This document shows, one piece after another, positions 1 through 64,000 of a DNA stretch of 64,000 nt (position 1 is its first letter; each line of letters starts with the position of its first letter). A model generated the notes under the pieces. That model was not told where the DNA came from. It did not search any database and worked only from the letters and a program-made list of their open reading frames with translations. The translations under genes were made by a program, and so were the position numbers. Source of the DNA: Comamonas aquatica NBRC 14918 (GTDB lineage: Bacteria; Pseudomonadota; Gammaproteobacteria; Burkholderiales; Burkholderiaceae_C); contig NZ_BBJR01000046.1 in assembly GCF_000739875.1 (NCBI RefSeq), positions 1 to 64,000 on the forward strand, given 5' to 3'.

Positions 1-131
1 TACAAATGCTCCTCAAAACATATTTCTTATGTAAAACCGCCTGCAGCATAGTTTCGGCAATAAGCAAGTCGCGTACAGTCTGCGCTTGAACATCGCACCA
101 GCCGAGCCCCCTCAGCCCCATCCATCTGGCC

Positions 132-1184
132 ATGCCCTCTGAAAAGACCACCAACCGCACCTTCTTGCTTCTCTTGATTGCAGTCAGCGCGGGATTCGGC
201 GTGATTCTGTGGCCCTTCATCGGCGCCATCTTCTGGGCCCTGGCGCTGGCCATCCTGTTCCACCCACTGAACAAGCGCCTTTTGCAGCGCATGCCCAGCA
301 AGCCCAACCTGGCCACCCTGGTCACTTTGGCGCTCTGTCTGCTGGGAGTCATCCTGCCGTTGGTGCTGATCGCCACCTCAGTGGTCAGCGAAACCGTGAT
401 CATCTACAACCGCATGTCGACGGGGCAGCTGGACTTCGGCACCTACTTCCAGCAGATCAGTGCCGCCATGCCCGCGTGGATGAAAGATTTGCTGCAACGC
501 ATCAACTTGGCGTCAACCCAGGAAATCCAGAGCAAGCTCTCCAGCGTGGCCGCCGAAGCCGGCAAACTGATCGCGGGCAAGGCCGTGGAACTGGGCCAGA
601 ACACGCTGGGCTTTGTGGTGAGCTTCGGCATCATGCTGTACCTACTGTTCTTTCTGCTGCGCGACGGCACCCGCCTCGCACAGCGCGTGCGCAACGCCAT
701 TCCAATGGAACGCGAGCACAAGCAAGCCCTGGCCGACAAGTTCGCCACCGTCATCCGCGCCACCGTCAAGGGCAACCTGGTGGTTGCCTGCGCCCAGGGG
801 GCACTGGGTGGCCTGATCTTCTGGATTCTGGACATCCAGGGCGCTGTGCTCTGGGGGGTACTGATGGCCTTCCTGTCGCTGCTGCCCGCCGTGGGCGCCA
901 GCCTGATCTGGGGGCCGGTCTCCATCTACTTCATGGCCACCGGCAGCGTCACCCAGGGCCTGGTGCTGGCCACCTATGGCGTGGTGGTGATCGGGCTGGT
1001 GGACAACATCCTGCGCCCCATACTCGTTGGCAAGGACACCAAGCTGCCTGACTACATTGTGCTCATCACCACCTTGGGGGGCATGTCGATTTTCGGGCTC
1101 ACCGGCTTCGTGATCGGCCCAGCCATCGCCGCCCTGTTCATCGCCTGCTGGGAAATCTTCAGCCCGCAACAACCGGACGAGTAA
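132..1184 (+). CDS. AI-2E family transporter (YdiK/PerM-type permease)
   Basis: Inner-membrane protein of 350 aa, the usual size for the AI-2E/PerM family (PF01594). An N-terminal pair of hydrophobic helices (about residues 10-60) and a group of helices from about residue 195 to the C-terminus flank a polar central region, as in this family. The conserved stretch DNILRPILVG lies near residue 290. Members have been linked to export of autoinducer-2 or to Na+/H+ exchange, but the substrate cannot be read from sequence. It stands alone, ending in a clear terminator. The ATG at 132 gives a normal N-terminus. Family assignment is firm; substrate is not. Confidence 0.9.
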   Translation: MPSEKTTNRTFLLLLIAVSAGFGVILWPFIGAIFWALALAILFHPLNKRLLQRMPSKPNLATLVTLALCLLGVILPLVLIATSVVSETVIIYNRMSTGQLDFGTYFQQISAAMPAWMKDLLQRINLASTQEIQSKLSSVAAEAGKLIAGKAVELGQNTLGFVVSFGIMLYLLFFLLRDGTRLAQRVRNAIPMEREHKQALADKFATVIRATVKGNLVVACAQGALGGLIFWILDIQGAVLWGVLMAFLSLLPAVGASLIWGPVSIYFMATGSVTQGLVLATYGVVVIGLVDNILRPILVGKDTKLPDYIVLITTLGGMSIFGLTGFVIGPAIAALFIACWEIFSPQQPDE

Positions 1185-1194
1185 GTCCCTCATC

Positions 1195-1223
1195 AAAAAG
1201 CCGCCCTCATTGGCGGCTTTTTT
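1195..1223. terminator. Bidirectional intrinsic terminator
   Basis: Inverted repeat GCCGCC/GGCGGC with an A-run on the left and a T-run on the right. It lies between the convergent permease gene and the small minus-strand ORF ending at 1239 and can serve both. Confidence 0.85.
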
Positions 1224-1238
1224 GCGGAAATCTCACGC

Positions 1239-1451
1239 TCACCACTCCCCGATGCTGCGCACCAGATGGTCCAGGTCACATGGCGTGGGGGCAGCCTGGG
1301 CTTGCACTGCCCGCGGTGCATCGCCACCGATCTGCGCCACATTGGAGGCTTGCCCCTGCTGCAAGGGCGCAGACAGTGGCGGGTGCTGCGTATGGTGGCG
1401 GCCAAAGGTGTGACCGGACAACAGGCTGTGGGTGGCAGGTGGTGTGGACAT
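1239..1451 (-). CDS. Small hypothetical protein, 70 aa
   Basis: I do not recognise a family. The frame begins at ATG 1451, preceded at good distance by AAGGAG (1461-1466), which decides this start over the longer upstream frame. The protein is rich in Gln, Ala, His and Pro and starts MSTPPATHSLL; no membrane segment or signal peptide is evident. It ends just before a bidirectional terminator. The ribosome-binding site and terminator make a real small gene more likely than chance, but without homologues the call stays tentative. Confidence 0.5.
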   Translation of the reverse strand: MSTPPATHSLLSGHTFGRHHTQHPPLSAPLQQGQASNVAQIGGDAPRAVQAQAAPTPCDLDHLVRSIGEW

Positions 1452-1597
1452 GGCGGCACGCTCCTTGAGCTCGACTGTAAGAAGCCTGAACAACCGCCGC
1501 CGTAGGACAAGGTTCACAAGGACTGTCACTGGGGCCTAGGCATAACCCTCACCCAGTCACCAGCGCGGCCCTCGGATTCATTTAAGCTTGCCGCCCT

Positions 1598-2194
1598 ATG
1601 CCGCAAACGATTGCCCGCCCAGCCCACAGCGAACTGCTCATCAAAAAAAGCCGCTTCATCGGTTGCGTGCAACCCATTCACGATCGCGCCAGCGCCCAGG
1701 CGGTGGTCGATGCCCTGCGCCAGACCCACCCTGGCGCCGCCCACGTTTGCTGGGCCTTGCTGGCGGGCGGCCAGTCGGCTGCGGTCGATGATGGCGAGCC
1801 CAGTGGCACGGCGGGCCGCCCAATGCTGGAAGTCCTGCGCCACCACGACCTGGAAGGCGTGCTGGCCACCGTGGTGCGCTATTTTGGCGGCGTCAAGCTG
1901 GGCGCCGGAGGCTTGGTGCGCGCCTACACCGACAGCGTGGCCCAGGCCTTGCTGCAGGCCGAAAAGATCACATTGCAGCGCATGGTGACGCTGCAGTGCA
2001 GCCTGCCCTATGCCCTAGAAGGCTGGCTGCGCCGCGAACTGGAGCAGGCCGGCGCCCAGTTGCAGAACATCCGCCACCACAGCCGCGTGGACATGCAGTG
2101 GAGCATGCCCCAGCCGCACAGCGCAGCCCTGGTCCAGCACCTCAACGACGGCGGCCAGGGACGGATTGCTTGGCTGCCCTACTGGCCCGATTGA
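1598..2194 (+). CDS. IMPACT/YigZ family protein
   Basis: Protein of 198 aa with the UPF0029 (Impact N-terminal) domain at about residues 10-115, recognisable from KKSRFIG, DDGEPSGTAGRPML and the core VRYFGGVKLGAGGLVRAY, followed by the C-terminal DUF1949-like alpha/beta region. Bacterial YigZ proteins are cytosolic; eukaryotic IMPACT binds the GCN1 regulator, and the bacterial role is not settled. Length matches E. coli YigZ (about 205 aa). It is a single gene with no operon partner visible. Confidence 0.9.
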   Translation: MPQTIARPAHSELLIKKSRFIGCVQPIHDRASAQAVVDALRQTHPGAAHVCWALLAGGQSAAVDDGEPSGTAGRPMLEVLRHHDLEGVLATVVRYFGGVKLGAGGLVRAYTDSVAQALLQAEKITLQRMVTLQCSLPYALEGWLRRELEQAGAQLQNIRHHSRVDMQWSMPQPHSAALVQHLNDGGQGRIAWLPYWPD

Positions 2195-2323
2195 TTCCAA
2201 GGCCCAGCCCCGCCAGCCTGCGCGTATCGGCCAAACAAAGCGGGCAATCGGTTTTTTATTGATCGACCGCAAGATGAGCTCCACTTTTAGAGTTCAGGTA
2301 TTCCTACCGGACCCTGCCTGACC

Positions 2324-2557
2324 ATGGATTTACGCTACGCCACCGCCCTTCGCAACGCCACCAACGCTTGGGCGCAGAACCGCGTCACCGACAGCCTGAC
2401 GCTGCAGGAGCTGCGCCGTTCCCCCAACCAGCAGCAGCAACCGCAACGCGACCATCCCGCCACGCCGGGCAGCGCTGCAGCCACACCGATGGCGCACGCC
2501 CAACCCGAGCTGGCGCGCTACGGCAACCTGGGCACACGCCTCAACGTATTTGCCTGA
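2324..2557 (+). CDS. Small hypothetical protein, 77 aa
   Basis: Unrecognised. It starts at ATG 2324 (MDLRYATALRNATNAW) and has a Gln/Pro-rich middle and ends GTRLNVFA. Hydrophilic, with no signal peptide or transmembrane helix. No strong Shine-Dalgarno sequence is seen. It sits in the same orientation between yigZ and the XRE regulator. Composition of the N-terminal 35 residues looks protein-like; the rest is low-complexity. It could be spurious. Confidence 0.4.
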   Translation: MDLRYATALRNATNAWAQNRVTDSLTLQELRRSPNQQQQPQRDHPATPGSAAATPMAHAQPELARYGNLGTRLNVFA

Positions 2558-2598
2558 GGCCGCCGACCGCGGCCTCCAAACCGGATTACAGTCGTGGC

Positions 2599-2898
2599 AT
2601 GAGCACCACCCCAGCCACCGGCGAAGACCACCACAAACCCGCTTACCCCCTGGTCACCGCCTTGACCGCTATCCGCAAGGCCCGTCATATGACCCAGGCC
2701 GAACTGGCCCAGCATGCCGGGCTGTCGCGCATGACGGTGCAACGGCTGGAAAGCAACGGACTGGATCCACGGCTGTCCACCCTGCAGGAAATGGCTCGCG
2801 TGCTGGAGCAGGAGCTGGTGACCATCCCCCGGCACCTGCATGGCAGCTTCCACGAATGGTTGGCCGCGCAAACCGCGCACGGCAAGACCCACCCTTAA
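2599..2898 (+). CDS. XRE-family helix-turn-helix regulator
   Basis: Protein of 99 aa with one HTH_XRE domain (about residues 20-75): LTAIRKARHMTQAELAQHAG then LSRMTVQRLESN, the second piece holding the recognition helix. A short tail follows that contains no other recognisable domain, so it is probably a small dimeric DNA-binding repressor or an antitoxin-like regulator; no toxin gene is next to it. The ATG at 2599 is chosen because it directly precedes the conserved region. Its stop overlaps the stop of the convergent sirtuin gene by four bases (2895-2898). Confidence 0.8.
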   Translation: MSTTPATGEDHHKPAYPLVTALTAIRKARHMTQAELAQHAGLSRMTVQRLESNGLDPRLSTLQEMARVLEQELVTIPRHLHGSFHEWLAAQTAHGKTHP

Positions 2899-3671
2899 AC
2901 ACCCCCCTCATCCAGCCGCAGCAGTTGCGGCAATGCCTGGGCCGCCGTGGCGCGCACACAGGCATCGGCCAGCCTGTCCAGCTCGGTCGCATCGGGGTTG
3001 ACCACCACCACACGTGCACCCTGCTGGTGGGCTTGAAAGACCAGCCCCGCTGCCGGGTAGACCACGCCCGAGGTGCCCACCACCAGCATCAGGTCGCAGG
3101 TTTGCACCGCGGCTTCCGCCTGCGCCAGGGCCGCCGCTGGCAGGTGCTCGCCAAACCAGACCACGCCGGGGCGCACCGGGTTGCCGCAGGTGGGACAGGA
3201 TGGTGGCTCGCCCCCACGCTGCACGGCAGCCTCCAGATCGCACTGCGGGCACACCGCGTCCAGCCATTGATTGGCCAGCAAATCCCCGTGCAGGGCAATC
3301 ACCTCCGGACTGCCTGCCCGCTGGTGCAGACCGTCCACGTTCTGCGTCACCAGTTTCAGCTTGCCCGGGTGGTGGCAAGCAAACTGCGCCAGCGCCCGGT
3401 GCGCGGCATTCGGCTGCACCGCAGACACCAAGTTCCGCCGGTGGGCATACCACTGCCAAACCCGCTGCGGGTGGGCCCGAAAACCTGGCTCCGACGCCAT
3501 CTCCTGCGGATCGAACTGCGCCCAGATGCCGGTTTGCACGTCGCGGAACGTGGGCACCCCCGACTCGGCACTGACGCCCGCGCCGGTCAGCACCGTCACT
3601 TGCCGGGCCTGCTGCAGCCAGGCGCGCACCTGCCGCAGAATTTCAGTGTTTTCTGGCTCTGGCGCAGGCAT
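2895..3671 (-). CDS. Sir2-family NAD-dependent protein deacylase (class III-like)
   Basis: Cytosolic sirtuin of 258 aa. The NAD-binding start GAGVSAESGVPTFR (about residues 31-44), TQNVDGLHQRAG (about 108-119) with the catalytic His in ALHGDL, and two CxxC pairs (CPQC and CPTC) that hold the structural zinc are all visible. The segment VWQWYAHRR has the Tyr and Arg that mark class III sirtuins such as CobB/SIRT5, which remove succinyl and malonyl groups as well as acetyl. It lies immediately downstream of rlmB on the same strand, separated by a half copy of the dispersed repeat, and converges on the XRE gene. Confidence 0.92.
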   Translation of the reverse strand: MPAPEPENTEILRQVRAWLQQARQVTVLTGAGVSAESGVPTFRDVQTGIWAQFDPQEMASEPGFRAHPQRVWQWYAHRRNLVSAVQPNAAHRALAQFACHHPGKLKLVTQNVDGLHQRAGSPEVIALHGDLLANQWLDAVCPQCDLEAAVQRGGEPPSCPTCGNPVRPGVVWFGEHLPAAALAQAEAAVQTCDLMLVVGTSGVVYPAAGLVFQAHQQGARVVVVNPDATELDRLADACVRATAAQALPQLLRLDEGGV

Positions 3672-3700
3672 GACAAGCGCTGACAGCTATCTTTTTGTGC
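3672..3700. repeat. Half copy of the dispersed AGCGCT-type repeat
   Basis: CAAGCGCTGACAGCTATC followed by TTTTTG fills the whole gap between the rlmB stop and the sirtuin start. It matches one arm of the repeat described at 25477, 61281 and elsewhere; the other arm is missing. Confidence 0.6.
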
Positions 3701-4450
3701 TTATGCCTGGCGCTGGCGCACGGCCTCGTACAGGCACACGCCGCTGGCCACGGACACGTTCAGGCTTTCCACGGCACCTTGCATGGGAATGCTGATCAGC
3801 TCGTCGCAGGTCTTGCGGGTCAGCTGGCGCATGCCGTCGCCCTCGGCGCCCAGCACCAGGGCCACGGGACCCTTGAGGTCCACCTGGTACAGGTGCTTGT
3901 CAGCATCACCGCTGGTGCCGATGATCCAGATGTTGCGCTCCTTGAGTTCCTTGAGCGTGCGCGCCAGGTTGGTCACCATGAAGTACGGCACGGTCTCAGC
4001 CGCGCCGCTGGCCACCTTGGCCACCGTGGCGTTGATGCCCGAGGCATGGTCCTTGGGCGCGATCACGGCGTGCACGCCCGCGCCGTCGGCCACGCGCAGG
4101 CAGGCGCCCAGGTTGTGCGGATCGGTCACGCCATCCAGCACCAGCAGCAAGGGGTTGTGCACCCCGCTTTCCTCCAAGTCGTCCAGCAGCTCTTCGAGCG
4201 TGCGGGTGTCCTTGACCTCGTCCACGCGCGCGGCCACGCCCTGGTGGCCGTGGCTGCCGGCCAGCTTGGCGATGCGCATGGCATCGGCTTCGATCAGGCG
4301 CGCACCGGCTTCCTTGGCTTTTTCCAAGAACTGGCGCATGCGCGCATCGCGGCGCGTGCCTTCGTAATAAATCTCAATGATGGATTGGGGCGCGGTCTTC
4401 AGACGCACGCCGACGGCATGAAAGCCGAAAAGCACTTTGGGAGACGACAT
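3701..4450 (-). CDS. rlmB: 23S rRNA (guanosine(2251)-2'-O)-methyltransferase RlmB
   Basis: SPOUT-class RNA 2'-O-ribose methyltransferase of 249 aa, which modifies G2251 in the 23S rRNA P-loop using S-adenosylmethionine. An N-terminal substrate-binding domain (about 1-75, opening [13 protein letters not shown]) precedes the SpoU knot domain with [26 protein letters not shown] and [10 protein letters not shown], the three knot motifs. Start 4450 (MSSPKVLFG) is taken because it aligns with the family; a longer frame to 4561 adds an unlikely N-terminus. It is followed on the same strand by the sirtuin gene. Confidence 0.95.
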
Positions 4451-4643
4451 AGGGCAGCGATTATCCTGCTTCGCAGCCCCGCGCCAAGGGCCATGCGCAG
4501 ATACCTGTAGGCCGGGCTTCGATTCGCCTCCGCGCCAGTGCATGGCACTTGATAGCGCCAAGTTATGAACTCATGCACCAGACAAGGAATCACGAACTCC
4601 CTACACTTGCGCACTTTCCCGACTTCGGTGCACGCTTTTCATC

Positions 4644-5858
4644 ATGTTCCACCCCCTGCTGCGCTGGTCCAAGCAGACCAGCATCGTCACGCAAATCGTC
4701 ATCGGCCTGGTGCTGGGGATTGCGTTGGCCCTGATCTGGCCGGACGCCGCCCTGCGCGTCGAGCTCTTGGGCACCCTGTTCATTTCGGCCCTCAAGGCCG
4801 TGGCGCCCATCCTGGTGTTCGTGCTGGTGATTGCCGCCATCAGCAACCAAAGCCCCGGCCAGACCGGGCACCTGCGCCCCATCCTGGGCCTGTACCTGGT
4901 CGGCACCCTGACCGCCGCCATCGTCGGCGTGACGGCCAGCATGCTGTTTCCATCCACGCTGGTGCTGCAGGATGCGGCCTCGGGCATGGCCGCCCCGGGC
5001 GGCATTGGTGAAGTGTTGGTCCAGTTGCTCAAGAGTGCCGTGGCCAACCCGGTCAACGCCCTGCTGAATGCCAACTACATCGGCATCCTGGTGTGGGCCA
5101 TCGCCATCGGCATCGCCCTGCGCAAGGGCGCGGACAGCACCCGCCAGGCCATGGCCGACCTGTCCAGCGGCATCACCCTGATCATCCAGGCCGTGATCCG
5201 CCTGGCGCCGCTGGGCATTTTCGGGCTGGTGGCTTCCACCGTGGCCGCCACCGGCACCCAGGTGCTGGCTGGGTATGTGCACCTGCTGGCGGTGCTGCTG
5301 GGCTCCATGCTGTTTGTGGCGCTGATCGTCAATCCCCTGATCGTGTGGTGGCAGATCCGCCGCAACCCCTACCCGCTGGTGTGGATGTGCCTGCGCGAAA
5401 GCGGTGTCACGGCCTTCTTCACCCGCAGCTCTGCCGCCAACATCCCCGTGAACCTGGCCATCGCCAAGCGCCTGAACCTGGATGAGAACACCTACAGCGT
5501 GGCCATTCCCCTGGGTGCCACCATCAACATGGCCGGTGCGGCCATCACCATCAGCGTGCTGTCGCTGGCGGCGGCCCACACCGTCGGCATCGCTGTGGAC
5601 ATGCCCACAGCCATCCTGCTGTGCGTGGTGGCATCGGTCTGCGCCTGCGGCGCCTCGGGCGTGGCCGGTGGCTCTTTGCTGCTGATCCCCCTGGCCTGCT
5701 CGCTGTTCGGTATCTCCAACGATGTGGCCATGCAAGTCGTGGCCATCGGCTTCATCATTGGCGTGCTGCAGGATTCCGCCGAAACGGCGTTGAACTCGTC
5801 GACCGACGTGCTGTTCACCGCTGCGGCCTGCATGGCCCAGGAGCAGCGCCAGGGCTGA
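4644..5858 (+). CDS. sstT: Serine/threonine:Na+ symporter SstT
   Basis: Inner-membrane dicarboxylate/amino-acid:cation symporter family protein (PF00375), 404 aa, like E. coli SstT (414 aa). It takes up serine and threonine with sodium. Eight hydrophobic segments and the two hairpin motifs are visible: [13 protein letters not shown] (serine-rich HP1), [13 protein letters not shown] (the cation-binding NMxG-type helix), [14 protein letters not shown], and [14 protein letters not shown] near the end. It is a single-gene unit with its own terminator. The ATG at 4644 gives the standard N-terminus. Confidence 0.93.
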
Positions 5859-5881
5859 CGCCTGCCGCACTCCCGTCGACC

Positions 5882-5906
5882 AAGGCCCCTGCACAGGGGC
5901 CTTTTT
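5882..5906 (+). terminator. Intrinsic terminator of sstT
   Basis: AAGGCCCCTG and CAGGGGCCTT form a GC-rich stem followed by five Ts, 24 bases after the sstT stop. Confidence 0.85.
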
Positions 5907-5932
5907 CATGGGCATCCCATGCCTGCGCGCAC

Positions 5933-5955
5933 AAAAAAGCAGCCCGAAGGCTGCT
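5933..5955 (-). terminator. Intrinsic terminator of the DUF3297 gene
   Basis: AGCAGCC-CGAA-GGCTGCT stem; on the minus strand it is followed by a run of six Ts, 25 bases beyond the DUF3297 stop. Confidence 0.8.
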
Positions 5956-5979
5956 GCTGGGGGCTGGACCAGTCCGGGC

Positions 5980-6228
5980 TCAGCGGTAGTAGGCTTCCAC
6001 CGTGCCCTTGAGCTTGATCAGCAGCGGACGGCCCTTGCGGTCCAGGGTCTTGCCGGCCGGCACCTTCACCCAGCCTTCGCTCACACAGTATTCCTCCACA
6101 TCGTTGCGGTCCTTGCCGTTGAAGCGGATGCCGATGTCGTGTTCGAACACGGCCGCCACGAAGAACTTGCTGCTGGGGTCAATCGACAGGTGATCGGGCA
6201 ATTCTGGGCGGGCGATAGCGTCAGTCAT
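5980..6228 (-). CDS. DUF3297 family protein
   Basis: Conserved small protein of 82 aa. The family signature is clear: ELPDHLSIDPSSKFF, GIRFNGKDRNDVEEYCVSEG and GKTLDRKGRPLLIKLKG near the C-terminus. It has no signal peptide or transmembrane helix, so it is probably cytosolic. The function of the family is unknown. Start 6228 (MTDAIARPEL) is preferred over the in-frame start at 6267 because family members begin here. It has its own terminator downstream. Confidence 0.88.
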   Translation of the reverse strand: MTDAIARPELPDHLSIDPSSKFFVAAVFEHDIGIRFNGKDRNDVEEYCVSEGWVKVPAGKTLDRKGRPLLIKLKGTVEAYYR

Positions 6229-6307
6229 AAAAATTTCCAGGTCTGCGGGCACAGGGCCCCAATTCACGAATGCGGCGATTGTCGTGCATTTGGCAATGCC
6301 CTGGCAC

Positions 6308-6991
6308 TCACACCAGGCGCCCGGCCTCGATGGTCAGGGTGCGCTCGCACTGCGCGGCAATCTCGCGGTCGTGGGTGACCAGCACCAGGGTCGTGCCCAG
6401 CTCGCGGTTCAGCGACAGCATCAGCGCCATCACCGCTGCCCCGGTGGCGAAGTCCAGGCTGCCCGTGGGCTCGTCCGCCAGCAGCACGGCCGGCTGCACC
6501 ACAAAGGCACGCGCCAGGGCCACGCGCTGCTGCTCTCCACCGGACAGCAGCTTGGGGTAGTGCCCCAGGCGCTGGCCCAGCCCCACGCGCTGCAACATCT
6601 CGCTGGCCTGCTGGCGCGCGCTGCGCACGCCGGCCAGCTCCAGCGGCAGCATCACGTTTTCCAGTGCCGTCAGGTTCGGCAGCAGCTGGAAGCTCTGGAA
6701 CACAAAACCCATCTTCTGTCCACGCAAGGCCGCGCGCGCATCCTCGTCCAGTGCAAAAATGTCCTGCCCCTGCAGGCGCACCGTGCCCTGCGTGGGGGTG
6801 TCCAGCCCGGCCAGCATCGACAGCAAGGTGCTCTTGCCCGAGCCCGATGCCCCCACGATGGCTGCGGTCTGTCGGGGCTGCAGGCTGAAATGGATATCCC
6901 GCAAAATCTCCAGCGCACCGGTGGAGTCGCTCACGGTTTTATGCAGGTGCTCGACTTCGATCACCGGGGCAGACATCAATTCAGCAGACAT
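6308..6991 (-). CDS. ABC transporter ATP-binding protein, LolD/YbbA type
   Basis: ATPase subunit of about 227 aa. Walker A GASGSGKS (about residue 45), Q-loop in FVFQSFQLLPNLTALENVM, signature LSGGEQQRVALARA, Walker B VLLADEPTGSLD and the switch His in LVTHDRE are intact. The sequence is of the MacB/LolD class that drives lipoprotein or outer-membrane-directed transport. In E. coli the equivalent ybbA lies divergent from tesA and is followed by the permease ybbP; here tesA is divergent but no permease follows, so the partner must be elsewhere. Start could be 6991 or 6976 (MSAPVIEVEHL). Confidence 0.88.
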   Translation of the reverse strand: MSAELMSAPVIEVEHLHKTVSDSTGALEILRDIHFSLQPRQTAAIVGASGSGKSTLLSMLAGLDTPTQGTVRLQGQDIFALDEDARAALRGQKMGFVFQSFQLLPNLTALENVMLPLELAGVRSARQQASEMLQRVGLGQRLGHYPKLLSGGEQQRVALARAFVVQPAVLLADEPTGSLDFATGAAVMALMLSLNRELGTTLVLVTHDREIAAQCERTLTIEAGRLV

Positions 6992-7010
6992 GAAAGGCCT
7001 TATCGCTAGC

Positions 7011-7670
7011 ATGCAAGACGCACAAACAAAGAAACACCGCCGCCACTTTATCGCGTCCTCGCTGGCCCTGGGCCTGTCCACCCTGGCCAGTGGCGTGCAG
7101 GCGCAGGCGCGCCCTGCCAAGCATGTGCTGGTGGTCGGGGATTCGCTGAGCGCCGAATACGGCCTGGCGCGCGGCACGGGCTGGGTGGCCCTGCTGGCGC
7201 AGCGCCTGGCGCAGCACCAGCAGCCGGTGCAGGTCACCAATGCCAGCGTCAGCGGCGACACCACCTCGGGCGGGCGCGCGCGGCTGCCAGGCCTGCTGAG
7301 CCAGCACCAGCCCAGCGTGGTCATCATCGAGCTGGGGGGCAACGATGCGCTGCGCGGCCTGCCGCTGTCCGGCACGCGCGACAACCTGCGCTGGATGACC
7401 CAGGCGGCGCAGGAGGCCGGCGCCAAGGTGCTGCTGCTGGGCATGCAGATGCCGCCCAACTACGGCCGGCAATACGCCCAGGATTTTGAACAGCTGTTTG
7501 CCAGCGTGGCGCAGGAGCGCAAGGCCGCGCTGCTGCCCTTCTTCCTGCAGGGCGTGGCCGATGGCAAGGACCCGCTGGCCCTGTTCCAGGCCGACCGCAT
7601 CCACCCTAACGCCCAGGCCCAGCCGCTCATGCTGGAGAACGTGTGGCCGGTGCTGCGCCCTCTGCTGTGA
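7011..7670 (+). CDS. tesA: Arylesterase / multifunctional acyl-CoA thioesterase I (TesA-like)
   Basis: SGNH/GDSL hydrolase of 219 aa, comparable to E. coli TesA (208 aa), acting on acyl esters and thioesters in the periplasm. The N-terminus KKHRRHFIASSLALGLST is an export signal with a twin-arginine-like RRxFI pattern, cut probably after VQAQA. Block I is VVGDSLSAEYGL (nucleophile Ser), block III GGNDALRGLP, and the catalytic Asp/His pair is in DRIHPNAQ. The ATG at 7011 is used; an upstream ATG at 6990 overlaps the start codon of the divergent ABC gene. Its 3' end overlaps the DUF2189 gene by 44 bases. Confidence 0.9.
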   Translation: MQDAQTKKHRRHFIASSLALGLSTLASGVQAQARPAKHVLVVGDSLSAEYGLARGTGWVALLAQRLAQHQQPVQVTNASVSGDTTSGGRARLPGLLSQHQPSVVIIELGGNDALRGLPLSGTRDNLRWMTQAAQEAGAKVLLLGMQMPPNYGRQYAQDFEQLFASVAQERKAALLPFFLQGVADGKDPLALFQADRIHPNAQAQPLMLENVWPVLRPLL

Positions 7671-8463
7671 CCGGCTGCGATCCCACGCAGGCCCGGTAGG
7701 CGTGCCAGCTGGCGCAGCCCAGCCATGGCCCCACCACCACCAACGGCCACTGCCAGGGCACCAGCAAGGCAGCCGCCACCAGCAGCACGATCAGCCCCCC
7801 CCACAGCACCAGCGCCCCGGTCTGCGTGGTCACCACGCGCAAGCTGGTGATGGCGGCGGTCATGGCATCGGTGCCGCGGTCCAGCATCATCGGCAGCGAG
7901 ACGACGGTGCTGCCGAACACCAGGGCCGCAAACACGCCGCCAACGGCGGCGTAGACCGCGATGAATTCCCAGTTGTCGACACTGAACAAGGCCTGGACCA
8001 CGCCGGTGGTCGACGGCATGCCGGTGTTGAAGAACACGGCAAACACCACCAACGAAGCCCGGCCCCACAGCAGCTCCAGCACGATGAGCACCAGCACCAG
8101 CATGCCCATGCTGGCCAGTTGCTTGTCCCAGCAGGTGATGGACTGACCCAGGTCCGGGGCCAGCCCCTGCTCTAGGCGGCGGCTGGTGTCGTACAGCCCC
8201 ATGGCCAGAAACGGCCCCAGCAGCAGGCAGCCGCTGGCCAGCGACATGGTGTATTCCGGGCTGGCCCGAAACACCCAGGCCAGCGCCAGCGCCATCAGCC
8301 AGAAACAGCTGCCGTAGAACAGGGCCACGCCCCAGGCGCGGCGGATATCACCCCAGCCGGCGGCCAGCCAGCGCAAGGGTTCTTGCCACCCGACGCTGCG
8401 GATGACGATGGGCGCGCCTTCGCTGGCGGCGACCACATGCACGGGGGAATCCGGTGTTGCCAT
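7627..8463 (-). CDS. DUF2189 domain-containing membrane protein
   Basis: Integral membrane protein of 278 aa with about six hydrophobic helices (roughly residues 45-65, 75-95, 120-140, 160-180, 215-240 and 240-260). The DUF2189 hallmarks GWGDIRRAWGVALFYG and GPFLAMGLYDTSRRLEQG are present. The family's role is unknown. It converges on tesA with a 44-base 3' overlap, so tesA terminates inside or beyond this gene. The C-terminal tail (TAEGAAPATRSPA) is low-complexity. Confidence 0.85.
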   Translation of the reverse strand: MATPDSPVHVVAASEGAPIVIRSVGWQEPLRWLAAGWGDIRRAWGVALFYGSCFWLMALALAWVFRASPEYTMSLASGCLLLGPFLAMGLYDTSRRLEQGLAPDLGQSITCWDKQLASMGMLVLVLIVLELLWGRASLVVFAVFFNTGMPSTTGVVQALFSVDNWEFIAVYAAVGGVFAALVFGSTVVSLPMMLDRGTDAMTAAITSLRVVTTQTGALVLWGGLIVLLVAAALLVPWQWPLVVVGPWLGCASWHAYRACVGSQPVTAEGAAPATRSPA

Positions 8464-8531
8464 GGCTGTCCTCCTGTGGGAGACAGGAAAACATAGCCAC
8501 CCGCAGGCGTCAATCTGCGGAAAACACCCGA

Positions 8532-8630
8532 TAAAAAAAAGAGCAGCTGGCTCGCCTCCAACAAAGGTTTCAGAGATATTTCACTCTGAAATCCAATATG
8601 GATGCACGCCAGCAGCTCCTGTTTTTCAGA
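8532..8630. repeat. Imperfect inverted repeats in the metC-DUF2189 gap
   Basis: Outer arms AAAAAAGAGCAGCTGGC and GCCAGCAGCTCCTGTTTTT enclose an inner perfect stem TTTCAGAG/CTCTGAAA (about 8566-8589). The outer arms resemble the dispersed repeat, with an insertion between them. The right arm adjoins the metC stop. No gene lies in this 170-base gap. Confidence 0.4.
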
Positions 8631-8635
8631 CGACC

Positions 8636-9874
8636 TCAGTCCTGCCAGGGCGTGCCAAAGGCCAGCTGCCACGCCTGGGCCAGGTCTTGCATCAGGTCCT
8701 GCGGGTCTTCCAGCCCGACGCAAAAGCGCACCACGGAGCCGGCCTGCAGGCTGCCGCGCCCGCCGCTGCGCATGCTGTCGATGTCATAGGGCACGACCAG
8801 GCTCATCGGCCCGCCCCAGCTGTAGCCCAGGCGGAACAGTTGCAGGCTGTCGCAGAATTTGTCGATAGCGGCACGGTCGTAGCGCGAATCGATCACCACG
8901 CTGAACAGGCCCGCAGCCGCGCCCTGGCCCTGGTTGGCGGCGCCGCACAGCTGCTGCCAGTGGGCATGGCCGGGCGCTCCGGCAAAAGCCGGGTGCAGCA
9001 GTTGCACCACAGCGCTCTGGCGCTGCAGCGCCGCCGCCAGGGTGCGGGCCGACAGGTCGTGCGCGCGATAGCGCAGGGCCACGCTGGACAGCGAGCGCAG
9101 CACCAGCTCCGCATCGTTGGCGCCGATGCCAATACCCAGGCGCATGTGCGTCAGCTTGATGCGCATGTGCAGGGCCGCGTCCGCCGTGATGATGCTGCCC
9201 ATCAGCACGTCGCCACCACCACTCGGGTACTTGGTCAGCGCGTGCGCGGACACATCCACCCCCAGGCTGCCGCCATCGGCCAGCAGGTCGAACGGCTGGA
9301 AGGCCAGGCCCGCGCCCCAGGTGTTGTCCAGCACCGTGGTCACGCCGCGCGCGCGGCAGGCCTGGACCTGGGCGATCAGATCGGGGAACTCCATGCTCAC
9401 GCTGCCCGGGGCTTCCAGCCACACCAGCGTGGTCGCCGGCGTGATCTTGGCCTGCAGGTCGGCCACATCCATGGGGTTGTAGAGCACCGGGCGGATGCCC
9501 CAGCGGGTCAGCTCGTGGTCGGCAAAATCCTTGTTCGGGCCGTAGGCGTTGTCGGGAATCAGCACCTCATCGCCCGCAGACAGCAGGCCCAGGGCCACGG
9601 TGCTGATGGCGCTCAGCCCGCTGGGCACCAGCAGGCACTGCTGGCCCCCCTCCAGGCTGCACAGGCGCTCTTCCAGCTGGTAGGTCGTGGGCGTGCCATG
9701 CAGGCCATAGGTGTAGCCGCTCTTGTCCAGCCAGCGGCGTGTACGCATGTCCTGCACGTTGTCGAACAGGACGGTGGAAGCCTTGTGCACCGCCGGCTGC
9801 GGCGCGGAGAAAGCGGCGGGGGCCTGGTACGCGTGGTGTACCAGCTCGGTCGTGATGTGGCGTGCTTGCTTCAT
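8636..9874 (-). CDS. metC: Cystathionine beta-lyase (Cys/Met metabolism PLP enzyme)
   Basis: PLP-dependent gamma-family enzyme of 412 aa that cleaves cystathionine to homocysteine, pyruvate and ammonia in methionine synthesis. Visible marks are YTYGLHGTPTTYQLEERL, LVPSGLSAISTVALGLLSAG (phosphate binding), LDNTWGAGL, and the PLP lysine in SAHALTKYPSGGGDVLMG. The start ATG 9874 (MKQARHITTE) is preferred over GTG 9880. A homologous gamma-family lyase cannot be excluded, but the SAHALTKY and TPTTYQLE patterns fit MetC. Single gene, preceded on the same strand by a BON lipoprotein gene with its own terminator. Confidence 0.9.
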   Translation of the reverse strand: MKQARHITTELVHHAYQAPAAFSAPQPAVHKASTVLFDNVQDMRTRRWLDKSGYTYGLHGTPTTYQLEERLCSLEGGQQCLLVPSGLSAISTVALGLLSAGDEVLIPDNAYGPNKDFADHELTRWGIRPVLYNPMDVADLQAKITPATTLVWLEAPGSVSMEFPDLIAQVQACRARGVTTVLDNTWGAGLAFQPFDLLADGGSLGVDVSAHALTKYPSGGGDVLMGSIITADAALHMRIKLTHMRLGIGIGANDAELVLRSLSSVALRYRAHDLSARTLAAALQRQSAVVQLLHPAFAGAPGHAHWQQLCGAANQGQGAAAGLFSVVIDSRYDRAAIDKFCDSLQLFRLGYSWGGPMSLVVPYDIDSMRSGGRGSLQAGSVVRFCVGLEDPQDLMQDLAQAWQLAFGTPWQD

Positions 9875-9913
9875 GCCCACATGTTAAGCCGCCCACCGCG
9901 CGCACCGGCCAAG

Positions 9914-9937
9914 AAAAAGCCGCCCGAAGGCGGCCTT
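9914..9937 (-). terminator. Intrinsic terminator of the BON lipoprotein gene
   Basis: GCCGCC-CGAA-GGCGGC stem; on the minus strand it is followed by TTTTTCTT. It separates the lipoprotein gene from metC. Confidence 0.8.
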
Positions 9938-9957
9938 CTTGGAAACCGTGCGCCGGA

Positions 9958-10443
9958 TTACTTCACGGTCAGCAAGTTGTTGACGGAGGACACGCCCTCC
10001 ACGGCCTTGGCCAGTTGCTCGGCACGGTCCTTGCCCGCCTGATTGGGGGCTTCGCCGTGCAGGGTGACCACGCTGCCCTTGGTGTCCACATTGATCTTCA
10101 GCGCGCTCAGGTCGGCATCCCCCACCAGTGCGGCCTTGACCTTGGCGGTGATGCTGGCCTCGCTGGCCACGGCCAGGGCGTCGCTGGCCACATCCTTAGT
10201 GGCATCGGCAGCCTGCTGTGCGGCCTCCTTGGTGGCCTCTACGGCGTTTTCCATTTTCTGACCGGCTGCCTCGGCGGCGCGGTCTGCCTCCATCTTGGCC
10301 TTTTCAGCAGCTTGCTCGGTACGCTCAATGGTGTTGTCCAGCTTCTGGCCGGCAGTTTCTTCCTTGGGTCCGCATGCGGCCAGGCCCAGGGCCAGGGCCG
10401 AGACAGCCAGCACTTGAACAACGCGCTTGTGAGATATCGACAT
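9958..10443 (-). CDS. BON-domain lipoprotein (OsmY-like)
   Basis: Envelope lipoprotein of 161 aa. The signal peptide ends in a lipobox (LGLAAC, Cys about residue 24). An alanine/lysine/glutamate-rich helical stretch (about 35-85), likely to form a coiled coil, leads into one C-terminal BON domain (about 90-160) with ITAKVKAALVGDADLSALKI and GSVVTLHGEAPNQAGKDRAE. BON domains bind membranes or phospholipid and occur in osmotic-stress proteins. Start 10443 is chosen since it places a proper signal peptide; the in-frame start at 10470 would bury it. Confidence 0.9.
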   Translation of the reverse strand: MSISHKRVVQVLAVSALALGLAACGPKEETAGQKLDNTIERTEQAAEKAKMEADRAAEAAGQKMENAVEATKEAAQQAADATKDVASDALAVASEASITAKVKAALVGDADLSALKINVDTKGSVVTLHGEAPNQAGKDRAEQLAKAVEGVSSVNNLLTVK

Positions 10444-10618
10444 GTGTGAAAGCTCCTCATCAATCTTCATATAGGCAAAGCCACGGCCTCAACACCGTGA
10501 CGACGTGGGGTGAATCCTAGTGGCAACCCGAATCCAGCCCGGTCGGAGAGGGCCGAAGCGTCCGTAGGACAAGCACGAACATCCAAGACGCCCTGCAATC
10601 CCTCCACAATAGCGGCTT

Positions 10619-12277
10619 ATGCAATTGAAACAGTGGTTCCCCTTCCTGGCCTGGCCCCGCCCCACCTGGGCGCTGGCCCGCGGCGAAATGCTGGCAGGGG
10701 TCACGGTCGGCCTGATGCTGCTGCCCCAGGGCGTGGCCTATGCTGCACTCGCGGGCATGCCGCTGGTCACCGGCATCTACGCCGCCCTGCTGCCTTCGCT
10801 GGTGGCCGTGCTGTGGAGCAATTCCCCCCGCCTGGGCGTCGGCCCCACAGCCCTGACCAGCCTGCTGATCGGTGCGTCGCTGGCCGGCATGGCCGAACCC
10901 GGCAGCGCCCACTGGGTCACCCTGGCCTGCTGGATGGCCATCATGGCCGGCGCCGTGCAGTGGCTGCTGGGCGCGCTGCGCAGCGGCTGGCTGGTCAACC
11001 TGGTCACCTCGCCGGTGCTGAACGGCTTCACCCAGGCAGCAGGCATCCTGATCCTGCTGTCGCAGCTGCCCGACCTGCTGGGGCTGCGCAGCACCTGGAG
11101 CGCCTGGTTCCACAACCCCGATTTGCACCACTTCGACGGCTGGGCCGCCGGCTTTGGCCTGGGCGGGCTGGGCCTGCTGCTGCTGCTCAAGAAACTAGCC
11201 CCGCGCTGGCCCGCGGCCGTGCTGGTGGTGGCCTTGTGCGGCATGCTGAGCGCCGCCCTGGGCTATGCCGAACGCGACGGCAACATCGTCGGCCACCTGC
11301 CGGCAGGCCTGCCCGGGCTGAGCTGGCCAGCCGCCATCGGCTGGGACGAAGTCTCGCGCCTGCTGCTGCCCGTGATCATGGTCAGCCTGGTGAGTTTTCT
11401 GGAAGTGGCATCCAGCGCCCAGTTGGAGCACCGCCAGGCCGGCACGCGCTGGAATGAAAACCAGGACCTGATCGCCCAGGGCATGTCCAAAGTAGTGTCC
11501 GGCCTGAGCGGCAGCTTTGCCATCAGCGCGTCGTTTTCCCGCTCGGCCGTCACCCTGAACGTGGGCGCCAAGACCGGCTGGACCAGCGTGTTCGCGATCG
11601 GCATGGTGCTGGTGACGGTGCTGTGGCTCACGCCCTGGCTGTACCACATCCCCCAGGCAGCCCTGGCGGCGGTGGTGGTCTCGGCCGTCATCAACCTGAT
11701 CCAGCCACGCAGCCTGCAGGCGTTGTTTCGCATCTCGGCAGTGGAAGGCAGCATCGCCCTGACGACCTTCGTGCTGACCCTGGCCACCGCGCCGCGCCTG
11801 TACTGGGGGGTGCTCACGGGCGTGCTGCTGAGCCTGTGCCACTTCCTGTACCACCGCCTGCACCCGCGGATCGTTGAGATCGGCGAACACGCGGATGGCA
11901 GCCTGCGCTCGCGGGCCATCTGGAACCTGCCGCCCATCACCCCGCACGTGCTGGCCGTGCGCCTGGATGCCGAGTGGGACTTCGCCTCCTCCGCCGCGCT
12001 GGAACGCCATCTGGCCCAGGCACTGCAGGAGCATCCGGACCTGCAGGCCCTGTACCTGGACGCCCAGCCCATCAACCGGATCGATGTCACCGGCGTGGAG
12101 AGCTTTCTGCGCTTGCGCCAAAGCCTGCAAAAGCGCGGGATTGACCTGCATATCGGCGGATTGAAATTGCCGGTGCAAGCGATACTGGACAAAGCAGGAT
12201 GCCTGACCCCCGGCACCGGCCTGCACCTGCACCGTACCAATACACAAGCACTGGCTTTTTTGCGCAACGCTTATTGA
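10619..12277 (+). CDS. SulP/SLC26-family anion transporter
   Basis: Inner-membrane transporter of 552 aa. The N-terminal Sulfate_transp domain opens with the family signature around GVTVGLMLLPQGVAYAALAG, followed by GLYAAL-type and GPTALTSLL segments, giving 10-12 predicted helices up to about residue 400. A cytoplasmic STAS domain (about 430-545) closes the protein, with YLDAQPINRIDVTGVESF. Substrates in this family include sulfate, bicarbonate and dicarboxylates; the sequence alone does not decide. Monocistronic, starting 175 bases from the divergent BON gene. Confidence 0.92.
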   Translation: MQLKQWFPFLAWPRPTWALARGEMLAGVTVGLMLLPQGVAYAALAGMPLVTGIYAALLPSLVAVLWSNSPRLGVGPTALTSLLIGASLAGMAEPGSAHWVTLACWMAIMAGAVQWLLGALRSGWLVNLVTSPVLNGFTQAAGILILLSQLPDLLGLRSTWSAWFHNPDLHHFDGWAAGFGLGGLGLLLLLKKLAPRWPAAVLVVALCGMLSAALGYAERDGNIVGHLPAGLPGLSWPAAIGWDEVSRLLLPVIMVSLVSFLEVASSAQLEHRQAGTRWNENQDLIAQGMSKVVSGLSGSFAISASFSRSAVTLNVGAKTGWTSVFAIGMVLVTVLWLTPWLYHIPQAALAAVVVSAVINLIQPRSLQALFRISAVEGSIALTTFVLTLATAPRLYWGVLTGVLLSLCHFLYHRLHPRIVEIGEHADGSLRSRAIWNLPPITPHVLAVRLDAEWDFASSAALERHLAQALQEHPDLQALYLDAQPINRIDVTGVESFLRLRQSLQKRGIDLHIGGLKLPVQAILDKAGCLTPGTGLHLHRTNTQALAFLRNAY

Positions 12278-12355
12278 GGTAAATGGCAGGAAGCCCGCAC
12301 CCAGTCTGCATGGACTGCTACACTTGAACGAATTAACCACGCTGGATCGTTTTTT

Positions 12356-13144
12356 GTGACTGGTACTGCCACAACTCTCCCCATCACGCTGCATCAGCTC
12401 CGTCTGGACGGAGCGCTTGCACTGCTGGGTAAAGAAGAAAGTGCAGGCCTGCCTCCAGCGGACCACGATCCCTCCGGCCACTTGCAAGCCATCATCGATG
12501 AGCTGTGCGACCTCTCCCTGCGCGACCCGCTGACCGGTTGCGCCAACCGCCGCCAGTTCGACACCATCCTGGACCGTGAACTGGACCGTGTGGCACGCTC
12601 CGGTGACGTGGCCCTGCTGCTGATGATCGACGTGGACCATTTCAAGCGCGTCAACGACCTGCACGGCCACAACGTCGGCGACCTGGTGCTGCAAGCGGTG
12701 GCCCAGGCCCTGAATAGCTGTGTGCGCCCCATGGACACGCTGGCCCGCTATGGCGGCGAGGAATTCGCCGTCGTCCTGCCGGCCTGCCAGCCCGCCTATG
12801 GCCAGAATGTGGCCGAACGCGTGCGCAAGGCGGTCGAAGCGTTGCGCGTGCCGATCGCGCCGGGCCAGGAGTTGACCGTCACCGTCAGCATCGGCGGTGC
12901 CTACGCCCTGCAATGGATACGCAGCACGCGCAAGCTGTGGATCGAACGCGCGGACCAGCAGTTGTACCAAGCCAAGAGCCATGGCCGCAACCGGATTGAA
13001 ATCGAACAACAACCTGACAGCACCGTGACTGCAGAAGAAAAAAAACTGCTTTTTGTCCCCGATTTGACTGGCGATACCAGCTGGCCCGGGGATTGGTCCG
13101 ATGTATTCGCCGCCCCCCTGGGCTCGACAGATGGCGTCAACTGA
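12356..13144 (+). CDS. Diguanylate cyclase (GGDEF), soluble
   Basis: Protein of 262 aa beginning with GTG at 12356. A short N-terminal part precedes a GGDEF domain (about 50-215): RDPLTGCANRRQFD, MIDVDHFKRVND and the active-site RYGGEEF. The product-inhibition site RxxD is present as RPMD five residues before GGEEF, so c-di-GMP feedback is expected. The C-terminal 45 residues have no recognised domain. No transmembrane helix. Its stop lies within or just before the start of the MinD-like gene downstream, so the two are probably cotranscribed. Confidence 0.88.
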   Translation: MTGTATTLPITLHQLRLDGALALLGKEESAGLPPADHDPSGHLQAIIDELCDLSLRDPLTGCANRRQFDTILDRELDRVARSGDVALLLMIDVDHFKRVNDLHGHNVGDLVLQAVAQALNSCVRPMDTLARYGGEEFAVVLPACQPAYGQNVAERVRKAVEALRVPIAPGQELTVTVSIGGAYALQWIRSTRKLWIERADQQLYQAKSHGRNRIEIEQQPDSTVTAEEKKLLFVPDLTGDTSWPGDWSDVFAAPLGSTDGVN

Positions 13145-13154
13145 AAGCATTGAG

Positions 13155-14060
13155 ATGAGCGACGTGCTGTCCCCCCTCCACCCCACCAAGGCCACCATCC
13201 CTGGCGGCGAACTGCGCACCATCCGCACCTCGAACGCGCACATCATTGCCGTCACCAGTGGCAAAGGCGGGGTGGGCAAGACCTTTGTCTCCGCCAACCT
13301 GGCCGCCGCGCTGACCCGCCTGGGACTGCGCGTGCTGGTACTGGACGCCGACCTGGGCCTGGCCAACTTGGACGTGGTGCTAAACCTCTACCCCAAGGTG
13401 ACGCTGCACGATGTGTTCACCGGCAAGGCCTCGCTGCAAGACGCGGTGATCACAGCCCCCGGCGGCTTCCATGCGCTCTTGGCCGGCTCGGGCATGGTCG
13501 AATACTCGCGCCTGACACCCGAGGTGCGCAATCAGTTGATCCATGTGATCGACACCCTGGCCCCCAACTACGACGTGGTGCTGCTGGACACAGGCGCCGG
13601 CATCTCCGACGTGGTGCTGTTCTCGGTCTCGCTGGCCAAGGAAGTGCTGATCGTGGCCACGCCGGAACCCACCTCGCTGACCGATGCCTATGCGGCGATC
13701 AAGGTGCTGGCCACCCAGCAAAAGCGCCAGAACATGCGCCTGGTGATCAACCAGGCCATCCGCCCGGGCGATGGCCGCGCCATCACCGGCCAGCTGCAGC
13801 AGGTGCTGAACCGCTTCGTCAACACCGAGTCGGGCCTGCCCATGCGCCTGATCCACATGGGTGACATCCCGGCCGACAAGGCCGTGCGCGATGCCGTCAT
13901 GCGCCGCCAGTTGTTGCTACCCCGGGCTGCGCCGCCGCGCTGGCCGTGGCCCAGCTGGCCAGCCGCATCAAATCCATGCTACCCGCACCGCAACCCGAGT
14001 GATTGCGGCGCGATGCCCATAAAAAAGAGCTGCACAACGCAGCTCTTTTTTATGGGATGA
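13155..14060 (+). CDS. MinD/ParA-type ATPase (FlhG/FleN-like), C-terminus frameshifted
   Basis: P-loop ATPase with the deviant Walker A SGKGGVGKTFVSANLAA, then LDADLGLANLDVVLNL (switch I and adenine side) and LLDTGAGISD (Walker B). The resemblance is to FlhG/YlxH-type MinD proteins, which control flagellar number, or to ParA-like proteins; no flagellar genes are nearby. Start 13155 (MSDVLSPLHP) or 13131. After codon RRQLLL (about 13919) the frame leaves the conserved C-terminus: reading resumes properly in another frame as GCAAALAVAQLASRIKSML, ending at TGA 14000-14002, whereas the written frame runs through a terminator to 14060. This looks like a one-base deletion, mutational or from sequencing. 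Confidence 0.82.
   Translation: MSDVLSPLHPTKATIPGGELRTIRTSNAHIIAVTSGKGGVGKTFVSANLAAALTRLGLRVLVLDADLGLANLDVVLNLYPKVTLHDVFTGKASLQDAVITAPGGFHALLAGSGMVEYSRLTPEVRNQLIHVIDTLAPNYDVVLLDTGAGISDVVLFSVSLAKEVLIVATPEPTSLTDAYAAIKVLATQQKRQNMRLVINQAIRPGDGRAITGQLQQVLNRFVNTESGLPMRLIHMGDIPADKAVRDAVMRRQLLLPRAAPPRWPWPSWPAASNPCYPHRNPSDCGAMPIKKSCTTQLFFMG
14021..14051. terminator. Bidirectional intrinsic terminator
   Basis: AAAAAAGAGCTGC-ACAAC-GCAGCTCTTTTTT. It lies between the convergent MinD-like and DoxX genes and is overrun by the frameshifted reading frame. Confidence 0.88.
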
Positions 14061-14099
14061 AGGTGGCGAGCCCAACTGCCCCACCACCACCGATCACGC

Positions 14100-14513
14100 T
14101 CAAACGCGCTGGCGCTTGGCGTCCAGGCTCCAGCGGCCTGCCCCGAAGGCGGCGAAGGCCAGCAAGCCACCCGAAATGGCCAGGTTCTTGTTGAACATCA
14201 GCTGCTGCATCATGGCCTGGTCGGCTGGCAGCGACCAGTAGGCGTGGAAGAAGAAGCTGGCCACCAGGGTGAAGAACGCCAGCAGCACGGCAGCAGGGCG
14301 CACCATGAAGCCGACCAGCAGCAGCAGCCCGCCCACCAGCTCGATCAGCAGACCGACCGCCACGCCCACCTCGGGCAGGGGGAGACCCACGGATGTCGCA
14401 TAGCCGACAGCGCCGGAAAAGCCGGCAATCTTGCCAAAACCGGCAGGCACAAACAGCCACGCCAGCAGCATGCGGCCCACCAAGGCCAGGGTGTCTTGAA
14501 GAGAGTTGTTCAT
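14100..14513 (-). CDS. DoxX family membrane protein
   Basis: Inner-membrane protein of 137 aa with four hydrophobic helices. The DoxX family pattern shows in LALVGRMLLAWLFVPAGFGK, then GVAVGLLIELVGGLLLLVGF and a C-terminal FNKNLAISGGLLAFAAFG. Members are linked to redox or thiol-stress functions in some bacteria; no enzymatic role is certain. Start 14513 (MNNSLQD) fits better than 14555. It lies downstream of the pirin gene on the same strand, a common pairing, 57 bases apart. Confidence 0.88.
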   Translation of the reverse strand: MNNSLQDTLALVGRMLLAWLFVPAGFGKIAGFSGAVGYATSVGLPLPEVGVAVGLLIELVGGLLLLVGFMVRPAAVLLAFFTLVASFFFHAYWSLPADQAMMQQLMFNKNLAISGGLLAFAAFGAGRWSLDAKRQRV

Positions 14514-14570
14514 ATTCGTGTGCTTTCTATGGGCAGTGCCCTTGGGTGAATCCATCTACAAACCAGGCAC

Positions 14571-15284
14571 TCAGGGTGCCAAATCAAACACCAGCAACTC
14601 AGCAGCCTGCTGGCTCTCCATGCGCAGGCTGCGCTCATTTTCTGCAAGCAGCGCATCGCCACTTGTCAGCTTTTGCCCCGCAATCTCGATGTGGCCCTGG
14701 ACCACCAGGACATAGGCCTTGCGCCCCTGGGGCAGCACATGCTCCAGCTGCACTGTCTGCCCGGGCTGCGGACGCACCAGGCTGGCGTAGATGCGGGCAT
14801 CGGCGTTCAGGTGGACGGAGCCTTGGTGGCCGTCGGGCGACGCCACCAGGCGCAGGACATTGGTCTTTTCGGCATCACTGAAGCGCTTTTGCTCATAGCC
14901 AGGCTCGAGCTCCTTGCGGCTGGGCAGCAGCCAGATCTGCAGAAAGTGGGTGGTGCGGCCGGCCGCGTGGTTGTGTTCGCTGTGGACCACACCGGTGCCG
15001 GCCGTCATGCGCTGGACTTCGCCCGGTGCAATCGTCTGGACGTTGCCCATGCTGTCCTTGTGCGACAGCTCGCCTTCCATGACATAGCTGACGATTTCCA
15101 TGTCGTGGTGGGGGTGGGCGCCAAAGCCGGTGCCGGCTGCGATGCGGTCTTCGTTGATGACGCGCAGGTTGCCCCAGCCCATGTGGGCGGGGTCGTAGTA
15201 GCCAGCGAACGAAAAGCTGTGGAACGACTTGAGCCAGCCGTGGTCGGCGTAGCCACGTTCGTGGGATTTGCGGATTTGAATCAT
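14571..15284 (-). CDS. Pirin family protein (bicupin, possible quercetinase)
   Basis: Cytosolic bicupin of 237 aa, the typical size for YhhW-type pirins. The N-terminal cupin has the metal ligands in AHPHHDMEIVSYV and HSEHNH; the C-terminal cupin is more diverged, as usual. Family members include quercetin 2,3-dioxygenases, but physiological substrates are mostly unknown. Start 15284 (MIQIRKSHERG) is set by the family N-terminus. It is divergent from a LysR regulator with 124 bases between them, so the regulator probably controls it and doxX. Confidence 0.92.
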   Translation of the reverse strand: MIQIRKSHERGYADHGWLKSFHSFSFAGYYDPAHMGWGNLRVINEDRIAAGTGFGAHPHHDMEIVSYVMEGELSHKDSMGNVQTIAPGEVQRMTAGTGVVHSEHNHAAGRTTHFLQIWLLPSRKELEPGYEQKRFSDAEKTNVLRLVASPDGHQGSVHLNADARIYASLVRPQPGQTVQLEHVLPQGRKAYVLVVQGHIEIAGQKLTSGDALLAENERSLRMESQQAAELLVFDLAP

Positions 15285-15408
15285 GGGGTGCTCCTTGCAT
15301 CTGCGGGTCGTGACCTGCCATGTCCAGAACTGTAAGGGCGCCAGTTCCAGCGTTGATCGCCACCGTTTGATGGCATCATTCAAACTCTTTGAATGAGCGT
15401 TCCACCGC

Positions 15409-16377
15409 ATGCCCAGCCCTCGTGATGTTTTAACGCCAGACAGCCTGGCCATGTTGCAGGCCATTGCCGACACTGGCAGTTTTGCCGCTGCGGCGAGACA
15501 GTTGCACCTGGTGCCCAGTGCGCTGACCTACCGCGTGCGCCAGATGGAAGAAGCGCTGGATGTGCTGCTGTTCGACCGCAGCACCCGCCAGGCCCAGGCC
15601 ACCGAAGCGGGCCAGGCCCTGCTGACCGAGGGCATCCGCTTGCTGCAGGACATCGACGCCGTGGCGCACCGCGTGCGCCGCGTTGCCACCGGATGGGAGC
15701 CGGAACTCACCCTGGTTGCCGACGGCGTGATCTCCCAGGCCACCTTGTTCGACCTGGTTGAGGCCTTCTACGCCCTGAAGTCCCCCACCCGGATCAAGCT
15801 GGGCATGGGCACGCTGACCGGCCCGGTCGAGCTGCTGAGCACCGGCCGGGCCGACCTGGCCCTGGGCGTCGGCAGCAACAACACCAGCGTGCCCGGGCTG
15901 CAGCTGGAGGACCTGGGCGACATCACCTTTGTTTTTGCCGTGGCGCCGTTCCACCCCCTGGCGCAGGTGGAGCAGCCCATCACCGACGAACTGCTGCTGG
16001 AGCACCGCCTGATCGTCGTCGCCGACTCGGCCCAGCGCGAGCGCACCTCCATTGGCCTGCTGGGCGGCCAGGACACGTTCACGGTCGACACCGTCCAGGC
16101 CAAGATCGACGCCCAGGTGCGCGGCCTGGGCTGCGGCTTCCTGCCCGAAAGCATGGCCCGCCCCTATGTGGAGGCCGGACTGCTGGTCACCAAGCCCGTC
16201 ACCCGCCCCACACGCCAGCTGCGCATGCGCTATGCCTGGAAAAAACCCAGCAGCGGCGGACTGGGCAAGGCGTTGCACTGGTGGCTGACCCAGCTGCAAA
16301 GCCCGGTGACGCAGAAAGCCCTGCTCAACGACCACCGCCTGTCGCCCACGGCCGTGGCCGGCCCGGTACAGGTCTGA
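15409..16377 (+). CDS. LysR-family transcriptional regulator
   Basis: Regulator of 322 aa. N-terminal winged helix (about 8-65) with [25 protein letters not shown] containing the recognition helix; the rest is the periplasmic-binding-protein-like effector domain (about 95-300). It is divergently oriented from pirin-doxX, the classical LysR arrangement, which suggests it regulates them. Downstream gluQ starts four bases after its stop and may share the transcript. The effector cannot be inferred. Confidence 0.92.
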
Positions 16378-16381
16378 CCCC

Positions 16382-17341
16382 ATGCCCCGCACCGCGTACC
16401 GCGGGCGCTTTGCGCCCTCGCCCACCGGGCCGCTGCATGCCGGTTCGCTGGTGGCTGCCCTGGCCAGCTGGCTGGATGCGCGCGCCCAGCACGGCACCTG
16501 GCTGGTGCGCATCGAGGACATCGACCCCCCACGCTGCCCCCCCGGGGCGGACCAGACCATCTTGCAGCAACTGGCCCAGTGCCACCTGCTGCCGGATGAA
16601 GCCCCCACCTGGCAATCGCAGCGCCACAGCCATTACGCCCAGGCCCTGGCCCAGTTGCAGCAGGCAGGCCTGGCCTATGCCTGCGGCTGCACCCGCAAGG
16701 ACATCGAGGCCGCCTGGCAGCGCCTGGGACTGTCCCACCAGCGGCATGTGGAACGCCCCTACCCCGGCACCTGCCGCCAGGGGCTGCACGGCAAGCCGGT
16801 GCGCAGCTGGCGCTTTGCCCTCGAAGCTTATGTATCCAATTGGCCTGCAGCGCAGACAGGGCAAGCGCTGAGTGCTCCTTTTTCCATAATTGACGGTTGC
16901 CTGCACTGGCACGACCGCCGCCTGGGCCCGCAACAGCAATGCCCCGGCCAGGTGGCCGGCGACTTTGTGCTGCAGCGCGCCGATGGCCTGTATGCCTACC
17001 AGCTGGCCGTGGTGGTGGACGATGCCCTGCAGGGCATCACCCACGTCGTGCGCGGCGAGGATCTGGCCGACAACACACCCCGCCAGCTGTTGCTGCAGCA
17101 CGCCTTGGGTCTGCAGCATCCGCAGTACCTGCACACCCCCCTGGTGCGCATGCCCGATGGCGAAAAACTCTCCAAACAGCATGGCGCCCCGGCGGTGGAG
17201 CTGCACCAGCCGCTGCAGGCCTTGAATGCCGCAGCCCAGGTGCTGCAACTGCCCGCGGCAAACCCCGAAACCACGGTGGCCGATGCGCTGGCGCAGTGGG
17301 TTGAAATCTGGCGCTCCACTTACAATGCGCAGCGTGACTGA
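16382..17341 (+). CDS. gluQ: Glutamyl-Q tRNA(Asp) synthetase
   Basis: Truncated class I glutamyl-tRNA synthetase of 319 aa lacking an anticodon-binding domain. It activates glutamate and attaches it to queuosine 34 of tRNA(Asp). The HIGH-like element is [23 protein letters not shown]-like is GEKLSKQHG, and zinc ligands are in YACGCTRKD and a later Cys. Codons about 152-168 are supplied by an in-frame copy of the dispersed repeat (16836-16885), which changes local composition. It overlaps trmB by 17 bases. Confidence 0.93.
16836..16885. repeat. In-frame copy of the dispersed repeat inside gluQ
   Basis: AATTGGCCTGCAGCGC, a short loop and GCAAGCGCTGAGTGCTCC then TTTTTCC align closely with the intergenic copies at 25477 and 31286. 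Here the unit is translated (around ...[19 protein letters not shown]) and keeps the frame open. Confidence 0.7.
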
Positions 17342-18089
17342 GCAACAAAACACCCCCCAGGCTGCCCCGGACGCAGCCGCCCCCCAAGCACACGCCGCAG
17401 GCCAGGCCCCGGCGGATGTGGCATTTCCCAAAACCATTCGCAGCTATGTGCGCCGCACCGGCCGTGTGACCACCGGCCAGGCCAAGGCGTTCGAGGACCT
17501 GGGCCCCCAGTTCCTGCTGAGCTACGCGAACGCACCGTTCGACGCCCAGGCCGCATTCGGCCGCCCCGGTAAGCTGATCCTGGAGATCGGTTTCGGCATG
17601 GGCGAGGCCACCGCGCACATTGCCCGCGTACGCCCCGACGACAACTTCCTGTGCTGCGAAGTGCACGAGCCCGGCGTCGGCGCCCTGCTCAAGCGCATTG
17701 GCGAGCACGACATCACCAACATCCGCATCCTGCAGCACGATGCCGTGGAGGTGATCGACCAAATGCTGCCCGAAGGCAGTATTGACGGCGTGCACATCTT
17801 CTTCCCCGACCCCTGGCACAAGAAAAAGCATAACAAGCGCCGCCTGATCCAGTCGCCGCTGGTCGCCAAGCTGGCCACCCGCCTCAAACCCGGTGGCTAC
17901 ATCCACTGCGCCACCGACTGGGAACCCTATGCCGTGCAGATGCTGGAAGTGCTCAGCGCCGAACCGCAGCTGGCCAACACCGCGCAGGGCTATGCCGCCA
18001 AGCCAGATTACCGCCCGTTAACAAAGTTTGAAAATCGGGGGCTACGTTTAGGCCACGGAGTCTGGGACTTAGTCTTCACCAAGTGTTAA
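17325..18089 (+). CDS. trmB: tRNA (guanosine(46)-N7)-methyltransferase TrmB
   Basis: S-adenosylmethionine-dependent enzyme of 254 aa that makes m7G46 in the tRNA variable loop. A low-complexity Ala/Gln/Pro N-terminal stretch (about 1-35) precedes the methyltransferase fold: SAM motif [15 protein letters not shown], then [12 protein letters not shown] and the catalytic [17 protein letters not shown]. The C-terminal [17 protein letters not shown] is typical. Start 17325 follows the gluQ reading frame end with a 17-base overlap, which suggests cotranslation of two tRNA-modification genes. Confidence 0.93.
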
Positions 18090-18128
18090 GCTGCGCGCTT
18101 CCTGGTTGTCACCACCGCGCCGAACTTC

Positions 18129-19121
18129 ATGCACCTTCTGCAAAACTTGGTTCAAATGACCGGCCAACGCGATCATTTGCGCTTGGAGTTGTCCGTACTC
18201 TCCACGTTCTTGCAGTTACCGCACATCACGAATGTTCGGGCGCTGGAGCTGCTCAAGCTCGGTGACCAATACTGGGTGCGCCCCCGCACCTGGTACGAAG
18301 CCGGCCAACTGGTGGCGGCCGAGCAGGACTTTGCCAACGATGCCCAGCGCTTTCCGCTGCAGGCCCTACCCCACCTGCAGGCCTGCATTGCCCACAAGGC
18401 GCAACAGGCCCAGCACTCCGACGCGCACCAGCACACCATCTGGTTGCCCGTCTGGATGCACGAGCAAGTGCATGTGTGCATTGAGATCACCCAGTCCGAG
18501 CCCTTCAACACCCACAACCTGGACGTGATCACCGGGGTGTTCAACGTCTACCAGAACTACCAAAGTCTGCTGGACTACAGCGAACGCGATGCGCTGACGG
18601 ATCTGCTGAACCGCAAGACCTTCGACGAGCACCTGCTGCGCTTTGCCAGCGCCGTCAGCATGCAGACCGAGATCCAGCCGTGGCTGGCCGTGATCGACAT
18701 CGATCACTTCAAGCTGGTCAACGATCGCTTCGGCCATTTGTTCGGTGATGAGGTGCTGATCCTGGTGGCCAACCTGCTGCGCTCGGCCTTCGGCCCGCGC
18801 CACCGCATCTTCCGCTTTGGTGGCGAAGAATTCGTGGTGCTGATGCCCCCGATGGCCAAGGAATCCGCGCAGGCCTCGCTCGAAGCTTTCCGGGCCATGG
18901 TGGCGCGGCATGATTTTCCGCAGGTCGGGCAGGTCACCGTCAGTGTCGGCTTTGCCGGCGCCAAACTGTGCTCGCCCGTGGAAATCCTGGGGCAGGCAGA
19001 CCAGGCCTTGTACTACGCCAAGGAACATGGCCGCAACCGCGTCTGCCACTTCGAGAGCCTGCAGGATCAAGGCCTGCTGGGTGGCTCCCAGGTGTCACAC
19101 GCGGACGTCGAGCTGTTCTGA
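18129..19121 (+). CDS. Diguanylate cyclase (GGDEF)
   Basis: Soluble-looking protein of 330 aa. The first 150 residues form a sensor region I do not recognise (no transmembrane helix). The GGDEF domain (about 155-315) shows ERDALTDLLNRKTFDE, VIDIDHFKLVNDRFGH and RFGGEEFVVLMP. The usual inhibitory RxxD is absent (GPRH stands in its place), so feedback inhibition by c-di-GMP is unlikely. It starts 39 bases after trmB. Enzyme activity is expected because the catalytic GGEEF and metal-binding Asp are kept. Confidence 0.87.
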   Translation: MHLLQNLVQMTGQRDHLRLELSVLSTFLQLPHITNVRALELLKLGDQYWVRPRTWYEAGQLVAAEQDFANDAQRFPLQALPHLQACIAHKAQQAQHSDAHQHTIWLPVWMHEQVHVCIEITQSEPFNTHNLDVITGVFNVYQNYQSLLDYSERDALTDLLNRKTFDEHLLRFASAVSMQTEIQPWLAVIDIDHFKLVNDRFGHLFGDEVLILVANLLRSAFGPRHRIFRFGGEEFVVLMPPMAKESAQASLEAFRAMVARHDFPQVGQVTVSVGFAGAKLCSPVEILGQADQALYYAKEHGRNRVCHFESLQDQGLLGGSQVSHADVELF

Positions 19122-19182
19122 GCCCCTTAAACCGCACCTGCGCCAAGGGATGGGCTGGGCCGAAGCACCGCACTGCCGTGAC

Positions 19183-20436
19183 TCACACCGTGGTATCCGC
19201 ACACACGCGGTCCCGCCCCAGGTCCTTGGCCCGATAAAGCATGTGGTCGGCACGCTCCAGCAGGCTCTTCATCGAATCCCCCGACTGGTATTCGGCCACG
19301 CCGAAGCTGCAGGTCAGCCACAGGCTCAAGCCGTTGCACCCCCAAGGCGTGGCGCGCATGTCCGCGGCCAGCCGCTGGGCCACGGCCTGGGCGTGTGACA
19401 GATCGGTTTCGGGCATGAAGATCACGAACTCTTCGCCACCGAAACGCACCATCCAGTCCAGGTTGGCCCGCAGGCATGCCTGCAAGCGCGCTGCCACTGC
19501 CGTGAGCACGGCGTCCCCCACGGCATGGCCGTACTGGTCGTTGATGCGCTTGAAATGGTCAATGTCCGCAAAAATGACCGCAAACGGGCGCCCATAGCGC
19601 ACGCAACGCTCCATCTCCAGCGGCAGGCGCTGCTCCATGGCGCGGCGGTTGAAGGTCCCAGTCAACGCATCCAGCTGGGACAGGCGCTTGACTTCATCCA
19701 CCAGGGCGATCAGCTCCGCCGTGCGCTCCTTGACCATGCCATCCAGGTCCTTGATGTGGCGATCCAGGGCTTGTTGCAGGTGCTCGAAACCTTGCATCAC
19801 CATATCGATCTCGTCGGCGCGGGCCCGTTCCGGGCGCCGGACTTCCAGCGGTTGGTTCAACGTCTCGGGCCTGAGGTTGCGTGCAAAGTCCGCGATCTGG
19901 CGCAGCGGCAGACCCAGGTCGCGGCGCATGACCCAAGCCACCATCAGGCACATCAGCACCGTGAAGATCAAATAGCCGGGAATCACGCGCTTTTGAGACT
20001 CCCACAACAGATTGCGGTAATAGGTGCGATCAGCCCAGACCTCGATCGTGCCCAGAGGCTGCTGCAGCGCGTGGGGGGCGTAAATCACCGTCTGGTAGGA
20101 CGGCACATCCTGGGCACCCCCGTCACGCCCGGATGTCAGGATTTCGCCGGTTGACCGGATGTGCACCTGCACCAGCCCCACCGCCTCCAGCTCCGTCAGA
20201 CGGCGGATCTGAAAACTCAGCACATCGCGATCAATGTCCCAGATGGCATGCGCCATCGCCTGGCTGCTGGTCTCCACCATCAAGGCCATGGTCTGGAAGA
20301 GCAGCTTTTCCTGCTGCTGGCGCTCCAGCCACAGCTGCAGCCCCCCCATCCCGATCAGGCAGACCAGCGCCAACGCGATAATGCGTTGCAACATCAAGGT
20401 GGCAATCGAGCGGAACTCCCCGGCTTCACGGTGCAT
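19183..20436 (-). CDS. Membrane-bound diguanylate cyclase with periplasmic sensor
   Basis: Protein of 417 aa. TM1 is at about 13-37, a periplasmic sensor segment lies at 40-149, TM2 at 150-170, then a HAMP-like linker (171-225) and coiled coil (DLDGMVKERTAELIALVDEV), then a GGDEF domain (about 255-410) with DALTGTFNRRAMEQ, FADIDHFKRIND and RFGGEEF. The RxxD I-site is missing (ANLD). The gene starts 14 bases after the stop of a periplasmic binding-protein gene, so the two probably form a receptor pair: the binding protein senses a ligand and signals through this cyclase. Confidence 0.9.
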   Translation of the reverse strand: MHREAGEFRSIATLMLQRIIALALVCLIGMGGLQLWLERQQQEKLLFQTMALMVETSSQAMAHAIWDIDRDVLSFQIRRLTELEAVGLVQVHIRSTGEILTSGRDGGAQDVPSYQTVIYAPHALQQPLGTIEVWADRTYYRNLLWESQKRVIPGYLIFTVLMCLMVAWVMRRDLGLPLRQIADFARNLRPETLNQPLEVRRPERARADEIDMVMQGFEHLQQALDRHIKDLDGMVKERTAELIALVDEVKRLSQLDALTGTFNRRAMEQRLPLEMERCVRYGRPFAVIFADIDHFKRINDQYGHAVGDAVLTAVAARLQACLRANLDWMVRFGGEEFVIFMPETDLSHAQAVAQRLAADMRATPWGCNGLSLWLTCSFGVAEYQSGDSMKSLLERADHMLYRAKDLGRDRVCADTTV

Positions 20437-20450
20437 ACATTCACACGCTG

Positions 20451-21608
20451 CTAACGCAGCAACTGGTCCAGGTCAAAGTCGTAACGTCGCAAAGCAGGAT
20501 GGTGGTATTTGCTGAACGGCTTGAAGTCCAGGGTACGCTGCCCTGTGCCAAAGCTTTTCTCAAACCGCAGGCTGCTGGGTGTACTGAAGAGTTTAAACAT
20601 CGGATACACCAATTCCAGGCCTTCGGAACTGAAGTCCACCCCGTGGTGGTAATCAAACAGCAGCACCAAGGCCCAGGCCCCCGCCAGAAAGTGCCCACCC
20701 GCCAGGGCGCTCAACTCCTGCTGGCGCAAGGCCTCAAAGGCTTGTGCCGACGTATTGATTCCGCTGAACAGTGCGTCCTTGCCGGGTTTGCCGCCCTGGA
20801 TCTGCCAAGCCTGCATGGCGCCCAAGGCCATTTCATCGTTGCCGCTCCAGACCAAGCGCGCTTCCGGATAACGGCGGAACAACTCTTGTGCCTGCAAGCG
20901 CGCCTTGTCGCGCCGCCACTCGCCATAGACCTCCTGCAGCAGCACGGTATCCGGCGCTTCCTGCACAGCCCGGTGCAGGCCCTGGTTGCGCGCGATGGAG
21001 GAAGCGGTGGAGCGATCCCCGGCAATCGCCAGCAGGTGGAATTTTCCATCCGCGGCCTTGAGCCCGGGGCGCTTGCGCGCGGCCTCGATCAGGGCCTTGG
21101 CCGTCAGATAACCGGCGTCCTGGGCCCGGGGCTCCAGGCTGCCAAGCCAGAATGGGTAACGCCCCCTGGGCACCCCCACCTGGTCGCGCAACTCCGGCTG
21201 GATGGCACTGTAGGCCAGGAAAGCCTGGATGCCCGAGCCTTCCAGGGCACGCAACACCCCCGGCGCCACGCTGTAGTCGTTGGAGAAAACCACATACTGC
21301 GGGCGTTGCGGCGGCGGCAGTTGCGCCAGCCGCTGGGCAATCGCAATCGGCTCCAAGCGGTCCCGCTCGGCGTAGATGACGCGCAGCTGCATGCCCAGAC
21401 TTTGGGCCGCCCTGTGCATGGCGTCGGAAGCAGAGGCCCAGAAGGTTTCAGTGGCTTTACCGGGATTGATGAACACCACCGACTGCGCAGTGGCCGACAT
21501 GCAGATGGCGGCCCATGCAGCAGCCACGCACAAGCCCAAAGACTTGGCGTGACGCAACAAAGAGCAGACCACCGTAAGCGCTGAAGTCAGCCGCTTGCAT
21601 ACAGACAT
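20451..21608 (-). CDS. Periplasmic substrate-binding protein (type I fold)
   Basis: Exported protein of 385 aa: an extended signal peptide (hydrophobic about 22-38, likely cut near ATAQS) followed by a sugar-binding type I periplasmic domain. Cues are VVFINPGKATETFWASAS at the mature N-terminus, AEARLVWSGNDEMALGAMQAW near residue 280 and LFSGINTS. No ABC permease or ATPase is adjacent. Instead a membrane diguanylate cyclase follows 14 bases downstream, so its job is probably ligand sensing rather than uptake, in the manner of LuxP-LuxQ. The ligand is unknown. Confidence 0.85.
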   Translation of the reverse strand: MSVCKRLTSALTVVCSLLRHAKSLGLCVAAAWAAICMSATAQSVVFINPGKATETFWASASDAMHRAAQSLGMQLRVIYAERDRLEPIAIAQRLAQLPPPQRPQYVVFSNDYSVAPGVLRALEGSGIQAFLAYSAIQPELRDQVGVPRGRYPFWLGSLEPRAQDAGYLTAKALIEAARKRPGLKAADGKFHLLAIAGDRSTASSIARNQGLHRAVQEAPDTVLLQEVYGEWRRDKARLQAQELFRRYPEARLVWSGNDEMALGAMQAWQIQGGKPGKDALFSGINTSAQAFEALRQQELSALAGGHFLAGAWALVLLFDYHHGVDFSSEGLELVYPMFKLFSTPSSLRFEKSFGTGQRTLDFKPFSKYHHPALRRYDFDLDQLLR

Positions 21609-21706
21609 GGATACAGATTAAGTGTAAAAGCTTTAAAAAAACAATAGACCAAGCAATCCAATAGGAATAAGCAAAGCACTACCCTTCCCTTTCCTGGATG
21701 GCCGGC

Positions 21707-21740
21707 AAAAAAAAGCCAGGGAGCGGAAGCCCTGGCTTTC
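21707..21740 (-). terminator. Intrinsic terminator of alaS
   Basis: AAAGCCAGGG and CCCTGGCTTT pair; on the minus strand a run of Ts follows. It begins about 20 bases beyond the alaS stop. Confidence 0.88.
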
Positions 21741-21762
21741 GAACGGCTGGGCCGTTTGCGTC

Positions 21763-24387
21763 TTAGATGCGCTCGGTCACCCAGGCTTGCACGGAGGCCA
21801 GCGCAGCGGGCACCGCCGCAGCATCGGTGCCGCCGGCCATGGCCATATCGGGCTTGCCGCCCCCCTTGCCACCCACTTGCTGGGCCACAAAGTTCACCAG
21901 CTCACCGGCCTTGACCTTGGCAGTCTCGGCCTTGGTCACGCCTGCGGCCAGTTGCACCTTGTCGCCGTCCACGGCCGCCAGCACGATCACGGCCGCGCCT
22001 AGCTTGTCCTTGAGCTTGTCCATGGTGTCGCGCAGGGTCTTGGCATCGGCACCTTCCAGCTTGGCGGCCAACACCTTCACGCCCTTGACGTCTGCCGCCT
22101 GCGTCAGCAGCTCATCGCCCTGGCTGGAGGCCAGCTTGCCCTTCAGAGCAGCGATTTCCTTTTCCAGGGCCTTGATCTGATCCAGGGCACCGCCGATGCG
22201 GTGGGTCAGCTCGGTCGCTGGTGCCTTGAAGGCCGCAGCGGCCTGGTCCACGGTGGATTCCAGCGATTGCAGGTAGGCCAGCGCGTTCTCGCCGGTAATG
22301 CCTTCGATACGGCGCACGCCAGCGGCCACGCCGGACTCGCCCACGACCTTGAACAGGCCGATGTCACCGGTGCGGTGCACGTGGGTGCCGCCGCACAGTT
22401 CACGGCTGCTGCCGATGTCCAGCACACGCACGGATTCGCCGTACTTCTCGCCGAACAGCATCATGGCGCCGGTGGCCTTGGCCGATTCGATGTCCATCAC
22501 GCGGGCGTCGGTGGCGGTGTTGGCCAGGATTTCCGCGTTCACACGGCGCTCGATCTCGCGGATTTCTTCCGCGGTCACGGGGGCATTGTGGGTGAAGTCA
22601 AAGCGGGTGCGGTCGGCGTTGACCAGCGAGCCCTTTTGCTGCACATGCTCGCCCAGCACCTCGCGCAGGGCCTTGTGCATGATGTGCGTGACCGAGTGGT
22701 TGCGCATGGTGGCCGCGCGCAGCTGGGTGTCGACTTCGGCCTGCACGCTATCGCCCACGTTCAGCGTGCCGGTGGTCAGCGTGCCGTGGTGACCGAACAC
22801 GTCGGCCTTGATCTTGAGGGTGTCGGCCACGGCAAAGCGGGCCGAGCCGGCGCTGATCACGCCCTGGTCGCCGACCTGGCCGCCGGATTCGGCGTAGAAG
22901 GGTGTGGTGTCCAGAACCACAACGCCGCTTTGGCCATTGTTCAGTGCCGAAACGGGCGTGCCGTCGACGTACAACGCTACGATCTTTGCAGATTCCACCA
23001 GACGGTCGTAGCCGGTGAACGTGTTGGAGGCACCGGTGTACTCCAGCGCACGGTCCATCTTGAACTTGCCGGCCGCGCGGGCCTGGTTCTTCTGCTGCTC
23101 CATGGCCGCGTGGAAACCGGCCTCGTCCACCGTCACGCCACGCTCGCGCGCCACGTCGTTGGACAGGTCCAGCGGGAAGCCATAGGTGTCATGCAGCTTG
23201 AAGGCGACATCGCCGGGCAGCACCTGGGCACCACCGGCCAGCGCGCTGTCCAGGATGTCCATGCCGTTGGCAAGGGTCTCGAAGAAGCGCTCTTCTTCCA
23301 CGCGCAGCACGTCGGTGATGCGGGCTTCCTGTTCGCGGATCTTGGGGTAGGCATCGCCCATCACGGCGACCAGGTCCTTGACCAGCTTGTGGAAGAACGG
23401 GGTCTTCTGGCCCAGCTTGTAACCGTGGCGGATGGCACGGCGCACGATGCGGCGCTGCACGTAGCCACGGCCTTCGTTGGAAGGGATCACGCCGTCGGCC
23501 ACCAGGAAGGCGGTGGCGCGGATGTGGTCGGCAATCACCTTCAGCGAGGGGGTGGCCAGATCGGCGGTGTGGGTCTCGCGGCCGGCCGCGGCGATCAGCT
23601 TCTGGAACAGGTCAATCTCGTAGTTGCTGTGCACGTGCTGCAGAATGGCCGCCAGGCGCTCCAGGCCCATGCCGGTGTCCACGCAAGGTGCGGGCAGCGG
23701 CTTGACCGAGCCGTCTTCGGCCATGTCGAACTGCATGAACACGTTGTTCCAGATCTCGATGTAGCGATCGCCGTCTTCATCGGGCGAGCCTGGAGGGCCG
23801 CCGGGAATTTCCGGGCCGTGGTCGTAGAAGATTTCCGAGCAAGGGCCGCAGGGGCCGGTGTCGGCCATCATCCAGAAGTTGTCGGACTTGTAGCGGCCGC
23901 CCTTGTTGTCGCCGATGCGGATCACGCGCTCGGGAGGCAGACCGATTTCCTTGGTCCAGATGTCATAGGCCTCGTCGTCTTCCGCATAGACGGTGGCCAG
24001 CAGGCGCTCGGCCGGCAGCTTGTAGACCTCGGTCAGCAGCTCCCAGGCCCACTTCAGCGATTCGCGCTTGAAGTAGTCGCCGAACGACCAGTTGCCCAGC
24101 ATTTCGAAGAAGGTGTGGTGGCGGGCCGTGTAGCCCACGTTCTCCAGGTCGTTGTGCTTGCCGCCGGCACGCAGGCAGGTCTGCACGCTGGTCGCACGCG
24201 TGTAGGGGCGCTTGTCGGTACCCAGGAACACGTCCTTGAACTGGACCATGCCCGAGTTGGTGAACATCAAGGTGGGGTCATTGCCGGGCACCAGCGGGCT
24301 GGATTCCACAATGGTGTGGCCCTTGGAGGCAAAGAAGTCCAGGAACGTCTTGCGGATGTCTGCAACGGAGAAAGTGGGAGTGCTCAT
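21763..24387 (-). CDS. alaS: Alanyl-tRNA synthetase
   Basis: Class II synthetase of 874 aa, the normal length. It charges tRNA(Ala) and edits mischarged Ser and Gly. Order of domains: catalytic (about 1-250; motif 2 around [20 protein letters not shown], motif 3 [11 protein letters not shown]), tRNA recognition (250-450), editing domain with the zinc site in [16 protein letters not shown] and [11 protein letters not shown], and the C-Ala domain at the end ([12 protein letters not shown]). Start 24387 ([19 protein letters not shown]) is standard. It is monocistronic, with its own terminator. Confidence 0.97.
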
Positions 24388-24507
24388 GGATATGTGGTTT
24401 CGTTGTGCGCAAAGCTCGCGACACGGGACAACCGGGGATTATAGGTTTGCAGGCCTGTACCACGGGCGCAGGGCTGCAATTGCGCCTCGCGCACCACGCG
24501 GGCAGGT

Positions 24508-25437
24508 TCAGGCGGCCGGCGCCGGGTCTGGCAAGGGCCCCAAGCTGCGGCGGGTGCAAAACTGCCGCGCCGCACCGGTGACCGGGTCCTGGAACGCCAG
24601 GGTCTGGGCCAGCAGCAGCAGCGGGCGCGAGAAGTCGCCTTCCGGCGCATCGTCCACCACTGGGTACAGGCCATCGCCCTTCAGCCCCAGGCCCAGGGCG
24701 GCCATGTGCACGCGCAGCTGGTGGCGCTTGCCGCTGACGGGGCTGAGCCGGTAGCGCGCCCATTGCCGGTTGTGCTCCAGCAGCTCCATGCGCGTCAGGC
24801 TGTTGGGCGTGCCCGCCACCTCGTGCATGCGGATGAAGTTCTGGCTTTCGACCATGCGGCTGGCGTGCTCGCGGGGAAACTGCAGTTGCGGGTTCCAGGG
24901 CGCAATCGCCTCGTAGGTCTTGTGCACCGTGCGCTCACGAAACAGGGCCTGGTAGGCCCCCCGGTCTTCGCGCCGGATGGCGAACAGCACCAGCCCCGCC
25001 GTGTCGCGGTCAATGCGGTGCACGGGCGACAGGTCGTGCAGGCCGAGCTGCTTTTTCAGCCGCACCAGCAAGGTGTTCTGCAGGTAGCGCCCGCCGGGCA
25101 CCACGGGCAGAAAGTGCGGCTTGTCGGCCACGACGATGTGCGCGTCCTGGTACAGCACCTCGGCCTCGAAGGGGATGTGGGGCTCGGTGTCCACTTCCCG
25201 GTAGTAGTACACGCGCAGGCCATGCAGCAGCGGGGTGTCCGGCTGCACCGGGCGGCCCAGCTCATCCACCACCTCGCCGCGCGCCATGCGGGCCCGCCAG
25301 TCGTCCCCGGCGACGGCGGGCAGGCGCTGCACCAGATAGTCCAGGGTGCGGCCCTGCCCGGTGCTGGGCAAGACCACGCAACTGGGCTTGACGCCGTCGC
25401 GGATAGGAAGGACTTGGGGATCGTGGGTGTTGTACAT
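24508..25437 (-). CDS. RluA-family RNA pseudouridine synthase
   Basis: Protein of 309 aa with the RluA catalytic core: HRIDRDTAGLVLFA (catalytic Asp in the RxD motif), VHKTYEA and GKRHQLRVHMAALGL. An S4-like N-terminal piece is weak or missing. Members isomerise uridines in 23S rRNA or tRNA; this group resembles the TIGR01621-like or RluA/RluC neighbours and the exact target is not clear. It follows waaA on the minus strand, with a repeat copy in between, and precedes alaS. Confidence 0.88.
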   Translation of the reverse strand: MYNTHDPQVLPIRDGVKPSCVVLPSTGQGRTLDYLVQRLPAVAGDDWRARMARGEVVDELGRPVQPDTPLLHGLRVYYYREVDTEPHIPFEAEVLYQDAHIVVADKPHFLPVVPGGRYLQNTLLVRLKKQLGLHDLSPVHRIDRDTAGLVLFAIRREDRGAYQALFRERTVHKTYEAIAPWNPQLQFPREHASRMVESQNFIRMHEVAGTPNSLTRMELLEHNRQWARYRLSPVSGKRHQLRVHMAALGLGLKGDGLYPVVDDAPEGDFSRPLLLLAQTLAFQDPVTGAARQFCTRRSLGPLPDPAPAA

Positions 25438-25476
25438 CGTGCAGCGCCGAACCGATGCGGTCGCAAAAATATCAAT

Positions 25477-25526
25477 AAAAATGGCTTCCAGCGCACAACT
25501 GGCAAGCGCTGATAGCTCACTTTTTC
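25477..25526. repeat. Dispersed AGCGCT-type repeat at the waaA 3' end
   Basis: AAAAATGGCTTCCAGCGC and GCAAGCGCTGATAGCTCAC with CTTTTTC: an imperfect palindrome of about 50 bases. Its right arm supplies the last codons and the TGA stop (25517-25519) of waaA. Confidence 0.75.
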
Positions 25527-26824
25527 AAAGTATCGCCCGTGTGCACGATCGCTGCAATCGCCTGGGCCGTGGCCCGCGCGGCACCGCGGTGGGCCTGGGC
25601 AAACTCCAGCGCCGCCTGGCGCGCACGGCGCAGCCCATCGGCATCGCGCGCCAGGGCGGTGGCCAGTTGCACGCCCTGCTCCATGTCCAGCACGCGGAAC
25701 GCGGCGCCGGCCTCGCAGGCCTGCTGCGAAGCCTGGGCAAAGTTGAAGGTGTGCGGCCCCATCACCATGGGGCAGGCGCAGGCGGCCGCCTCGATCAGGT
25801 TCTGGCCGCCCAGGGGTTCGAAACTGCCACCCAGCAGCCCGACATCGGCGGCGGCGTAGTACAGCGGCATCTCGCCCACGCTGTCGCCCAGCCAGACATC
25901 CACGTCCGCGGGCGGCAGGCCTTCGCCCCAGGCGCTGCGGCGGGCCACGCGCAGGCCGGCCCCCTGCAACAGGGCATACACCGCCTCAAAGCGCTGTGGA
26001 TGGCGCGGCACGATCAGCCATTGGCATTGCCCCGCCACGCCGTGGAATTTGCGCCCATCCCACTGGGCCACCCACTGGGCTTCCTCGCCCTCGCGGGCGC
26101 TGGCCAGCATCACCACCGGGCGTGGGCTGGCGGTGCGCCAGGCCTGGCCCCGGGCCAGCAGCTGCGCGTCGGGCTGGACATCGAACTTCAGATTGCCCAG
26201 CACGGCCTGCACCGGCGCGCCCAGGCTGCGCAGGCGCTCGGCATCCTCCTGGGACTGCGCCCAGACGGCCCGCAAGGCGGCGTAGGTGGGGCCGAACAAG
26301 GCCGGCCAGCGCTGCGCACCGGCCAGGGACTTGGGATTGAGCCGCGCATTCGCCAGCACCAGGGGGACGCCGGCCTGGTGGCAGCCGGCTACCAGATTGG
26401 GCCAGATCTCGGTTTCCATCAGCACGCCCACGGCGGGGCGGAACTGGCGCAAAAACCGCCGCACGGCCTGTGGGCTGTCCCAAGGCTGCCAGACCTGCAC
26501 GTCCCCGGGCTGCAGTAGCTTGCGCCCCTCGGCACGGCCTGTGGCCGTGCCATTGGTCAGCAACAGCCGCATGCCGGGCAGGGCCGCGCGCAGCTCTGCG
26601 ATCAACAGGGCGGCCGCCCGGGTCTCGCCCAGCGAGACGGCATGCACCCAGACCCAGTGTCCGGCGCCGTCGCGGCCCAGGTCGGCCGGGGCGTAGCGGC
26701 CGAAGCGCTCCCCCACGGACTCGCCGTAGCCGGGTTCGGCCTGCGCACGGCGGCGCAGCTTGCGCCGCAGCAGCGGTTGTGCGGCCCAGGCCAGGGCGGA
26801 ATAGGCAGCCAAGCTCCAGTTCAT
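25517..26824 (-). CDS. waaA: 3-deoxy-D-manno-octulosonic acid transferase
   Basis: Inner-membrane-associated Kdo transferase of 435 aa (family GT30), which adds Kdo from CMP-Kdo to lipid A precursor. An N-terminal anchor (about 1-20) leads into WVHAVSLGETRAAALL, LMETEIWPNL (conserved catalytic Glu region), LANARLN and, in the second domain, LLGGSFEPLGGQNLIEAAAC. Start 26824 (MNWSLAAYSALAW) gives the usual N-terminal anchor. The C-terminal GDTLKK and stop come from the repeat. The next gene upstream, a phosphomannomutase, is also in envelope sugar supply. Confidence 0.94.
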   Translation of the reverse strand: MNWSLAAYSALAWAAQPLLRRKLRRRAQAEPGYGESVGERFGRYAPADLGRDGAGHWVWVHAVSLGETRAAALLIAELRAALPGMRLLLTNGTATGRAEGRKLLQPGDVQVWQPWDSPQAVRRFLRQFRPAVGVLMETEIWPNLVAGCHQAGVPLVLANARLNPKSLAGAQRWPALFGPTYAALRAVWAQSQEDAERLRSLGAPVQAVLGNLKFDVQPDAQLLARGQAWRTASPRPVVMLASAREGEEAQWVAQWDGRKFHGVAGQCQWLIVPRHPQRFEAVYALLQGAGLRVARRSAWGEGLPPADVDVWLGDSVGEMPLYYAAADVGLLGGSFEPLGGQNLIEAAACACPMVMGPHTFNFAQASQQACEAGAAFRVLDMEQGVQLATALARDADGLRRARQAALEFAQAHRGAARATAQAIAAIVHTGDTLKK

Positions 26825-26856
26825 GCGCGGTGTCCTACGCAGCCAGGGTCCGCGGG

Positions 26857-28245
26857 TCAGTGCGCCGCATGGCCCACCTGGGCACCGGGCTTGACACGTT
26901 CCAGCAGCGCCAGCATCTGCGCCTCGATGCGCTGCAGCGCAGCCTCGGTCTGGCCTTCGAAGCGCAGCACCAGCACGGGTGTGGTGTTGCTGGCACGGAT
27001 CAGGCCGAAACCATCGGGCCAGTCCACGCGCAGGCCGTCGATGGTGCTGATCTGCGCCGGCGCAGTAAACACCGCGGGGGCCAGGGCCTGCAACTCGGCG
27101 GTCAGCGCATGGGGCTCGCCCTCGGCGCAGGCCACGTTCAGCTCGGGCGTGGAAAAACTGGTGGGCAGCGCATTCAGCACGGCGCTGGGGTCGGCCTCGC
27201 GGCTCAGAATTTCCAGCAGGCGGCAGCCGGCATAGGTGCCGTCGTCGAAGCCGAACCAGCGCTCCTTGAAGAAGATGTGCCCGCTCATCTCGCCACCCAG
27301 GGGCGAGTCGACTTCCTTCATGCGCGCCTTGACCAGCGAGTGGCCGGTCTTGTACATCTCCGGCACGCCACCGGCGGCGCGGATCGCGGGGGCCAGGCGC
27401 TGCGTGCACTTCACATCGAACAGAATCGTCGCGCCGGGCACGCGCGACAGCACGTCCTGGGCGAACAGCATCATCTGGCGATCGGGGTAGATGGTCTGAC
27501 CATCCTTGGTGACGATGCCCAGGCGGTCGCCGTCGCCGTCAAAGGCCAGGCCCAGCTCGGCATCCGTCTCCTGCAGCGCACGCACCACATCGCGCAGGTT
27601 CTCGGGCTTGCTGGGGTCGGGGTGGTGGTTGGGGAAGGTGCCATCCACCTCCGAGAACAGCTCCAGCACCTCGCAGCCCAGGGCGCGAAAGATGCCGGGT
27701 GCCGTGGCGCCGGCCACGCCATTGCCGCAATCGACCACCAACTTGATCGGGCGGCTGAGCCGCACATCGCCCACGATGCGCGCCGTGTACGCTTCCAGCA
27801 CATCGGCCTGGCGCACCTGGCCGCCACCGGGCAACGACCAGCGCTCGGTCTCGATGGTCTGGCGCAGGGCCTGGATCTCGGGGCCATAGATGGCCCGGCC
27901 GGCCAGCACCATCTTGAAACCGTTGTAGTCCTTGGGGTTGTGGCTGCCGGTCACCATGATGCCGCTGGTGCACAAGGTGCTGGCCGCAAAGTACAGCATG
28001 GGCGTGGTGCACATGCCCACGTCCAGCACGTCGACGCCCGCCTCGACCAGCCCGGCCATCAATGCCTGGCTGAGCGCCGGGCCGGACAGGCGACCATCGC
28101 GCCCCACGGCCACCACCCGCTCACCCTCGGTCAGGGCAGCTTGGCCAAAGGCCCGCCCGACACTGCGCGCCACGTCCTCGTTCAGCGTAGAAGGCACGAT
28201 GCCGCGAATGTCGTAGGCCTTGAAGATGGAAGCAGCAATTTGCAC
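26857..28245 (-). CDS. Phosphomannomutase/phosphoglucomutase
   Basis: Alpha-D-phosphohexomutase of 462 aa, interconverting hexose 1- and 6-phosphates (AlgC-like) for LPS and exopolysaccharide sugars. Active-site phosphoserine lies in VTGSHNPKDYNGFK, metal-binding loop in AFDGDGDRLGIV, sugar-binding loop in GGEMSGHIFF and the phosphate-binding tail near RASNTTPVLVLRFE. The start is GTG 28245 (V/M-QIAASIFKAYDIRG), with GAGGA just upstream; an upstream ATG would add unrelated residues. It lies 32 bases before waaA on the same strand, a plausible operon. Confidence 0.93.
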   Translation of the reverse strand: MQIAASIFKAYDIRGIVPSTLNEDVARSVGRAFGQAALTEGERVVAVGRDGRLSGPALSQALMAGLVEAGVDVLDVGMCTTPMLYFAASTLCTSGIMVTGSHNPKDYNGFKMVLAGRAIYGPEIQALRQTIETERWSLPGGGQVRQADVLEAYTARIVGDVRLSRPIKLVVDCGNGVAGATAPGIFRALGCEVLELFSEVDGTFPNHHPDPSKPENLRDVVRALQETDAELGLAFDGDGDRLGIVTKDGQTIYPDRQMMLFAQDVLSRVPGATILFDVKCTQRLAPAIRAAGGVPEMYKTGHSLVKARMKEVDSPLGGEMSGHIFFKERWFGFDDGTYAGCRLLEILSREADPSAVLNALPTSFSTPELNVACAEGEPHALTAELQALAPAVFTAPAQISTIDGLRVDWPDGFGLIRASNTTPVLVLRFEGQTEAALQRIEAQMLALLERVKPGAQVGHAAH

Positions 28246-28271
28246 AGTGGTGTCCTCAGCGTTGGATCTGC

Positions 28272-28303
28272 AAAAAAACAAGGCACGTCCGTCGTGCCTG
28301 CAG
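28272..28303 (-). terminator. Hairpin with T-run in the phosphomannomutase leader
   Basis: GGCACG/CGTGCC stem followed on the minus strand by TTGTTTTTTT, 27 bases before the GTG start. It looks like a terminator or attenuator; no leader peptide was identified. Confidence 0.45.
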
Positions 28304-28462
28304 CCACATTTTAGTGGCGGCGTCCACCCCGTCTGCACAAGCCCGGGCGAAAGCTTGATGCAGCACGGAAAACATGTTGTTACAAGGAAATCCCCGATTC
28401 CAACGGGCGGGGACCGCCCCCAGCATTGCGGCTGCTCTCGGCTGCCCCACACTCCCCGGTCC

Positions 28463-31198
28463 ATGAATGCCCTCCGTCCACTCTTTCTTTCCCTGCTGCG
28501 CACCCGCACCGCGGCATTGGGCCTGGCTGTGGTCCTGGCCGTCACCCTGGTGGCGATCTGGGAAACACAGCAGTGGCCGCAGCACCCCGGCGCCTGGTGG
28601 GGCCAGGGTTGGGACTGGCTGAACCTGCCCTGGCTGGCCGTGGCACTGGCCTGGGCCGCACTGGCCCACCTCTGGCACAACCACATCAGCGCGCAGCGCC
28701 AGGTGGTGCAGACCATCTACAGCGCGGCCTACCGCACCTTGCCCGATGCCGCCGGCATTACCTCGCTGCGCGATGGGCGCTTTGTGGATGTCAACCCAGC
28801 GTTCTGCCGCATGGTGGGGCTGGAGCTGCACCAGATCATCGGCCGCACCAATGCCGAACTGCAGGTCTACGCCACCCCGGACGAACGCAGCAAGCTGCTG
28901 GACGAGCTGTCCCTCAAGGGCCAGGTTGACAAGATGCGCATCCTGTGCCAGACCAGGGGCGAGTTGGTGCCAGGTACGATTTCGGCCGTGCCGATCACCG
29001 TCGGTGGCGAAGAGTGCATGCTGTTCGTCTTTCACGACATGCGTGAGCACGAGCGCACCGTGCAGGAGCTGTACGCCCTCAACCGCCAGCTGCAGCAGGC
29101 CGGCCACCTGGCCCGCCTGGGCGCCTGGGAGGACCGGCGCGGCCAGGGCCTGGTCTATTGGTCCGATGTCTGCTACGACATGCACGGGGTGCCACGCGGC
29201 AGTACCTTGCCACGCGACTACCTGAACACCTTTGTGGTCCCCGAGCACCGCGACCGCATGCGCACGCAGTTGCAGCACTGCCTGCGCGCACGCAGCGACT
29301 GGGAGCTGGAAATCCAGATCCTGCGCACCGACGGGCGCAAGCTGTGGGTGCGTTCGCGCGGCGAAGCCGTGCTGGACGACGATGGCCGCATCACGGCCAT
29401 GCGCGGCGTGATGCAGGACATCGATGCGCAAAAGCGCCAGGAAGAATCCATCCGCGAACGAGAAGCCCTGCTGTCCATCACGCTGGAGGCGGCCTCGCTG
29501 GGCCGCTGGGACTGGGACCTGCACACCGGGCTGATCACCGGCGATGCGTTCTGGAGCACGCTCAACCACCTGCCCGTGCAGGATGGCCCGGCCAGCCTGG
29601 GCCAGACCCGCCAGGACTGGCACTGGACCGAGCTGGTCGGCAGCCACGACATTGCGCGCTTTAACCAGGAGTTGCTGCGCCACATCGACCACCCCGAGGA
29701 CGGCCCTTTCGATATCACCTGGCGCCTGCAGCCGGCGCATGGCCGCTCGCGCTGGCTGCGCTCCATGGGCAAGGTGGTGCGCTACGACTTGCATGGGCGC
29801 GCCATGCGTATGCTGGGCGTGTGCCTGGATGTCACCACCCAGCAGGAACAAAAGCACAGCCTGCAGCAGCTGGCGCACTTTGACGCCCTGACCGGACTGG
29901 CGAATCGGATTGAGCTGGCAGCACGCCTGCACGAAGCCCTGGTCCAGGCGCGCCAGAGCCAGCAGTTGCTGGGCGTGGTCTACCTGGACCTGGATGGCTT
30001 CAAGCCCATCAACGACCGCCTGGGCCACGACGCCGGCGACCGGCTGCTGGTCCTGGTGGCCAAGCGCCTGCAGCACGCCCTGCGCGCCGATGACTGCGTG
30101 GCGCGCTTTGGCGGCGACGAATTCGTGCTGCTGCTCAGCCAGATCCACACCCGTGTGCAGTGCGAAAACCTGCTGCAGCGGCTCATGGCAAGCATCTCGC
30201 GCCCCTACACCCTGGATGGCGAAGCCGTGCAGATCACCGCCAGCATCGGCTACACCCTCTATCCCGAGGACGACTGCGACGCCGACACCCTGATCCGCCA
30301 CGCCGACCAGGCCATGTACCAGGCCAAGCAAAACGGGCGCAATCGCATCCAGGCTTTTGACAGCACCCTGGAACGCAGCCAGCGCGCGCAGCAGATCCAG
30401 GGCCTGCGCATCCGCGAGGGACTGGAGGGTGGGGAGTTCACGCTCTACGTGCAGCCCAAGGTCGACACCCGCCACCAGCGCGTCGTGGGTGTGGAGGTCT
30501 TGTCACGCTGGCTGCACCCGGAGCGCGGCGTGCTCAGCCCCCAGGAGTTTCTACCCCTGATCGAAGGCACGGAGCTGGAAGAGCCGTTCGGCCAATGGGC
30601 GCTGCGCCATGCCATGGGCTGCATCGAGCAGCTGATCGCACAGGGGCTGCAGTTGCAGGTGGCCGTCAACATCTCCGCGCGGCACCTGCAGCAGCCGGGA
30701 TTTGCCCAATGGGTGACGGAGTTGCTGCAGGCCCACCCGGACGTGCCCCCGCACTGGCTGGACCTGGAAATCACGGAAAGCGCCGCCCTGTACGACCTGC
30801 AGCACGTGGCCCAGGTACTGGCGCAACTGCGCGCGCTGCGGATCAGCGTGACCCTGGACGATTTCGGCACCGGCTACTCCTCGCTGACCTATCTGCGCGG
30901 CCTGCCGCTGGACTCGCTCAAGATCGACCGCAGCTTTGTGCGCGACATGCTGAGCGACCCCGGGGATTGCGCCATCGTCCATGGCGTCGTCAGCCTGGCG
31001 CAGGCCTTCGGCTACTCGGTGATCGCCGAAGGCGTGGAAAGCGCCGACCAGTGCACCGCCCTGGAACTCATGGGCTGCCACATCGCCCAGGGCTTCCACT
31101 TCGCGGCCCCAATGCCGCTGGCCCAGTTGCCCACCTGGCTGTCGACCTGGTCGGCCGCCCAGGCCACACCGCCCGTCGCCCCCGCCGCCGTGCGCTGA
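28463..31198 (+). CDS. PAS-GGDEF-EAL membrane signalling protein
   Basis: Protein of 911 aa. Two hydrophobic segments at about 17-36 and 48-68, a first PAS (about 80-205), a second (about 212-330) and third PAS (about 335-475), then GGDEF (about 478-640) with RFGGDEFVLLLS and the inhibitory RADD five residues before, then EAL (about 650-895). The EAL motif reads EVL (GVEVLSRW), a tolerated variant; NISARHL, LEITESA, DDFGTGYSSLTYL and IAEGVES are intact, so phosphodiesterase activity is likely. ATG 28463 is chosen for the membrane segment. Confidence 0.92.
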   Translation: MNALRPLFLSLLRTRTAALGLAVVLAVTLVAIWETQQWPQHPGAWWGQGWDWLNLPWLAVALAWAALAHLWHNHISAQRQVVQTIYSAAYRTLPDAAGITSLRDGRFVDVNPAFCRMVGLELHQIIGRTNAELQVYATPDERSKLLDELSLKGQVDKMRILCQTRGELVPGTISAVPITVGGEECMLFVFHDMREHERTVQELYALNRQLQQAGHLARLGAWEDRRGQGLVYWSDVCYDMHGVPRGSTLPRDYLNTFVVPEHRDRMRTQLQHCLRARSDWELEIQILRTDGRKLWVRSRGEAVLDDDGRITAMRGVMQDIDAQKRQEESIREREALLSITLEAASLGRWDWDLHTGLITGDAFWSTLNHLPVQDGPASLGQTRQDWHWTELVGSHDIARFNQELLRHIDHPEDGPFDITWRLQPAHGRSRWLRSMGKVVRYDLHGRAMRMLGVCLDVTTQQEQKHSLQQLAHFDALTGLANRIELAARLHEALVQARQSQQLLGVVYLDLDGFKPINDRLGHDAGDRLLVLVAKRLQHALRADDCVARFGGDEFVLLLSQIHTRVQCENLLQRLMASISRPYTLDGEAVQITASIGYTLYPEDDCDADTLIRHADQAMYQAKQNGRNRIQAFDSTLERSQRAQQIQGLRIREGLEGGEFTLYVQPKVDTRHQRVVGVEVLSRWLHPERGVLSPQEFLPLIEGTELEEPFGQWALRHAMGCIEQLIAQGLQLQVAVNISARHLQQPGFAQWVTELLQAHPDVPPHWLDLEITESAALYDLQHVAQVLAQLRALRISVTLDDFGTGYSSLTYLRGLPLDSLKIDRSFVRDMLSDPGDCAIVHGVVSLAQAFGYSVIAEGVESADQCTALELMGCHIAQGFHFAAPMPLAQLPTWLSTWSAAQATPPVAPAAVR

Positions 31199-31285
31199 AG
31201 GGCAGGCGGCCGTCAACGCCACCGGCACCCACGGGGTACACGCCCCCCCACGGGCCACGACGCGTTGCGTCGCCCAGAAAATGCA

Positions 31286-31336
31286 AGAAATAGGCTTCCA
31301 GCGCTTATCCTGCTTGCGCTAGCAGCTCCTTTTTTC
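31286..31336. repeat. Dispersed AGCGCT-type repeat
   Basis: AAATAGGCTTCCAGCGC and GCTAGCAGCTCC with a T-run: one complete copy in the gap between the EAL gene and prpE, just left of the prpE terminator. Confidence 0.75.
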
Positions 31337-31350
31337 GAAAACCTCGACAC

Positions 31351-31375
31351 AAAAAAGGGACCTCGCGGTCCCTCG
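31351..31375 (-). terminator. Intrinsic terminator of prpE
   Basis: GGGACC-TCGC-GGTCCC stem; a run of Ts follows on the minus strand, 18 bases beyond the prpE stop. Confidence 0.85.
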
Positions 31376-31392
31376 TGCTGGGCGGAGGCCGG

Positions 31393-33294
31393 TCAGGCAT
31401 CCAACAACTGCTTGACCTGGGCCAGGGCCGTCGGGTCTTCCATGGTGGTCAGGTCCCCGGGGTCACGGCGCTCGGCCACCGCCTGCAGCGCACGGCGCAG
31501 CAGCTTGCCACTGCGCGTCTTGGGCAGGGCCGACACAAACACCACCCGCGAAGGACGCGCCACGGCCCCCAGCTGGCTGTCGACCAGCTTCATGACCTCG
31601 GCCTCCATGCGCGCCTGGGCCGCAGCATCGGCCACCTTGCCGGCATCGCGTACCACCGCGAACGCCATGGCCACCTGCCCCTTGAGGTTGTCGGCCACGC
31701 CGACCACTGCAACCTCGGCGATGTCCGGATGGGCGGCAATGCTTTCCTCGATCTCCCGGGTGCCCAGCCGGTGGCCCGCCACGTTGATTACATCGTCGGT
31801 GCGCCCCAGGATGAAGTAATAGCCATCGGCATCGCGGATGCCCCAGTCGAAGGTGCTGTAGACCAGCTTGCCCGGGATGCTCTGCCAGTAGGTTTTGACA
31901 AAGCGGGCATCGTCACCCCACACGGTCTGCATGCAGCCCGGCGGCAGGGGCCCTTCGATCGCCAGCACCCCCTTGTGGTCCGGCTCGGTCAGTTCCTCGC
32001 CGGTCTTGTCATCCAGCAGCTGCACGTTGTAGCCATATACGGCCTTGCCGGGGCTGCCAAAGCGGCTGACCTGCGGCTGCACGCCATTGCACAGCGTCAG
32101 AATCGGCCAGCCGGTTTCCGTCTGCCAGTAGTTGTCGATGATGGGCACCTGTAAGGCCTCGCTGACCCATTGCGCAGTGGGCTCATCCAGGGGCTCGCCC
32201 GCCAGCCACAGGGCCTGCAGGCTGGACAGGTCATATTGCCGCAGAAAAGCCGCATCGTGCTTTTTGAGCACGCGCACCGCCGTGGGTGCTGAGAACATGT
32301 GGGTCACGCGGTATTTCTCGACCAGGCTCCACCACACGCCGGCATCGGGCCGAATGGGCAGGCCTTCATACAAAATGGTGGCCATGCCGGCAATCAAGGG
32401 GCCATATACGATGTAACTGTGGCCCACCACCCAGCCAATATCGCTGGTGCAGAAAAAGGTTTGCCCTGGTTTGGTGCCGAAAATATGCGGCATGCTGGCG
32501 GCCAGGGCCACGGTATAACCGCCCGTATCGCGCTGCACACCCTTGGGCTTGCCGGTCGTGCCACTGGTATAGAGGATATAGCTGGGGTCGGTGGATTGCA
32601 CCCAGGTACAAGGCACCTGGGCATCCAGATAGCGGGCGCGCAAATCACCCCACAGGTGGTCGCGCCCCGCGCGCAAATCCATTTTGGCCAGTCCGCGATT
32701 CACCAGCAGCACGGCCTGCGGCTTGTGGGCGCTGAGGCCCAGGGCCTCATCCAGCAAAGGCTTGTAAGGCACCACGCGCCCGCCACGCGAGCCAGCATCG
32801 GCACTGACAATCACCTTGGGCTGGGCGTCCTCGATGCGCGATGCCAGCGACACCGCCGCAAAACCGCCGAAAACCACGCTGTGAATGGCCCCCAAACGGG
32901 CGCAGGCCAGCATGGCAAACACGGCCTCGGCAATCATGGGCATATAGATTTGCACCCGGTCGCCTTTTTCCACCCCAAACGATTGCAGCACCGCCGCCAT
33001 GCGCTGCACTTCGGTATGCAGTTCGCGGTAGCTGTAGGTCTTTTCCGTTTCGGTTTCGGTCGATACCGCGATCAAGGCGGCCTGCTCCGCACGATCGGCC
33101 AAATGCCGGTCCACGGCGTTGTGGCACAGATTCAATCGGCCATCGGCAAACCAGCGCGCAAATGGCGGGTTGCTGTAATCGCAGATTTGCTGCGGCGCTT
33201 GCGCCCAATCCACCCAACGCGCCTGCTCGGCCCAAAATGCGTCGCGGGTGGCGGGATCAATCGAGCGCTGATGGAATTCAGCAAATGACACCAT
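31393..33294 (-). CDS. prpE: Propionyl-CoA synthetase
   Basis: AMP-forming acyl-CoA synthetase of 633 aa that makes propionyl-CoA from propionate, feeding the 2-methylcitrate cycle. The AMP-binding loop is YTSGTTGKPKGVQRD, with SDIGWVVGHSYIVYGPL, and the C-terminal domain ends in the catalytic lysine of KTRSGKLLRRALQAV. The N-terminus YSNPPFARWFADGRLNLCHN fits PrpE rather than acetyl-CoA synthetase. Start 33294 is preceded by AAGGAGAC. No other prp gene is nearby, so it stands alone. Confidence 0.93.
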   Translation of the reverse strand: MVSFAEFHQRSIDPATRDAFWAEQARWVDWAQAPQQICDYSNPPFARWFADGRLNLCHNAVDRHLADRAEQAALIAVSTETETEKTYSYRELHTEVQRMAAVLQSFGVEKGDRVQIYMPMIAEAVFAMLACARLGAIHSVVFGGFAAVSLASRIEDAQPKVIVSADAGSRGGRVVPYKPLLDEALGLSAHKPQAVLLVNRGLAKMDLRAGRDHLWGDLRARYLDAQVPCTWVQSTDPSYILYTSGTTGKPKGVQRDTGGYTVALAASMPHIFGTKPGQTFFCTSDIGWVVGHSYIVYGPLIAGMATILYEGLPIRPDAGVWWSLVEKYRVTHMFSAPTAVRVLKKHDAAFLRQYDLSSLQALWLAGEPLDEPTAQWVSEALQVPIIDNYWQTETGWPILTLCNGVQPQVSRFGSPGKAVYGYNVQLLDDKTGEELTEPDHKGVLAIEGPLPPGCMQTVWGDDARFVKTYWQSIPGKLVYSTFDWGIRDADGYYFILGRTDDVINVAGHRLGTREIEESIAAHPDIAEVAVVGVADNLKGQVAMAFAVVRDAGKVADAAAQARMEAEVMKLVDSQLGAVARPSRVVFVSALPKTRSGKLLRRALQAVAERRDPGDLTTMEDPTALAQVKQLLDA

Positions 33295-33554
33295 GGTTTC
33301 GTCTCCTTGACTTTTTATCTGCCGGCCATTATTCACGGCGCTCTTTCGACAAGCTGACGCCCATGGAATGCAATTTTCATTCGTGGAATTACGTAGCGCG
33401 CAGCACATTTTCTTCAATGACCCACGATTTCCGCAAGAAAGCTGCACTCCCTGTCCGTATTAATTTTTGTTTCCTGCAAACTCAGATAAAATGGAAACCC
33501 AATTGAGATTGCGTTTCGGCGTAACTCCCCTTTTCACCGATACCTCTGAACTTG

Positions 33555-33866
33555 ATGACTACTTATAAAGAGCTACTGGCCCAGCGCGCAGAACTGGAAA
33601 AGCAAATTGAAGCGGCACGCAAAGAAGCCCTGGCTTCTGCCATCGCCCAAGTGCGCGCCATCGTGGCCGAGTACGAATTGACCGAAGAAGACGTCTTCTC
33701 CAAGAAAACCACCCGTGTGGCCGCCAGCACCGGCGCCAAAACCGTGGCCCCCAAGTACCGCGACCCCGCCACGGGCGCCACCTGGACCGGCCGCGGCAAG
33801 CCCCCGCTGTGGATCGCCGGCCAGGACCGCCTGAACTTCCTGATCCAGGACCAGCAAGCCGCCTAA
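33555..33866 (+). CDS. H-NS family nucleoid-associated protein
   Basis: Small H-NS-type protein of 103 aa. The N-terminal half (about 5-45) is a coiled-coil oligomerisation region rich in Ala/Glu/Lys; the C-terminal DNA-binding part has YRDPATGATWTGRGKPPLWI with the invariant GRG-like AT-hook. Such proteins bind AT-rich DNA and silence acquired genes. Start is ATG 33555. Its own terminator follows. It is divergent from prpE with a 260-base AT-richer gap that includes a TAAAAT stretch likely to hold its promoter. Confidence 0.9.
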   Translation: MTTYKELLAQRAELEKQIEAARKEALASAIAQVRAIVAEYELTEEDVFSKKTTRVAASTGAKTVAPKYRDPATGATWTGRGKPPLWIAGQDRLNFLIQDQQAA

Positions 33867-33883
33867 GCCGCGCACACTCCATC

Positions 33884-33921
33884 AAAAAAGCCCCGGCAGC
33901 CATGCGCTCCGGGGCTTTTTG
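33884..33921. terminator. Bidirectional intrinsic terminator
   Basis: AAAAAAGCCCCGG and CCGGGGCTTTTT flank a 14-base loop. It serves the H-NS gene and the convergent receptor gene. Confidence 0.87.
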
Positions 33922-33958
33922 ATTGTCTACCCCATCCACCGATGGGGACCGCACTCCG

Positions 33959-35514
33959 CTACAGCCTGAAGAACTCCAGGGTGCGGCCCAGGATGGCGGC
34001 ATTGCTGCTCATACCCAGGGCGGCCTGTGCCGACTCTTCGGCCTGGCGGGCGTTGCCCTGGGTCACCGTGTCCAGATCGCGCAAGGCGGCATCCACCTGA
34101 CCGATGCCGCTGGCCTGGTCGCGCGAGGCATCGCCAATCGCCCCCATCAGATCACTCACATGGGCCACGGCCTGCACCACCTCGGCGATGGTACGCCCAG
34201 CATCTTCTCCACCCCCTGCCCCATCTGCGTGTGCGAGTCCGAGATCAGCCGCCGGATTTCCCCCGCCGCCTGGGCACTGCTTTGCGCCAGGGCCCGCACT
34301 TCTCCGGCCACGACCGCGAAACCACGCCCCTGCTCGCCGGCGCATGCGGCCTCCACCGCGGCGTTCAGCGCCAGGATGTTGGTCTGGAACGCGATCGACT
34401 CGATGGTGGCGATGATGCTGCCCATCTGCTGCGACGAACGGCGGATGCTCTCCACCAGGCTTTCCACGTGCTCCATGGCCTTGCCACCCTCGGATGCCAA
34501 CTGCGCACTCTTCTGGCTTTCCGCCATCACCTCCAGCGTGGTCTGTTGCGACTGCCCCAGCGCCTGGGCCAGCACCTGCATGGTGCTGGCCGTTTCCTGC
34601 AGCTTGCCGGCCTGCACGTCTGTGCGCTGCGTCAGGTGGGTGGCGCCCGCCGCAATGCCGTGCGACAGATCGGTGAAGCTGCCGATCTCATGCCGCGCAT
34701 CGCCCACCACCGCACGCAGGTTGATGTGAATCTGCTGCAGGCGCTCCATCAGCAAGGCCATGGGATGGCGCCCCGACAGCAAGGGCGGCAAGGGTTTGTT
34801 CAGCTGGCAACCGGCCAGGTCCGTGGCCAGCGCCTGCACCTGCGCCAACGGCTGGCTGACACGTGCATGCAAGCGCCACAGCGCCAGCCCCATCAACGCC
34901 AGCAGCGCCAACGCCTGCGCAGCCAACTGCCACGCCTGGGTCCAGCCCATCCAGGGGAAAATCAGAGCCAGCGCCAGCACCGGTGCCAGCAACCAGGCCA
35001 TGCGCTTCGTGAAGGACAGGCGCTGCAGCTTGCCCAGGTGGTTGCGCCAGCCCTGGCGGCGCACGTGGCCGGCGTGCAGCGCCACCGAAGGCTGTGGCTG
35101 CCCCCGCTGCGCATGCAACTGCGCGTACAAGGCCTCAGCCGACTGCACCTGCGCCCGCGTGGACTTGGCGCGCACCGACATATAGCCCACCGGCCTGCCC
35201 TCGTGCACGATGGGCGTGACATGGGCCGCCACCCAGTAGAAGCTGCCGTCCTTGCGCCGGTTCTTGACCAGCCCCTTCCAGCTGCGGCCATGGCCAATCG
35301 TGGACCACATGTCCTTGAAGGCTTCCGGTGGCATGTCCGGGTGACGCACCAGGTTGTGCGGCTGTCCCATCAACTCCTGCATGGTGTAGCCGCTGACGCG
35401 CTCGAAAGCGGCATTGCAGTGGGTGATGCGCCCCTGGCTGTCGGTGGTGGACATCAACAGCTCGTCCGCCGGGTAATCAAATTCTTGGTCAATCACGGGA
35501 AGGTTTTCGCGCAT
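33959..35514 (-). pseudogene. Aer-like methyl-accepting chemotaxis protein, frameshifted
   Basis: Receptor of about 518 codons. An N-terminal PAS (about 10-115), with [18 protein letters not shown] and [14 protein letters not shown], resembles the FAD-binding PAS of Aer, which senses redox or oxygen. Two adjacent hydrophobic segments (about 180-230) follow, then a HAMP-like part and the signalling hairpin [15 protein letters not shown]. Around 34199-34210 the frame breaks: the first reading frame ends at 34156, while the true C-terminus (DLMGAIGDASRDQASGIGQV onwards) continues in another frame to 33959. One missing base between EK and AGRTIAEVV explains it. The sequence is otherwise intact, so an assembly error is possible. 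Confidence 0.82.
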
Positions 35515-35814
35515 ACACGTCGTTCTCAGAGAGCCCGCACACGCACAAAATCGGTGCAAGGCATGCCTGGCGCCAGACAAAGGCGCGATCCTAAGAAGTG
35601 CCTGGCACGGCCCCACGATGACGGTTTGACGTTAATTAACGCGACGGCATCCAAGCCTTGTCCTGCGTTAAACAAAGCGCAGAAAAGGGTTGACCCGCTA
35701 CCAAAAACATATCTACTTGCGCAAGCTGCTTATGGCGTTCGGTGCCAAAGATATCGCAAAGTCCAGCCAGGCCTGCGCTGGCCGCTATGCTTGGTGATTT
35801 ATATGCGCCAATGA
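35515..35814. other. Gene-free stretch upstream of the receptor
   Basis: About 300 bases with no supported gene. It holds a perfect 12-base palindrome CGTTAATTAACG (35630-35641) and presumably the receptor promoter; no sigma-28 promoter match was visible. Nothing else stands out. Confidence 0.5.
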
Positions 35815-35846
35815 AAAAGGCCTTGATCCGAAGATCAAGGCCTTTT
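35815..35846 (-). terminator. Terminator of tRNA-Pro copy at 35852
   Basis: AAAAGGCCTTGATC-CGAA-GATCAAGGCCTTTT, a 14-base perfect stem with T-run on the minus strand, six bases beyond the CCA end of the tRNA. Confidence 0.9.
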
Positions 35847-35851
35847 CAAAC

Positions 35852-35928
35852 TGGTCGGCGTGGCGGGATTCGAACTCGCGACCCCTTGCACCCCATGCAA
35901 GTGCGCTACCAGGCTGCGCTACACGCCG
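35852..35928 (-). tRNA. tRNA-Pro(GGG)
   Basis: 77 bases including an encoded CCA. Acceptor CGGCGTG pairs with CACGCCG; anticodon loop TTGCATGGGGTGCAA carries GGG, and the T arm contains GTTCGAATC. Identical over its length to the copy at 36033. Confidence 0.97.
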
Positions 35929-35993
35929 AAGCCTCAGATTATACCGTGGTTTTTACACCAACTTTTCCAAACACTGAGGATGCTTGGGAAGTG

Positions 35994-36024
35994 AAATGTG
36001 CCAGATACCCATCTGGCACATTTT
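35994..36024 (-). terminator. Terminator of tRNA-Pro copy at 36033
   Basis: AAATGTGCCAGAT-ACCC-ATCTGGCACATTT, a 13-base perfect stem placed between the two tRNA genes. It differs in sequence from the other terminator. Confidence 0.85.
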
Positions 36025-36032
36025 CGATAAAT

Positions 36033-36109
36033 TGGTCGGCGTGGCGGGATTCGAACTCGCGACCCCTTGCACCCCATGCAAGTGCGCTACCAGGCTGCGC
36101 TACACGCCG
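36033..36109 (-). tRNA. tRNA-Pro(GGG), second copy
   Basis: Same 77-base sequence as the gene at 35852, with anticodon GGG and encoded CCA. It lies 104 bases beyond the ihfA stop on the same strand. Confidence 0.97.
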
Positions 36110-36213
36110 AAGCAATGATTGTAATCCAGTTTTTGTAGCATCTGAGGCAAATCAGACGCCGCAAACCACAGATTTCAACCAGGTCCTTTGAAATCAAGGA
36201 CCTAGCCCTTCAC

Positions 36214-36540
36214 TCAGCCTTGGATCTGCTCCTTGAGCTTGGTGCTGGCGTGGAAGGTCACCACGCGGCGTGCCTCGATGGGGATCAGCTCGCCGGTGCG
36301 CGGGTTGCGTCCGGGGCGCGGCGCCTTGGTGCGGATCTGGAAGTTGCCGAAGCCCGAGAGCTTGACCTCCTCGCCCTGCACCAGGCTTTGCGCGATCAGG
36401 TCAAAGTAGGCATCCACCATGTCCTTGGCCTCGCGCTTGCTCACGCCCAGTTGGTCAAACAGCAGATCGGCCAGTTGGGCCTTGGTCAAGGCGCCCGCCG
36501 TGTCCACGTCGCTGTCCATCAGCACTTTGCTTGCTTCCAT
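36214..36540 (-). CDS. ihfA: Integration host factor subunit alpha
   Basis: DNA-bending protein of 108 aa that pairs with IhfB. The HU/IHF fold shows [40 protein letters not shown] (with the minor-groove intercalating Pro) and RRVVTFHAS. The N-terminal ten residues ([10 protein letters not shown]) extend slightly beyond E. coli IhfA, common in this group; a start at the internal MDSDVD is possible. It is the last gene of the thrS operon, eight bases after pheT. Confidence 0.95.
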
Positions 36541-36548
36541 GGTCTGCC

Positions 36549-39005
36549 TCATCCGCGCAGGCGGGCCTGCACTTGGGTTTGCAAGGCGGCAATCGCCGCC
36601 TGCATGGCGGTGTCGATGTCCACGTCGGTCAGCGATGCATCATCGCGACCCAGGGTCAGGCGCACGGCCAGGCTCTTCTCGTCCTGCGCCAGGCTACCGG
36701 GTGCCGCTTCCTCGCCGGCCTTGAGTTTCTTGGGACGGAACACGTCAAACAGCACGGCATGGCGCAGCATACCCCCGGGCACACCCGCGGCAATCGCCTG
36801 CATCACCTGGGCGTGGGTCACGGCCTCCTTGACCACCACAGCAATGTCGCGCTCCACCGCCTGGTGCTTGGCCACGGGGGCAAACACGGGCACCTGGCGG
36901 GCCAGCACGGCGTCCAGCTCCAGCTCGAACATCACCGGCGCCTGGGCCAGATCCCATTCCTGGCGCCATTGGGGGTGCAGCTCGCCGACAAAGCCGATGG
37001 CCTGGCCGTCCAGCAGCACACGGGCACAGCGGCCGGGGTGCATGGCGGGGTGCTCGGCAGGCTCGAACACGGGCTTGAGCGGTGCCAGCAGCGCTTCCAC
37101 ATCGCCCTTGACGTCGTAGAAGTCGACCTTGGCATCCACACGGCCCCACTGCAGCTGCTCGGCCGCGCCATAGGCCAGGCCGGCCACGCGCATGGGCTGG
37201 TAGAAGCCCTTGACGGTGGTGTCGGAGTCGACCACGGACGCATCCTTGAAGAACACGCGGCCCAGCTCGAACACGCGCACGCGTGGCGCCTTGCGGTCGA
37301 CGTTGAACTTCAGCACCTGCATCAGCGAGCCAATCAGGCTGGAGCGCATCACGCTCAGCTGGCTGGCAATCGGGTTCAGCAGCTTGACGGGGTCCTGGTT
37401 GCCAGCCAGTTCGGCTTCCCACTTGGCTTCCACGAACGAGAAGTTGATGGTTTCCTGGTAGCCCAGGCCGGCAAGCGCATGGCGCACGGTGTAGGGGCTG
37501 CGGCGGTTTTCCGCAAGCAGCTTGGGCGCGATGGGCGCCAGCGGCTTGGTGGTCGGCAGGTTGTCGTAGCCGATCATGCGGGCCACTTCTTCGATCAGGT
37601 CCTCTTCCAGGTTGATGTCGAAGCGGAAGGTGGGTGCGGTGACCGCAATCACGCCTTCACTGGCCACAGTGGCCGGCAGGCCCAGGCCATTCAAGGCATC
37701 CAGGCATTGCTGCTGCGTCACGGCCATGCCGATGACCTTGGCCGCACGCGCCACGCGCAGTTGCACGGTCTTGGGCGCGGGCATGTTGGGCTGCTGGTCG
37801 TCCAAGGCGCCGACCTGTGTGTCAGGCGTGCCGCAGATCTCCAGCACCAGCGCGGTGATGCGCTCGATGTGCTCGGTTGTGAACGCAGGGTCCACACCGC
37901 GCTCGAAGCGGTGGCCGGCGTCGGTCGAGAAGTTGAAGTGGCGCGAGCGCCCAGCCACGGCCTTGGGGAACCAGAACGCGGCTTCGATGTAGATGTTCTT
38001 GGTATCGTCGGACACGGCCGTGGCGTCGCCACCCATGATGCCAGCCAGCGATTCCAGGCCCTGGTCGTCGGCAATCACGCCGACCTGGAGGAAATCATCG
38101 ACCTGGATGGTGTTGCCATTGAGGAGCTTGAGCGTTTCGCCCTCCTTGCCCCAGCGCACATTCAGGCCGCCGTGAATCTTGTCCAGATCGAAGATATGGC
38201 TGGGACGGCCCAGCTCGAACATCACGTAGTTGGAGATGTCCACCAGGGGTGAAACCGCGCGCTGGCCGCAGCGCGCCAGGCGGTCCACCATCCACTGGGG
38301 CGTCTTCACCTGCGTGTTGACGTTGCGCACGATGCGGCCCGAGAAGCGGCCACACAGGTCGGTCGCCTCGATCTTCACGGGCAGCTTGTCCTGCAGTGCC
38401 ACGGCGGCGGCAGGGAAGGACAGGGCTTTGAGCGGCGTGCCGGTCAGGGCCGACAGCTCGCGCGCCACGCCGTAGACGCTCAGGCAGTGCGCCAGATTGG
38501 GCGTGAGCTTGAGCGTGAACAGCGTGTCATCCAGATTCAGGTACTCGCGCACGTTCTGCCCCAGGGGCGCATCGGCGGGGAACTCCAGCAGGCCGCTGGC
38601 GTCGTCGTCGATGCCCAGCTCCTTGGCCGAGCACAGCATGCCAAAGCTCTGCACACCGCGCAGCTTGCCGATCTTGATCTTGAAGGGCTTGCCGTCTTCG
38701 CCGGGTGGCAGCTCGGCGCCCACGGTGGCGCAAGGCACACGGATGCCCACGCGCGCGTTCGGTGCGCCGCAGACGATGTTCAGCAGCTCGGGGCCGCCCA
38801 CGTCGACCTGGCAGATGCGCAGGCGGTCGGCGTCGGGGTGCTGCACGGCTTCCTTGATTTCACCGACCACGATGCCGGTGAAGGGAGGCGCCACGGGGTC
38901 GAGTTCTTCGACTTCCAGACCAGCCATGGTCAGGGTATCGGCCAGCTCTTGGGTCGTCAGTGTCGGGTTGCAGTATTCGCGCAACCAGGATTCAGGAAAT
39001 TGCAT
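36549..39005 (-). CDS. pheT: Phenylalanyl-tRNA synthetase beta subunit
   Basis: Large subunit (818 aa) of the alpha2-beta2 enzyme that charges tRNA(Phe). Domains in order: B1 (about 1-40), an EMAP/OB-like B2 region (40-150; [20 protein letters not shown]), B3/B4 editing domain (210-390), B5 (400-475), the catalytic-like core B6/B7 (490-690; [13 protein letters not shown]) and the C-terminal ferredoxin-fold anticodon-binding domain B8 ([18 protein letters not shown]). Full length. Between pheS and ihfA in the usual order. Confidence 0.97.
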
Positions 39006-39071
39006 AGTCAGACTCTTTGGCGTTCATGCCCGTTGCACCTTGCAGGTCTGCAGCGGACTGGGCAGGCGTAC

Positions 39072-39126
39072 TTTCAAAAGCAGGAGCTGTTGGCGCGCGG
39101 TGATCAAGGATTTCCGTATCAAAACC
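39072..39126. repeat. Decayed repeat arm in the pheS-pheT spacer
   Basis: TTTCAAAAGCAGGAGCTGTTGGCGC matches one arm of the dispersed repeat; the opposite arm is not recognisable. It occupies a 166-base spacer that otherwise contains no gene. Confidence 0.4.
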
Positions 39127-39171
39127 ATCCGAAACACTTGATGGACGCGCGCAAACCGCTCACTTTATGAA

Positions 39172-40224
39172 TTACTGGAACTGCGACAGGAAACGGATGT
39201 CGCCGTCGAAGAACAGGCGCAGGTCGTTCACGCCATAACGCAGCATGGTCAGGCGATCGGGGCCCATGCCAAAGGCAAAGCCGATGTACTTTTCGGGGTC
39301 CAGCCCCATGTTGCGCACCACGTTGGGGTGCACCTGGCCGGAGCCGGCCACTTCCAGCCAGCGACCGGCCAGCGGGCCGCTCTGGAACTGGATGTCGATT
39401 TCGGCCGAAGGCTCGGTGAACGGGAAGAAGCTGGGGCGGAAGCGCAGCACCAGGTCGTCCGATTCAAAGAAGGTCTTGCAGAAGTCGGTGAACACGACCT
39501 TCAGGTCCTTGAAGCTCACGTTCTCGCCGATCCACAGGCCTTCGCACTGGTGGAACATGGGCGAGTGCGTGGCGTCCGAGTCCACACGGTAGGTGCGGCC
39601 GGGGGCAATGACGCGGATCTCGGGCATGGACTGCCCGGCATCGAGCGCATTGCGGTATTGCTTGACGTGCTGCACGGCATGGCGCACCTGCATCGGGCTG
39701 GTGTGCGTGCGCAGCAGGTTGGGCGCGTGCTGCGTGCCGCCTTCCACGTAGAAGGTGTCATGCATGGAGCGCGCGGGGTGGTCTTCCGGCGTGTTCAGCG
39801 CCGTAAAGTTGAACCAGTCGGATTCGATCTCGGGGCCTTCGGCCACGTCAAAGCCCATGGAGCCAAAGATGCCCTCGATGCGCTCCATCGTCACGGACAC
39901 GGGGTGCAAACCGCCCGTGCCGCGGCGGCGGCCCGGCAGGGTCACGTCCAGCACTTCGGCCTTCAGGTGGGCCTGCAGCTCGGCATCGGCCAGCGCCTTG
40001 CGGCGCGCGGTCAGGGCCGCTTCGATCGCCTGCTTGGCCACATTGATGGCAGCGCCACGCGACTTTTTCTCTTCGACGGAAAGCTGCGCCATGCCCTTCA
40101 TGAGCTCGGTCATCTTGCCCGACTTGCCCAGAAACTGCGCCTTGGCATTTTCCAGATCAGCGGGGGTGTGGGCCTGCGCAAACAACTGCTGCGCGCTTTC
40201 GACCAGAGAATCCAACTCGTTCAT
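39172..40224 (-). CDS. pheS: Phenylalanyl-tRNA synthetase alpha subunit
   Basis: Catalytic subunit of 350 aa. An N-terminal coiled coil (about 1-85) binds tRNA; the class II core has motif 2 around [16 protein letters not shown], motif 3 [18 protein letters not shown] and the phenylalanine pocket [16 protein letters not shown]. Length matches the family. It is preceded by a hairpin with T-run (40255-40288) and followed by pheT, 166 bases away. Confidence 0.97.
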
Positions 40225-40254
40225 ATCGACTCTTTATCGACTTGTAAAAATAAA

Positions 40255-40288
40255 CAAGGGCTAGTGCCTTTTCAAGCCCTAGCCCTTG
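40255..40288 (-). terminator. Terminator-like hairpin before pheS
   Basis: CAAGGGCTAG and CTAGCCCTTG form a perfect ten-base stem around a 14-base loop; on the minus strand TTTATTTTT follows, 30 bases before pheS. It could reduce read-through from rplT into pheST. No phenylalanine-rich leader peptide was found. Confidence 0.6.
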
Positions 40289-40336
40289 CCGTTTGTGCGC
40301 TAGCAGCTACCCGAAGAGTAGCAACCAACCGTTAAC

Positions 40337-40699
40337 TTAAGCAGCAGCCAGCTTGGCCTTCACTTGGTCAACGATGCTGCTGAAAGCAGCCTTGTCGTGC
40401 ACAGCGATATCGGCCAGCATCTTGCGGTCGATTTCGATGGAAGCCTTCTTCAGGCCGTTGGCGAACTGGCTGTAAGTCAGGCCCAGTTCACGTGCAGCGG
40501 CGTTGATACGGGCGATCCACAGCTGGCGGAACACGCGCTTCTTGGTACGACGGTCACGGTAGGCGTATTGGCCTGCCTTCATCACCGCCTGCTTGGCGAC
40601 GCGGAAGACGTTACCGCGACGACCGCGGAAACCCTTGGACAGGGTCAGAACTTTTTTGTGACGGGCACGAGCCGTTACACCACGTTTGACGCGAGGCAT
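40337..40699 (-). CDS. rplT: 50S ribosomal protein L20
   Basis: Basic protein of 120 aa that nucleates early 50S assembly and in other bacteria represses its own operon translation. The N-terminus [18 protein letters not shown] and the core [36 protein letters not shown] are the standard signatures. It lies 26 bases after rpmI on the same strand. Confidence 0.98.
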
Positions 40700-40725
40700 G
40701 TGTTTTCTCCTAGTTCGTCAGTGAA

Positions 40726-40929
40726 TTACAGACCAGCGCCAGGCAACATCTTTGCGATGGAGCCCATATCGCCTTCATGCACGGAAGTGATGCCACGCAG
40801 GTGGCGCTTGTTCTTCGTGCTCTTCTTGGTCAAGATGTGACGCTTGAAGGCTTGACCGCGCTTGACGGTACCACCGGGACGAACGCGAAAACGCTTCTTC
40901 GCGCTGCTCTTGGTCTTCATTTTGGGCAT
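40726..40929 (-). CDS. rpmI: 50S ribosomal protein L35
   Basis: Small basic protein of 67 aa, family hallmark [18 protein letters not shown] and [16 protein letters not shown]. Start 40929. It is preceded by a hairpin with T-run between infC and itself, and followed by rplT. Confidence 0.98.
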
Positions 40930-41056
40930 GTGAATGCTCCTGTTTGTTGTGCTCGTGAGGCGTTGTGGCAACCCTGCCCCAACTTGTAGGCCCCGAGACA
41001 CTTCTGGGTGCTGGCTTGCGCCGGCTTTTACAGCTTTGGAAGCTGCAAAACGAAAA

Positions 41057-41080
41057 CCTGCCCTTGCGGGCAGGCTCCCG
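41057..41080 (-). terminator. Terminator-like hairpin between infC and rpmI
   Basis: CCTGCCC and GGGCAGG pair; on the minus strand TTTTCGTTTT follows, about 15 bases beyond the infC stop. It may partly end transcription and set the infC to ribosomal-protein ratio. Confidence 0.6.
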
Positions 41081-41094
41081 AAAAACAATTCATT

Positions 41095-41688
41095 TTACGC
41101 GGTTTGTGCGCCCGTGTCTGCGGCAGGCTTGCCACCGGCAGGCTTTTTGCGCGCAGGAGCGATCATCATCACCATCTGGCGGCCTTCCAGCTTGGGGAAT
41201 TGCTCCACCTGGATGGAGTCCGCCAGCTCGTCGCGCAGACGATTCAGCAGATCCAGACCCAGTTGCTGGTGCGTGATTTCACGGCCGCGGAAACGCAGGG
41301 TCACCTTGACCTTGTCGCCGTCCGCCAGGAAACGGCGAATGTTGCGCAGCTTGATGTTGTAGTCGCCATCATCGGTACCTGGGCGGAATTTCACCTCCTT
41401 GATATCGATCACGGTCTGCTTGGCCTTGGCTTCCGCCGCCTTCTTCTGCTCTTGGTACTTGAACTTGCCGTAGTCCATCAAGCGGCATACGGGCGGCGTT
41501 GCCGTTGCGGCAATTTCCACCAGATCAACGTCCAAATCACCGGCCATGCGCAATGCTTCCTGCAAGGAAACAATGCCCAGGGGCTCATTCTCAGGACCCG
41601 ACAGACGCACTTCAGGCGCCATGATTTCACGGTTCAGACGGTGTTTGCGTTCCTCGCGGTGGCGACGGTCACGGAATTCTGTAGCTAT
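41095..41688 (-). CDS. infC: Translation initiation factor IF-3, AUA start
   Basis: IF-3 of 197 aa, which checks start codons on the 30S subunit and prevents premature 50S joining. N-domain (about 10-80) with [21 protein letters not shown], linker and C-domain with [20 protein letters not shown] and [14 protein letters not shown]. No ATG, GTG or TTG fits: the family N-terminus [17 protein letters not shown] directly follows an ATA codon (41688-41686), itself eight bases after AGGG. The only alternative, GTG at 41697, falls inside that Shine-Dalgarno sequence. A non-standard start is the classical basis of IF-3 autoregulation. Confidence 0.95.
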
Positions 41689-41700
41689 GGCTTTCACCCT
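41686..41700 (-). promoter_or_regulatory. infC ribosome binding site with ATA initiation codon
   Basis: Minus strand AGGGTGAAAGCC then ATA. The spacing from AGGG and the conserved protein N-terminus both point to ATA as the start; IF-3 discriminates against such codons, so the site should be self-repressing. Confidence 0.75.
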
Positions 41701-41711
41701 AAATTGAAAAC

Positions 41712-41728
41712 GCTACGAAAAGCGTAGC
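41712..41728 (-). repeat. Hairpin in the thrS-infC spacer
   Basis: GCTACG-AAAAG-CGTAGC, followed on the minus strand by GTTTTCAATTT, just before the infC ribosome binding site. It could be a weak terminator or a remnant of the dispersed repeat (TAGCTGC lies beside it). Confidence 0.45.
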
Positions 41729-41774
41729 TGCTTGCATTGATGAGATCGGCGCGGACTGGCCGCGCCTTACTGCA

Positions 41775-43694
41775 TCAGACTTTGTTGTGGATATCGCTGG
41801 TCAGCAGTTCAATGAACGCCTCCACCGACATGACGCCCAAGTCCTTGTTACCTCGGGCACGCACAGCGACGGTGCCTGCCGCTTTTTCCTTGTCGCCGGC
41901 GACCAGGATGTAAGGCAGCTTCTGCAATGCATGCTCGCGTATTTTATACGTGATCTTTTCGTTGCGCAGATCAGACACGACCTTAAGGCTTTGATGGGGC
42001 AATGCTTTTTGCACCTTTGCCACAACTTCCTTCACGTAATCGGCCTGTGCGTCCGTGATGTTGAGCACCGCCACCTGCTCTGGCGCCAGCCACACGGGCA
42101 AGGCGCCCGCGTACTGTTCGACCAAAATACCGATGAAACGCTCCAGCGAACCGACGATGGCACGGTGCAGCATCACGGGGCGGTGGCGTGCGCCATCTTC
42201 GCCCACGTACTCGGCATCCAGACGCTCCGGCATAGAGAAGTCCACCTGGATGGTGCCGCACTGCCACTGGCGACCCAACGCATCCTTGAGGGTGTACTCG
42301 ATCTTGGGGCCGTAGAAGGCACCATCGCCCACCGCGATCTGGTAGTCGCAACCCGATGCCTTCAGTGCATCGAACAAGGCCTTTTCGGCCTTGTCCCAGA
42401 TCTCGTCCGAGCCGATGCGTGCTGCGGGGCGGGTGGCCACCTTGTAGATAATGTCGATGAAGCCGAAGTCGGCATACACCTTCTGCACCAGCTGGTTGAA
42501 GTTCAGCACTTCCTGCTGGATCTGGTCTTCGGTACAGAAGATGTGACCATCGTCCTGCGTGAAGCCGCGCACGCGCATGATGCCGTGCAAGCCGCCAGTG
42601 GGCTCATTGCGGTGGCACTGGCCGAATTCACCATAGCGCAGCGGCAATTCGCGGTAGCTCTTGATGCCCTGCTTGAAGATCAGGATGTGCCCGGGGCAGT
42701 TCATGGGCTTCAAGGCGTAGTCGCGCTTCTCGGACTCCGTCACGAACATGTTGTCGCGGTACTTGTCCCAGTGACCGGTCTTCTCCCATAGCGTCTTGTC
42801 CAGGATCTGGGGACCCTTGACTTCTTCGTAGCAGTTGTCGCGGTAGATGCGGCGCATGTACTGCTCCACCTCCTGCCACACGCGCCAGCCCTTGGGGTGC
42901 CAGAACACAGTGCCGGGCGAGCATTCATCGATGTGGTAGAGGCCCAGCTCGCGCCCCAGGCGGCGATGGTCGCGCTTTTCAGCTTCCTCGATGCGGGTGA
43001 TGTAAGCCTGCAGGTCCTTCTTGTCGGCCCAGGCTGTGCCGTACACACGCTGCAGCTGCTCGTTCTTGGCATCGCCACGCCAGTAGGCACCTGCCAGCTT
43101 GGTCAGTTTGAAGACCTTCAGGAAACGGGTATTGGGCACGTGGGGGCCACGGCACATATCGACGTATTCCTGGTGGTAGTACAAGCCCATGGCCTGCTCG
43201 TCCGGCATGTCCTCAACCAGACGCAGCTTGTAGTCTTCGCCACGCTCCTGGAACACCTTGATGACGTCGGCGCGCGGGGTCATCTTCTTGATCACGTCAT
43301 AGTCCTGCGCGATCAACTCCTTCATACGCGCTTCAATCGCCGCCATATCTTCGGGCGTGAAGGGACGCTCGTACGAGATGTCGTAATAAAAGCCTTCGTC
43401 GATCACAGGGCCGATCACCATCTTGGCGGTCGGATACAGCTGCTTGACGGCATGCCCCACCAAGTGGGCACAGGAGTGGCGAATGATGTCCAGTCCGTCC
43501 TGGTCCTTCGGCGTGATGATTTGCAGCTGCGCGTCTTGCTCGATCAGATCGCAGGCATCCACCAAACGGCCATTGACCTTGCCAGCCACCGTGTTTTTGG
43601 CCAGGCCAGGACCAATCGATGCAGCCACCTGCATGGGCGTGACAGGGCCGTCAAATTCGCGTTGCGAGCCGTCTGGAAGTGTGATCTTTAGCAT
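41775..43694 (-). CDS. thrS: Threonyl-tRNA synthetase
   Basis: Class II synthetase of 639 aa that charges tRNA(Thr). Domain order: TGS (about 1-62, [19 protein letters not shown]), editing domain (65-225) with [14 protein letters not shown] and the HxxxH/C zinc set, catalytic core (245-535) with motif 2 around [20 protein letters not shown] and motif 3 [13 protein letters not shown], and the anticodon-binding domain (540-639). Start 43694. Its leader carries a threonine-rich mini-ORF and a terminator hairpin. It heads the infC-rpmI-rplT-pheST-ihfA cluster. Confidence 0.97.
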
Positions 43695-43738
43695 GAAAAT
43701 CCTTGGAAACTTGTCTGTGACAGAAGCGCGCAGTGACT

Positions 43739-43768
43739 GAAAAAACAAAGCGCGGACATGTCCGCGCT
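43739..43768 (-). terminator. Attenuator-like terminator in the thrS leader
   Basis: AGCGCGGACATGTCCGCGCT, a perfect 20-base palindrome, followed on the minus strand by TTGTTTTTTC and then the thrS ribosome binding region about 45 bases later. It sits between the thrS start and a threonine-rich leader ORF. Confidence 0.8.
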
Positions 43769-43808
43769 GAAGGGGCCAACAACTGTAGGCAGGCGCGAAC
43801 ACACAGCC

Positions 43809-43853
43809 TCAATGGCTGCGAGAGAACTCCGTGCTCGTCGTTCGCGGTGTCAT
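43809..43853 (-). CDS. Putative thrS leader peptide (14 aa, four Thr)
   Basis: ATG at 43853 opens MTPRTTSTEFSRSH and stops with TGA at 43809. Four of 14 residues are threonine (codons 2, 5, 6 and 8: ACA, ACG, ACG, ACG). The peptide ends 40 bases before a strong terminator hairpin. CGCGAA in codons 3-5 can pair with TTCGCG further on (minus strand near 43799-43794), and that segment can alternatively pair with the left arm of the terminator, giving the usual 1:2, 2:3, 3:4 choice of amino-acid attenuators. The AAAGG upstream is an acceptable Shine-Dalgarno sequence. Confidence 0.65.
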   Translation of the reverse strand: MTPRTTSTEFSRSH

Positions 43854-43915
43854 AACCAGATTGCCTTTCTCGCTCTTGTTGATTAAGTATTTGCGCATTT
43901 TAACGCTGCAACAAC

Positions 43916-43944
43916 AAAAAAGCCCGCAGTCAACGACTGCAGGC
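43916..43944 (-). terminator. Intrinsic terminator of aceA
   Basis: GCCTGCAGTC-GTT-GACTGCGGGC (one mismatch) followed by six Ts on the minus strand, 60 bases beyond the aceA stop and just before the thrS leader. Confidence 0.85.
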
Positions 43945-44006
43945 CAAGCCATATCACCCCCAACCGGCGCAGAACCCCACCTTGCTCTGCGCCGGCAGGT
44001 GCTCAA

Positions 44007-45338
44007 TCAGTGGAACTGCTCTTCTTCGGTCGAGCCGGTCAGCGCCTTGACCGAGGACGAACCACCCTGGATCACGGTGGTCACGTCGTCGAAGTAACCT
44101 GCGCCCACTTCCTGCTGGTGCGACACGAAGGTGTAGCCCAGTTCGCGGGCGGCGAATTCAGGCTCCTGCACCATTTCCACGTAGTGTTTCATGCCTTCGC
44201 CGCGGGCATAGGCGTGGGCGAACTTGAAGGTGTTGTACCAGTTGCTGTGGATGCCAGCCAGCGTGATGAACTGATACTTGTAACCCAGTGCCGACAGGTC
44301 TTCCTGGAAAGAAGCGATCTGGCTGTCGTTGAGGTTCTTCTTCCAGTTGAACGAAGGCGAGCAGTTGTACGACAGCAGCTTGCCTGGGCAGGCAGCGTGC
44401 ACGGCCTGTGCGAATTCACGGGCAAAGCCAATGTCGGGCACACCGGTTTCGCACCAGACCAGATCCGCATAAGGTGCGTAGGCCACGCCACGGCTGATCG
44501 CCTGCTCCAGACCGTTCTTGACGCGGTAGAAACCTTCCTGGGTGCGCTCGCCAGTCAGGAACGGCTGGTCGTTGGCATCGTGGTTGCTGGTGATCAGGTT
44601 GGCGGCCTCGGCATCGGTACGGGCCAGGACGATGGTGGGCACACCCATCACGTCGGCAGCGAAGCGCGCGGCGATCAGCTTCTCGCAGGCTTCCTGCGTG
44701 GGCACCAGCACCTTGCCACCCATGTGGCCGCATTTCTTCACGGCTGCCAGCTGGTCTTCGAAGTGCACACCGGCAGCGCCAGCGGCAATCATGTTCTTCA
44801 TCAATTCGAAGGCGTTCAGCACGCCGCCGAAGCCGGCTTCGGCATCAGCCACGATGGGCAGGAAGTAGTCGATGAACTCCTTGTCGCCAGGATTGATGCC
44901 ACGGCCCCATTGGATTTCGTCAGCACGCTTGAAGGTGTTGTTGATGCGGCGCACCATGGTAGGCACCGAGTCGTAAGCGTACAGCGACTGGTCGGGGTAC
45001 ATGGTTTCGGAAGTGTTGCCGTCTGCAGCCACTTGCCAGCCCGACAGATACACCGCTTCCAGCCCTGCCTTCGCCTGTTGCATGGCCTGGCCTGCAGAAA
45101 TCGCGCCGAAGGCGTTCACATAGCCCTTCTTGGCACCACCGTTGATCTTTTCCCACAGCTTGGCTGCGCCGCGCTGGGCCAGGGTGTACTCAGGCTGCAG
45201 GCTGCCACGCAGGCGCACCACGTCGGCAGCGGTATAGCCACGCTTCACACCTTTCCAGCGGGGGTTTTGCGCCCAATCCTTTTCCAGGGCGGCGATCTGC
45301 TGTTCACGGCTGAGTTGTTGGTTCAGGGATTCAGGCAT
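44007..45338 (-). CDS. aceA: Isocitrate lyase
   Basis: Glyoxylate-shunt enzyme of 443 aa that splits isocitrate into glyoxylate and succinate, needed on acetate and fatty acids. The active-site loop KKCGHMGGK (about 200-208) holds the catalytic Cys; also visible are [34 protein letters not shown] and [14 protein letters not shown]. Length matches group I enzymes (434 in E. coli). Malate synthase is not adjacent. Upstream lie two related palindromes that may be its operator. Confidence 0.96.
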
Positions 45339-45416
45339 GGTGGGTCTCCAGTTAAAAGTCAGTCAATGGTCCGAACTTGGGCGCCGATTTCTTGTCGGCC
45401 TGGAGATAAATTTAAG

Positions 45417-45460
45417 TCTTATAGAAGAGTTAATCAAGCTCTTATGTCTTATACAAGACA
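45417..45460. promoter_or_regulatory. Paired palindromes upstream of aceA
   Basis: TGTCTTATACAAGACA (45445-45460) is a perfect palindrome apart from its centre; a second, imperfect unit TCTTATAGAAGA starts at 45417. Their cores TCTTATA(C/G)AAGA are 30 bases apart, three helical turns, in the 280-base AT-rich gap before aceA. A dimeric repressor or activator binding in tandem is the simplest reading; the factor is unknown. Confidence 0.6.
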
Positions 45461-45618
45461 AATATTTTTACCATTAAAAATCAATTACTTGCACATAAAT
45501 TTCTCAATGCAAAATCAAATTCTTATCCGTGAAATTTTTTATTGCATTGCAACATTGAGGAATTTTGCAATATGAAAACACATCCTTGCCAAGTGAAAAT
45601 TGCGGCTGAAAGGCTGAT

Positions 45619-46128
45619 TCAGCTTGCGGCCATGTGCACCGGCCCATGTGTCACAACCACCCCGTCTTCATCCGCATACAGCCAGTCCCCCGGACGCACG
45701 GGCACGCCCGCCACCATCACCGCTACATCCTTTTGGCCTTCGCCGCGCTTTTCGGTGGGCATGGGCATCAGACCCAGAGCCATGATGCCCACCTCCGCAA
45801 TGCGCAACTCCGCGACGTCACGCACACACCCATCAACCACCACCCCCGCCCAGCCGTTGCGCGCCGCTGCCGCTGCGAGGTTGCCTCCCACCAGCGCCTT
45901 GCGCAGGGACCCGCCGCCGTCCACCACCAAGACCCGCCCGTTCCCGGCAGAGTCCACCGCCTGCTTGACCAGGCTGTTGTCCTCAAAGCACTTCACGGTG
46001 ACCACGGGACCCGCAAACTGCCGCCGCCCCCCATAGTGGTGAAACACCGGCGGCAACACCCTGAAGGCCCCAACGTCCTCGCTCTTGTGGGCGTCGCACA
46101 GGTCACAGGTCTGAAAATTGACTGACAT
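45619..46128 (-). CDS. rraA: RraA family protein (ribonuclease E inhibitor-like)
   Basis: Protein of 169 aa in the RraA/MenG-like family. TCDLCDAHKSEDVGAFRVLP at the start, VVDGGGSLRKALVGGNLA and GVVVDGCVRDVAEL are conserved. In E. coli RraA binds RNase E and lowers its activity; related proteins are 4-hydroxy-4-methyl-2-oxoglutarate aldolases, and DGGG-x20-GCVRD type residues of that activity are present, so the biochemical role is open. Start ATG 46128 with AGGAG upstream; the GTG at 46131 is rejected. Confidence 0.9.
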   Translation of the reverse strand: MSVNFQTCDLCDAHKSEDVGAFRVLPPVFHHYGGRRQFAGPVVTVKCFEDNSLVKQAVDSAGNGRVLVVDGGGSLRKALVGGNLAAAAARNGWAGVVVDGCVRDVAELRIAEVGIMALGLMPMPTEKRGEGQKDVAVMVAGVPVRPGDWLYADEDGVVVTHGPVHMAAS

Positions 46129-46393
46129 CACATCTCCTCTTGCGGGCAGGTCAACGCCCTTGGTTTGATTCTGGATTCACACAGAGGCATGCTCCCATTT
46201 CTTGGGCGGACTGGAAAGAAACGGTACGCTTTTGCTTCAAGACGTGCTCTGTTGCAACAACTCTGGTGAAAAAAACTGGTTCGCCCGCTTGGAAAGCCTA
46301 ATTTTTCCCATTAGCATCAGGCTCAACCAGTCTTGGCGCAGGCCTACGCCCCACCAAGCTGGCACAACACCCATCCCAACAAGGAAAGCAAAC

Positions 46394-46693
46394 ATGGCAA
46401 CTGCAAAGAAGGCAACTGCTGCAACCGCAGCTCCCGCAAAAAAGCGCACTCCTAACGCCGCCTTCATGAAACCCCTGACCCCCAGCCCCGCTCTGGCGGC
46501 CGTGGTGGGCAAGGATCCTCTGCCCCGCACCGAAATCATCAGCAAGCTGTGGGTCTACATCAAGGCCAACAAGCTGCAAGACGCTGCCAACAAGCGCATG
46601 ATCAACGCAGATGCCAAGCTCAAGGAAGTGTTCGGCAAGCCCCAAGTTTCGATGTTCGAAATGGCTGGCCTGATCGGCAAGCACGTCAGCTGA
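46394..46693 (+). CDS. SWIB/MDM2 domain protein
   Basis: Protein of 99 aa: a Lys/Ala-rich N-terminal tail (about 1-22) and a SWIB domain (about 25-98) with MKPLTPSPALAAVVGKDPLP, KLWVYIKANKLQDAANKRMI and VSMFEMAGLIGKH. Bacterial SWIB proteins of this type occur across betaproteobacteria and chlamydiae; the tail suggests nucleic-acid binding and a nucleoid role, but function is unproven. Good AAGGAAAG ribosome binding site before ATG 46394. Own terminator follows. Confidence 0.92.
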   Translation: MATAKKATAATAAPAKKRTPNAAFMKPLTPSPALAAVVGKDPLPRTEIISKLWVYIKANKLQDAANKRMINADAKLKEVFGKPQVSMFEMAGLIGKHVS

Positions 46694-46710
46694 TTTACCT
46701 GGCGCACACA

Positions 46711-46734
46711 CAACCGGCTTCGGCCGGTTTTTTT
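46711..46734 (+). terminator. Intrinsic terminator of the SWIB gene
   Basis: AACCGGC-TT-GCCGGTT type stem (AACCGGCTTCGGCCGGTT) followed by seven Ts, 18 bases after the stop. Confidence 0.87.
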
Positions 46735-46778
46735 ACGCCCGTCTGCGGCCTCGCTTTAACCCGACGCATAGAAAGTGT

Positions 46779-46808
46779 TTGCAAATGCGATGAATTCGCA
46801 TTTATAAT
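46779..46808 (+). promoter_or_regulatory. bfd promoter with Fur-box-like palindrome
   Basis: TTGCAA (46779-46784), 18 bases, then a perfect TATAAT (46803-46808). The spacer is filled by AAATGCGA-TGAAT-TCGCATTT (46783-46803), an 8-5-8 inverted repeat placed where a Fur repressor would block polymerase. Confidence 0.7.
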
Positions 46809-46849
46809 TCCTGCATCACATCAATAGCCAGCCACAACTGCTTGCAGCC

Positions 46850-47122
46850 ATGATCGTTTGTGTATGCCACCGAGTTTCTGATCGCGAGATCGCGCGCCAT
46901 GCACATGCGGGCATGAGTTTTGACGAAATTCAATTCGAACTGGGTGTGGCCACCCAATGCGGTCGATGCGAAACCTGCGCCCGTGACGTGGTGGCCAAGT
47001 GCTGCAGCAGCGGTGCCGCGGCGGCCATCCACAACGAAGCCAGCGTACAGACAGTTCAGCTTGCCACCCCTATCTTGGAGAGCAAAGCATGGCATTCGTC
47101 TCAACAGTTGCAGGCAGCCTGA
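46850..47122 (+). CDS. bfd: Bacterioferritin-associated ferredoxin
   Basis: [2Fe-2S] protein of 90 aa that reduces stored iron in bacterioferritin to release Fe2+. Cluster cysteines are in VCVCHRVSDREI (Cys 4 and 6) and CGRCETC (from Cys 37). The remaining tail beyond about residue 60 is unusually long and loose for a Bfd. Its promoter carries a Fur-like palindrome, and tonB-exbB-exbD follow 140 bases later, a coherent iron-starvation unit. A 24-codon ORF overlaps its 3' end in another frame. Confidence 0.9.
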   Translation: MIVCVCHRVSDREIARHAHAGMSFDEIQFELGVATQCGRCETCARDVVAKCCSSGAAAAIHNEASVQTVQLATPILESKAWHSSQQLQAA

Positions 47123-47163
47123 TTCTGGTTCTGGGCTGCTCATGGTGGATCTTCCGCAAATAG
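47089..47163 (+). CDS. Possible 24-aa single-pass membrane peptide
   Basis: ATG at 47089, eight bases after GGAG, opens MAFVSTVAGSLILVLGCSWW and ends IFRK at TAG 47161-47163. It is one hydrophobic helix with a basic C-terminal tail, the layout of small accessory membrane proteins. It overlaps the last 34 bases of bfd in another frame. No homologue is recognised; the hydrophobic run and ribosome binding site are the only support. Confidence 0.35.
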   Translation: MAFVSTVAGSLILVLGCSWWIFRK

Positions 47164-47264
47164 CGGACGCAGCACCGACGCTTTGGGCGTACGATTTCTT
47201 CCACCTTGCGCACTAGGCCGCGATGGCAGGCCTGCTGGCTGCGACAGCCGGCTTTTTGATATCT

Positions 47265-47981
47265 ATGTCTCCTTCTGAAAAATTCGCTCCTGCCGGACAT
47301 TTTGGTCACAAGACCATGATCACCGGCGTGGTGCTGACCTTGCATGCCGCAGGCATCTGGGCCTTGCAAAGCGGTATGGACCGCCCCCCAGAGCCACAGA
47401 TTATTCCGGCCGAGGTGATTGCCCAATTCATTGCGCCGCCAGCACCCGAGCCCCCCGCTCCCGCACCTGCGGCACCGCCCACCCCGCAGCCGCCCAAGCC
47501 CACCCCCAAGCCGCCGCCGCCCAAGCCGCAGCCGGTGCAAAAGGCGCCCCCCCTGCCCAAGGCGATTGCGGACCCGACGCCTGCCCCGAATGCCCCCACC
47601 GGTACGCTGGACAGCGCGCCCGCCGTCAACACGGCGCCGCCCGCCCCGCCCGCGCCACCGGCCCCGTCGACACCGCCAGCCGCACCTTCGGGCGGGGCCG
47701 TGCAGCTGCCATCCAGCGACGCCGCCTACCTGAACAATCCACGCCCCGGCTATCCATCGATCAGCCGCCGCATGGGCGAGCAGGGCAAGGTGCTGCTGCG
47801 GGTGATGGTGAGCGAACAAGGCCTGCCGCAGCAAATTGAAATCAAGACGTCCAGTGGCTATGAGCGCCTGGACAAGGCCGCCATCACCTCCGTGCAGCGC
47901 TGGCGCTTTGTGCCCGGCAAGCGCAATGGCGTCCCCGAAGCCATGTGGTACATCGTGCCCATCAATTTCGTTCTCGAATAA
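47265..47981 (+). CDS. tonB: Energy transducer TonB
   Basis: TonB of 238 aa. An N-terminal membrane anchor (about 17-36, MITGVVLTLHAAGIWALQ) is followed by a long Pro/Lys/Ala linker (about 50-145) that spans the periplasm, and a TonB_C domain (about 155-238) with YPSISRRMGEQGKVLLRVMV and SSGYERLDKAAITSVQRWRF. It couples proton-motive force from ExbB-ExbD to outer-membrane receptors. Start 47265 (MSPSEKF) is preferred; ATG 47223 would add 14 residues. exbB follows 21 bases on. Confidence 0.93.
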   Translation: MSPSEKFAPAGHFGHKTMITGVVLTLHAAGIWALQSGMDRPPEPQIIPAEVIAQFIAPPAPEPPAPAPAAPPTPQPPKPTPKPPPPKPQPVQKAPPLPKAIADPTPAPNAPTGTLDSAPAVNTAPPAPPAPPAPSTPPAAPSGGAVQLPSSDAAYLNNPRPGYPSISRRMGEQGKVLLRVMVSEQGLPQQIEIKTSSGYERLDKAAITSVQRWRFVPGKRNGVPEAMWYIVPINFVLE

Positions 47982-48002
47982 ACAGTCATCTCAGGAGTTT
48001 TC

Positions 48003-48734
48003 ATGGAATCCCAATTCGGCATTGCCCACGTCTGGGCGCAAGGCGACTTTGTCACGCGTGGCGTCGCCATCCTGCTGCTGCTCATGTCGGTCGCCTCGTG
48101 GGTCGTGATCATCGTCAAGGCCCTGTGCCTGATGAAGTTCAAGAAGTACGCCAAGGAAGCCAAGGATTTCTGGCACAGCGAAGACTTCGGTGCCGGCCTG
48201 AACAAGCTGGACGCCAATCCGTCCAACCCCTTCCGCTACCTGGCCCTGGAAGGCCGCGAAGCCATCGCCCACCACCGCAAGACCAGTGCCCACCTGCACG
48301 ATGCGTTGGACGTCAGCGACTGGATCACACGCTGCCTGCGCAACGGTATTGACGAATTCACGGCACGCCTGCAGTCCGGCCTGGCCATCTTGGCATCGGT
48401 CGGCTCCACCGCCCCCTTCGTGGGCCTGTTTGGCACCGTCTGGGGCATCTACCACGCGCTGATCGTGATCGGCACCAGCGGCCAGGCGTCCATCGACAAG
48501 GTGGCCGGCCCCATCGGCGAGGCCCTGATCATGACGGCCTTTGGTCTGGCCGTGGCCATCCCCGCCGTGCTGGGCTACAACGCCATCGTGCGCGGCAACA
48601 AGGGCGTGCTGGGCGGCCTGAACAGCTTTGCCCACGACCTGCACGCCTTCTTCGTGACTGGCGCCCGCATGACCGTGGACACATCCAGCAACGGCACCGA
48701 CGGCAAGGTGCTGCCGATCAAGAAAGGCGCGTAA
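48003..48734 (+). CDS. exbB: Biopolymer transport protein ExbB
   Basis: MotA/TolQ/ExbB proton channel of 243 aa. TM1 is at about 18-38, TM2 and TM3 at about 130-155 and 170-195, with LASVGSTAPFVGLFGTVWGI and GPIGEALIMTAFGLAVAIPA carrying the family's channel motifs. It forms the inner-membrane motor with ExbD to energise TonB. It lies between tonB and exbD, four bases from the latter. Confidence 0.95.
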   Translation: MESQFGIAHVWAQGDFVTRGVAILLLLMSVASWVVIIVKALCLMKFKKYAKEAKDFWHSEDFGAGLNKLDANPSNPFRYLALEGREAIAHHRKTSAHLHDALDVSDWITRCLRNGIDEFTARLQSGLAILASVGSTAPFVGLFGTVWGIYHALIVIGTSGQASIDKVAGPIGEALIMTAFGLAVAIPAVLGYNAIVRGNKGVLGGLNSFAHDLHAFFVTGARMTVDTSSNGTDGKVLPIKKGA

Positions 48735-48737
48735 GCC

Positions 48738-49148
48738 ATGGCCTTCGGCACCCAAGACGACAGCGATGAAGTCATGAACGAAATCAACATGACGCCCCTG
48801 GTGGACGTCATGCTGGTGCTGCTCATCGTCTTCATCATCACCGTGCCTGTCATGAAGCATGCGGTGAATGTGGACCTGCCCCGCGCCTCCAACGAGCCCG
48901 AGGTGGTCAAGCCCCAGAACATCAGCCTGAGCATCGACGCCCAGGGCCAGTACCACTGGAACAAGGAAGCCATCAGCGACGAGCAGCTGGTGGAGCGCCT
49001 GAAGGCCGAGGCCGCCAAGGATCCGCAGCCGGATCTGCACATCCACGGCGACAAGCAAGTGCGTTACGAGCGCGTGGCCAAGGCCATGGCGGCGGCCCAG
49101 ACCTCGGGCATCCGTAAGATCGGCTTCGTGACCGAACCTGAGCGTTGA
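48738..49148 (+). CDS. exbD: Biopolymer transport protein ExbD
   Basis: ExbD/TolR of 136 aa. Short cytoplasmic N-terminus ending NEINMTPLVDVMLVLLIVFI, one transmembrane helix (about 18-38) with the proton-carrying Asp in PLVDVMLVLL, then a periplasmic domain with LSIDAQGQYHWNKEAI and IHGDKQVRYERVAKAM. It ends the tonB-exbB-exbD operon, with a terminator 30 bases on. Confidence 0.95.
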   Translation: MAFGTQDDSDEVMNEINMTPLVDVMLVLLIVFIITVPVMKHAVNVDLPRASNEPEVVKPQNISLSIDAQGQYHWNKEAISDEQLVERLKAEAAKDPQPDLHIHGDKQVRYERVAKAMAAAQTSGIRKIGFVTEPER

Positions 49149-49177
49149 CCGCCGGCTGCATTGCCGAGAACACCTCC

Positions 49178-49211
49178 GCCCTGCACGCGCAAGCCTGCAG
49201 GGCTTTTTTTT
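49178..49211 (+). terminator. Terminator of the tonB-exbB-exbD operon
   Basis: GCCCTGCA and TGCAGGGC pair around a ten-base loop and are followed by eight Ts. Confidence 0.85.
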
Positions 49212-49220
49212 AGGGCTTTG

Positions 49221-49312
49221 CAAAAAACAGAGCTGTTAGCGCTCGCCATTCCTGGGTTTCAATCACTTTTTGGGCTGAATGCGAATGCAGACGAGCGCCA
49301 GTCGCTATCTAT
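49221..49312. repeat. Dispersed repeat with inserted centre
   Basis: Left arm CAAAAAACAGAGCTGTTAGC and right arm GAGCGCCAGTCGCTATCTATT are the two halves of the repeat, but about 45 unrelated bases separate them. It lies between the exbD terminator and the hemP promoter. Confidence 0.5.
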
Positions 49313-49357
49313 TCCTGCATGCAATCCCCTTTTACATCCAGGGACACCGAATAGCGG

Positions 49358-49389
49358 TTGACACACGAATAAGAATCGTTATCATTAAC
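49358..49389 (+). promoter_or_regulatory. hemP promoter with overlapping Fur box
   Basis: TTGACA (49358-49363), 16 bases, TATCAT (49380-49385). AATAAGAATCGTTATCATT (49368-49386) covers the spacer and -10 element and matches the Fur consensus closely. Confidence 0.85.
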
Positions 49390-49420
49390 AAACATTCACA
49401 CCAACCCAACACTTCGCACC

Positions 49421-49636
49421 ATGCAAGCCACACTCACCCTCCCCACCGCGCGCCGCGTTGCAGCCCCATCGTCTGTGCTGTCCGAGCGTGCCAGCCAGCC
49501 GGCCAGCGCCGCCGAGGACCTGAGCGTGGACAGCGAGCTGCTGCTGCGTGGCCAGAAATCGGTGTCCATCGTGCACAACGGCGCCACCTACCGCCTGCAG
49601 GCCACCAAGCTGGGCAAGCTGATCCTGACCAAATAA
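49421..49636 (+). CDS. hemP: Hemin uptake protein HemP
   Basis: Small protein of 71 aa in the HemP/HmuP family. The C-terminal core LLLRGQKSVSIVHNGATYRL followed by TKLGKLILTK is the family signature; the N-terminal 35 residues are disordered. In related species it is a regulator required for expression of heme-uptake genes. It follows a strong Fur-type promoter, close to tonB-exbBD and a GlcG-type heme-binding protein, but no TonB-dependent receptor is next to it. Confidence 0.92.
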   Translation: MQATLTLPTARRVAAPSSVLSERASQPASAAEDLSVDSELLLRGQKSVSIVHNGATYRLQATKLGKLILTK

Positions 49637-49751
49637 ACCGTTTCATCGTGGGGCGATTCCGGGTTCACTGGCCCGGCATCGTTTTAGGCCAGCCAACAAG
49701 GCGTTCATCGGGCATTGCGTAGCCAGTCCTTTTTTCCACGAAGCTCCCAAC

Positions 49752-49780
49752 AAAAAAAGCGACCTGACCGGTCGCTTTTT
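49752..49780. terminator. Bidirectional intrinsic terminator
   Basis: AAAAAAAGCGACC-TGAC-CGGTCGCTTTTT between hemP and the convergent GlcG gene. Confidence 0.85.
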
Positions 49781-49802
49781 CTATGGCCGCAGAAGCAGCG
49801 GC

Positions 49803-50210
49803 TTACAGGCCCAGCGCCGCAATGCCGGCTTGCGCCACCTGCGCATCTTCGCTGGCCTTCACGCCGGAAACACCGACGGCGCCCAGGCACTGGCCGTCCT
49901 TGAGGATGGCCACGCCACCTTCCAGCAGGCCATCCACAAAGGGCGCGCTCAGGAAGGCCGTGCGGCCGTTGTTGATCATGTCCTCGAAGGCCTTGGTATC
50001 CTTGCGGCCCAGAGCGGCCGAGCGGGCCTTGGCCGGCGCAATGTGCGAGGAGATGGCGGCGGCGCCATCCAGGCGCTGCAACCACAGCAGGTGGCCGCCA
50101 TCGTCCACGATGGAGATGGTCACTGGCCAGTGGTTTTTCAGCGCTTCGGCTTCTGCCGCGGCGGCAATTTTCTTGACATCGGCCAATTCCAGTTCAAACT
50201 TGCTCTTCAT
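49803..50210 (-). CDS. GlcG/HbpS family heme-binding protein
   Basis: Protein of 135 aa with the GlcG/HbpS fold: VTISIVDDGGHLLWLQRLDG, SHIAPAKARSAALGRKDTKA and GGVAILKDGQCLGAVGVSG are conserved. Relatives bind heme or are associated with glycolate and corrinoid operons. Start 50210 (MKSKFELEL) is chosen; the upstream extension to 50300 is not conserved-looking. No signal peptide. Its position opposite hemP suggests an iron or heme role, but this is inference from neighbourhood. Confidence 0.87.
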   Translation of the reverse strand: MKSKFELELADVKKIAAAAEAEALKNHWPVTISIVDDGGHLLWLQRLDGAAAISSHIAPAKARSAALGRKDTKAFEDMINNGRTAFLSAPFVDGLLEGGVAILKDGQCLGAVGVSGVKASEDAQVAQAGIAALGL

Positions 50211-50420
50211 CGCTACGACTCCCACAATTTGTATACAAAACAGGGCAAGCATAGCGACAATCCAGCCCCCCGCCCCAACCTTCTGCGCAAAACATTCCAA
50301 CCCAAAAACGCGCGGAAAACCGCTCCGTCCTGCACGGGCGGCGGGAACTTACACCCCGCAACCCTTCTCATAGAATGGACGCCACGGGCATTTCGCCCGT
50401 TCAACAGGAGAAAACACTCA

Positions 50421-51113
50421 ATGAACCACCAAGTAAACACTTTGGACTCTGCAAGCTACGGTATCGCGCAGCAGCAGCGCCACAGAGTGCTGCGCAACAC
50501 CTACTGGCTGCTGGCACTGAGCCTGCTGCCCACCGTGCTGGGCGCCTGGGTTGGTGTGGCCACCGGCATCACGGCCGGCCTGACAGGCTTTGTGGGCCTG
50601 CTCGTCTTCATGGGCGGCGCCTTCGGCTTCATGTTCGCCATCGAAAAAACCAAGCACTCGGCCGCAGGCGTGCCCGTGCTGCTGGGCTTTACCTTCTTCA
50701 TGGGCCTGATGCTGTCGCGCATGATTGCCATGGTGCTGGGCTTCAGCAACGGCTCACAGCTGATCATGACCGCCTTTGCGGGCACGGCCGGCGTGTTCTT
50801 TGTCATGGCCTCGCTGGCCACCGTCATCAAGCGTGACATCTCCGGCATGGGCAAGTGGCTGTTCGTCGGCGCGCTGGTGCTGATGGTGGGTGCCGTCATC
50901 AACGTGTTCGTGGGTTCCACCGCGGGCATGATGGCGATTTCCATGCTGGCCATCGGCATCTTCTCGGCCTACATGCTGTACGACATCAAGCAGATCATCG
51001 ACGGCGGCGAGACCAACTACATCAGCGCCACCCTGGCCCTGTACCTGGACATCTTCAATGTGTTCCAGAGCCTGCTGGCCCTGCTGGGCATCATGGGCGG
51101 CGAACGCGACTGA
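50421..51113 (+). CDS. Bax inhibitor-1/YccA family membrane protein
   Basis: Inner-membrane protein of 230 aa with seven hydrophobic helices, family PF01027. RNTYWLLALSLLPTVLGAWV opens TM1, and the end LYDIKQIIDGGETNYISATL followed by YLDIFNVFQSLLALL is the conserved signature with the pore Asp residues. E. coli YccA modulates the FtsH protease, and other members leak Ca2+ and H+. Good ribosome binding site (ACAGGAGA). Own terminator downstream. Confidence 0.92.
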   Translation: MNHQVNTLDSASYGIAQQQRHRVLRNTYWLLALSLLPTVLGAWVGVATGITAGLTGFVGLLVFMGGAFGFMFAIEKTKHSAAGVPVLLGFTFFMGLMLSRMIAMVLGFSNGSQLIMTAFAGTAGVFFVMASLATVIKRDISGMGKWLFVGALVLMVGAVINVFVGSTAGMMAISMLAIGIFSAYMLYDIKQIIDGGETNYISATLALYLDIFNVFQSLLALLGIMGGERD

Positions 51114-51133
51114 TGCACGGCCACAAGGCCCCA

Positions 51134-51157
51134 AAAGCCCCTTCGGGGGCTTTTTTT
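51134..51157 (+). terminator. Terminator of the BI-1 gene
   Basis: AAAGCCCC-TTCG-GGGGCTTT stem with seven Ts, 20 bases after the stop. Confidence 0.9.
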
Positions 51158-51213
51158 ACGTCCGCGCGAAGAAACCCTTAATATTGTCTGCAGCTTGTCG
51201 ATACCACTGACAC

Positions 51214-51576
51214 ATGCCAAAACATCTCCACTCCTTCCGCCCTGCCTTCTTGCTGCTGCCGCTGGCCGCAGGCTTGCTGGCAGGTTGTCTTGAACAGGTG
51301 CCGGGTCTGGGTCCGGACCCCCGCATGGTGATCCGCGAGAACGAGGCCAAGGCCATCGGCAGCGCCTGCCGCCATGCCATGCGCGGCATCGAAGACTGCT
51401 ACACCCTCAACCCCAAGGCCCCCAAGGCCATGGTGTTCGCCGGCTGGAAGGAGATGGACGAGTACATGCGCGAGCACAAGCTGGAGGGCACACCCTCGGT
51501 GCTGACGCAAAAGCCCGAGCCTGCACGCGCCCGCGAAGACGACGTCGAAACCGAATACACCCGCCCCCGCAGCTGA
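51214..51576 (+). CDS. Hypothetical lipoprotein, 120 aa
   Basis: A signal peptide (FRPAFLLLPLAAGLLAGC) ends in a lipobox with the modified Cys at about residue 25. The mature part, about 95 aa, has two further cysteines (SACRHAMRGIEDCY) that may form a disulphide, and a lone AGWKEMDEYMREHKLEG helix. No domain is recognised, and the C-terminus is acidic and basic mixed, probably disordered. Single gene with its own bidirectional terminator. Confidence 0.75.
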   Translation: MPKHLHSFRPAFLLLPLAAGLLAGCLEQVPGLGPDPRMVIRENEAKAIGSACRHAMRGIEDCYTLNPKAPKAMVFAGWKEMDEYMREHKLEGTPSVLTQKPEPARAREDDVETEYTRPRS

Positions 51577-51590
51577 GCGGGTGCCCCCAC

Positions 51591-51631
51591 AAAAAAGCCC
51601 GGAGAGCCTTGCGCTCATCCGGGCTTTTTTT
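51591..51631. terminator. Bidirectional intrinsic terminator
   Basis: AAAAAAGCCCGGA and TCCGGGCTTTTTTT around a 15-base loop, between the lipoprotein gene and rlmD. Confidence 0.87.
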
Positions 51632-51680
51632 GTGGTGTGTCACACCCAGGGCAGCAACGCCGCCCCGGTCAGGCACACCC

Positions 51681-53186
51681 TCAGTGGGCGCGCTCAAACA
51701 CGGCCATCGATTCCACGTGGGCCGTGTGCGGGAACATGTTGACCACCCCGGCGGCCACGCAGCGGTAGCCCGCCTGGTGCACCAGCAGGCCGGCATCGCG
51801 CGCCAGCGTGGCGGGGTTGCAGCTGACGTAGACGATGCGCTCGGGGAACTGCCAGGCCTCGTGGCCTTCGGGCAGCGGCGGCAGCAGGTCGGGCTGCTCT
51901 TCGGTGGCCACGCCAGTCTGCTTGGCGCCGATGCGGATCTGGTGGATGTCGGCCAGTGCCTTGGACAGGGCGAACGCGCCCTCGCGCGGGGGATCCACCA
52001 GCCACTTGTCGGCATTGCCGTCGGCCATCAGCAGCGCCGGCGTCATGTTGAACAGGTTGCGGCCCACAAAGCGGGTCGGGGCCAGCTGGTCGTCCTGCGC
52101 GCGCGTGGCGTTGTTGGCGGCGTAGTTCTCGTGCGAGCGCTGCACCAGCGCGTCCGAGCCCTCGATGCCCAGCACCTCGCGCGCCATGGTCGCCAGCGGC
52201 AGCGTGAAGTTGCCCAGGCCGCAGAACCAGTCGATCACGCGGTCGCTCTTTTGCGCATCCAGCAGGCGCAGCGAACGCGTCACCAGCACACGGTTGATGT
52301 GCGGATTGACCTGGGTGAAGTCCGTGGGCTTGAACGGCATGGTGATGCCGAAGTCCGGCAGCGCATACGACAGCTGCGGGCCACACGGGTCCATCAGGTG
52401 CACGGTGTCCGGGCCCTTGGGCTGCAGCCACCACTGCACGTTCTGTGCGGCGGCAAAGTCGCGCAGGCGCTGCAGGTCGGCGTCGGACAGCGGCTCCAGG
52501 TGGCGCAGCACCAGGGCGGTGACATGGTCACCACAGGCCACCTCGATTTGCGGGCAGGTCTCGCGCGCATCCAGGCTGGCGATCAGCGCGCGCATGGGCA
52601 TCAGCATGGCGTCCACATGGGGCGGCAGCACCTTGCAGGTTTCCATGTCGGCGATGTAGCGGCTCTTGCGCTCGTGGAAGCCCACCAGCACCTTGCCTTT
52701 CTTGATCACATAGCGCACCGACAGGCGGGCGCGGTAGCGATAGCCCCAGGCCGGGCCTTCGATGGGACGCAGCAGGGTCTCGGGCTTGACCTTGCCCAGG
52801 TGCCACAGGTTGTCCTCCAGCACGCGCTGTTTGACGGCCACCTGGGCTGCCACGTGCATGTGCTGCATCTTGCAGCCGCCGCAGGCACCGTCGTGCAGGC
52901 CGAAGTTGGGGCAGCCGGGCTGCACGCGCTGTGCGGATTCGCGGTGGATCTCGCGCAGGCTGGCGGCTTCCCAGTTGTTCTTCTTGCGGTGCACGTTGGC
53001 CGTGACCAGCTCGGTGGGCAAAGCCCCGTCGATGAACACCACCTTGCCATCGGGCTTGCGGGCCACGCCCTTGGCTTCCATGTCCATGGACACCACTTCC
53101 AGCCAGCCTTCGGGCAGGCTGGGGTTGGCGGCGGGCATGTCGGCGTATTCGGTATCGGGGGAAATCTTGTCGTTCTGGTCACTCAT
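51681..53186 (-). CDS. rlmD: 23S rRNA (uracil(1939)-C5)-methyltransferase RlmD
   Basis: RNA m5U methyltransferase of 501 aa. A TRAM domain (about 25-85) is followed by the [4Fe-4S] cysteine set in [20 protein letters not shown], then the Rossmann domain with [12 protein letters not shown] (SAM motif), DPPREGA and the catalytic cysteine in [12 protein letters not shown]. Start 53186 (MSDQNDK) is the first plausible ATG. Slightly longer than E. coli RlmD (433 aa), mainly at the N-terminus. An insertion sequence lies upstream. Confidence 0.94.
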
Positions 53187-53329
53187 GATGGGCGACATTG
53201 TCTCAGGCTCTGAGTACCTTGCGCGGCGACAGGAAAGCGGGGACCCCACGTGGATGGCGCATGGCAGCAGGCCGGGCCGGCACAGCCGCGCCCCCGGCCA
53301 TCACGGTGCGGTTGCACCAGAGTTTCTAG

Positions 53330-54497
53330 GGATGGTGTTCAAAACACCCGTGGCGGTGGCCACTGAGTCGAGATATTCCACATGATGACGAATTCGGCGT
53401 TTTTTGGGCTGCAAATAAGGGCATTTCATCCTTGCCGCTGGCCCTTTGGCCGGTTGTGGACGCACTCATCCATGCAGACCCTGCAAAAGCTTGCGCCGCG
53501 CCATCCACAGATTGCTCAGCGCAAACAGCGTTACCAGGTTGGCCGTGTTTTTGGCCAGGCCACGGTACTTGACCTTGGTGTAGCCGAACTGCCGTTTGAT
53601 GACGCGCAATGGGTGTTCCACTTTGGCCCGGATACGTGCCTTGACCTGCTCCAGCTTGTCCAGGATGGCGCCCATGGGCGTGCTCTTGTCCAGCGCACGG
53701 CGCTTGCCAGGGCGCATAGCCACATGCCACTGGGCAGTGATGTCTTGCGTCTCTTCGCGCTTGGCCACGCCCTGGTAACCCGCATCGGCAAACACATCGG
53801 CTTCGTCACCATGGACCAGCTTGCTGGCCTGAGTCACGTCGTTGACGTTGGCCGCCGTGCCCACCACGGTATGAACCAGGCCGGAATCGGCATCCACGCC
53901 GATGTGGGCTTTCATCCCAAAATGCCACTGATTCCCCTTCTTGGTCTGGTGCATCTCGGGGTCGCGTTCACCCCCCTTGTTCTTGGTCGAACTGGGCGCG
54001 GCAATCAGGGTGGCATCGACCACCGTGCCTTCGCGCAGCATCAGACCTTTATCGGTGAGCGTGGCGTTGACGGTAGCCAGGATTCGTTGGGCCAACTGGT
54101 GCTCTTCGAGCAGATGGCGAAAGCGCAGGATGCTGACCCGGTCGGGAATACGTTCGACGCTGGACAGACCCACAAACTCCCGGTATCGCGCGGTCTCGAA
54201 GAGGGCTTCTTCCATCGCCAGGTCGGACAGGCCGAACCACTGCTGGACGAAGTGAATGCGCAGCATGGTCTCCAACTCGAACGGAGGTCTGCCGGTCTTG
54301 GCTCGCGGTGCGCGCGGAGCAATCAATGCCAGCAACTCAGACCACGGCACCACCAGGTTCATCTAGTCCAAGAATACCGCTTTGCGCGTGCGTCGCTTGC
54401 TCAGATTCAGGCCGAGGTCTTGTTGCTTCATGAGCGTATTGTCAGGCGCGGCGCCGTACTTCAGACAGCGCCAGCGGCAGATTTTTGAACACCATCC
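53330..54497. mobile_element. IS5-group insertion sequence, 1168 bp
   Basis: Terminal inverted repeats GGATGGTGTTCAAAA at 53330 and its complement ending at 54497, flanked on both sides by CTAG (53326-53329 and 54498-54501), the YTAR-type target duplication of the IS5 group. It carries one transposase gene on the minus strand. It lies between rlmD and the RNase HI-like gene and does not break an evident coding sequence; its right end is two bases from a repeat copy. Confidence 0.9.
53466..54362 (-). CDS. IS5-family transposase, amber codon near the start
   Basis: DDE transposase of 298 aa from ATG 54362. DDE_Tnp_1 features: HFVQQWFGLSDLAMEEALFE, VDATLIAAPSSTKN (first Asp), FADAGYQGVAKREE (second Asp) and VEHPLRVIKRQFGYTKVKYR (catalytic Glu). 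Upstream in the same frame, ATG 54431 begins MKQQDLGLNLSKRRTRK and reaches FLD before a TAG (54365-54363) directly joined to ATG 54362. Family members usually read through here (FLDEMN), so this looks like a Glu-to-stop change. Re-initiation at the adjacent ATG could still give a near-complete protein. Confidence 0.85.
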   Translation of the reverse strand: MNLVVPWSELLALIAPRAPRAKTGRPPFELETMLRIHFVQQWFGLSDLAMEEALFETARYREFVGLSSVERIPDRVSILRFRHLLEEHQLAQRILATVNATLTDKGLMLREGTVVDATLIAAPSSTKNKGGERDPEMHQTKKGNQWHFGMKAHIGVDADSGLVHTVVGTAANVNDVTQASKLVHGDEADVFADAGYQGVAKREETQDITAQWHVAMRPGKRRALDKSTPMGAILDKLEQVKARIRAKVEHPLRVIKRQFGYTKVKYRGLAKNTANLVTLFALSNLWMARRKLLQGLHG

Positions 54498-54502
54498 CTA
54501 GC

Positions 54503-54553
54503 CAAAAATGGCACCAGCGCTTGTGCAGCCTGCGCTGTGCGCTATGTTTTTCT
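54503..54553. repeat. Dispersed repeat at the RNase HI-like gene 3' end
   Basis: AAAAATGGCACCAGCGCTTG and TGCGCTATGTTTTTC resemble the other copies in decayed form. It separates the IS from the RNase HI-like gene, whose TGA (54553-54555) abuts it. Confidence 0.5.
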
Positions 54554-54990
54554 CAAACCTCAAGCGCCTCGGCGGCCGCGCGCGCCAGGGCATCGGCCTC
54601 GCTGTTGCAGCGCCGCGGCACCCAGCGCAACTGCACTGTGCCCAGGACCTGCAAGGCCTGGCGCGCCTGGGCGAACAGCGGCTCCAGCCGCACAATCGGC
54701 CGCGGTGGGCGACCGGGGACTGGCGCCAGTTGCTCCAGCAGCACATGGCTGTCGGTGTAGACGAGCAAGGCCTGGGCGCCGGCCTGCTGCGCGGCCTGCA
54801 GGCCGTCGAGCAAGGCGGTCAGCTCGGCCTCGTTGTTGCAGCCGGTGTGCGGCAGGCGCCGCGCCGCGCGGTGGTGGGAGCCGTCGGGGCCGGTGAGCAC
54901 CAGGCCCACGGCCATGCGACCCGGGTTGGGCATGGCCGAGCCATCGATGTGCAGGATCCAGAAATGAGGGGGTGGGTAAGCGCGCAACAC
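54553..54990 (-). CDS. RNase HI-like protein
   Basis: Ribonuclease HI-fold protein of 145 aa. The four acidic catalytic residues are present: HIDGSAMPNPG (Asp), CNNEAELTALLDGL (Glu), LVYTDSHVLLEQL (Asp) and NSEADALARAAAE (last Asp). It belongs to the short rnhA-related group often called reverse-transcriptase-like or RNase HI family, distinct from the housekeeping enzyme. Activity against RNA in RNA:DNA hybrids is likely. It is 10 bases downstream of the CysB-type regulator on the same strand. Confidence 0.85.
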   Translation of the reverse strand: MLRAYPPPHFWILHIDGSAMPNPGRMAVGLVLTGPDGSHHRAARRLPHTGCNNEAELTALLDGLQAAQQAGAQALLVYTDSHVLLEQLAPVPGRPPRPIVRLEPLFAQARQALQVLGTVQLRWVPRRCNSEADALARAAAEALEV

Positions 54991-55000
54991 GGGCCCGACT

Positions 55001-55939
55001 CTACACCGCCGGCGCCTTGCCTTGCAGGGTCTGCGCGATCACCTCCCGCGTCAGCGTGGGCACGAAGCGCTGCATGAAGTCGTAGGCATAGCCGCGCAGC
55101 CAGGCACCGCGGCGCAGCCCCAGGCGGGTGACGTTTACCTCGAACAAATGCCCCGCATCCAGTGCGTGCAGGTGCAGGTCGCGCTCGGGATCGAGCGCCA
55201 CCGAGGCGACGATACCCACACCCATGCCCAGCTCCACATAGGTCTTGATCACATCGGCATCCATGGCGGTCAGCACCACGTCGGGGGCCAGGCCCTCGCG
55301 CTCGAAGGCCTCGTCGATGTGGGCGCGCCCGGTGTAGCCCTGCTCGTAGGTGATGATGGGAAAGGCCGCCAGGTCCTGCAGGGTCAGCGGCAGCTCGTGC
55401 TGCAGCAGCGGGTGGCCGGGCGGCAGCACCACGCTGTGCGTCCAGCGGTAGCAAGGCAGCGTGACCAGGCCCTCGTAGCCGGCCAGGGCCTCGGTGGCCA
55501 CGCCCAGGTCGGCCTCGCCGCTGAGCAGCATCTGCGCCACCTGCTTGGGCGAGCCCTGGTGCAGGTGCAAGCGCACCTGGGGGTAATGCTGGCGGAACTC
55601 CTGCACCACCTGCGGCAGCGCATAACGCGCCTGGCTGTGCGTGGCGGCGATCGCCAGCTGCCCGTGCGCGCTGGCGCTGAAGTCGGCCCCCACGCGGCGC
55701 AGGTTGTCGGCATCGAGCAGCAGGCGCTCCACGATGGGCAGCAGCTCGGCGCCGGGCTGGGTCAACCCGGTCAGGCGCTTGCCGGCCCGCAGGAAGATGT
55801 CGACCCCCAGCTCCTCCTCCAGCTCGCGGATCTGGCGGCTGACCCCCGGTTGCGAGGTGTGCAGGATCTGCGCGACATCGGTCAGGTTGAAGCCGCTGCG
55901 CACGGCCTCGCGCACGGAGCGCAATTGCTGGAAATTCAT
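55001..55939 (-). CDS. CysB-type LysR regulator
   Basis: LysR regulator of 312 aa resembling CysB/Cbl, which in E. coli activate sulfur assimilation with N-acetylserine as ligand. N-terminal HTH: MNFQQLRSVREAVRSGFNLTD, HTSQPGVSRQIRELEEELGV (note the starting residues typical of CysB). The effector domain has THSQARYALP, the TYEQGYTGRAHID ligand loop and DADVIKTYVELGMGVGIV. A sulfate-binding protein gene is 800 bases upstream on the same strand, supporting a sulfur role. Confidence 0.92.
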   Translation of the reverse strand: MNFQQLRSVREAVRSGFNLTDVAQILHTSQPGVSRQIRELEEELGVDIFLRAGKRLTGLTQPGAELLPIVERLLLDADNLRRVGADFSASAHGQLAIAATHSQARYALPQVVQEFRQHYPQVRLHLHQGSPKQVAQMLLSGEADLGVATEALAGYEGLVTLPCYRWTHSVVLPPGHPLLQHELPLTLQDLAAFPIITYEQGYTGRAHIDEAFEREGLAPDVVLTAMDADVIKTYVELGMGVGIVASVALDPERDLHLHALDAGHLFEVNVTRLGLRRGAWLRGYAYDFMQRFVPTLTREVIAQTLQGKAPAV

Positions 55940-55941
55940 AG

Positions 55942-55994
55942 ACTATCAAAACAGAAGCTGTCCGCGCTTGACCAGCAAGCGCGGACAGCCAATT
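55942..55994. repeat. Dispersed AGCGCT-type repeat between VOC and regulator genes
   Basis: CAGAAGCTGTCCGCGCTTG and CAAGCGCGGACAGCC form a perfect stem, with CTATCAAAA on the left and AATTT on the right. It fills the gap between the VOC stop and the regulator start. Confidence 0.7.
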
Positions 55995-56462
55995 TCATGC
56001 AGCGACCGTCCAGGCGCTGTCCACGGGGGCCTGCTGCTGGCCTGCCGGCTGCGCCACCGGGGCCGCACGCGGCCGTGGGGCGGCCAGCGGCGCGGGTTGC
56101 AGCAACTCCAGCGTGTTGCCGGCGGGGTCCTTGGCGTAAAAGCGCCAGCCCTCGGCCACGCGCACCACGGCCAGGGCCGTGGCGCCCTGGGCCTGCAGGC
56201 GCTGCTGCAGCGCCTGCACCCCGGCGACCTGCAAGGCCAGGTGCCCCAGGCATTCGCAGCCGTGGCCCGGGGTGGTGCGCGGCACCAGGTCGATGCGCTG
56301 GGCACCGGCCAGGTAGGCCAGCACCTGGGCATGCATGATCCGTGGCAGCCCCAGGCCCTCGCTGTAGAAACGTTCCACCTGCGCCTGCAGGTGGGCCGGG
56401 TAGGACAGCTGCACATGGTGCACGCCCAGCACCACGCCATCGGCTGGCAGGCGGGCACTCAT
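55995..56462 (-). CDS. VOC (glyoxalase/dioxygenase fold) protein
   Basis: Small VOC-superfamily protein of 155 aa. LGVHHVQLSYPAHLQAQVER and FYSEGLGLPRI open the fold, and FYAKDPAGNTLELLQP is the second beta-alpha-beta-beta-beta unit with a metal-binding Glu. The tail (from about 115) is a Pro/Ala/Gln-rich stretch. Members range from glyoxalases to fosfomycin-resistance proteins; the substrate is unknown. Start 56462 overlaps the stop of the small ORF upstream (ATGA), so it is translationally coupled. Confidence 0.82.
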   Translation of the reverse strand: MSARLPADGVVLGVHHVQLSYPAHLQAQVERFYSEGLGLPRIMHAQVLAYLAGAQRIDLVPRTTPGHGCECLGHLALQVAGVQALQQRLQAQGATALAVVRVAEGWRFYAKDPAGNTLELLQPAPLAAPRPRAAPVAQPAGQQQAPVDSAWTVAA

Positions 56463-56665
56463 GCTGCCAGCCCCCAGGCCCGCAACGCCGCGCACGGCGA
56501 GGTGGCATGGCCACTGCGCGGCACCTGCGGTGTGCGCTGCGGGCGCGGCATGGCCCCCATGCCCCATTGCTGCGCCGTGGTGCGCAGCACGCGCAGGGCG
56601 TGCACGCACAACACGTCGCGCGAGGTGGCGACAGGGGCTGCGATGGAAACGATGGGGGTGGACAT
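56459..56665 (-). CDS. Small hypothetical protein, 68 aa
   Basis: Starts at ATG 56665, preceded by GAAGGAG at an ideal distance. The protein begins MSTPIVSIAAPVATSRDVLC, with several basic residues later, and has no recognised domain. Its TGA overlaps the VOC gene start by ATGA. It lies between the sulfate-binding protein and the VOC gene. The strong ribosome binding site and coupling are the evidence; without homologues it remains hypothetical. Confidence 0.5.
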   Translation of the reverse strand: MSTPIVSIAAPVATSRDVLCVHALRVLRTTAQQWGMGAMPRPQRTPQVPRSGHATSPCAALRAWGLAA

Positions 56666-56729
56666 GGTGCGCTCCTTCAAACAATCGGGGCGGCGTGCAA
56701 CGCCGCCCCCGGGCCGCGGGTGCGGCACA

Positions 56730-57758
56730 TCACTTCTTGGTGTAGATCTGGTCGAAACTGCCGCCGTCGGCAAAGTGGGCTTTGTCGGCCTTGGCCCAGC
56801 CGCCAAAGGCCTGGTCGATGGTGAACAGCTCCAGCTTGGGGAACTGCTTGGCGAAGTCGGCCTTGATCTTCTCGTTGGTGGGGCGGTAGAAGTTGCGGGC
56901 GGCAATCTGCTGACCTTCGTCGGAATACAGGTATTCCAGGTAAGCCTGGGCCACCTTGCGCGTGCCCTTCTTGTCCACCACCTTGTCGACCACGGCCACC
57001 GTGGGCTCGGCCAGGATGGAGATGGACGGCGCGACGATTTCGAACTTCTCGGGGCCGAATTCACGCAGCGCCAGGAAGGCCTCGTTCTCCCAGGCCAGCA
57101 GCACATCGCCCACGCCACGCTGCACGAAGGTGATGGTGGAGCCACGGGCGCCGGTGTCCAGCACGGGCACGTTGGCGAACAGCTGCTTCACGAAGTCCTT
57201 GGCCTTGGCCTCGTCGCCACCGTTCTTGCGTTTGGCGTATTCCCAGGCGGCCAGGTAGTTCCAGCGCGCACCGCCGCTGGTCTTGGGGTTGGGGGTGATG
57301 ACCTGCACGCCGGGCTTGACCAGGTCGTTCCAGTCCTTCAGGCCCTTGGGGTTGCCCTTCTTGACCAGGAACACGATGGTGGAGGTGTAGGGCGCGCTGT
57401 TGAGCGGCAGCTTCTTTTGCCAGTCGGCCGACAGGTAGTTGCCGTTCTTCACCAGGGCATCCACATCCCCCGCCAGGGCCAGGGTGGCCACATCGGATTC
57501 GATGCCATCGATGATGGAACGCGCCTGCTTGCCCGAACCACCGTGCGACTGCTTGATGGTCACGTCCTGGCCGGTCTGGGCCTTCCAGTGCTTGGCAAAC
57601 GCCTTGTTGTACTCGACGTACAGCTCCCGCGTGGGGTCATAGGACACGTTCAGCAGGGTGACCGGGTCGGCCGCGAATGTCGGCAAAGCCGTGAAGGAGA
57701 AGCCCGCCAGAAGGCTGAGGGCAACGGGAATCTTGATAAAGTTGCGGCGATCGTTCAT
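56730..57758 (-). CDS. Sulfate/thiosulfate-binding protein
   Basis: Periplasmic binding protein of 342 aa for sulfate ABC import. The signal [20 protein letters not shown] has a twin-arginine-like RRNFIK and is cut around FAADP. The mature protein starts [20 protein letters not shown], with [20 protein letters not shown] and [19 protein letters not shown] contributing the sulfate site. No CysT/CysW/CysA genes are in the window, so the transporter is split or lies elsewhere. It is divergent from yggX. Confidence 0.93.
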
Positions 57759-57848
57759 TGTTGGCTTTCTGGGTTGTGCTGGGAAATACGGTCCGTTTCA
57801 CCGTTGAATGGCATTCTGAAAGCAAGCCAACAAAACTTAAACCAATAA

Positions 57849-57883
57849 GATTTCAGTTCTTTATTACCTAAACATCTGAAATC
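57849..57883. promoter_or_regulatory. Inverted repeat between sbp-like gene and yggX
   Basis: GATTTCAG (57849-57856) and CTGAAATC (57876-57883), perfect arms 19 bases apart, in the AT-rich 140-base divergent gap. A CysB-type operator is plausible but not proven. Confidence 0.4.
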
Positions 57884-57898
57884 AACCGAGGACACCCC

Positions 57899-58174
57899 AT
57901 GGCACGTACCGTTCAATGCATCAAACTGGGTCAGGAAGCCGAAGGCTTGGACTTTCCCCCCTACCCCGGTGAACTGGGCAAGCGCATTTTTGAAAATGTG
58001 AGCAAGCAAGCCTGGGCCGACTGGCTCAAGCACCAGACCATGCTGGTGAACGAAAACCGCCTGAACCTGGCCGATGCCCGCGCCCGCCAATACCTGGCCC
58101 GCCAGATGGAAAACCACTTCTTCGGCGCTGGCGCGGACGCTGCCGCCGGTTACGTGCCTCCCAGCGCGCAGTAA
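57899..58174 (+). CDS. yggX: Fe(2+)-trafficking / oxidative damage protection protein YggX
   Basis: Small cytosolic protein of 91 aa, family PF04362. [40 protein letters not shown] and [20 protein letters not shown] are conserved. In enterobacteria it protects Fe-S enzymes from oxidation and is under SoxRS. Its last codons (NHFFG to GYVPP) are echoed, in the same frame, just past the stop. A hairpin and a clear terminator follow. Confidence 0.95.
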
Positions 58175-58198
58175 TGCCCAGTGAAGTGGTTGCGCCCC

Positions 58199-58243
58199 AA
58201 CCACTTCTGCGGCAGCGACGCAGCGGCGGGCTACATGCCACAT
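58199..58243 (+). repeat. In-frame partial duplicate of the yggX 3' end
   Basis: Beyond the yggX TAA, the same frame reads NHFCGSDAAAGYMPHRQQ, echoing [20 protein letters not shown] at the yggX C-terminus. The DNA starts with AACCACTTCT in both, then diverges at third positions. It has no start codon of its own and looks like an old tandem duplication. Confidence 0.65.
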
Positions 58244-58379
58244 CGGCAGCAAGCACGGCAGGCGCAGGCGTCACAAGTACTACCTCAGCAGCAGTGACGC
58301 AGGAGTTGGGCGCCATGCCCTGCGCCGGCTGGCCTGACACCCTATGGCAGGACAACGGTTCCGCCAAAGCCCCCGCCCA

Positions 58380-58403
58380 CCGGCCCCACAGGCCGGTTTT
58401 TTT
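58380..58403 (+). terminator. Intrinsic terminator downstream of yggX
   Basis: CCGGCC-CCACA-GGCCGG followed by seven Ts. It is about 200 bases after yggX and 60 before the glycine riboswitch. Confidence 0.87.
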
Positions 58404-58465
58404 ATGGGCCGGCAAGTCCCCCTGGGCGTTTGGGTCTTGCACGCAGGCCATAATCGCAGCTTTTG

Positions 58466-58685
58466 TTTTCCGTGGGAGAGCGAGGCAGCCACACCGGGCC
58501 GGCCTCCGCCGAAGGCGCAAACTCCCATAATCGCTCAGGCACCCAGCACCACGGAACACACATGCCGACTGGAGAGCAGCCGGGACCTTGGCACAAGGTC
58601 AGCCGGCTCACCGAAGGGGCAAGCGCGCGCATGACGAACATGCGCCGTGCAAAAACTCTCAGGTAAAAGGACAGCGGGAGAGGCT
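58466..58685 (+). promoter_or_regulatory. Tandem glycine riboswitch
   Basis: Two consecutive glycine aptamers. The first (about 58470-58554) has closing arms CCGTG/CACGG, GGGAGAG and the core CCGCCGAAGGCGCAAACTCC then CTCAGGCA. The second (about 58564-58680) has GGAGAG, CACCGAAGGGGCAAGC and AAAAACTCTCAGGTAAAAGG ACAG. Both carry the conserved CTCAGG(C/T)A and GAAGG elements. The expression platform overlaps the ribosome binding site (GGGAGAGG) of the downstream gene, so translation control by glycine is likely. Confidence 0.95.
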
Positions 58686-58690
58686 CATCC

Positions 58691-59434
58691 ATGCCCCCAT
58701 GGCAGCTGCTGCATTGCAGGCCTGGGCGTGTGGGTCTCACCCTTGTGCGCCCATGGGCGCTGCCTGCCGTGTCCGTCCTGTCCGATTTCCTGCACTCCGC
58801 CGCCAGCGTCCAGCTGGACGTCATCCTCGTCATCTACCTGATCGCCATCACGGCCGAAGCCATGTCCGGCGCGCTGGCCGCCGGGCGGCGCAACATGGAC
58901 ATCTTTGGCGTGGTCGTGATCGCCTTCGTCACCGCCCTGGGTGGCGGCACCATCCGCGACATGGTGCTGGGCAACTACCCCATCGGCTGGACCCAGCATC
59001 CGGCCTATGTCTACCTGGTGGTGTCTGCGGGCCTCTTGACCACCGTCATTGCACGCTACATGCAACGCATGAAACATGTGTTCCTGCTGCTGGATGCCAT
59101 GGGGCTGATTGCCTTCTCGCTGATCGGCAGCAACGTGGCCATCAAGCTGGGGTATGACCCGCTGGTGGTCGTCATGGCTGGCATGATCACCGGCATCAGC
59201 GGCGGCATTCTGCGCGATGTGCTGTGCAACCAGGTGCCCGTGGTCTTCCGCCGCGAGCTGTATGCCAGCGTCTCCATGCTGGTCTGCCTGCTCTACCTGG
59301 GCCTGCAGGCGCTGGAGGTGTCGATCGGCATCAGCACCGCCCTGTGCTTTGCCGGGGGACTGGGCCTGCGCCTGGCCGCCATCCGCTTTGGCTGGCGCCT
59401 GCCCGTGTTCTCCTACCAGCAGCGCTGGGAGTGA
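58691..59434 (+). CDS. TRIC/UPF0126 family membrane protein (probable glycine transporter)
   Basis: Inner-membrane protein of 247 aa with about seven helices. The family's two internal repeats each end in the characteristic GGG-x-x-RD: TALGGGTIRDMVLGNYP and GISGGILRDVLCNQVP. Annotated as TRIC cation-channel-like; related YadS/YicG proteins appear to move glycine, which fits the glycine riboswitch directly upstream. ATG 58691 is placed 7 bases after GAGAGG; the GTG at 58769 has no ribosome binding site. mnmC follows. Confidence 0.9.
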   Translation: MPPWQLLHCRPGRVGLTLVRPWALPAVSVLSDFLHSAASVQLDVILVIYLIAITAEAMSGALAAGRRNMDIFGVVVIAFVTALGGGTIRDMVLGNYPIGWTQHPAYVYLVVSAGLLTTVIARYMQRMKHVFLLLDAMGLIAFSLIGSNVAIKLGYDPLVVVMAGMITGISGGILRDVLCNQVPVVFRRELYASVSMLVCLLYLGLQALEVSIGISTALCFAGGLGLRLAAIRFGWRLPVFSYQQRWE

Positions 59435-59472
59435 GCCCCGCAGGCGATCGCGCCTGATTTTTATTCATAGAT

Positions 59473-61266
59473 ATGCATTTTCCACCTGCACTGCGGTCCC
59501 CTTCCTCCCCGTTGCTGGCCTGGCAGGGCCGCCCCAGCTGGCGCTTGCTGAGCACCGATTTCGGCCACGGGGACAGCTTTCTGCAGGTCTGGTCCGCCTG
59601 GCAGGCCGACCCCGCGCGCAGCGCCCAATTGCACGTCACCGCCGTGCTGGCACAGCCCGTGACCACCCAGCAGGTGCTGGCACAGGCCCCGGCGGCGCTG
59701 CAGCCCCAGGCCCAGGCATTGGCCGACCAGCTGTACGGCCTGCTGCCCGGCGTGCACCGCCTGGGCTTTGACCACGGCCGCGTGCTGCTGACGCTGTGGG
59801 TGGGCGAGGCGCAGAGCCTGCTGCGCCAGCAGCACAGCGTGGCCGATGCCGTGCTGCTGCACACCCCCTGGGCCAGCGATGCCCACAGCCTCAAGGCCCT
59901 GGCGCGCCACTGCCGGCGGGGCACGGTGCTGGCCGTCAACCCCGCGGATGCTGCCCTGCAGCAGGCCCTGGCGGGCGTGGGCTTTGTGGCGGACACCACA
60001 TCAGCCACCCCGGTGCTGCGGTTTGACCCACGCTGGGAGCCGCGCCAGCGCAGCACCAGCCCGCCCACCGTCACCCAGCCGGGCACGGCCCTGGTGGTGG
60101 GCGCGGGCCTGGCGGGCGCCGCCGTGGCCCACAGCCTGGCGCTGCGCGGCTGGCAGGTCACGGTGCTGGGCCAGGGGCTGGACCCGGCCGATGGGGCCTC
60201 CGGCCTGCCGGCCGGGCTGTTCTGCCCCCATGTCTCGCCCGACGACAGCGTGCTCTCGCGCCTGTCACGCAGCGGCGTGCGCCTGACGCTGCAGCGCCTG
60301 CGCGATGTCTGCCACGAAGGCCAGGACTGGGGCCACAGCGGCGTGCTGGAGCATTGCACCGACGGCGGCACCGGCCTGCCCGCCGACTGGGCCCACGGCC
60401 CCGGCGCCGACTGGAGCCACGCCACCACGCCCGAGCAGTTGCAGGCCGCCGGCCTGCCCGCGGACACCACCGCCTGCTGGCACGCCCAGGCCGGCTGGGT
60501 GCGCCCGGCCCAGCTGGTGCAGGCGCAACTGCAGCACCCCTTGATCCAGTTCTGCGGCCAGACCCCGGTGGCGCAGCTGCGTGCCACGGACGCCGGCCTC
60601 TGGCAGGCCCTGGATGCCGAAGGCCAGGTGCTGGCCCAGGCCGATCTGGCCATCCTGGCCTGCGGCCCCGGCACTGCGGCGCTGTTGCCGGCAGGCACCG
60701 CCTGGGCCCTGCAGGCGCTGCGCGGCCAGATCACCTGGGGCTGGCACACCCCCGCCAACGCCACCGCGCTGCCGCCCTTCCCCGTCAACGGCAATGGCAA
60801 CCTGGTCACCCACGTCCCCCTGGCCCCCGGCGCGGCCTGGGTCATGGGCTCCACCTTCGAGCGCGATGTGGACACCCTGCCCATCTCCGCCGAAGACCAG
60901 ATGGCCGCACATGCGGTGAATTACGACAAGCTCGCCACGCTGCTGCCCGCCAGCGCCATGCCGCTGGCCCCATGGTTCACGCCGGGCGACGAACGCTGCC
61001 AGCCCACCTGGGGCCGCGTGCGCGTGGCCAGCCACGACCGCCTGCCGATTGCCGGCCCGGTGGACGATGCCGCGCCCGGCCTGTGGACGCTGACCGCCCT
61101 GGGGGCCCGTGGCCTGACCCTGTCCGTGCTGTGCGGCGAGCTGATCGCCGCCCAGTTGCACGGCGAACCCCTGCCGCTGGACGCCAAGCTGGCCCTGCAT
61201 TTGGGCACCGAACGCCTGGCACGCCAGGGACAGAAAGCTGAAGTGGCGCCGTTGCCAGCGAATTGA
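59473..61266 (+). CDS. mnmC: MnmC-like bifunctional tRNA mnm5s2U34 enzyme, MnmD half degenerate
   Basis: Protein of 597 aa (E. coli MnmC is 668). The C-terminal oxidoreductase (about 205-590) has the FAD-binding start LVVGAGLAGAAVAHSLALRG and GRVRVASHDRLPIAG, and would turn cmnm5s2U34 into nm5s2U34. The N-terminal MnmD methyltransferase part looks decayed: the usual GFGTGxN SAM motif reads TDFGHGDSF, and the catalytic D-x-F-x-P segment is replaced by HTPWASDAH. Methylation may be lost or done by another enzyme. It lies downstream of the TRIC gene, 38 bases on. Confidence 0.9.
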   Translation: MHFPPALRSPSSPLLAWQGRPSWRLLSTDFGHGDSFLQVWSAWQADPARSAQLHVTAVLAQPVTTQQVLAQAPAALQPQAQALADQLYGLLPGVHRLGFDHGRVLLTLWVGEAQSLLRQQHSVADAVLLHTPWASDAHSLKALARHCRRGTVLAVNPADAALQQALAGVGFVADTTSATPVLRFDPRWEPRQRSTSPPTVTQPGTALVVGAGLAGAAVAHSLALRGWQVTVLGQGLDPADGASGLPAGLFCPHVSPDDSVLSRLSRSGVRLTLQRLRDVCHEGQDWGHSGVLEHCTDGGTGLPADWAHGPGADWSHATTPEQLQAAGLPADTTACWHAQAGWVRPAQLVQAQLQHPLIQFCGQTPVAQLRATDAGLWQALDAEGQVLAQADLAILACGPGTAALLPAGTAWALQALRGQITWGWHTPANATALPPFPVNGNGNLVTHVPLAPGAAWVMGSTFERDVDTLPISAEDQMAAHAVNYDKLATLLPASAMPLAPWFTPGDERCQPTWGRVRVASHDRLPIAGPVDDAAPGLWTLTALGARGLTLSVLCGELIAAQLHGEPLPLDAKLALHLGTERLARQGQKAEVAPLPAN

Positions 61267-61280
61267 CAAAGATTCGTCCA

Positions 61281-61334
61281 ATCAAAAACAAGAGCTGCTG
61301 GCGCTTTTCTAGCAAGCGTTAGCAGCCAATTTGA
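61281..61334. repeat. Dispersed AGCGCT-type repeat, well preserved
   Basis: AATCAAAAACAAGAGCTGCT, GGCGC, loop, GCAAGCGTTAGCAGCC and AATTTGA. It is the copy closest to the one inside the arginase gene (62924). Confidence 0.75.
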
Positions 61335-61390
61335 TATATACATCGTCACAGTCTGCAGCGTCTGTATGCATATCGGATGGTGTGTTGTGG

Positions 61391-61860
61391 GGCAAAGGCC
61401 GAGGAGGCCCCTCGGCAGCCCAGTGACTTTCACGCTGGCGTGGGACGCCACGCACACTGCGAAGCACCGTGAATGAAGGCCAAAGCAACGCGTCTGCCGA
61501 CGGCTGCCTGGGGGAACGCGCTGCGCTCAGACCGTCGCAGGAAGTCCGAAGGACTTTCTCACAGAGCACGACGCTTGCGGGCGCACACGGGTGGCGCTGT
61601 GCCTCCTCATGCCCGCATGCTCCGCCACAACGCTGGCTCTTCTCGCAGACCTGCCGCAGCCGCGCTGCGAGACAGGTCTGCCTCGTCCACCTGACTTGCC
61701 GTGGCTGGTTGAGCGAAGCGCTGCCAGCGCGCAGCGAGTTCCACGTCAGGGATTCCAAAGCGCATCTTTGGTCTCCACTCACATTGCTACGCCATATGAG
61801 TTACGTCCCACGCAAGCGTGAAGGTTACTTTCTGGGCGCCCCCTGAAAGTGACTCTGCCG
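61391..61860. other. Structured non-coding island before the arginase gene
   Basis: The 735-base gap 61267-62001 has no supported gene. Within it a 25-base imperfect inverted repeat (22 matches) brackets 61422-61446 and 61804-61828: GTGACTTTCACGCTGGCGTG on the left, and GTAACCTTCACGCTTGCGTG when the right one is read on the other strand. Inside and beside it are perfect hairpins: GCCGAGG/CCTCGGC (61398), AAGTCC/GGACTT (61542), GCAGACCTG/CAGGTCTGC enclosing CGCAGC/GCTGCG (61645-61681), GCGCTG/CAGCGC (61718) and CCAAAG/CTTTGG (61755). It may be a structured RNA or a small non-autonomous element. Confidence 0.5.
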
Positions 61861-62001
61861 CCGGGGCGAACTCCCGGCCTCTGATCACCAAGTCTTCACT
61901 GGCGCTACAACCCGCCGCCCCTCAGGTGCAAGCTGTCGCAGCGCAGCGACGACACAGGGCTGCCACCCACCAAGCCAACGCAAGGCAAAAAAAGCCCCGC
62001 C

Positions 62002-62985
62002 TCACCCCCGCACCAAGGTGCTCTTGCCAAACAAACTCTCCACCAAATCCACCACCAGCTCGGCCGTCTGGTTGCGGATGTCCAGCGCCGGGTTCAGCTC
62101 CACGATGTCCAGCGAGGCCAGGCGCCCCGTGTCGGCAATCATCTCCATGCACAGCTGGGCCTCGCGGTAGTTGGGGCCGCCGCGCACGGTGGTGCCGGTG
62201 CCGGGGGCGATCTCGGGGTCCAGAAAATCCACGTCAAAGCTCAGGTGCAGGTGCACGCCCTCGCCGTCCGGGCCATCCAGCCCCGCCAGGGCCTGCTGCA
62301 TCACGGCACGCATGCCTTGTTCGTCGATGGCGCGCATGTCGAACACCTCCAGCCCCAGGCGCTGGATGATGCGTTTTTCCACCGCATCCACGCTGCGCAG
62401 GCCGATCTGGCAGATCTGCGGGCCTTGCACGGCGGGGATGGCGCCCGACAGGGCCGCCAGCGGCTCGGGGCCCTGGCCGCACAGGCTGGCCACGGGCATG
62501 CCATGCAGGTTGCCGGTGGGGCTGATCTCGGGCAGGTTGCAGTCGGCGTGCGCGTCCAGCCACAGCACACGCAGGCGCTGGCCGGTGGCGCGGCAGTGGC
62601 GCGCGACGGCGCTGATGGAGCCGGTGGCCAGGGTGTGGTCGCCGCCCAGCATGATGGGCATGCGCCCGGCCTGCAGCTGGGCATACACCGCATCGTGCGC
62701 CGCCTGGTTCCAGGCCAGGCATTCGGCGTAGTTGCGCAGGCACTGGGCATCGCGCGGCCCGCGCGGGTTGGGCGGTCCGGCCAGGTTGCCGATGTCCTGC
62801 ACGTCCACGCCGAATCGGCCCAGCGCACGGCCCAGCTGGGCCACGCGCAGCGCATCCGGGCCCATGGCGGCGCCCAGGCGGCCGGCGCCCACGTCGGTGG
62901 GCACGCCGATCAGAGTCACAGCCTTTTTGGCCTCCAGCGCTTGCTGGTCTTGCGCCAATAGCTCTTGTTTTTGCAGCTTTTGCAT
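62002..62985 (-). CDS. Arginase/agmatinase family protein, probable arginase
   Basis: Ureohydrolase of 327 aa that hydrolyses arginine to ornithine and urea. Manganese ligands are in MLGGDHTLATGSIS, LWLDAHADCN (DAHxD) and LSFDVDFLDPEIAPG (SFDVDxxDP). The first 21 codons (MQKLQKQELLAQDQQALEAK) are encoded by the dispersed repeat, so the original start was probably near KAVTLIGVPTDVG. The upstream ornithine cyclodeaminase stop touches this ATG (TGAATG), which together would give arginine to ornithine to proline. Confidence 0.92.
   Translation of the reverse strand: MQKLQKQELLAQDQQALEAKKAVTLIGVPTDVGAGRLGAAMGPDALRVAQLGRALGRFGVDVQDIGNLAGPPNPRGPRDAQCLRNYAECLAWNQAAHDAVYAQLQAGRMPIMLGGDHTLATGSISAVARHCRATGQRLRVLWLDAHADCNLPEISPTGNLHGMPVASLCGQGPEPLAALSGAIPAVQGPQICQIGLRSVDAVEKRIIQRLGLEVFDMRAIDEQGMRAVMQQALAGLDGPDGEGVHLHLSFDVDFLDPEIAPGTGTTVRGGPNYREAQLCMEMIADTGRLASLDIVELNPALDIRNQTAELVVDLVESLFGKSTLVRG
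62924..62975. repeat. Dispersed repeat translated as the arginase N-terminus
   Basis: TTTTTGGCCTCCAGCGCTTG, loop, GCGCCAATAGCTC and TTGTTTTTGC. On the minus strand it matches the intergenic copy at 61281 base for base over most arms and encodes residues 3-20 of the arginase frame. Confidence 0.75.
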
Positions 62986-64000
62986 TCACGCCACCTTGTG
63001 CAAAACGGGATGCCCCACCCCGGCGGCCGGGTGCAGCAGGGCAAACAAGTCCTTGGGATCGGCCAAGGTAGGGACCAGCTCGATGGCCGACAGCAGCCCC
63101 GCCTGGCGCCCCAGCGCCTGCATGGTACGCAGGGCGGAGTAATCCTCCAGCGCAAAACCCACGGAGTCGAACAGGGTGATCTGCGCCGGCGACACGCGCC
63201 CGGGGGCCTGGCCGGTCAGCACGCGCCAGAACTCGGTGACGGCGAAGTCGGCCGGCATCTGCTGCAGCTCGCCTTCGCGCCGGGTCTGGGGCTCGTACTC
63301 GACAAACACGCTGCTGCGGCGCAGCACCTCGGCCGCCAGCTCGGTCTTGCCGGGGCAGTCACCGCCGACGGCGTTGAGGTGCATGCCCGGCGCCAGCGCC
63401 CGGGCGTCCAGCACCACGGCGTTGCGCTTGTCGGCGGTGACGGTGGTGACGATGTCCGCCCCCTGCACGGCGGCCTGCACGCTGTCCACGGTCACCGCCT
63501 TGGCACCGTACTGGTCCAGCCAAGGAGCCAGGTTGCGCTGCAGCTTGGCCGAGGCGGCCGGGTCCACATCGAACAGGCGCAGCGTGCGCACGCCCAGCAG
63601 GTCCAGGAAGGCCAGGGCCTGGAATTCGCTTTGCGCGCCGTTGCCGATCAGCGCCATGCAGCGACTGTCCGGCCGCGCCAGCCGGCGCGCCACCATGGCC
63701 GAGGTGGCGGCGGTGCGCAAGGCGGTGGTCAGCGTCAGCTCGCTGACAAAGCGCGGCGCGCCGGTGGCCACGTCAGCCAGGGCGCCAAAGGCCATCACCG
63801 TGGGCAGGCCGTGCTGGGTGTTGACGGGGTGGCCGTTGACGTATTTGAAGGCGTAGTCGTGCGCGTCGGCCACGGGCATCAGCTCGATCACGCCGTGGGC
63901 GGAGTGTGCCGCCGTGCGCGCGGTCTTGTCGAAATCGTTCCAGCGGGCAAAGTCCGCCTCCAGCGCCTGCACCATCTGGCGCAGGCAGGCCACGACGCCG
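62986..64000 (-). CDS. Ornithine cyclodeaminase, 5' end outside the window
   Basis: Partial protein (about 338 codons present) of the OCD/mu-crystallin family, which makes proline and ammonia from ornithine using NAD. HDYAFKYVNGHPVNTQHGLP, the NAD-binding LIGNGAQSEFQALAF and TALRTAATSAMVARRLARP are conserved; KYVNGHP contains the substrate lysine. The frame is open to the window edge (…GVVACLRQMVQALEADFARW), so the start lies beyond 64000. It directly precedes the arginase gene, forming an arginine-catabolic pair. Confidence 0.92.
   Translation of the reverse strand, partial: GVVACLRQMVQALEADFARWNDFDKTARTAAHSAHGVIELMPVADAHDYAFKYVNGHPVNTQHGLPTVMAFGALADVATGAPRFVSELTLTTALRTAATSAMVARRLARPDSRCMALIGNGAQSEFQALAFLDLLGVRTLRLFDVDPAASAKLQRNLAPWLDQYGAKAVTVDSVQAAVQGADIVTTVTADKRNAVVLDARALAPGMHLNAVGGDCPGKTELAAEVLRRSSVFVEYEPQTRREGELQQMPADFAVTEFWRVLTGQAPGRVSPAQITLFDSVGFALEDYSALRTMQALGRQAGLLSAIELVPTLADPKDLFALLHPAAGVGHPVLHKVA

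What the first reader, a model, noticed from the sequence alone, without database searches (positions are those of the whole stretch)
43739..43853. Threonine leader peptide and attenuator ahead of thrS
A 14-codon ORF (MTPRTTSTEFSRSH) with four threonine codons lies 40 bases before a strong terminator hairpin in the thrS leader. CGCGAA inside its codons 3-5 (plus-strand 43841-43846) can pair with a downstream TTCGCG (43794-43799), and that segment can instead pair with the left terminator arm (43761-43767), the exact 1:2 / 2:3 / 3:4 layout of ribosome-stalling attenuators. If real, threonine limitation would raise thrS and perhaps infC-rplT-pheST-ihfA. E. coli thrS is instead controlled by ThrRS binding its own mRNA.
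Basis: partly seen in the sequence, partly recalled or inferred. Interest (0 to 1): 0.75.

Follow-up and report, generated by a model that had tools for sequence, protein, structure and literature searches.

The report
Threonine-sensing leader peptide before thrS
A tiny threonine-rich leader gene followed by a conditional stop signal sits in front of the gene for the enzyme that loads threonine onto its tRNA; the layout is that of a classic amino-acid attenuator, it recurs in many related bacteria, and it stands where distant relatives such as E. coli and Pseudomonas use a different control.

Summary
It is not chance: the core ATGACACCGCG(A/G)A recurs in 105 of 137 thrS leaders of the family and named relatives; a 19-base core is found in 134 of 200 family genomes, once each; Thr codons beyond codon 6 are tenfold enriched in frame (148/792 against 12/695 and 13/695). 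The apical stem covaries. The antiterminator is supported in the family, not separately outside it. The E. coli-type ThrRS operator, found in 24 of 25 Pseudomonas-type leaders, is essentially absent. The same leader precedes two distinct ThrRS lineages, even within the window's genus, which favours ribosome sensing over ThrRS binding. Best reading: a threonine attenuator of thrS, predicted, not measured. Control of infC and downstream genes is doubtful. A thrS leader peptide is in print for Streptomyces lividans; I found none for this group.

The parts
43897..43902 (-). TAAAAT, likely -10 box of the thrS leader promoter
   Evidence: sequence; a box of the form TA-N-(A/C/G)-AT within 75 nt before the leader start in 77 of 97 relatives (median distance 40 nt), 13 of 97 after shuffling; no good -35, not listed
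43864..43868 (-). AAAGG, Shine-Dalgarno-like site of the leader ORF
   Evidence: sequence; GAAAGGC is conserved in the family alignment
43809..43853 (-). leader ORF MTPRTTSTEFSRSH with four Thr codons
   Evidence: one search lists it as the end of a longer mechanical ORF 43809-44006
43840..43846 (-). region 1, CGCGAAC (codons 3-5)
   Evidence: pairs with region 2
43804..43818 (-). apical stem of the 1:2 hairpin (CAGCC 43818-43814, GGCTG 43808-43804), stop codon TGA in its loop
   Evidence: 5 of 6 pairs change on both sides in alignment A1, 30 sequences; stop position
43793..43800 (-). region 2, GTTCGCGC, the switch segment
   Evidence: can pair with region 1 or region 3
43760..43767 (-). region 3, left arm of the terminator and 3' arm of the antiterminator
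43739..43768 (-). intrinsic terminator hairpin and T tract
41775..43694 (-). thrS, threonyl-tRNA synthetase (639 aa), the controlled gene
   Evidence: Pfam TGS, tRNA_SAD, tRNA-synt_2b and anticodon-binding domains

Best explanation
It is a ribosome-dependent transcription attenuator of thrS. RNA polymerase starts just upstream and a ribosome begins the 14-codon leader. With enough charged tRNA-Thr the ribosome reaches the stop codon, which sits in the apical loop 8 nt before region 2; it covers region 2 there, or leaves and lets 1:2 form, so the 3:4 terminator forms and transcription ends near 43740. When charged tRNA-Thr is short the ribosome waits at a Thr codon on top of region 1; region 2 is free, pairs with region 3 (antiterminator) and thrS is transcribed. 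Shown here: the parts, their conservation, the Thr bias in frame, covariation of the 1:2 apical stem, and folding predictions. Inferred: actual termination, stalling and the response to threonine.
For: Thr is the one amino acid enriched in short upstream ORFs in all three sets: 64/85, 37/90 and 24/43 leaders against 1.8, 3.0 and 1.7 shuffled; Val (30/90) and Ser (21/90) exceed shuffles in the order set only, Val probably from the tRNA-Val gene upstream. Thr at codon 2 (part of the selection) and codon 5 in 97 of 97 and at codon 6 in 81 of 97; ACN from codon 7 on 148/792 in frame, 12/695 and 13/695 out of frame (sequences are kin, so counts are not independent). One relative has ACG instead of ACA at codon 2, still Thr (L218). 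The residue before the core Thr is R, L or P in different families while Thr stays. The 19-base core occurs once in each of 134 matching genomes of 200, reversed control 0. Apical stem: 17 doubly changed cells against 3.9 shuffled, 0 of 500 as high; 95.6% of 1:2 cells paired, 30-40% when slid. Stop codon 8 or 9 nt before region 2 in 26 of 34 leaders, window included. Own region 1 and own mid region pair better than swapped ones, p = 0.0005 (146 elements). Folding: without a ribosome 1:2 plus terminator; downstream of a ribosome at codon 2, 5, 6 or 8, up to the left arm, 2:3. ThrRS operator absent. Same leader before two distinct ThrRS lineages.
Against: No expression data. 2:3 is only moderately supported: at least 6 bp of the left arm paired under a stalled ribosome in 85 of 96, but 68.0 expected after shuffling, and one of four sequence groups shows no excess (22/29 against 20.8); in the 37 elements of other families own 2:3 is not better than swapped (p = 0.18). 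P1a and the core of the terminator do not vary in the close set, so they say nothing about pairing. The segment with the apical stem folds better than its shuffles at p 0.05 in 13 of 34 (median z -1.8). Up to the left arm 2:3 is the best fold even with no ribosome, and with the whole terminator transcribed 3:4 is the best fold again for stalls at codons 5, 6 and 8 (not 2), so the model needs co-transcriptional kinetics. 14 of 94 family leaders lack such an ORF, 10 of these keeping a hairpin by eye. GGTTATGACACCGCGAAC is conserved beyond what Thr coding needs.
Confidence: 0.85

Rival explanations
1. ThrRS binds its own leader RNA, as in E. coli, and the short ORF is incidental.
For: thrS is a known case of this control in E. 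coli (passages of PMC3858243).
Against: Hairpins with a Thr-anticodon-like loop within 110 nt of thrS: 24 of 25 Pseudomonas-type leaders and 13 of 28 further class loci, but 0 of 43, 4 of 90 and 2 of 85 in the Burkholderiales sets (shuffled expectation 0.4, 0.8, 0.9); of these six hits four are the terminator hairpin, one (L104) looks like chance and one (L152) is unclear (reading by eye). The leader is kept in front of two different ThrRS lineages. The in-frame Thr bias is unexplained.
Confidence: 0.05
2. The leader ORF acts through translation: its ribosome opens or closes the thrS start site or protects the mRNA, and the hairpin is mainly a stability element.
For: some family members keep the hairpin without the ORF, so the hairpin has a use without the peptide.
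Against: the hairpin is followed by a T tract in nearly all aligned leaders, the left arm can pair with region 2, and the stretch between hairpin and thrS start varies in length and sequence.
Confidence: 0.06
3. A conserved RNA leader that senses something else, with the peptide a by-product of the conserved nucleotides.
For: GGTTATGACACCGCGAAC is almost invariant at the base level, including synonymous sites.
Against: Thr codons beyond that core are tenfold enriched in frame, and all four synonyms are used in the ORFs; other families replace the core (MRPPTT, MFRTRTTT, MNTNTTRTTTT) but keep Thr; no Rfam family reaches its cut-off.
Confidence: 0.04

Closest known systems
Amino-acid leader-peptide attenuators (trp, his, thr operons recalled; pheST of gamma-proteobacteria named in a passage of PMC1262725)
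   Same: short translated ORF rich in the cognate codon, 1:2, 2:3 and 3:4 pairings, intrinsic terminator before the gene
   Different: gene controlled is thrS, which in E. coli is controlled otherwise; no relation to the Rfam Thr_leader was found (17.4 bits against a cut-off of 55, and that match lies at the aceA terminator)
thrL before thrS of Streptomyces lividans (passages of PMC8079986)
   Same: annotated Thr leader peptide in front of thrS
   Different: Actinobacterium; 18 aa (MKRVRPFLETTPGFVPAR) with two Thr, leaderless start, and the authors found no clear Rho-independent terminator; no alternative pairing was described in the passages seen
E. coli thrS translational operator bound by ThrRS (passages of PMC3858243)
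   Same: controls the same gene, autogenous logic
   Different: protein-bound hairpins at the ribosome site; anticodon-like hairpin essentially absent in the Burkholderiales leaders scanned
T-box leaders of Gram-positive thrS (recalled; listing)
   Same: responds to uncharged tRNA-Thr and works by transcription termination
   Different: direct tRNA binding, no peptide; no T-box match in the window
His leader peptides before hisZ and a hisS paralogue of bacilli (passages of PMC2965389)
   Same: leader peptide in front of a synthetase-family gene, sensing system swapped between lineages
   Different: other amino acid and phylum; the word thrS does not occur in that paper's main text

Membership tests
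Ribosome-dependent leader-peptide attenuator | short ORF with start, SD-like site and stop before the gene | tested here: met
Ribosome-dependent leader-peptide attenuator | excess of codons for the amino acid of the controlled gene, in frame | tested here: met
Ribosome-dependent leader-peptide attenuator | intrinsic terminator between ORF and gene | tested here: met
   (by sequence and folding only)
Ribosome-dependent leader-peptide attenuator | 1:2 hairpin that involves the ORF, supported by covariation | tested here: met
   apical stem yes, basal stem invariant; swap test p = 0.0005
Ribosome-dependent leader-peptide attenuator | mutually exclusive 2:3 antiterminator | tested here: inconclusive
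   present in the window; swap test p = 0.0005 over all, 0.0075 in family and named sets, 0.18 in other families alone; 85 of 96 against 68.0
Ribosome-dependent leader-peptide attenuator | termination relieved when the amino acid or its charged tRNA is limiting | not testable with these tools
   no expression data
E. coli-type ThrRS operator | hairpin with Thr-anticodon-like loop next to the thrS ribosome site | tested here: not met
   window leader (L082, in the order set) is not among the hits
T-box leader | match to the Rfam T-box model | tested here: not met
   no match at gathering score in the window nor at E 5 in 43680-43940
Rfam Thr_leader (RF00506) | score above the curated cut-off | tested here: not met
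   17.4 bits, cut-off 55

The most novel reading that the evidence does not exclude
Control of thrS was swapped in evolution: the ThrRS-bound anticodon-mimic operator seen in many other Gammaproteobacteria (in the GTDB sense) is replaced by a threonine leader-peptide attenuator across much of Burkholderiales, and by a different-looking Thr leader (MSTT...) in Xanthomonadaceae. The attenuator is a unit apart from its gene: in the window's lineage the thrS coding region was exchanged for a ThrRS of another lineage, nearest in the tree to Xanthomonadaceae and Pseudomonas, while the native leader stayed in place and was kept. Relatives with small genomes appear to have dropped the peptide and mostly kept the hairpin.
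Probability: 0.6. Interest if true: 0.65.

Novelty: new member of a known kind. Interest (0 to 1): 0.5.

Why it matters
thrS is a textbook example of translational autocontrol by a synthetase. A lineage-wide change to attenuation would show that the same gene can pass from protein-RNA recognition to ribosome sensing, and that such a leader can survive replacement of the gene behind it. It also gives an annotation rule for many Burkholderiales genomes and a simple native reporter of threonine charging.

Tried and rejected
Rejected: a chance ORF; ThrRS operator; T-box or a known Rfam leader; a sensor of Arg (codon 4 is CGA in 94 of 97 and CGG in 3, but other families have Leu or Pro there).

Weak or corrected: the first duplex test against shuffles had little power in GC-rich leaders (p at most 0.05 for 1:2 in 26 of 68 family, 9 of 33 named and 6 of 47 order elements, and for 2:3 in 21, 7 and 2 of the same). 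My first automatic calling of elements (157 of 218) held false hits, such as the tail of aceA and ORFs read through tRNA-Val, and missed true ones, so I do not use that number; one search leaves out the aceA tails. The 148 elements and the 146 come from that calling filtered by a peptide motif and may hold a few false hits (for example L144, L148). The regex count for other families (36 of 81 leaders, 14 of 35 family-level groups) holds at least one doubtful row (L124, far upstream) and misses some visible ones (L111, L127, L135). Core counts: 105 of 137 in the last 330 bases, 103 of 137 with a T before the ATG in the last 320 bases. Note 2 quotes 27 of 34 for the stop position; the recount is 26 of 34.

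Sampling: one search was capped (the best 80 of at least 587); of its 80 loci 43 were treated as Burkholderiales, 10 as Xanthomonadaceae (9 scored, L023 left out) and 27 as other gamma (25 scored, L074 and L080 left out). In the order set I fetched 90 of the 293 genomes with a match, partly the most similar and partly picked by family, so it is not random. In the family set I fetched 90 of 110; 85 remained after removing duplicates and genomes already in the order set. In the class set loci were given for 30 of 113 matching genomes; 28 were scored (L172 is the window itself, L287 was dropped because ThrRS coding seems to reach upstream of its match). In one search, 6 of 103 leaders were dropped because my pattern did not find the terminator end; by eye a hairpin is visible in five, weak in L056. 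In alignment A1 I used 30 of the 34 sequences of that group and left out L039, L060, L198 and L224, whose layout differs. In one search I had labelled L085 and L087 as the window's ThrRS type beforehand; the tree puts them in the other type.

Papers: ten searches of the open-licence library. Their listings show no thrS leader peptide in proteobacteria by title or start of abstract. On opening passages of three listed papers I found that PMC8079986 annotates a thrL before thrS in Streptomyces lividans, that PMC2330054 is unrelated and that PMC1262725 names trpS, leuS and pheST attenuators but not thrS. This prior annotation made me lower the interest from 0.55 to 0.5. The paper most likely to hold a prior prediction, Lopatovskaya, Seliverstov and Lyubetsky 2010, was seen only as a reference and could not be read; I cannot exclude that it lists thrS. 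Supplementary tables of PMC2965389 were not readable here.

Full report
Observation. On the minus strand the region between aceA and thrS reads: a TAAAAT box (43902-43897), an AAAGG (43868-43864), the ORF MTPRTTSTEFSRSH (43853-43809), GTTCGCGC (43800-43793), a hairpin AGCGCGGACATGTCCGCGCT (43768-43749) with TTGTTTTTT, and the thrS ATG at 43694. A terminator-like hairpin lies behind aceA (43945-43921), so the leader most likely has its own promoter.

Chance. I collected thrS upstream regions from 43 named Burkholderiales contigs, 85 genomes of the window's family and 90 genomes of the order. An ORF with an SD-like site and at least three Thr in eight codons occurs in 24, 64 and 37 of them, against 1.7, 1.8 and 3.0 in dinucleotide shuffles, aceA tails left out. 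In the order set Val (30 of 90, shuffled 4.0) and Ser (21 of 90, shuffled 10.8) also stand above shuffles; I ascribe Val to the tRNA-Val gene that often lies just upstream (tRNA-Val(GAC) found in 8 of 8 such loci checked).

Conservation. ATGACACCGCG(A/G)A is found in 77 of 94 leaders of the family and 28 of 43 named ones. Three more family leaders hold variants: MTPRTSTLRLTRLIGR with a synonymous second codon (L218) and MQIFRTSLPTS (L247), both, and MTTRTRRSPARVERAAA (L253). The pattern GGTTATGACACCGCGRACT is present in 134 of 200 family genomes, once in each, with no match of the reversed control; the window itself is not among them because its fifth codon is ACG. The leader is single-copy in the window's genome. 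Outside the family, ORFs of the same kind with the same or a changed core (MTPLT, MRPPTT, MVPPTT, MFRTRTTT, MNTNTTRTTTT) are found in 36 of 81 leaders, in 14 of 35 family-level groups (regex call with a few errors, see Tried and rejected).

Coding. In 97 ORFs of the family and named sets, Thr stands at codon 2 (part of the selection) and codon 5 in all 97, at codon 6 in 81. From codon 7 to the stop ACN makes 148 of 792 triplets in frame, and 12 of 695 and 13 of 695 in the other frames; 92 of 97 ORFs have at least three Thr; all four Thr codons occur. The sequences are related, so these are not independent events, but the difference between frames is hard to explain without translation and selection for Thr.

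Structure. In 34 leaders with the window's type of region 2, window included, the stop codon lies 8 or 9 nt before it in 26; in 24 of 34 all three bases of the stop are unpaired in the predicted apical fold, and the paired bases are written in 31 different ways; 13 of 34 of these segments fold better than their shuffles at p 0.05, median z -1.8. On alignment A1 (30 of the 34) the basal 1:2 stem never varies, while five of six apical pairs have changes on both sides; 17 doubly changed cells against 3.9 expected, none of 500 shuffles as high; slid partners pair in 30-40% of cells against 95.6%. The terminator is paired in 90% of cells, six of nine pairs never vary. In a swap test with 146 elements own region 1 and own mid region pair better than exchanged ones (p 0.0005), and so do own mid region and own left arm (p 0.0005; family and named 0.0075; other families 0.18). 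Folding the region downstream of a ribosome waiting at codon 5 puts at least six pairs between mid region and left arm in 85 of 96, 68.0 expected from shuffles. So 1:2 and 3:4 are firm, 2:3 is probable.

Window thermodynamics. Without a ribosome the leader folds into 1:2 plus the terminator (-50.8 kcal/mol). Up to the left arm, with the ribosome at codon 2, 5, 6 or 8, 2:3 is the best fold; it is also the best fold there with no ribosome at all, so 1:2 and 2:3 compete closely. With the full terminator, 2:3 stays the best fold for a stall at codon 2, but for codons 5, 6 and 8 the terminator is the best fold again, so antitermination would depend on the order of synthesis, as in known attenuators. 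With the ribosome at the stop codon the terminator forms.

What it replaced. A hairpin with a Thr-anticodon-like loop (for example GTGGTCTCTCGTATGGATCAC) stands next to thrS in 24 of 25 named Pseudomonas-type leaders and 13 of 28 further class loci, but in 0 of 43, 2 of 85 and 4 of 90 Burkholderiales leaders; of these six hits four are the terminator hairpin, one looks like chance and one (L152) is unclear. In E. coli ThrRS binds hairpins at the thrS ribosome site and blocks the ribosome (passages of PMC3858243). Xanthomonadaceae also lack the hairpin (0 of 9). Of 11 Xanthomonadaceae-like loci, 9 have a conserved GCGACATG followed by a short Thr peptide (MSTTTAHR, MDTTRAHR, MSTINV and the like), 7 of these 9 with a hairpin and T tract behind it by eye; L050 has MSTRPFS without a visible terminator, and L021, not matched by the search string, has MTRTFDI.

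Another ThrRS behind the same leader. In a ThrRS tree the window protein, two family genomes, Aquincola, two Variovorax, Pseudacidovorax and Xenophilus fall on one side of a 100/100 branch with Xanthomonadaceae and Pseudomonas, while other Comamonadaceae, among them two genomes of the window's own genus (G093, G133), fall on the other side with most of the remaining Burkholderiales; one f45 genome of the order is on the first side, on a long branch (the named set gives a like picture). All eight rows of the window's type carry the MTPRT leader, as do G093 and G133. The simplest reading is exchange of the coding region with the leader kept. Against haste: the tree is unrooted, the eight rows form a grade rather than one clade, so donor and direction are open, and by plain identity the window protein is as close to the other Comamonadaceae type (66.6-75.3%) as to Xanthomonadaceae (70.0-71.8%). 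A leader that works with either ThrRS fits ribosome sensing better than binding by the co-evolved protein.

Loss. 17 of 94 family leaders lack the exact core; setting aside the three variants, 14 have no leader ORF of this kind, and 10 of these keep a hairpin by eye. The 17 genomes are smaller (median 3.1 against 4.5 Mb, Mann-Whitney p 2e-5, not corrected for kinship). On the ThrRS tree the named ORF-less rows need seven changes, so loss probably happened more than once. In one Polaromonas assembly from a metagenome the start codon reads ATA (L052).

Reach of the control. In Cupriavidus metallidurans a start site for thrS is listed under the RNA gene Rmet_R0015, and infC, rpmI and ihfA have their own (table passage of PMC9045368; that R0015 is the tRNA-Val gene is my inference). 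In the window two hairpins lie between thrS and infC. I therefore limit the claim to thrS.

Known and new. Leader-peptide attenuators of synthetase genes are known (pheST, trpS, leuS: passages of PMC1262725), and a thrL before thrS was annotated in Streptomyces lividans, with two Thr and no clear terminator (passages of PMC8079986). For Burkholderiales I found no report in ten searches of an open-licence library, and one likely prior prediction could not be read. Verdict: a predicted threonine attenuator of thrS, confidence 0.85 for the mechanism as a whole, less for the exact antiterminator.

Noticed in passing
L019, L023, L024, L034, L044, L047, L054, L065, L262: Xanthomonadaceae thrS leaders hold a different short Thr ORF (MSTTTAHR, MDTTRAHR, MSTINV and the like) after a conserved GCGACATG, in 7 of these 9 followed by a hairpin and T tract by eye.
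   Followed up: partly
window 41775-43694: The window's ThrRS falls on the Xanthomonadaceae and Pseudomonas side of a 100/100 branch, unlike that of two genomes of its own genus: a probable gene exchange, direction open.
   Followed up: partly
L006, L009, L010, L014, L030, L053, L057, L226 and others: thrS leaders without the ORF but mostly with the AGCGCGG-type hairpin shortly behind a -10-like box; the family genomes without the exact core are smaller.
   Followed up: partly
L095, L098, L150, L169, L121, L163, L264, L090: a tRNA-Val (GAC) gene lies directly upstream of thrS in these 8 of 8 loci checked, and by eye in many others, within and outside Burkholderiales.
   Followed up: partly
window 41710-41770: two hairpins between thrS and infC, one resembling the thrS terminator hairpin (GGCGCGGCCAGTCCGCGCC) without a T tract, one GCTACG...CGTAGC with GTTTTC.
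   Followed up: no
window 35852-35928 and 36033-36109: two identical tRNA-Pro (GGG) genes close together on the minus strand.
   Followed up: no
window 58463-58561: a glycine riboswitch aptamer (56.5 bits) before an ORF at 58691-59434 with the Pfam domain Gly_transporter.
   Followed up: partly
window 43840-43857: GGTTATGACACCGCGAAC is nearly invariant in the family even at synonymous sites and before the start codon, more than coding and the 1:2 stem need.
   Followed up: no
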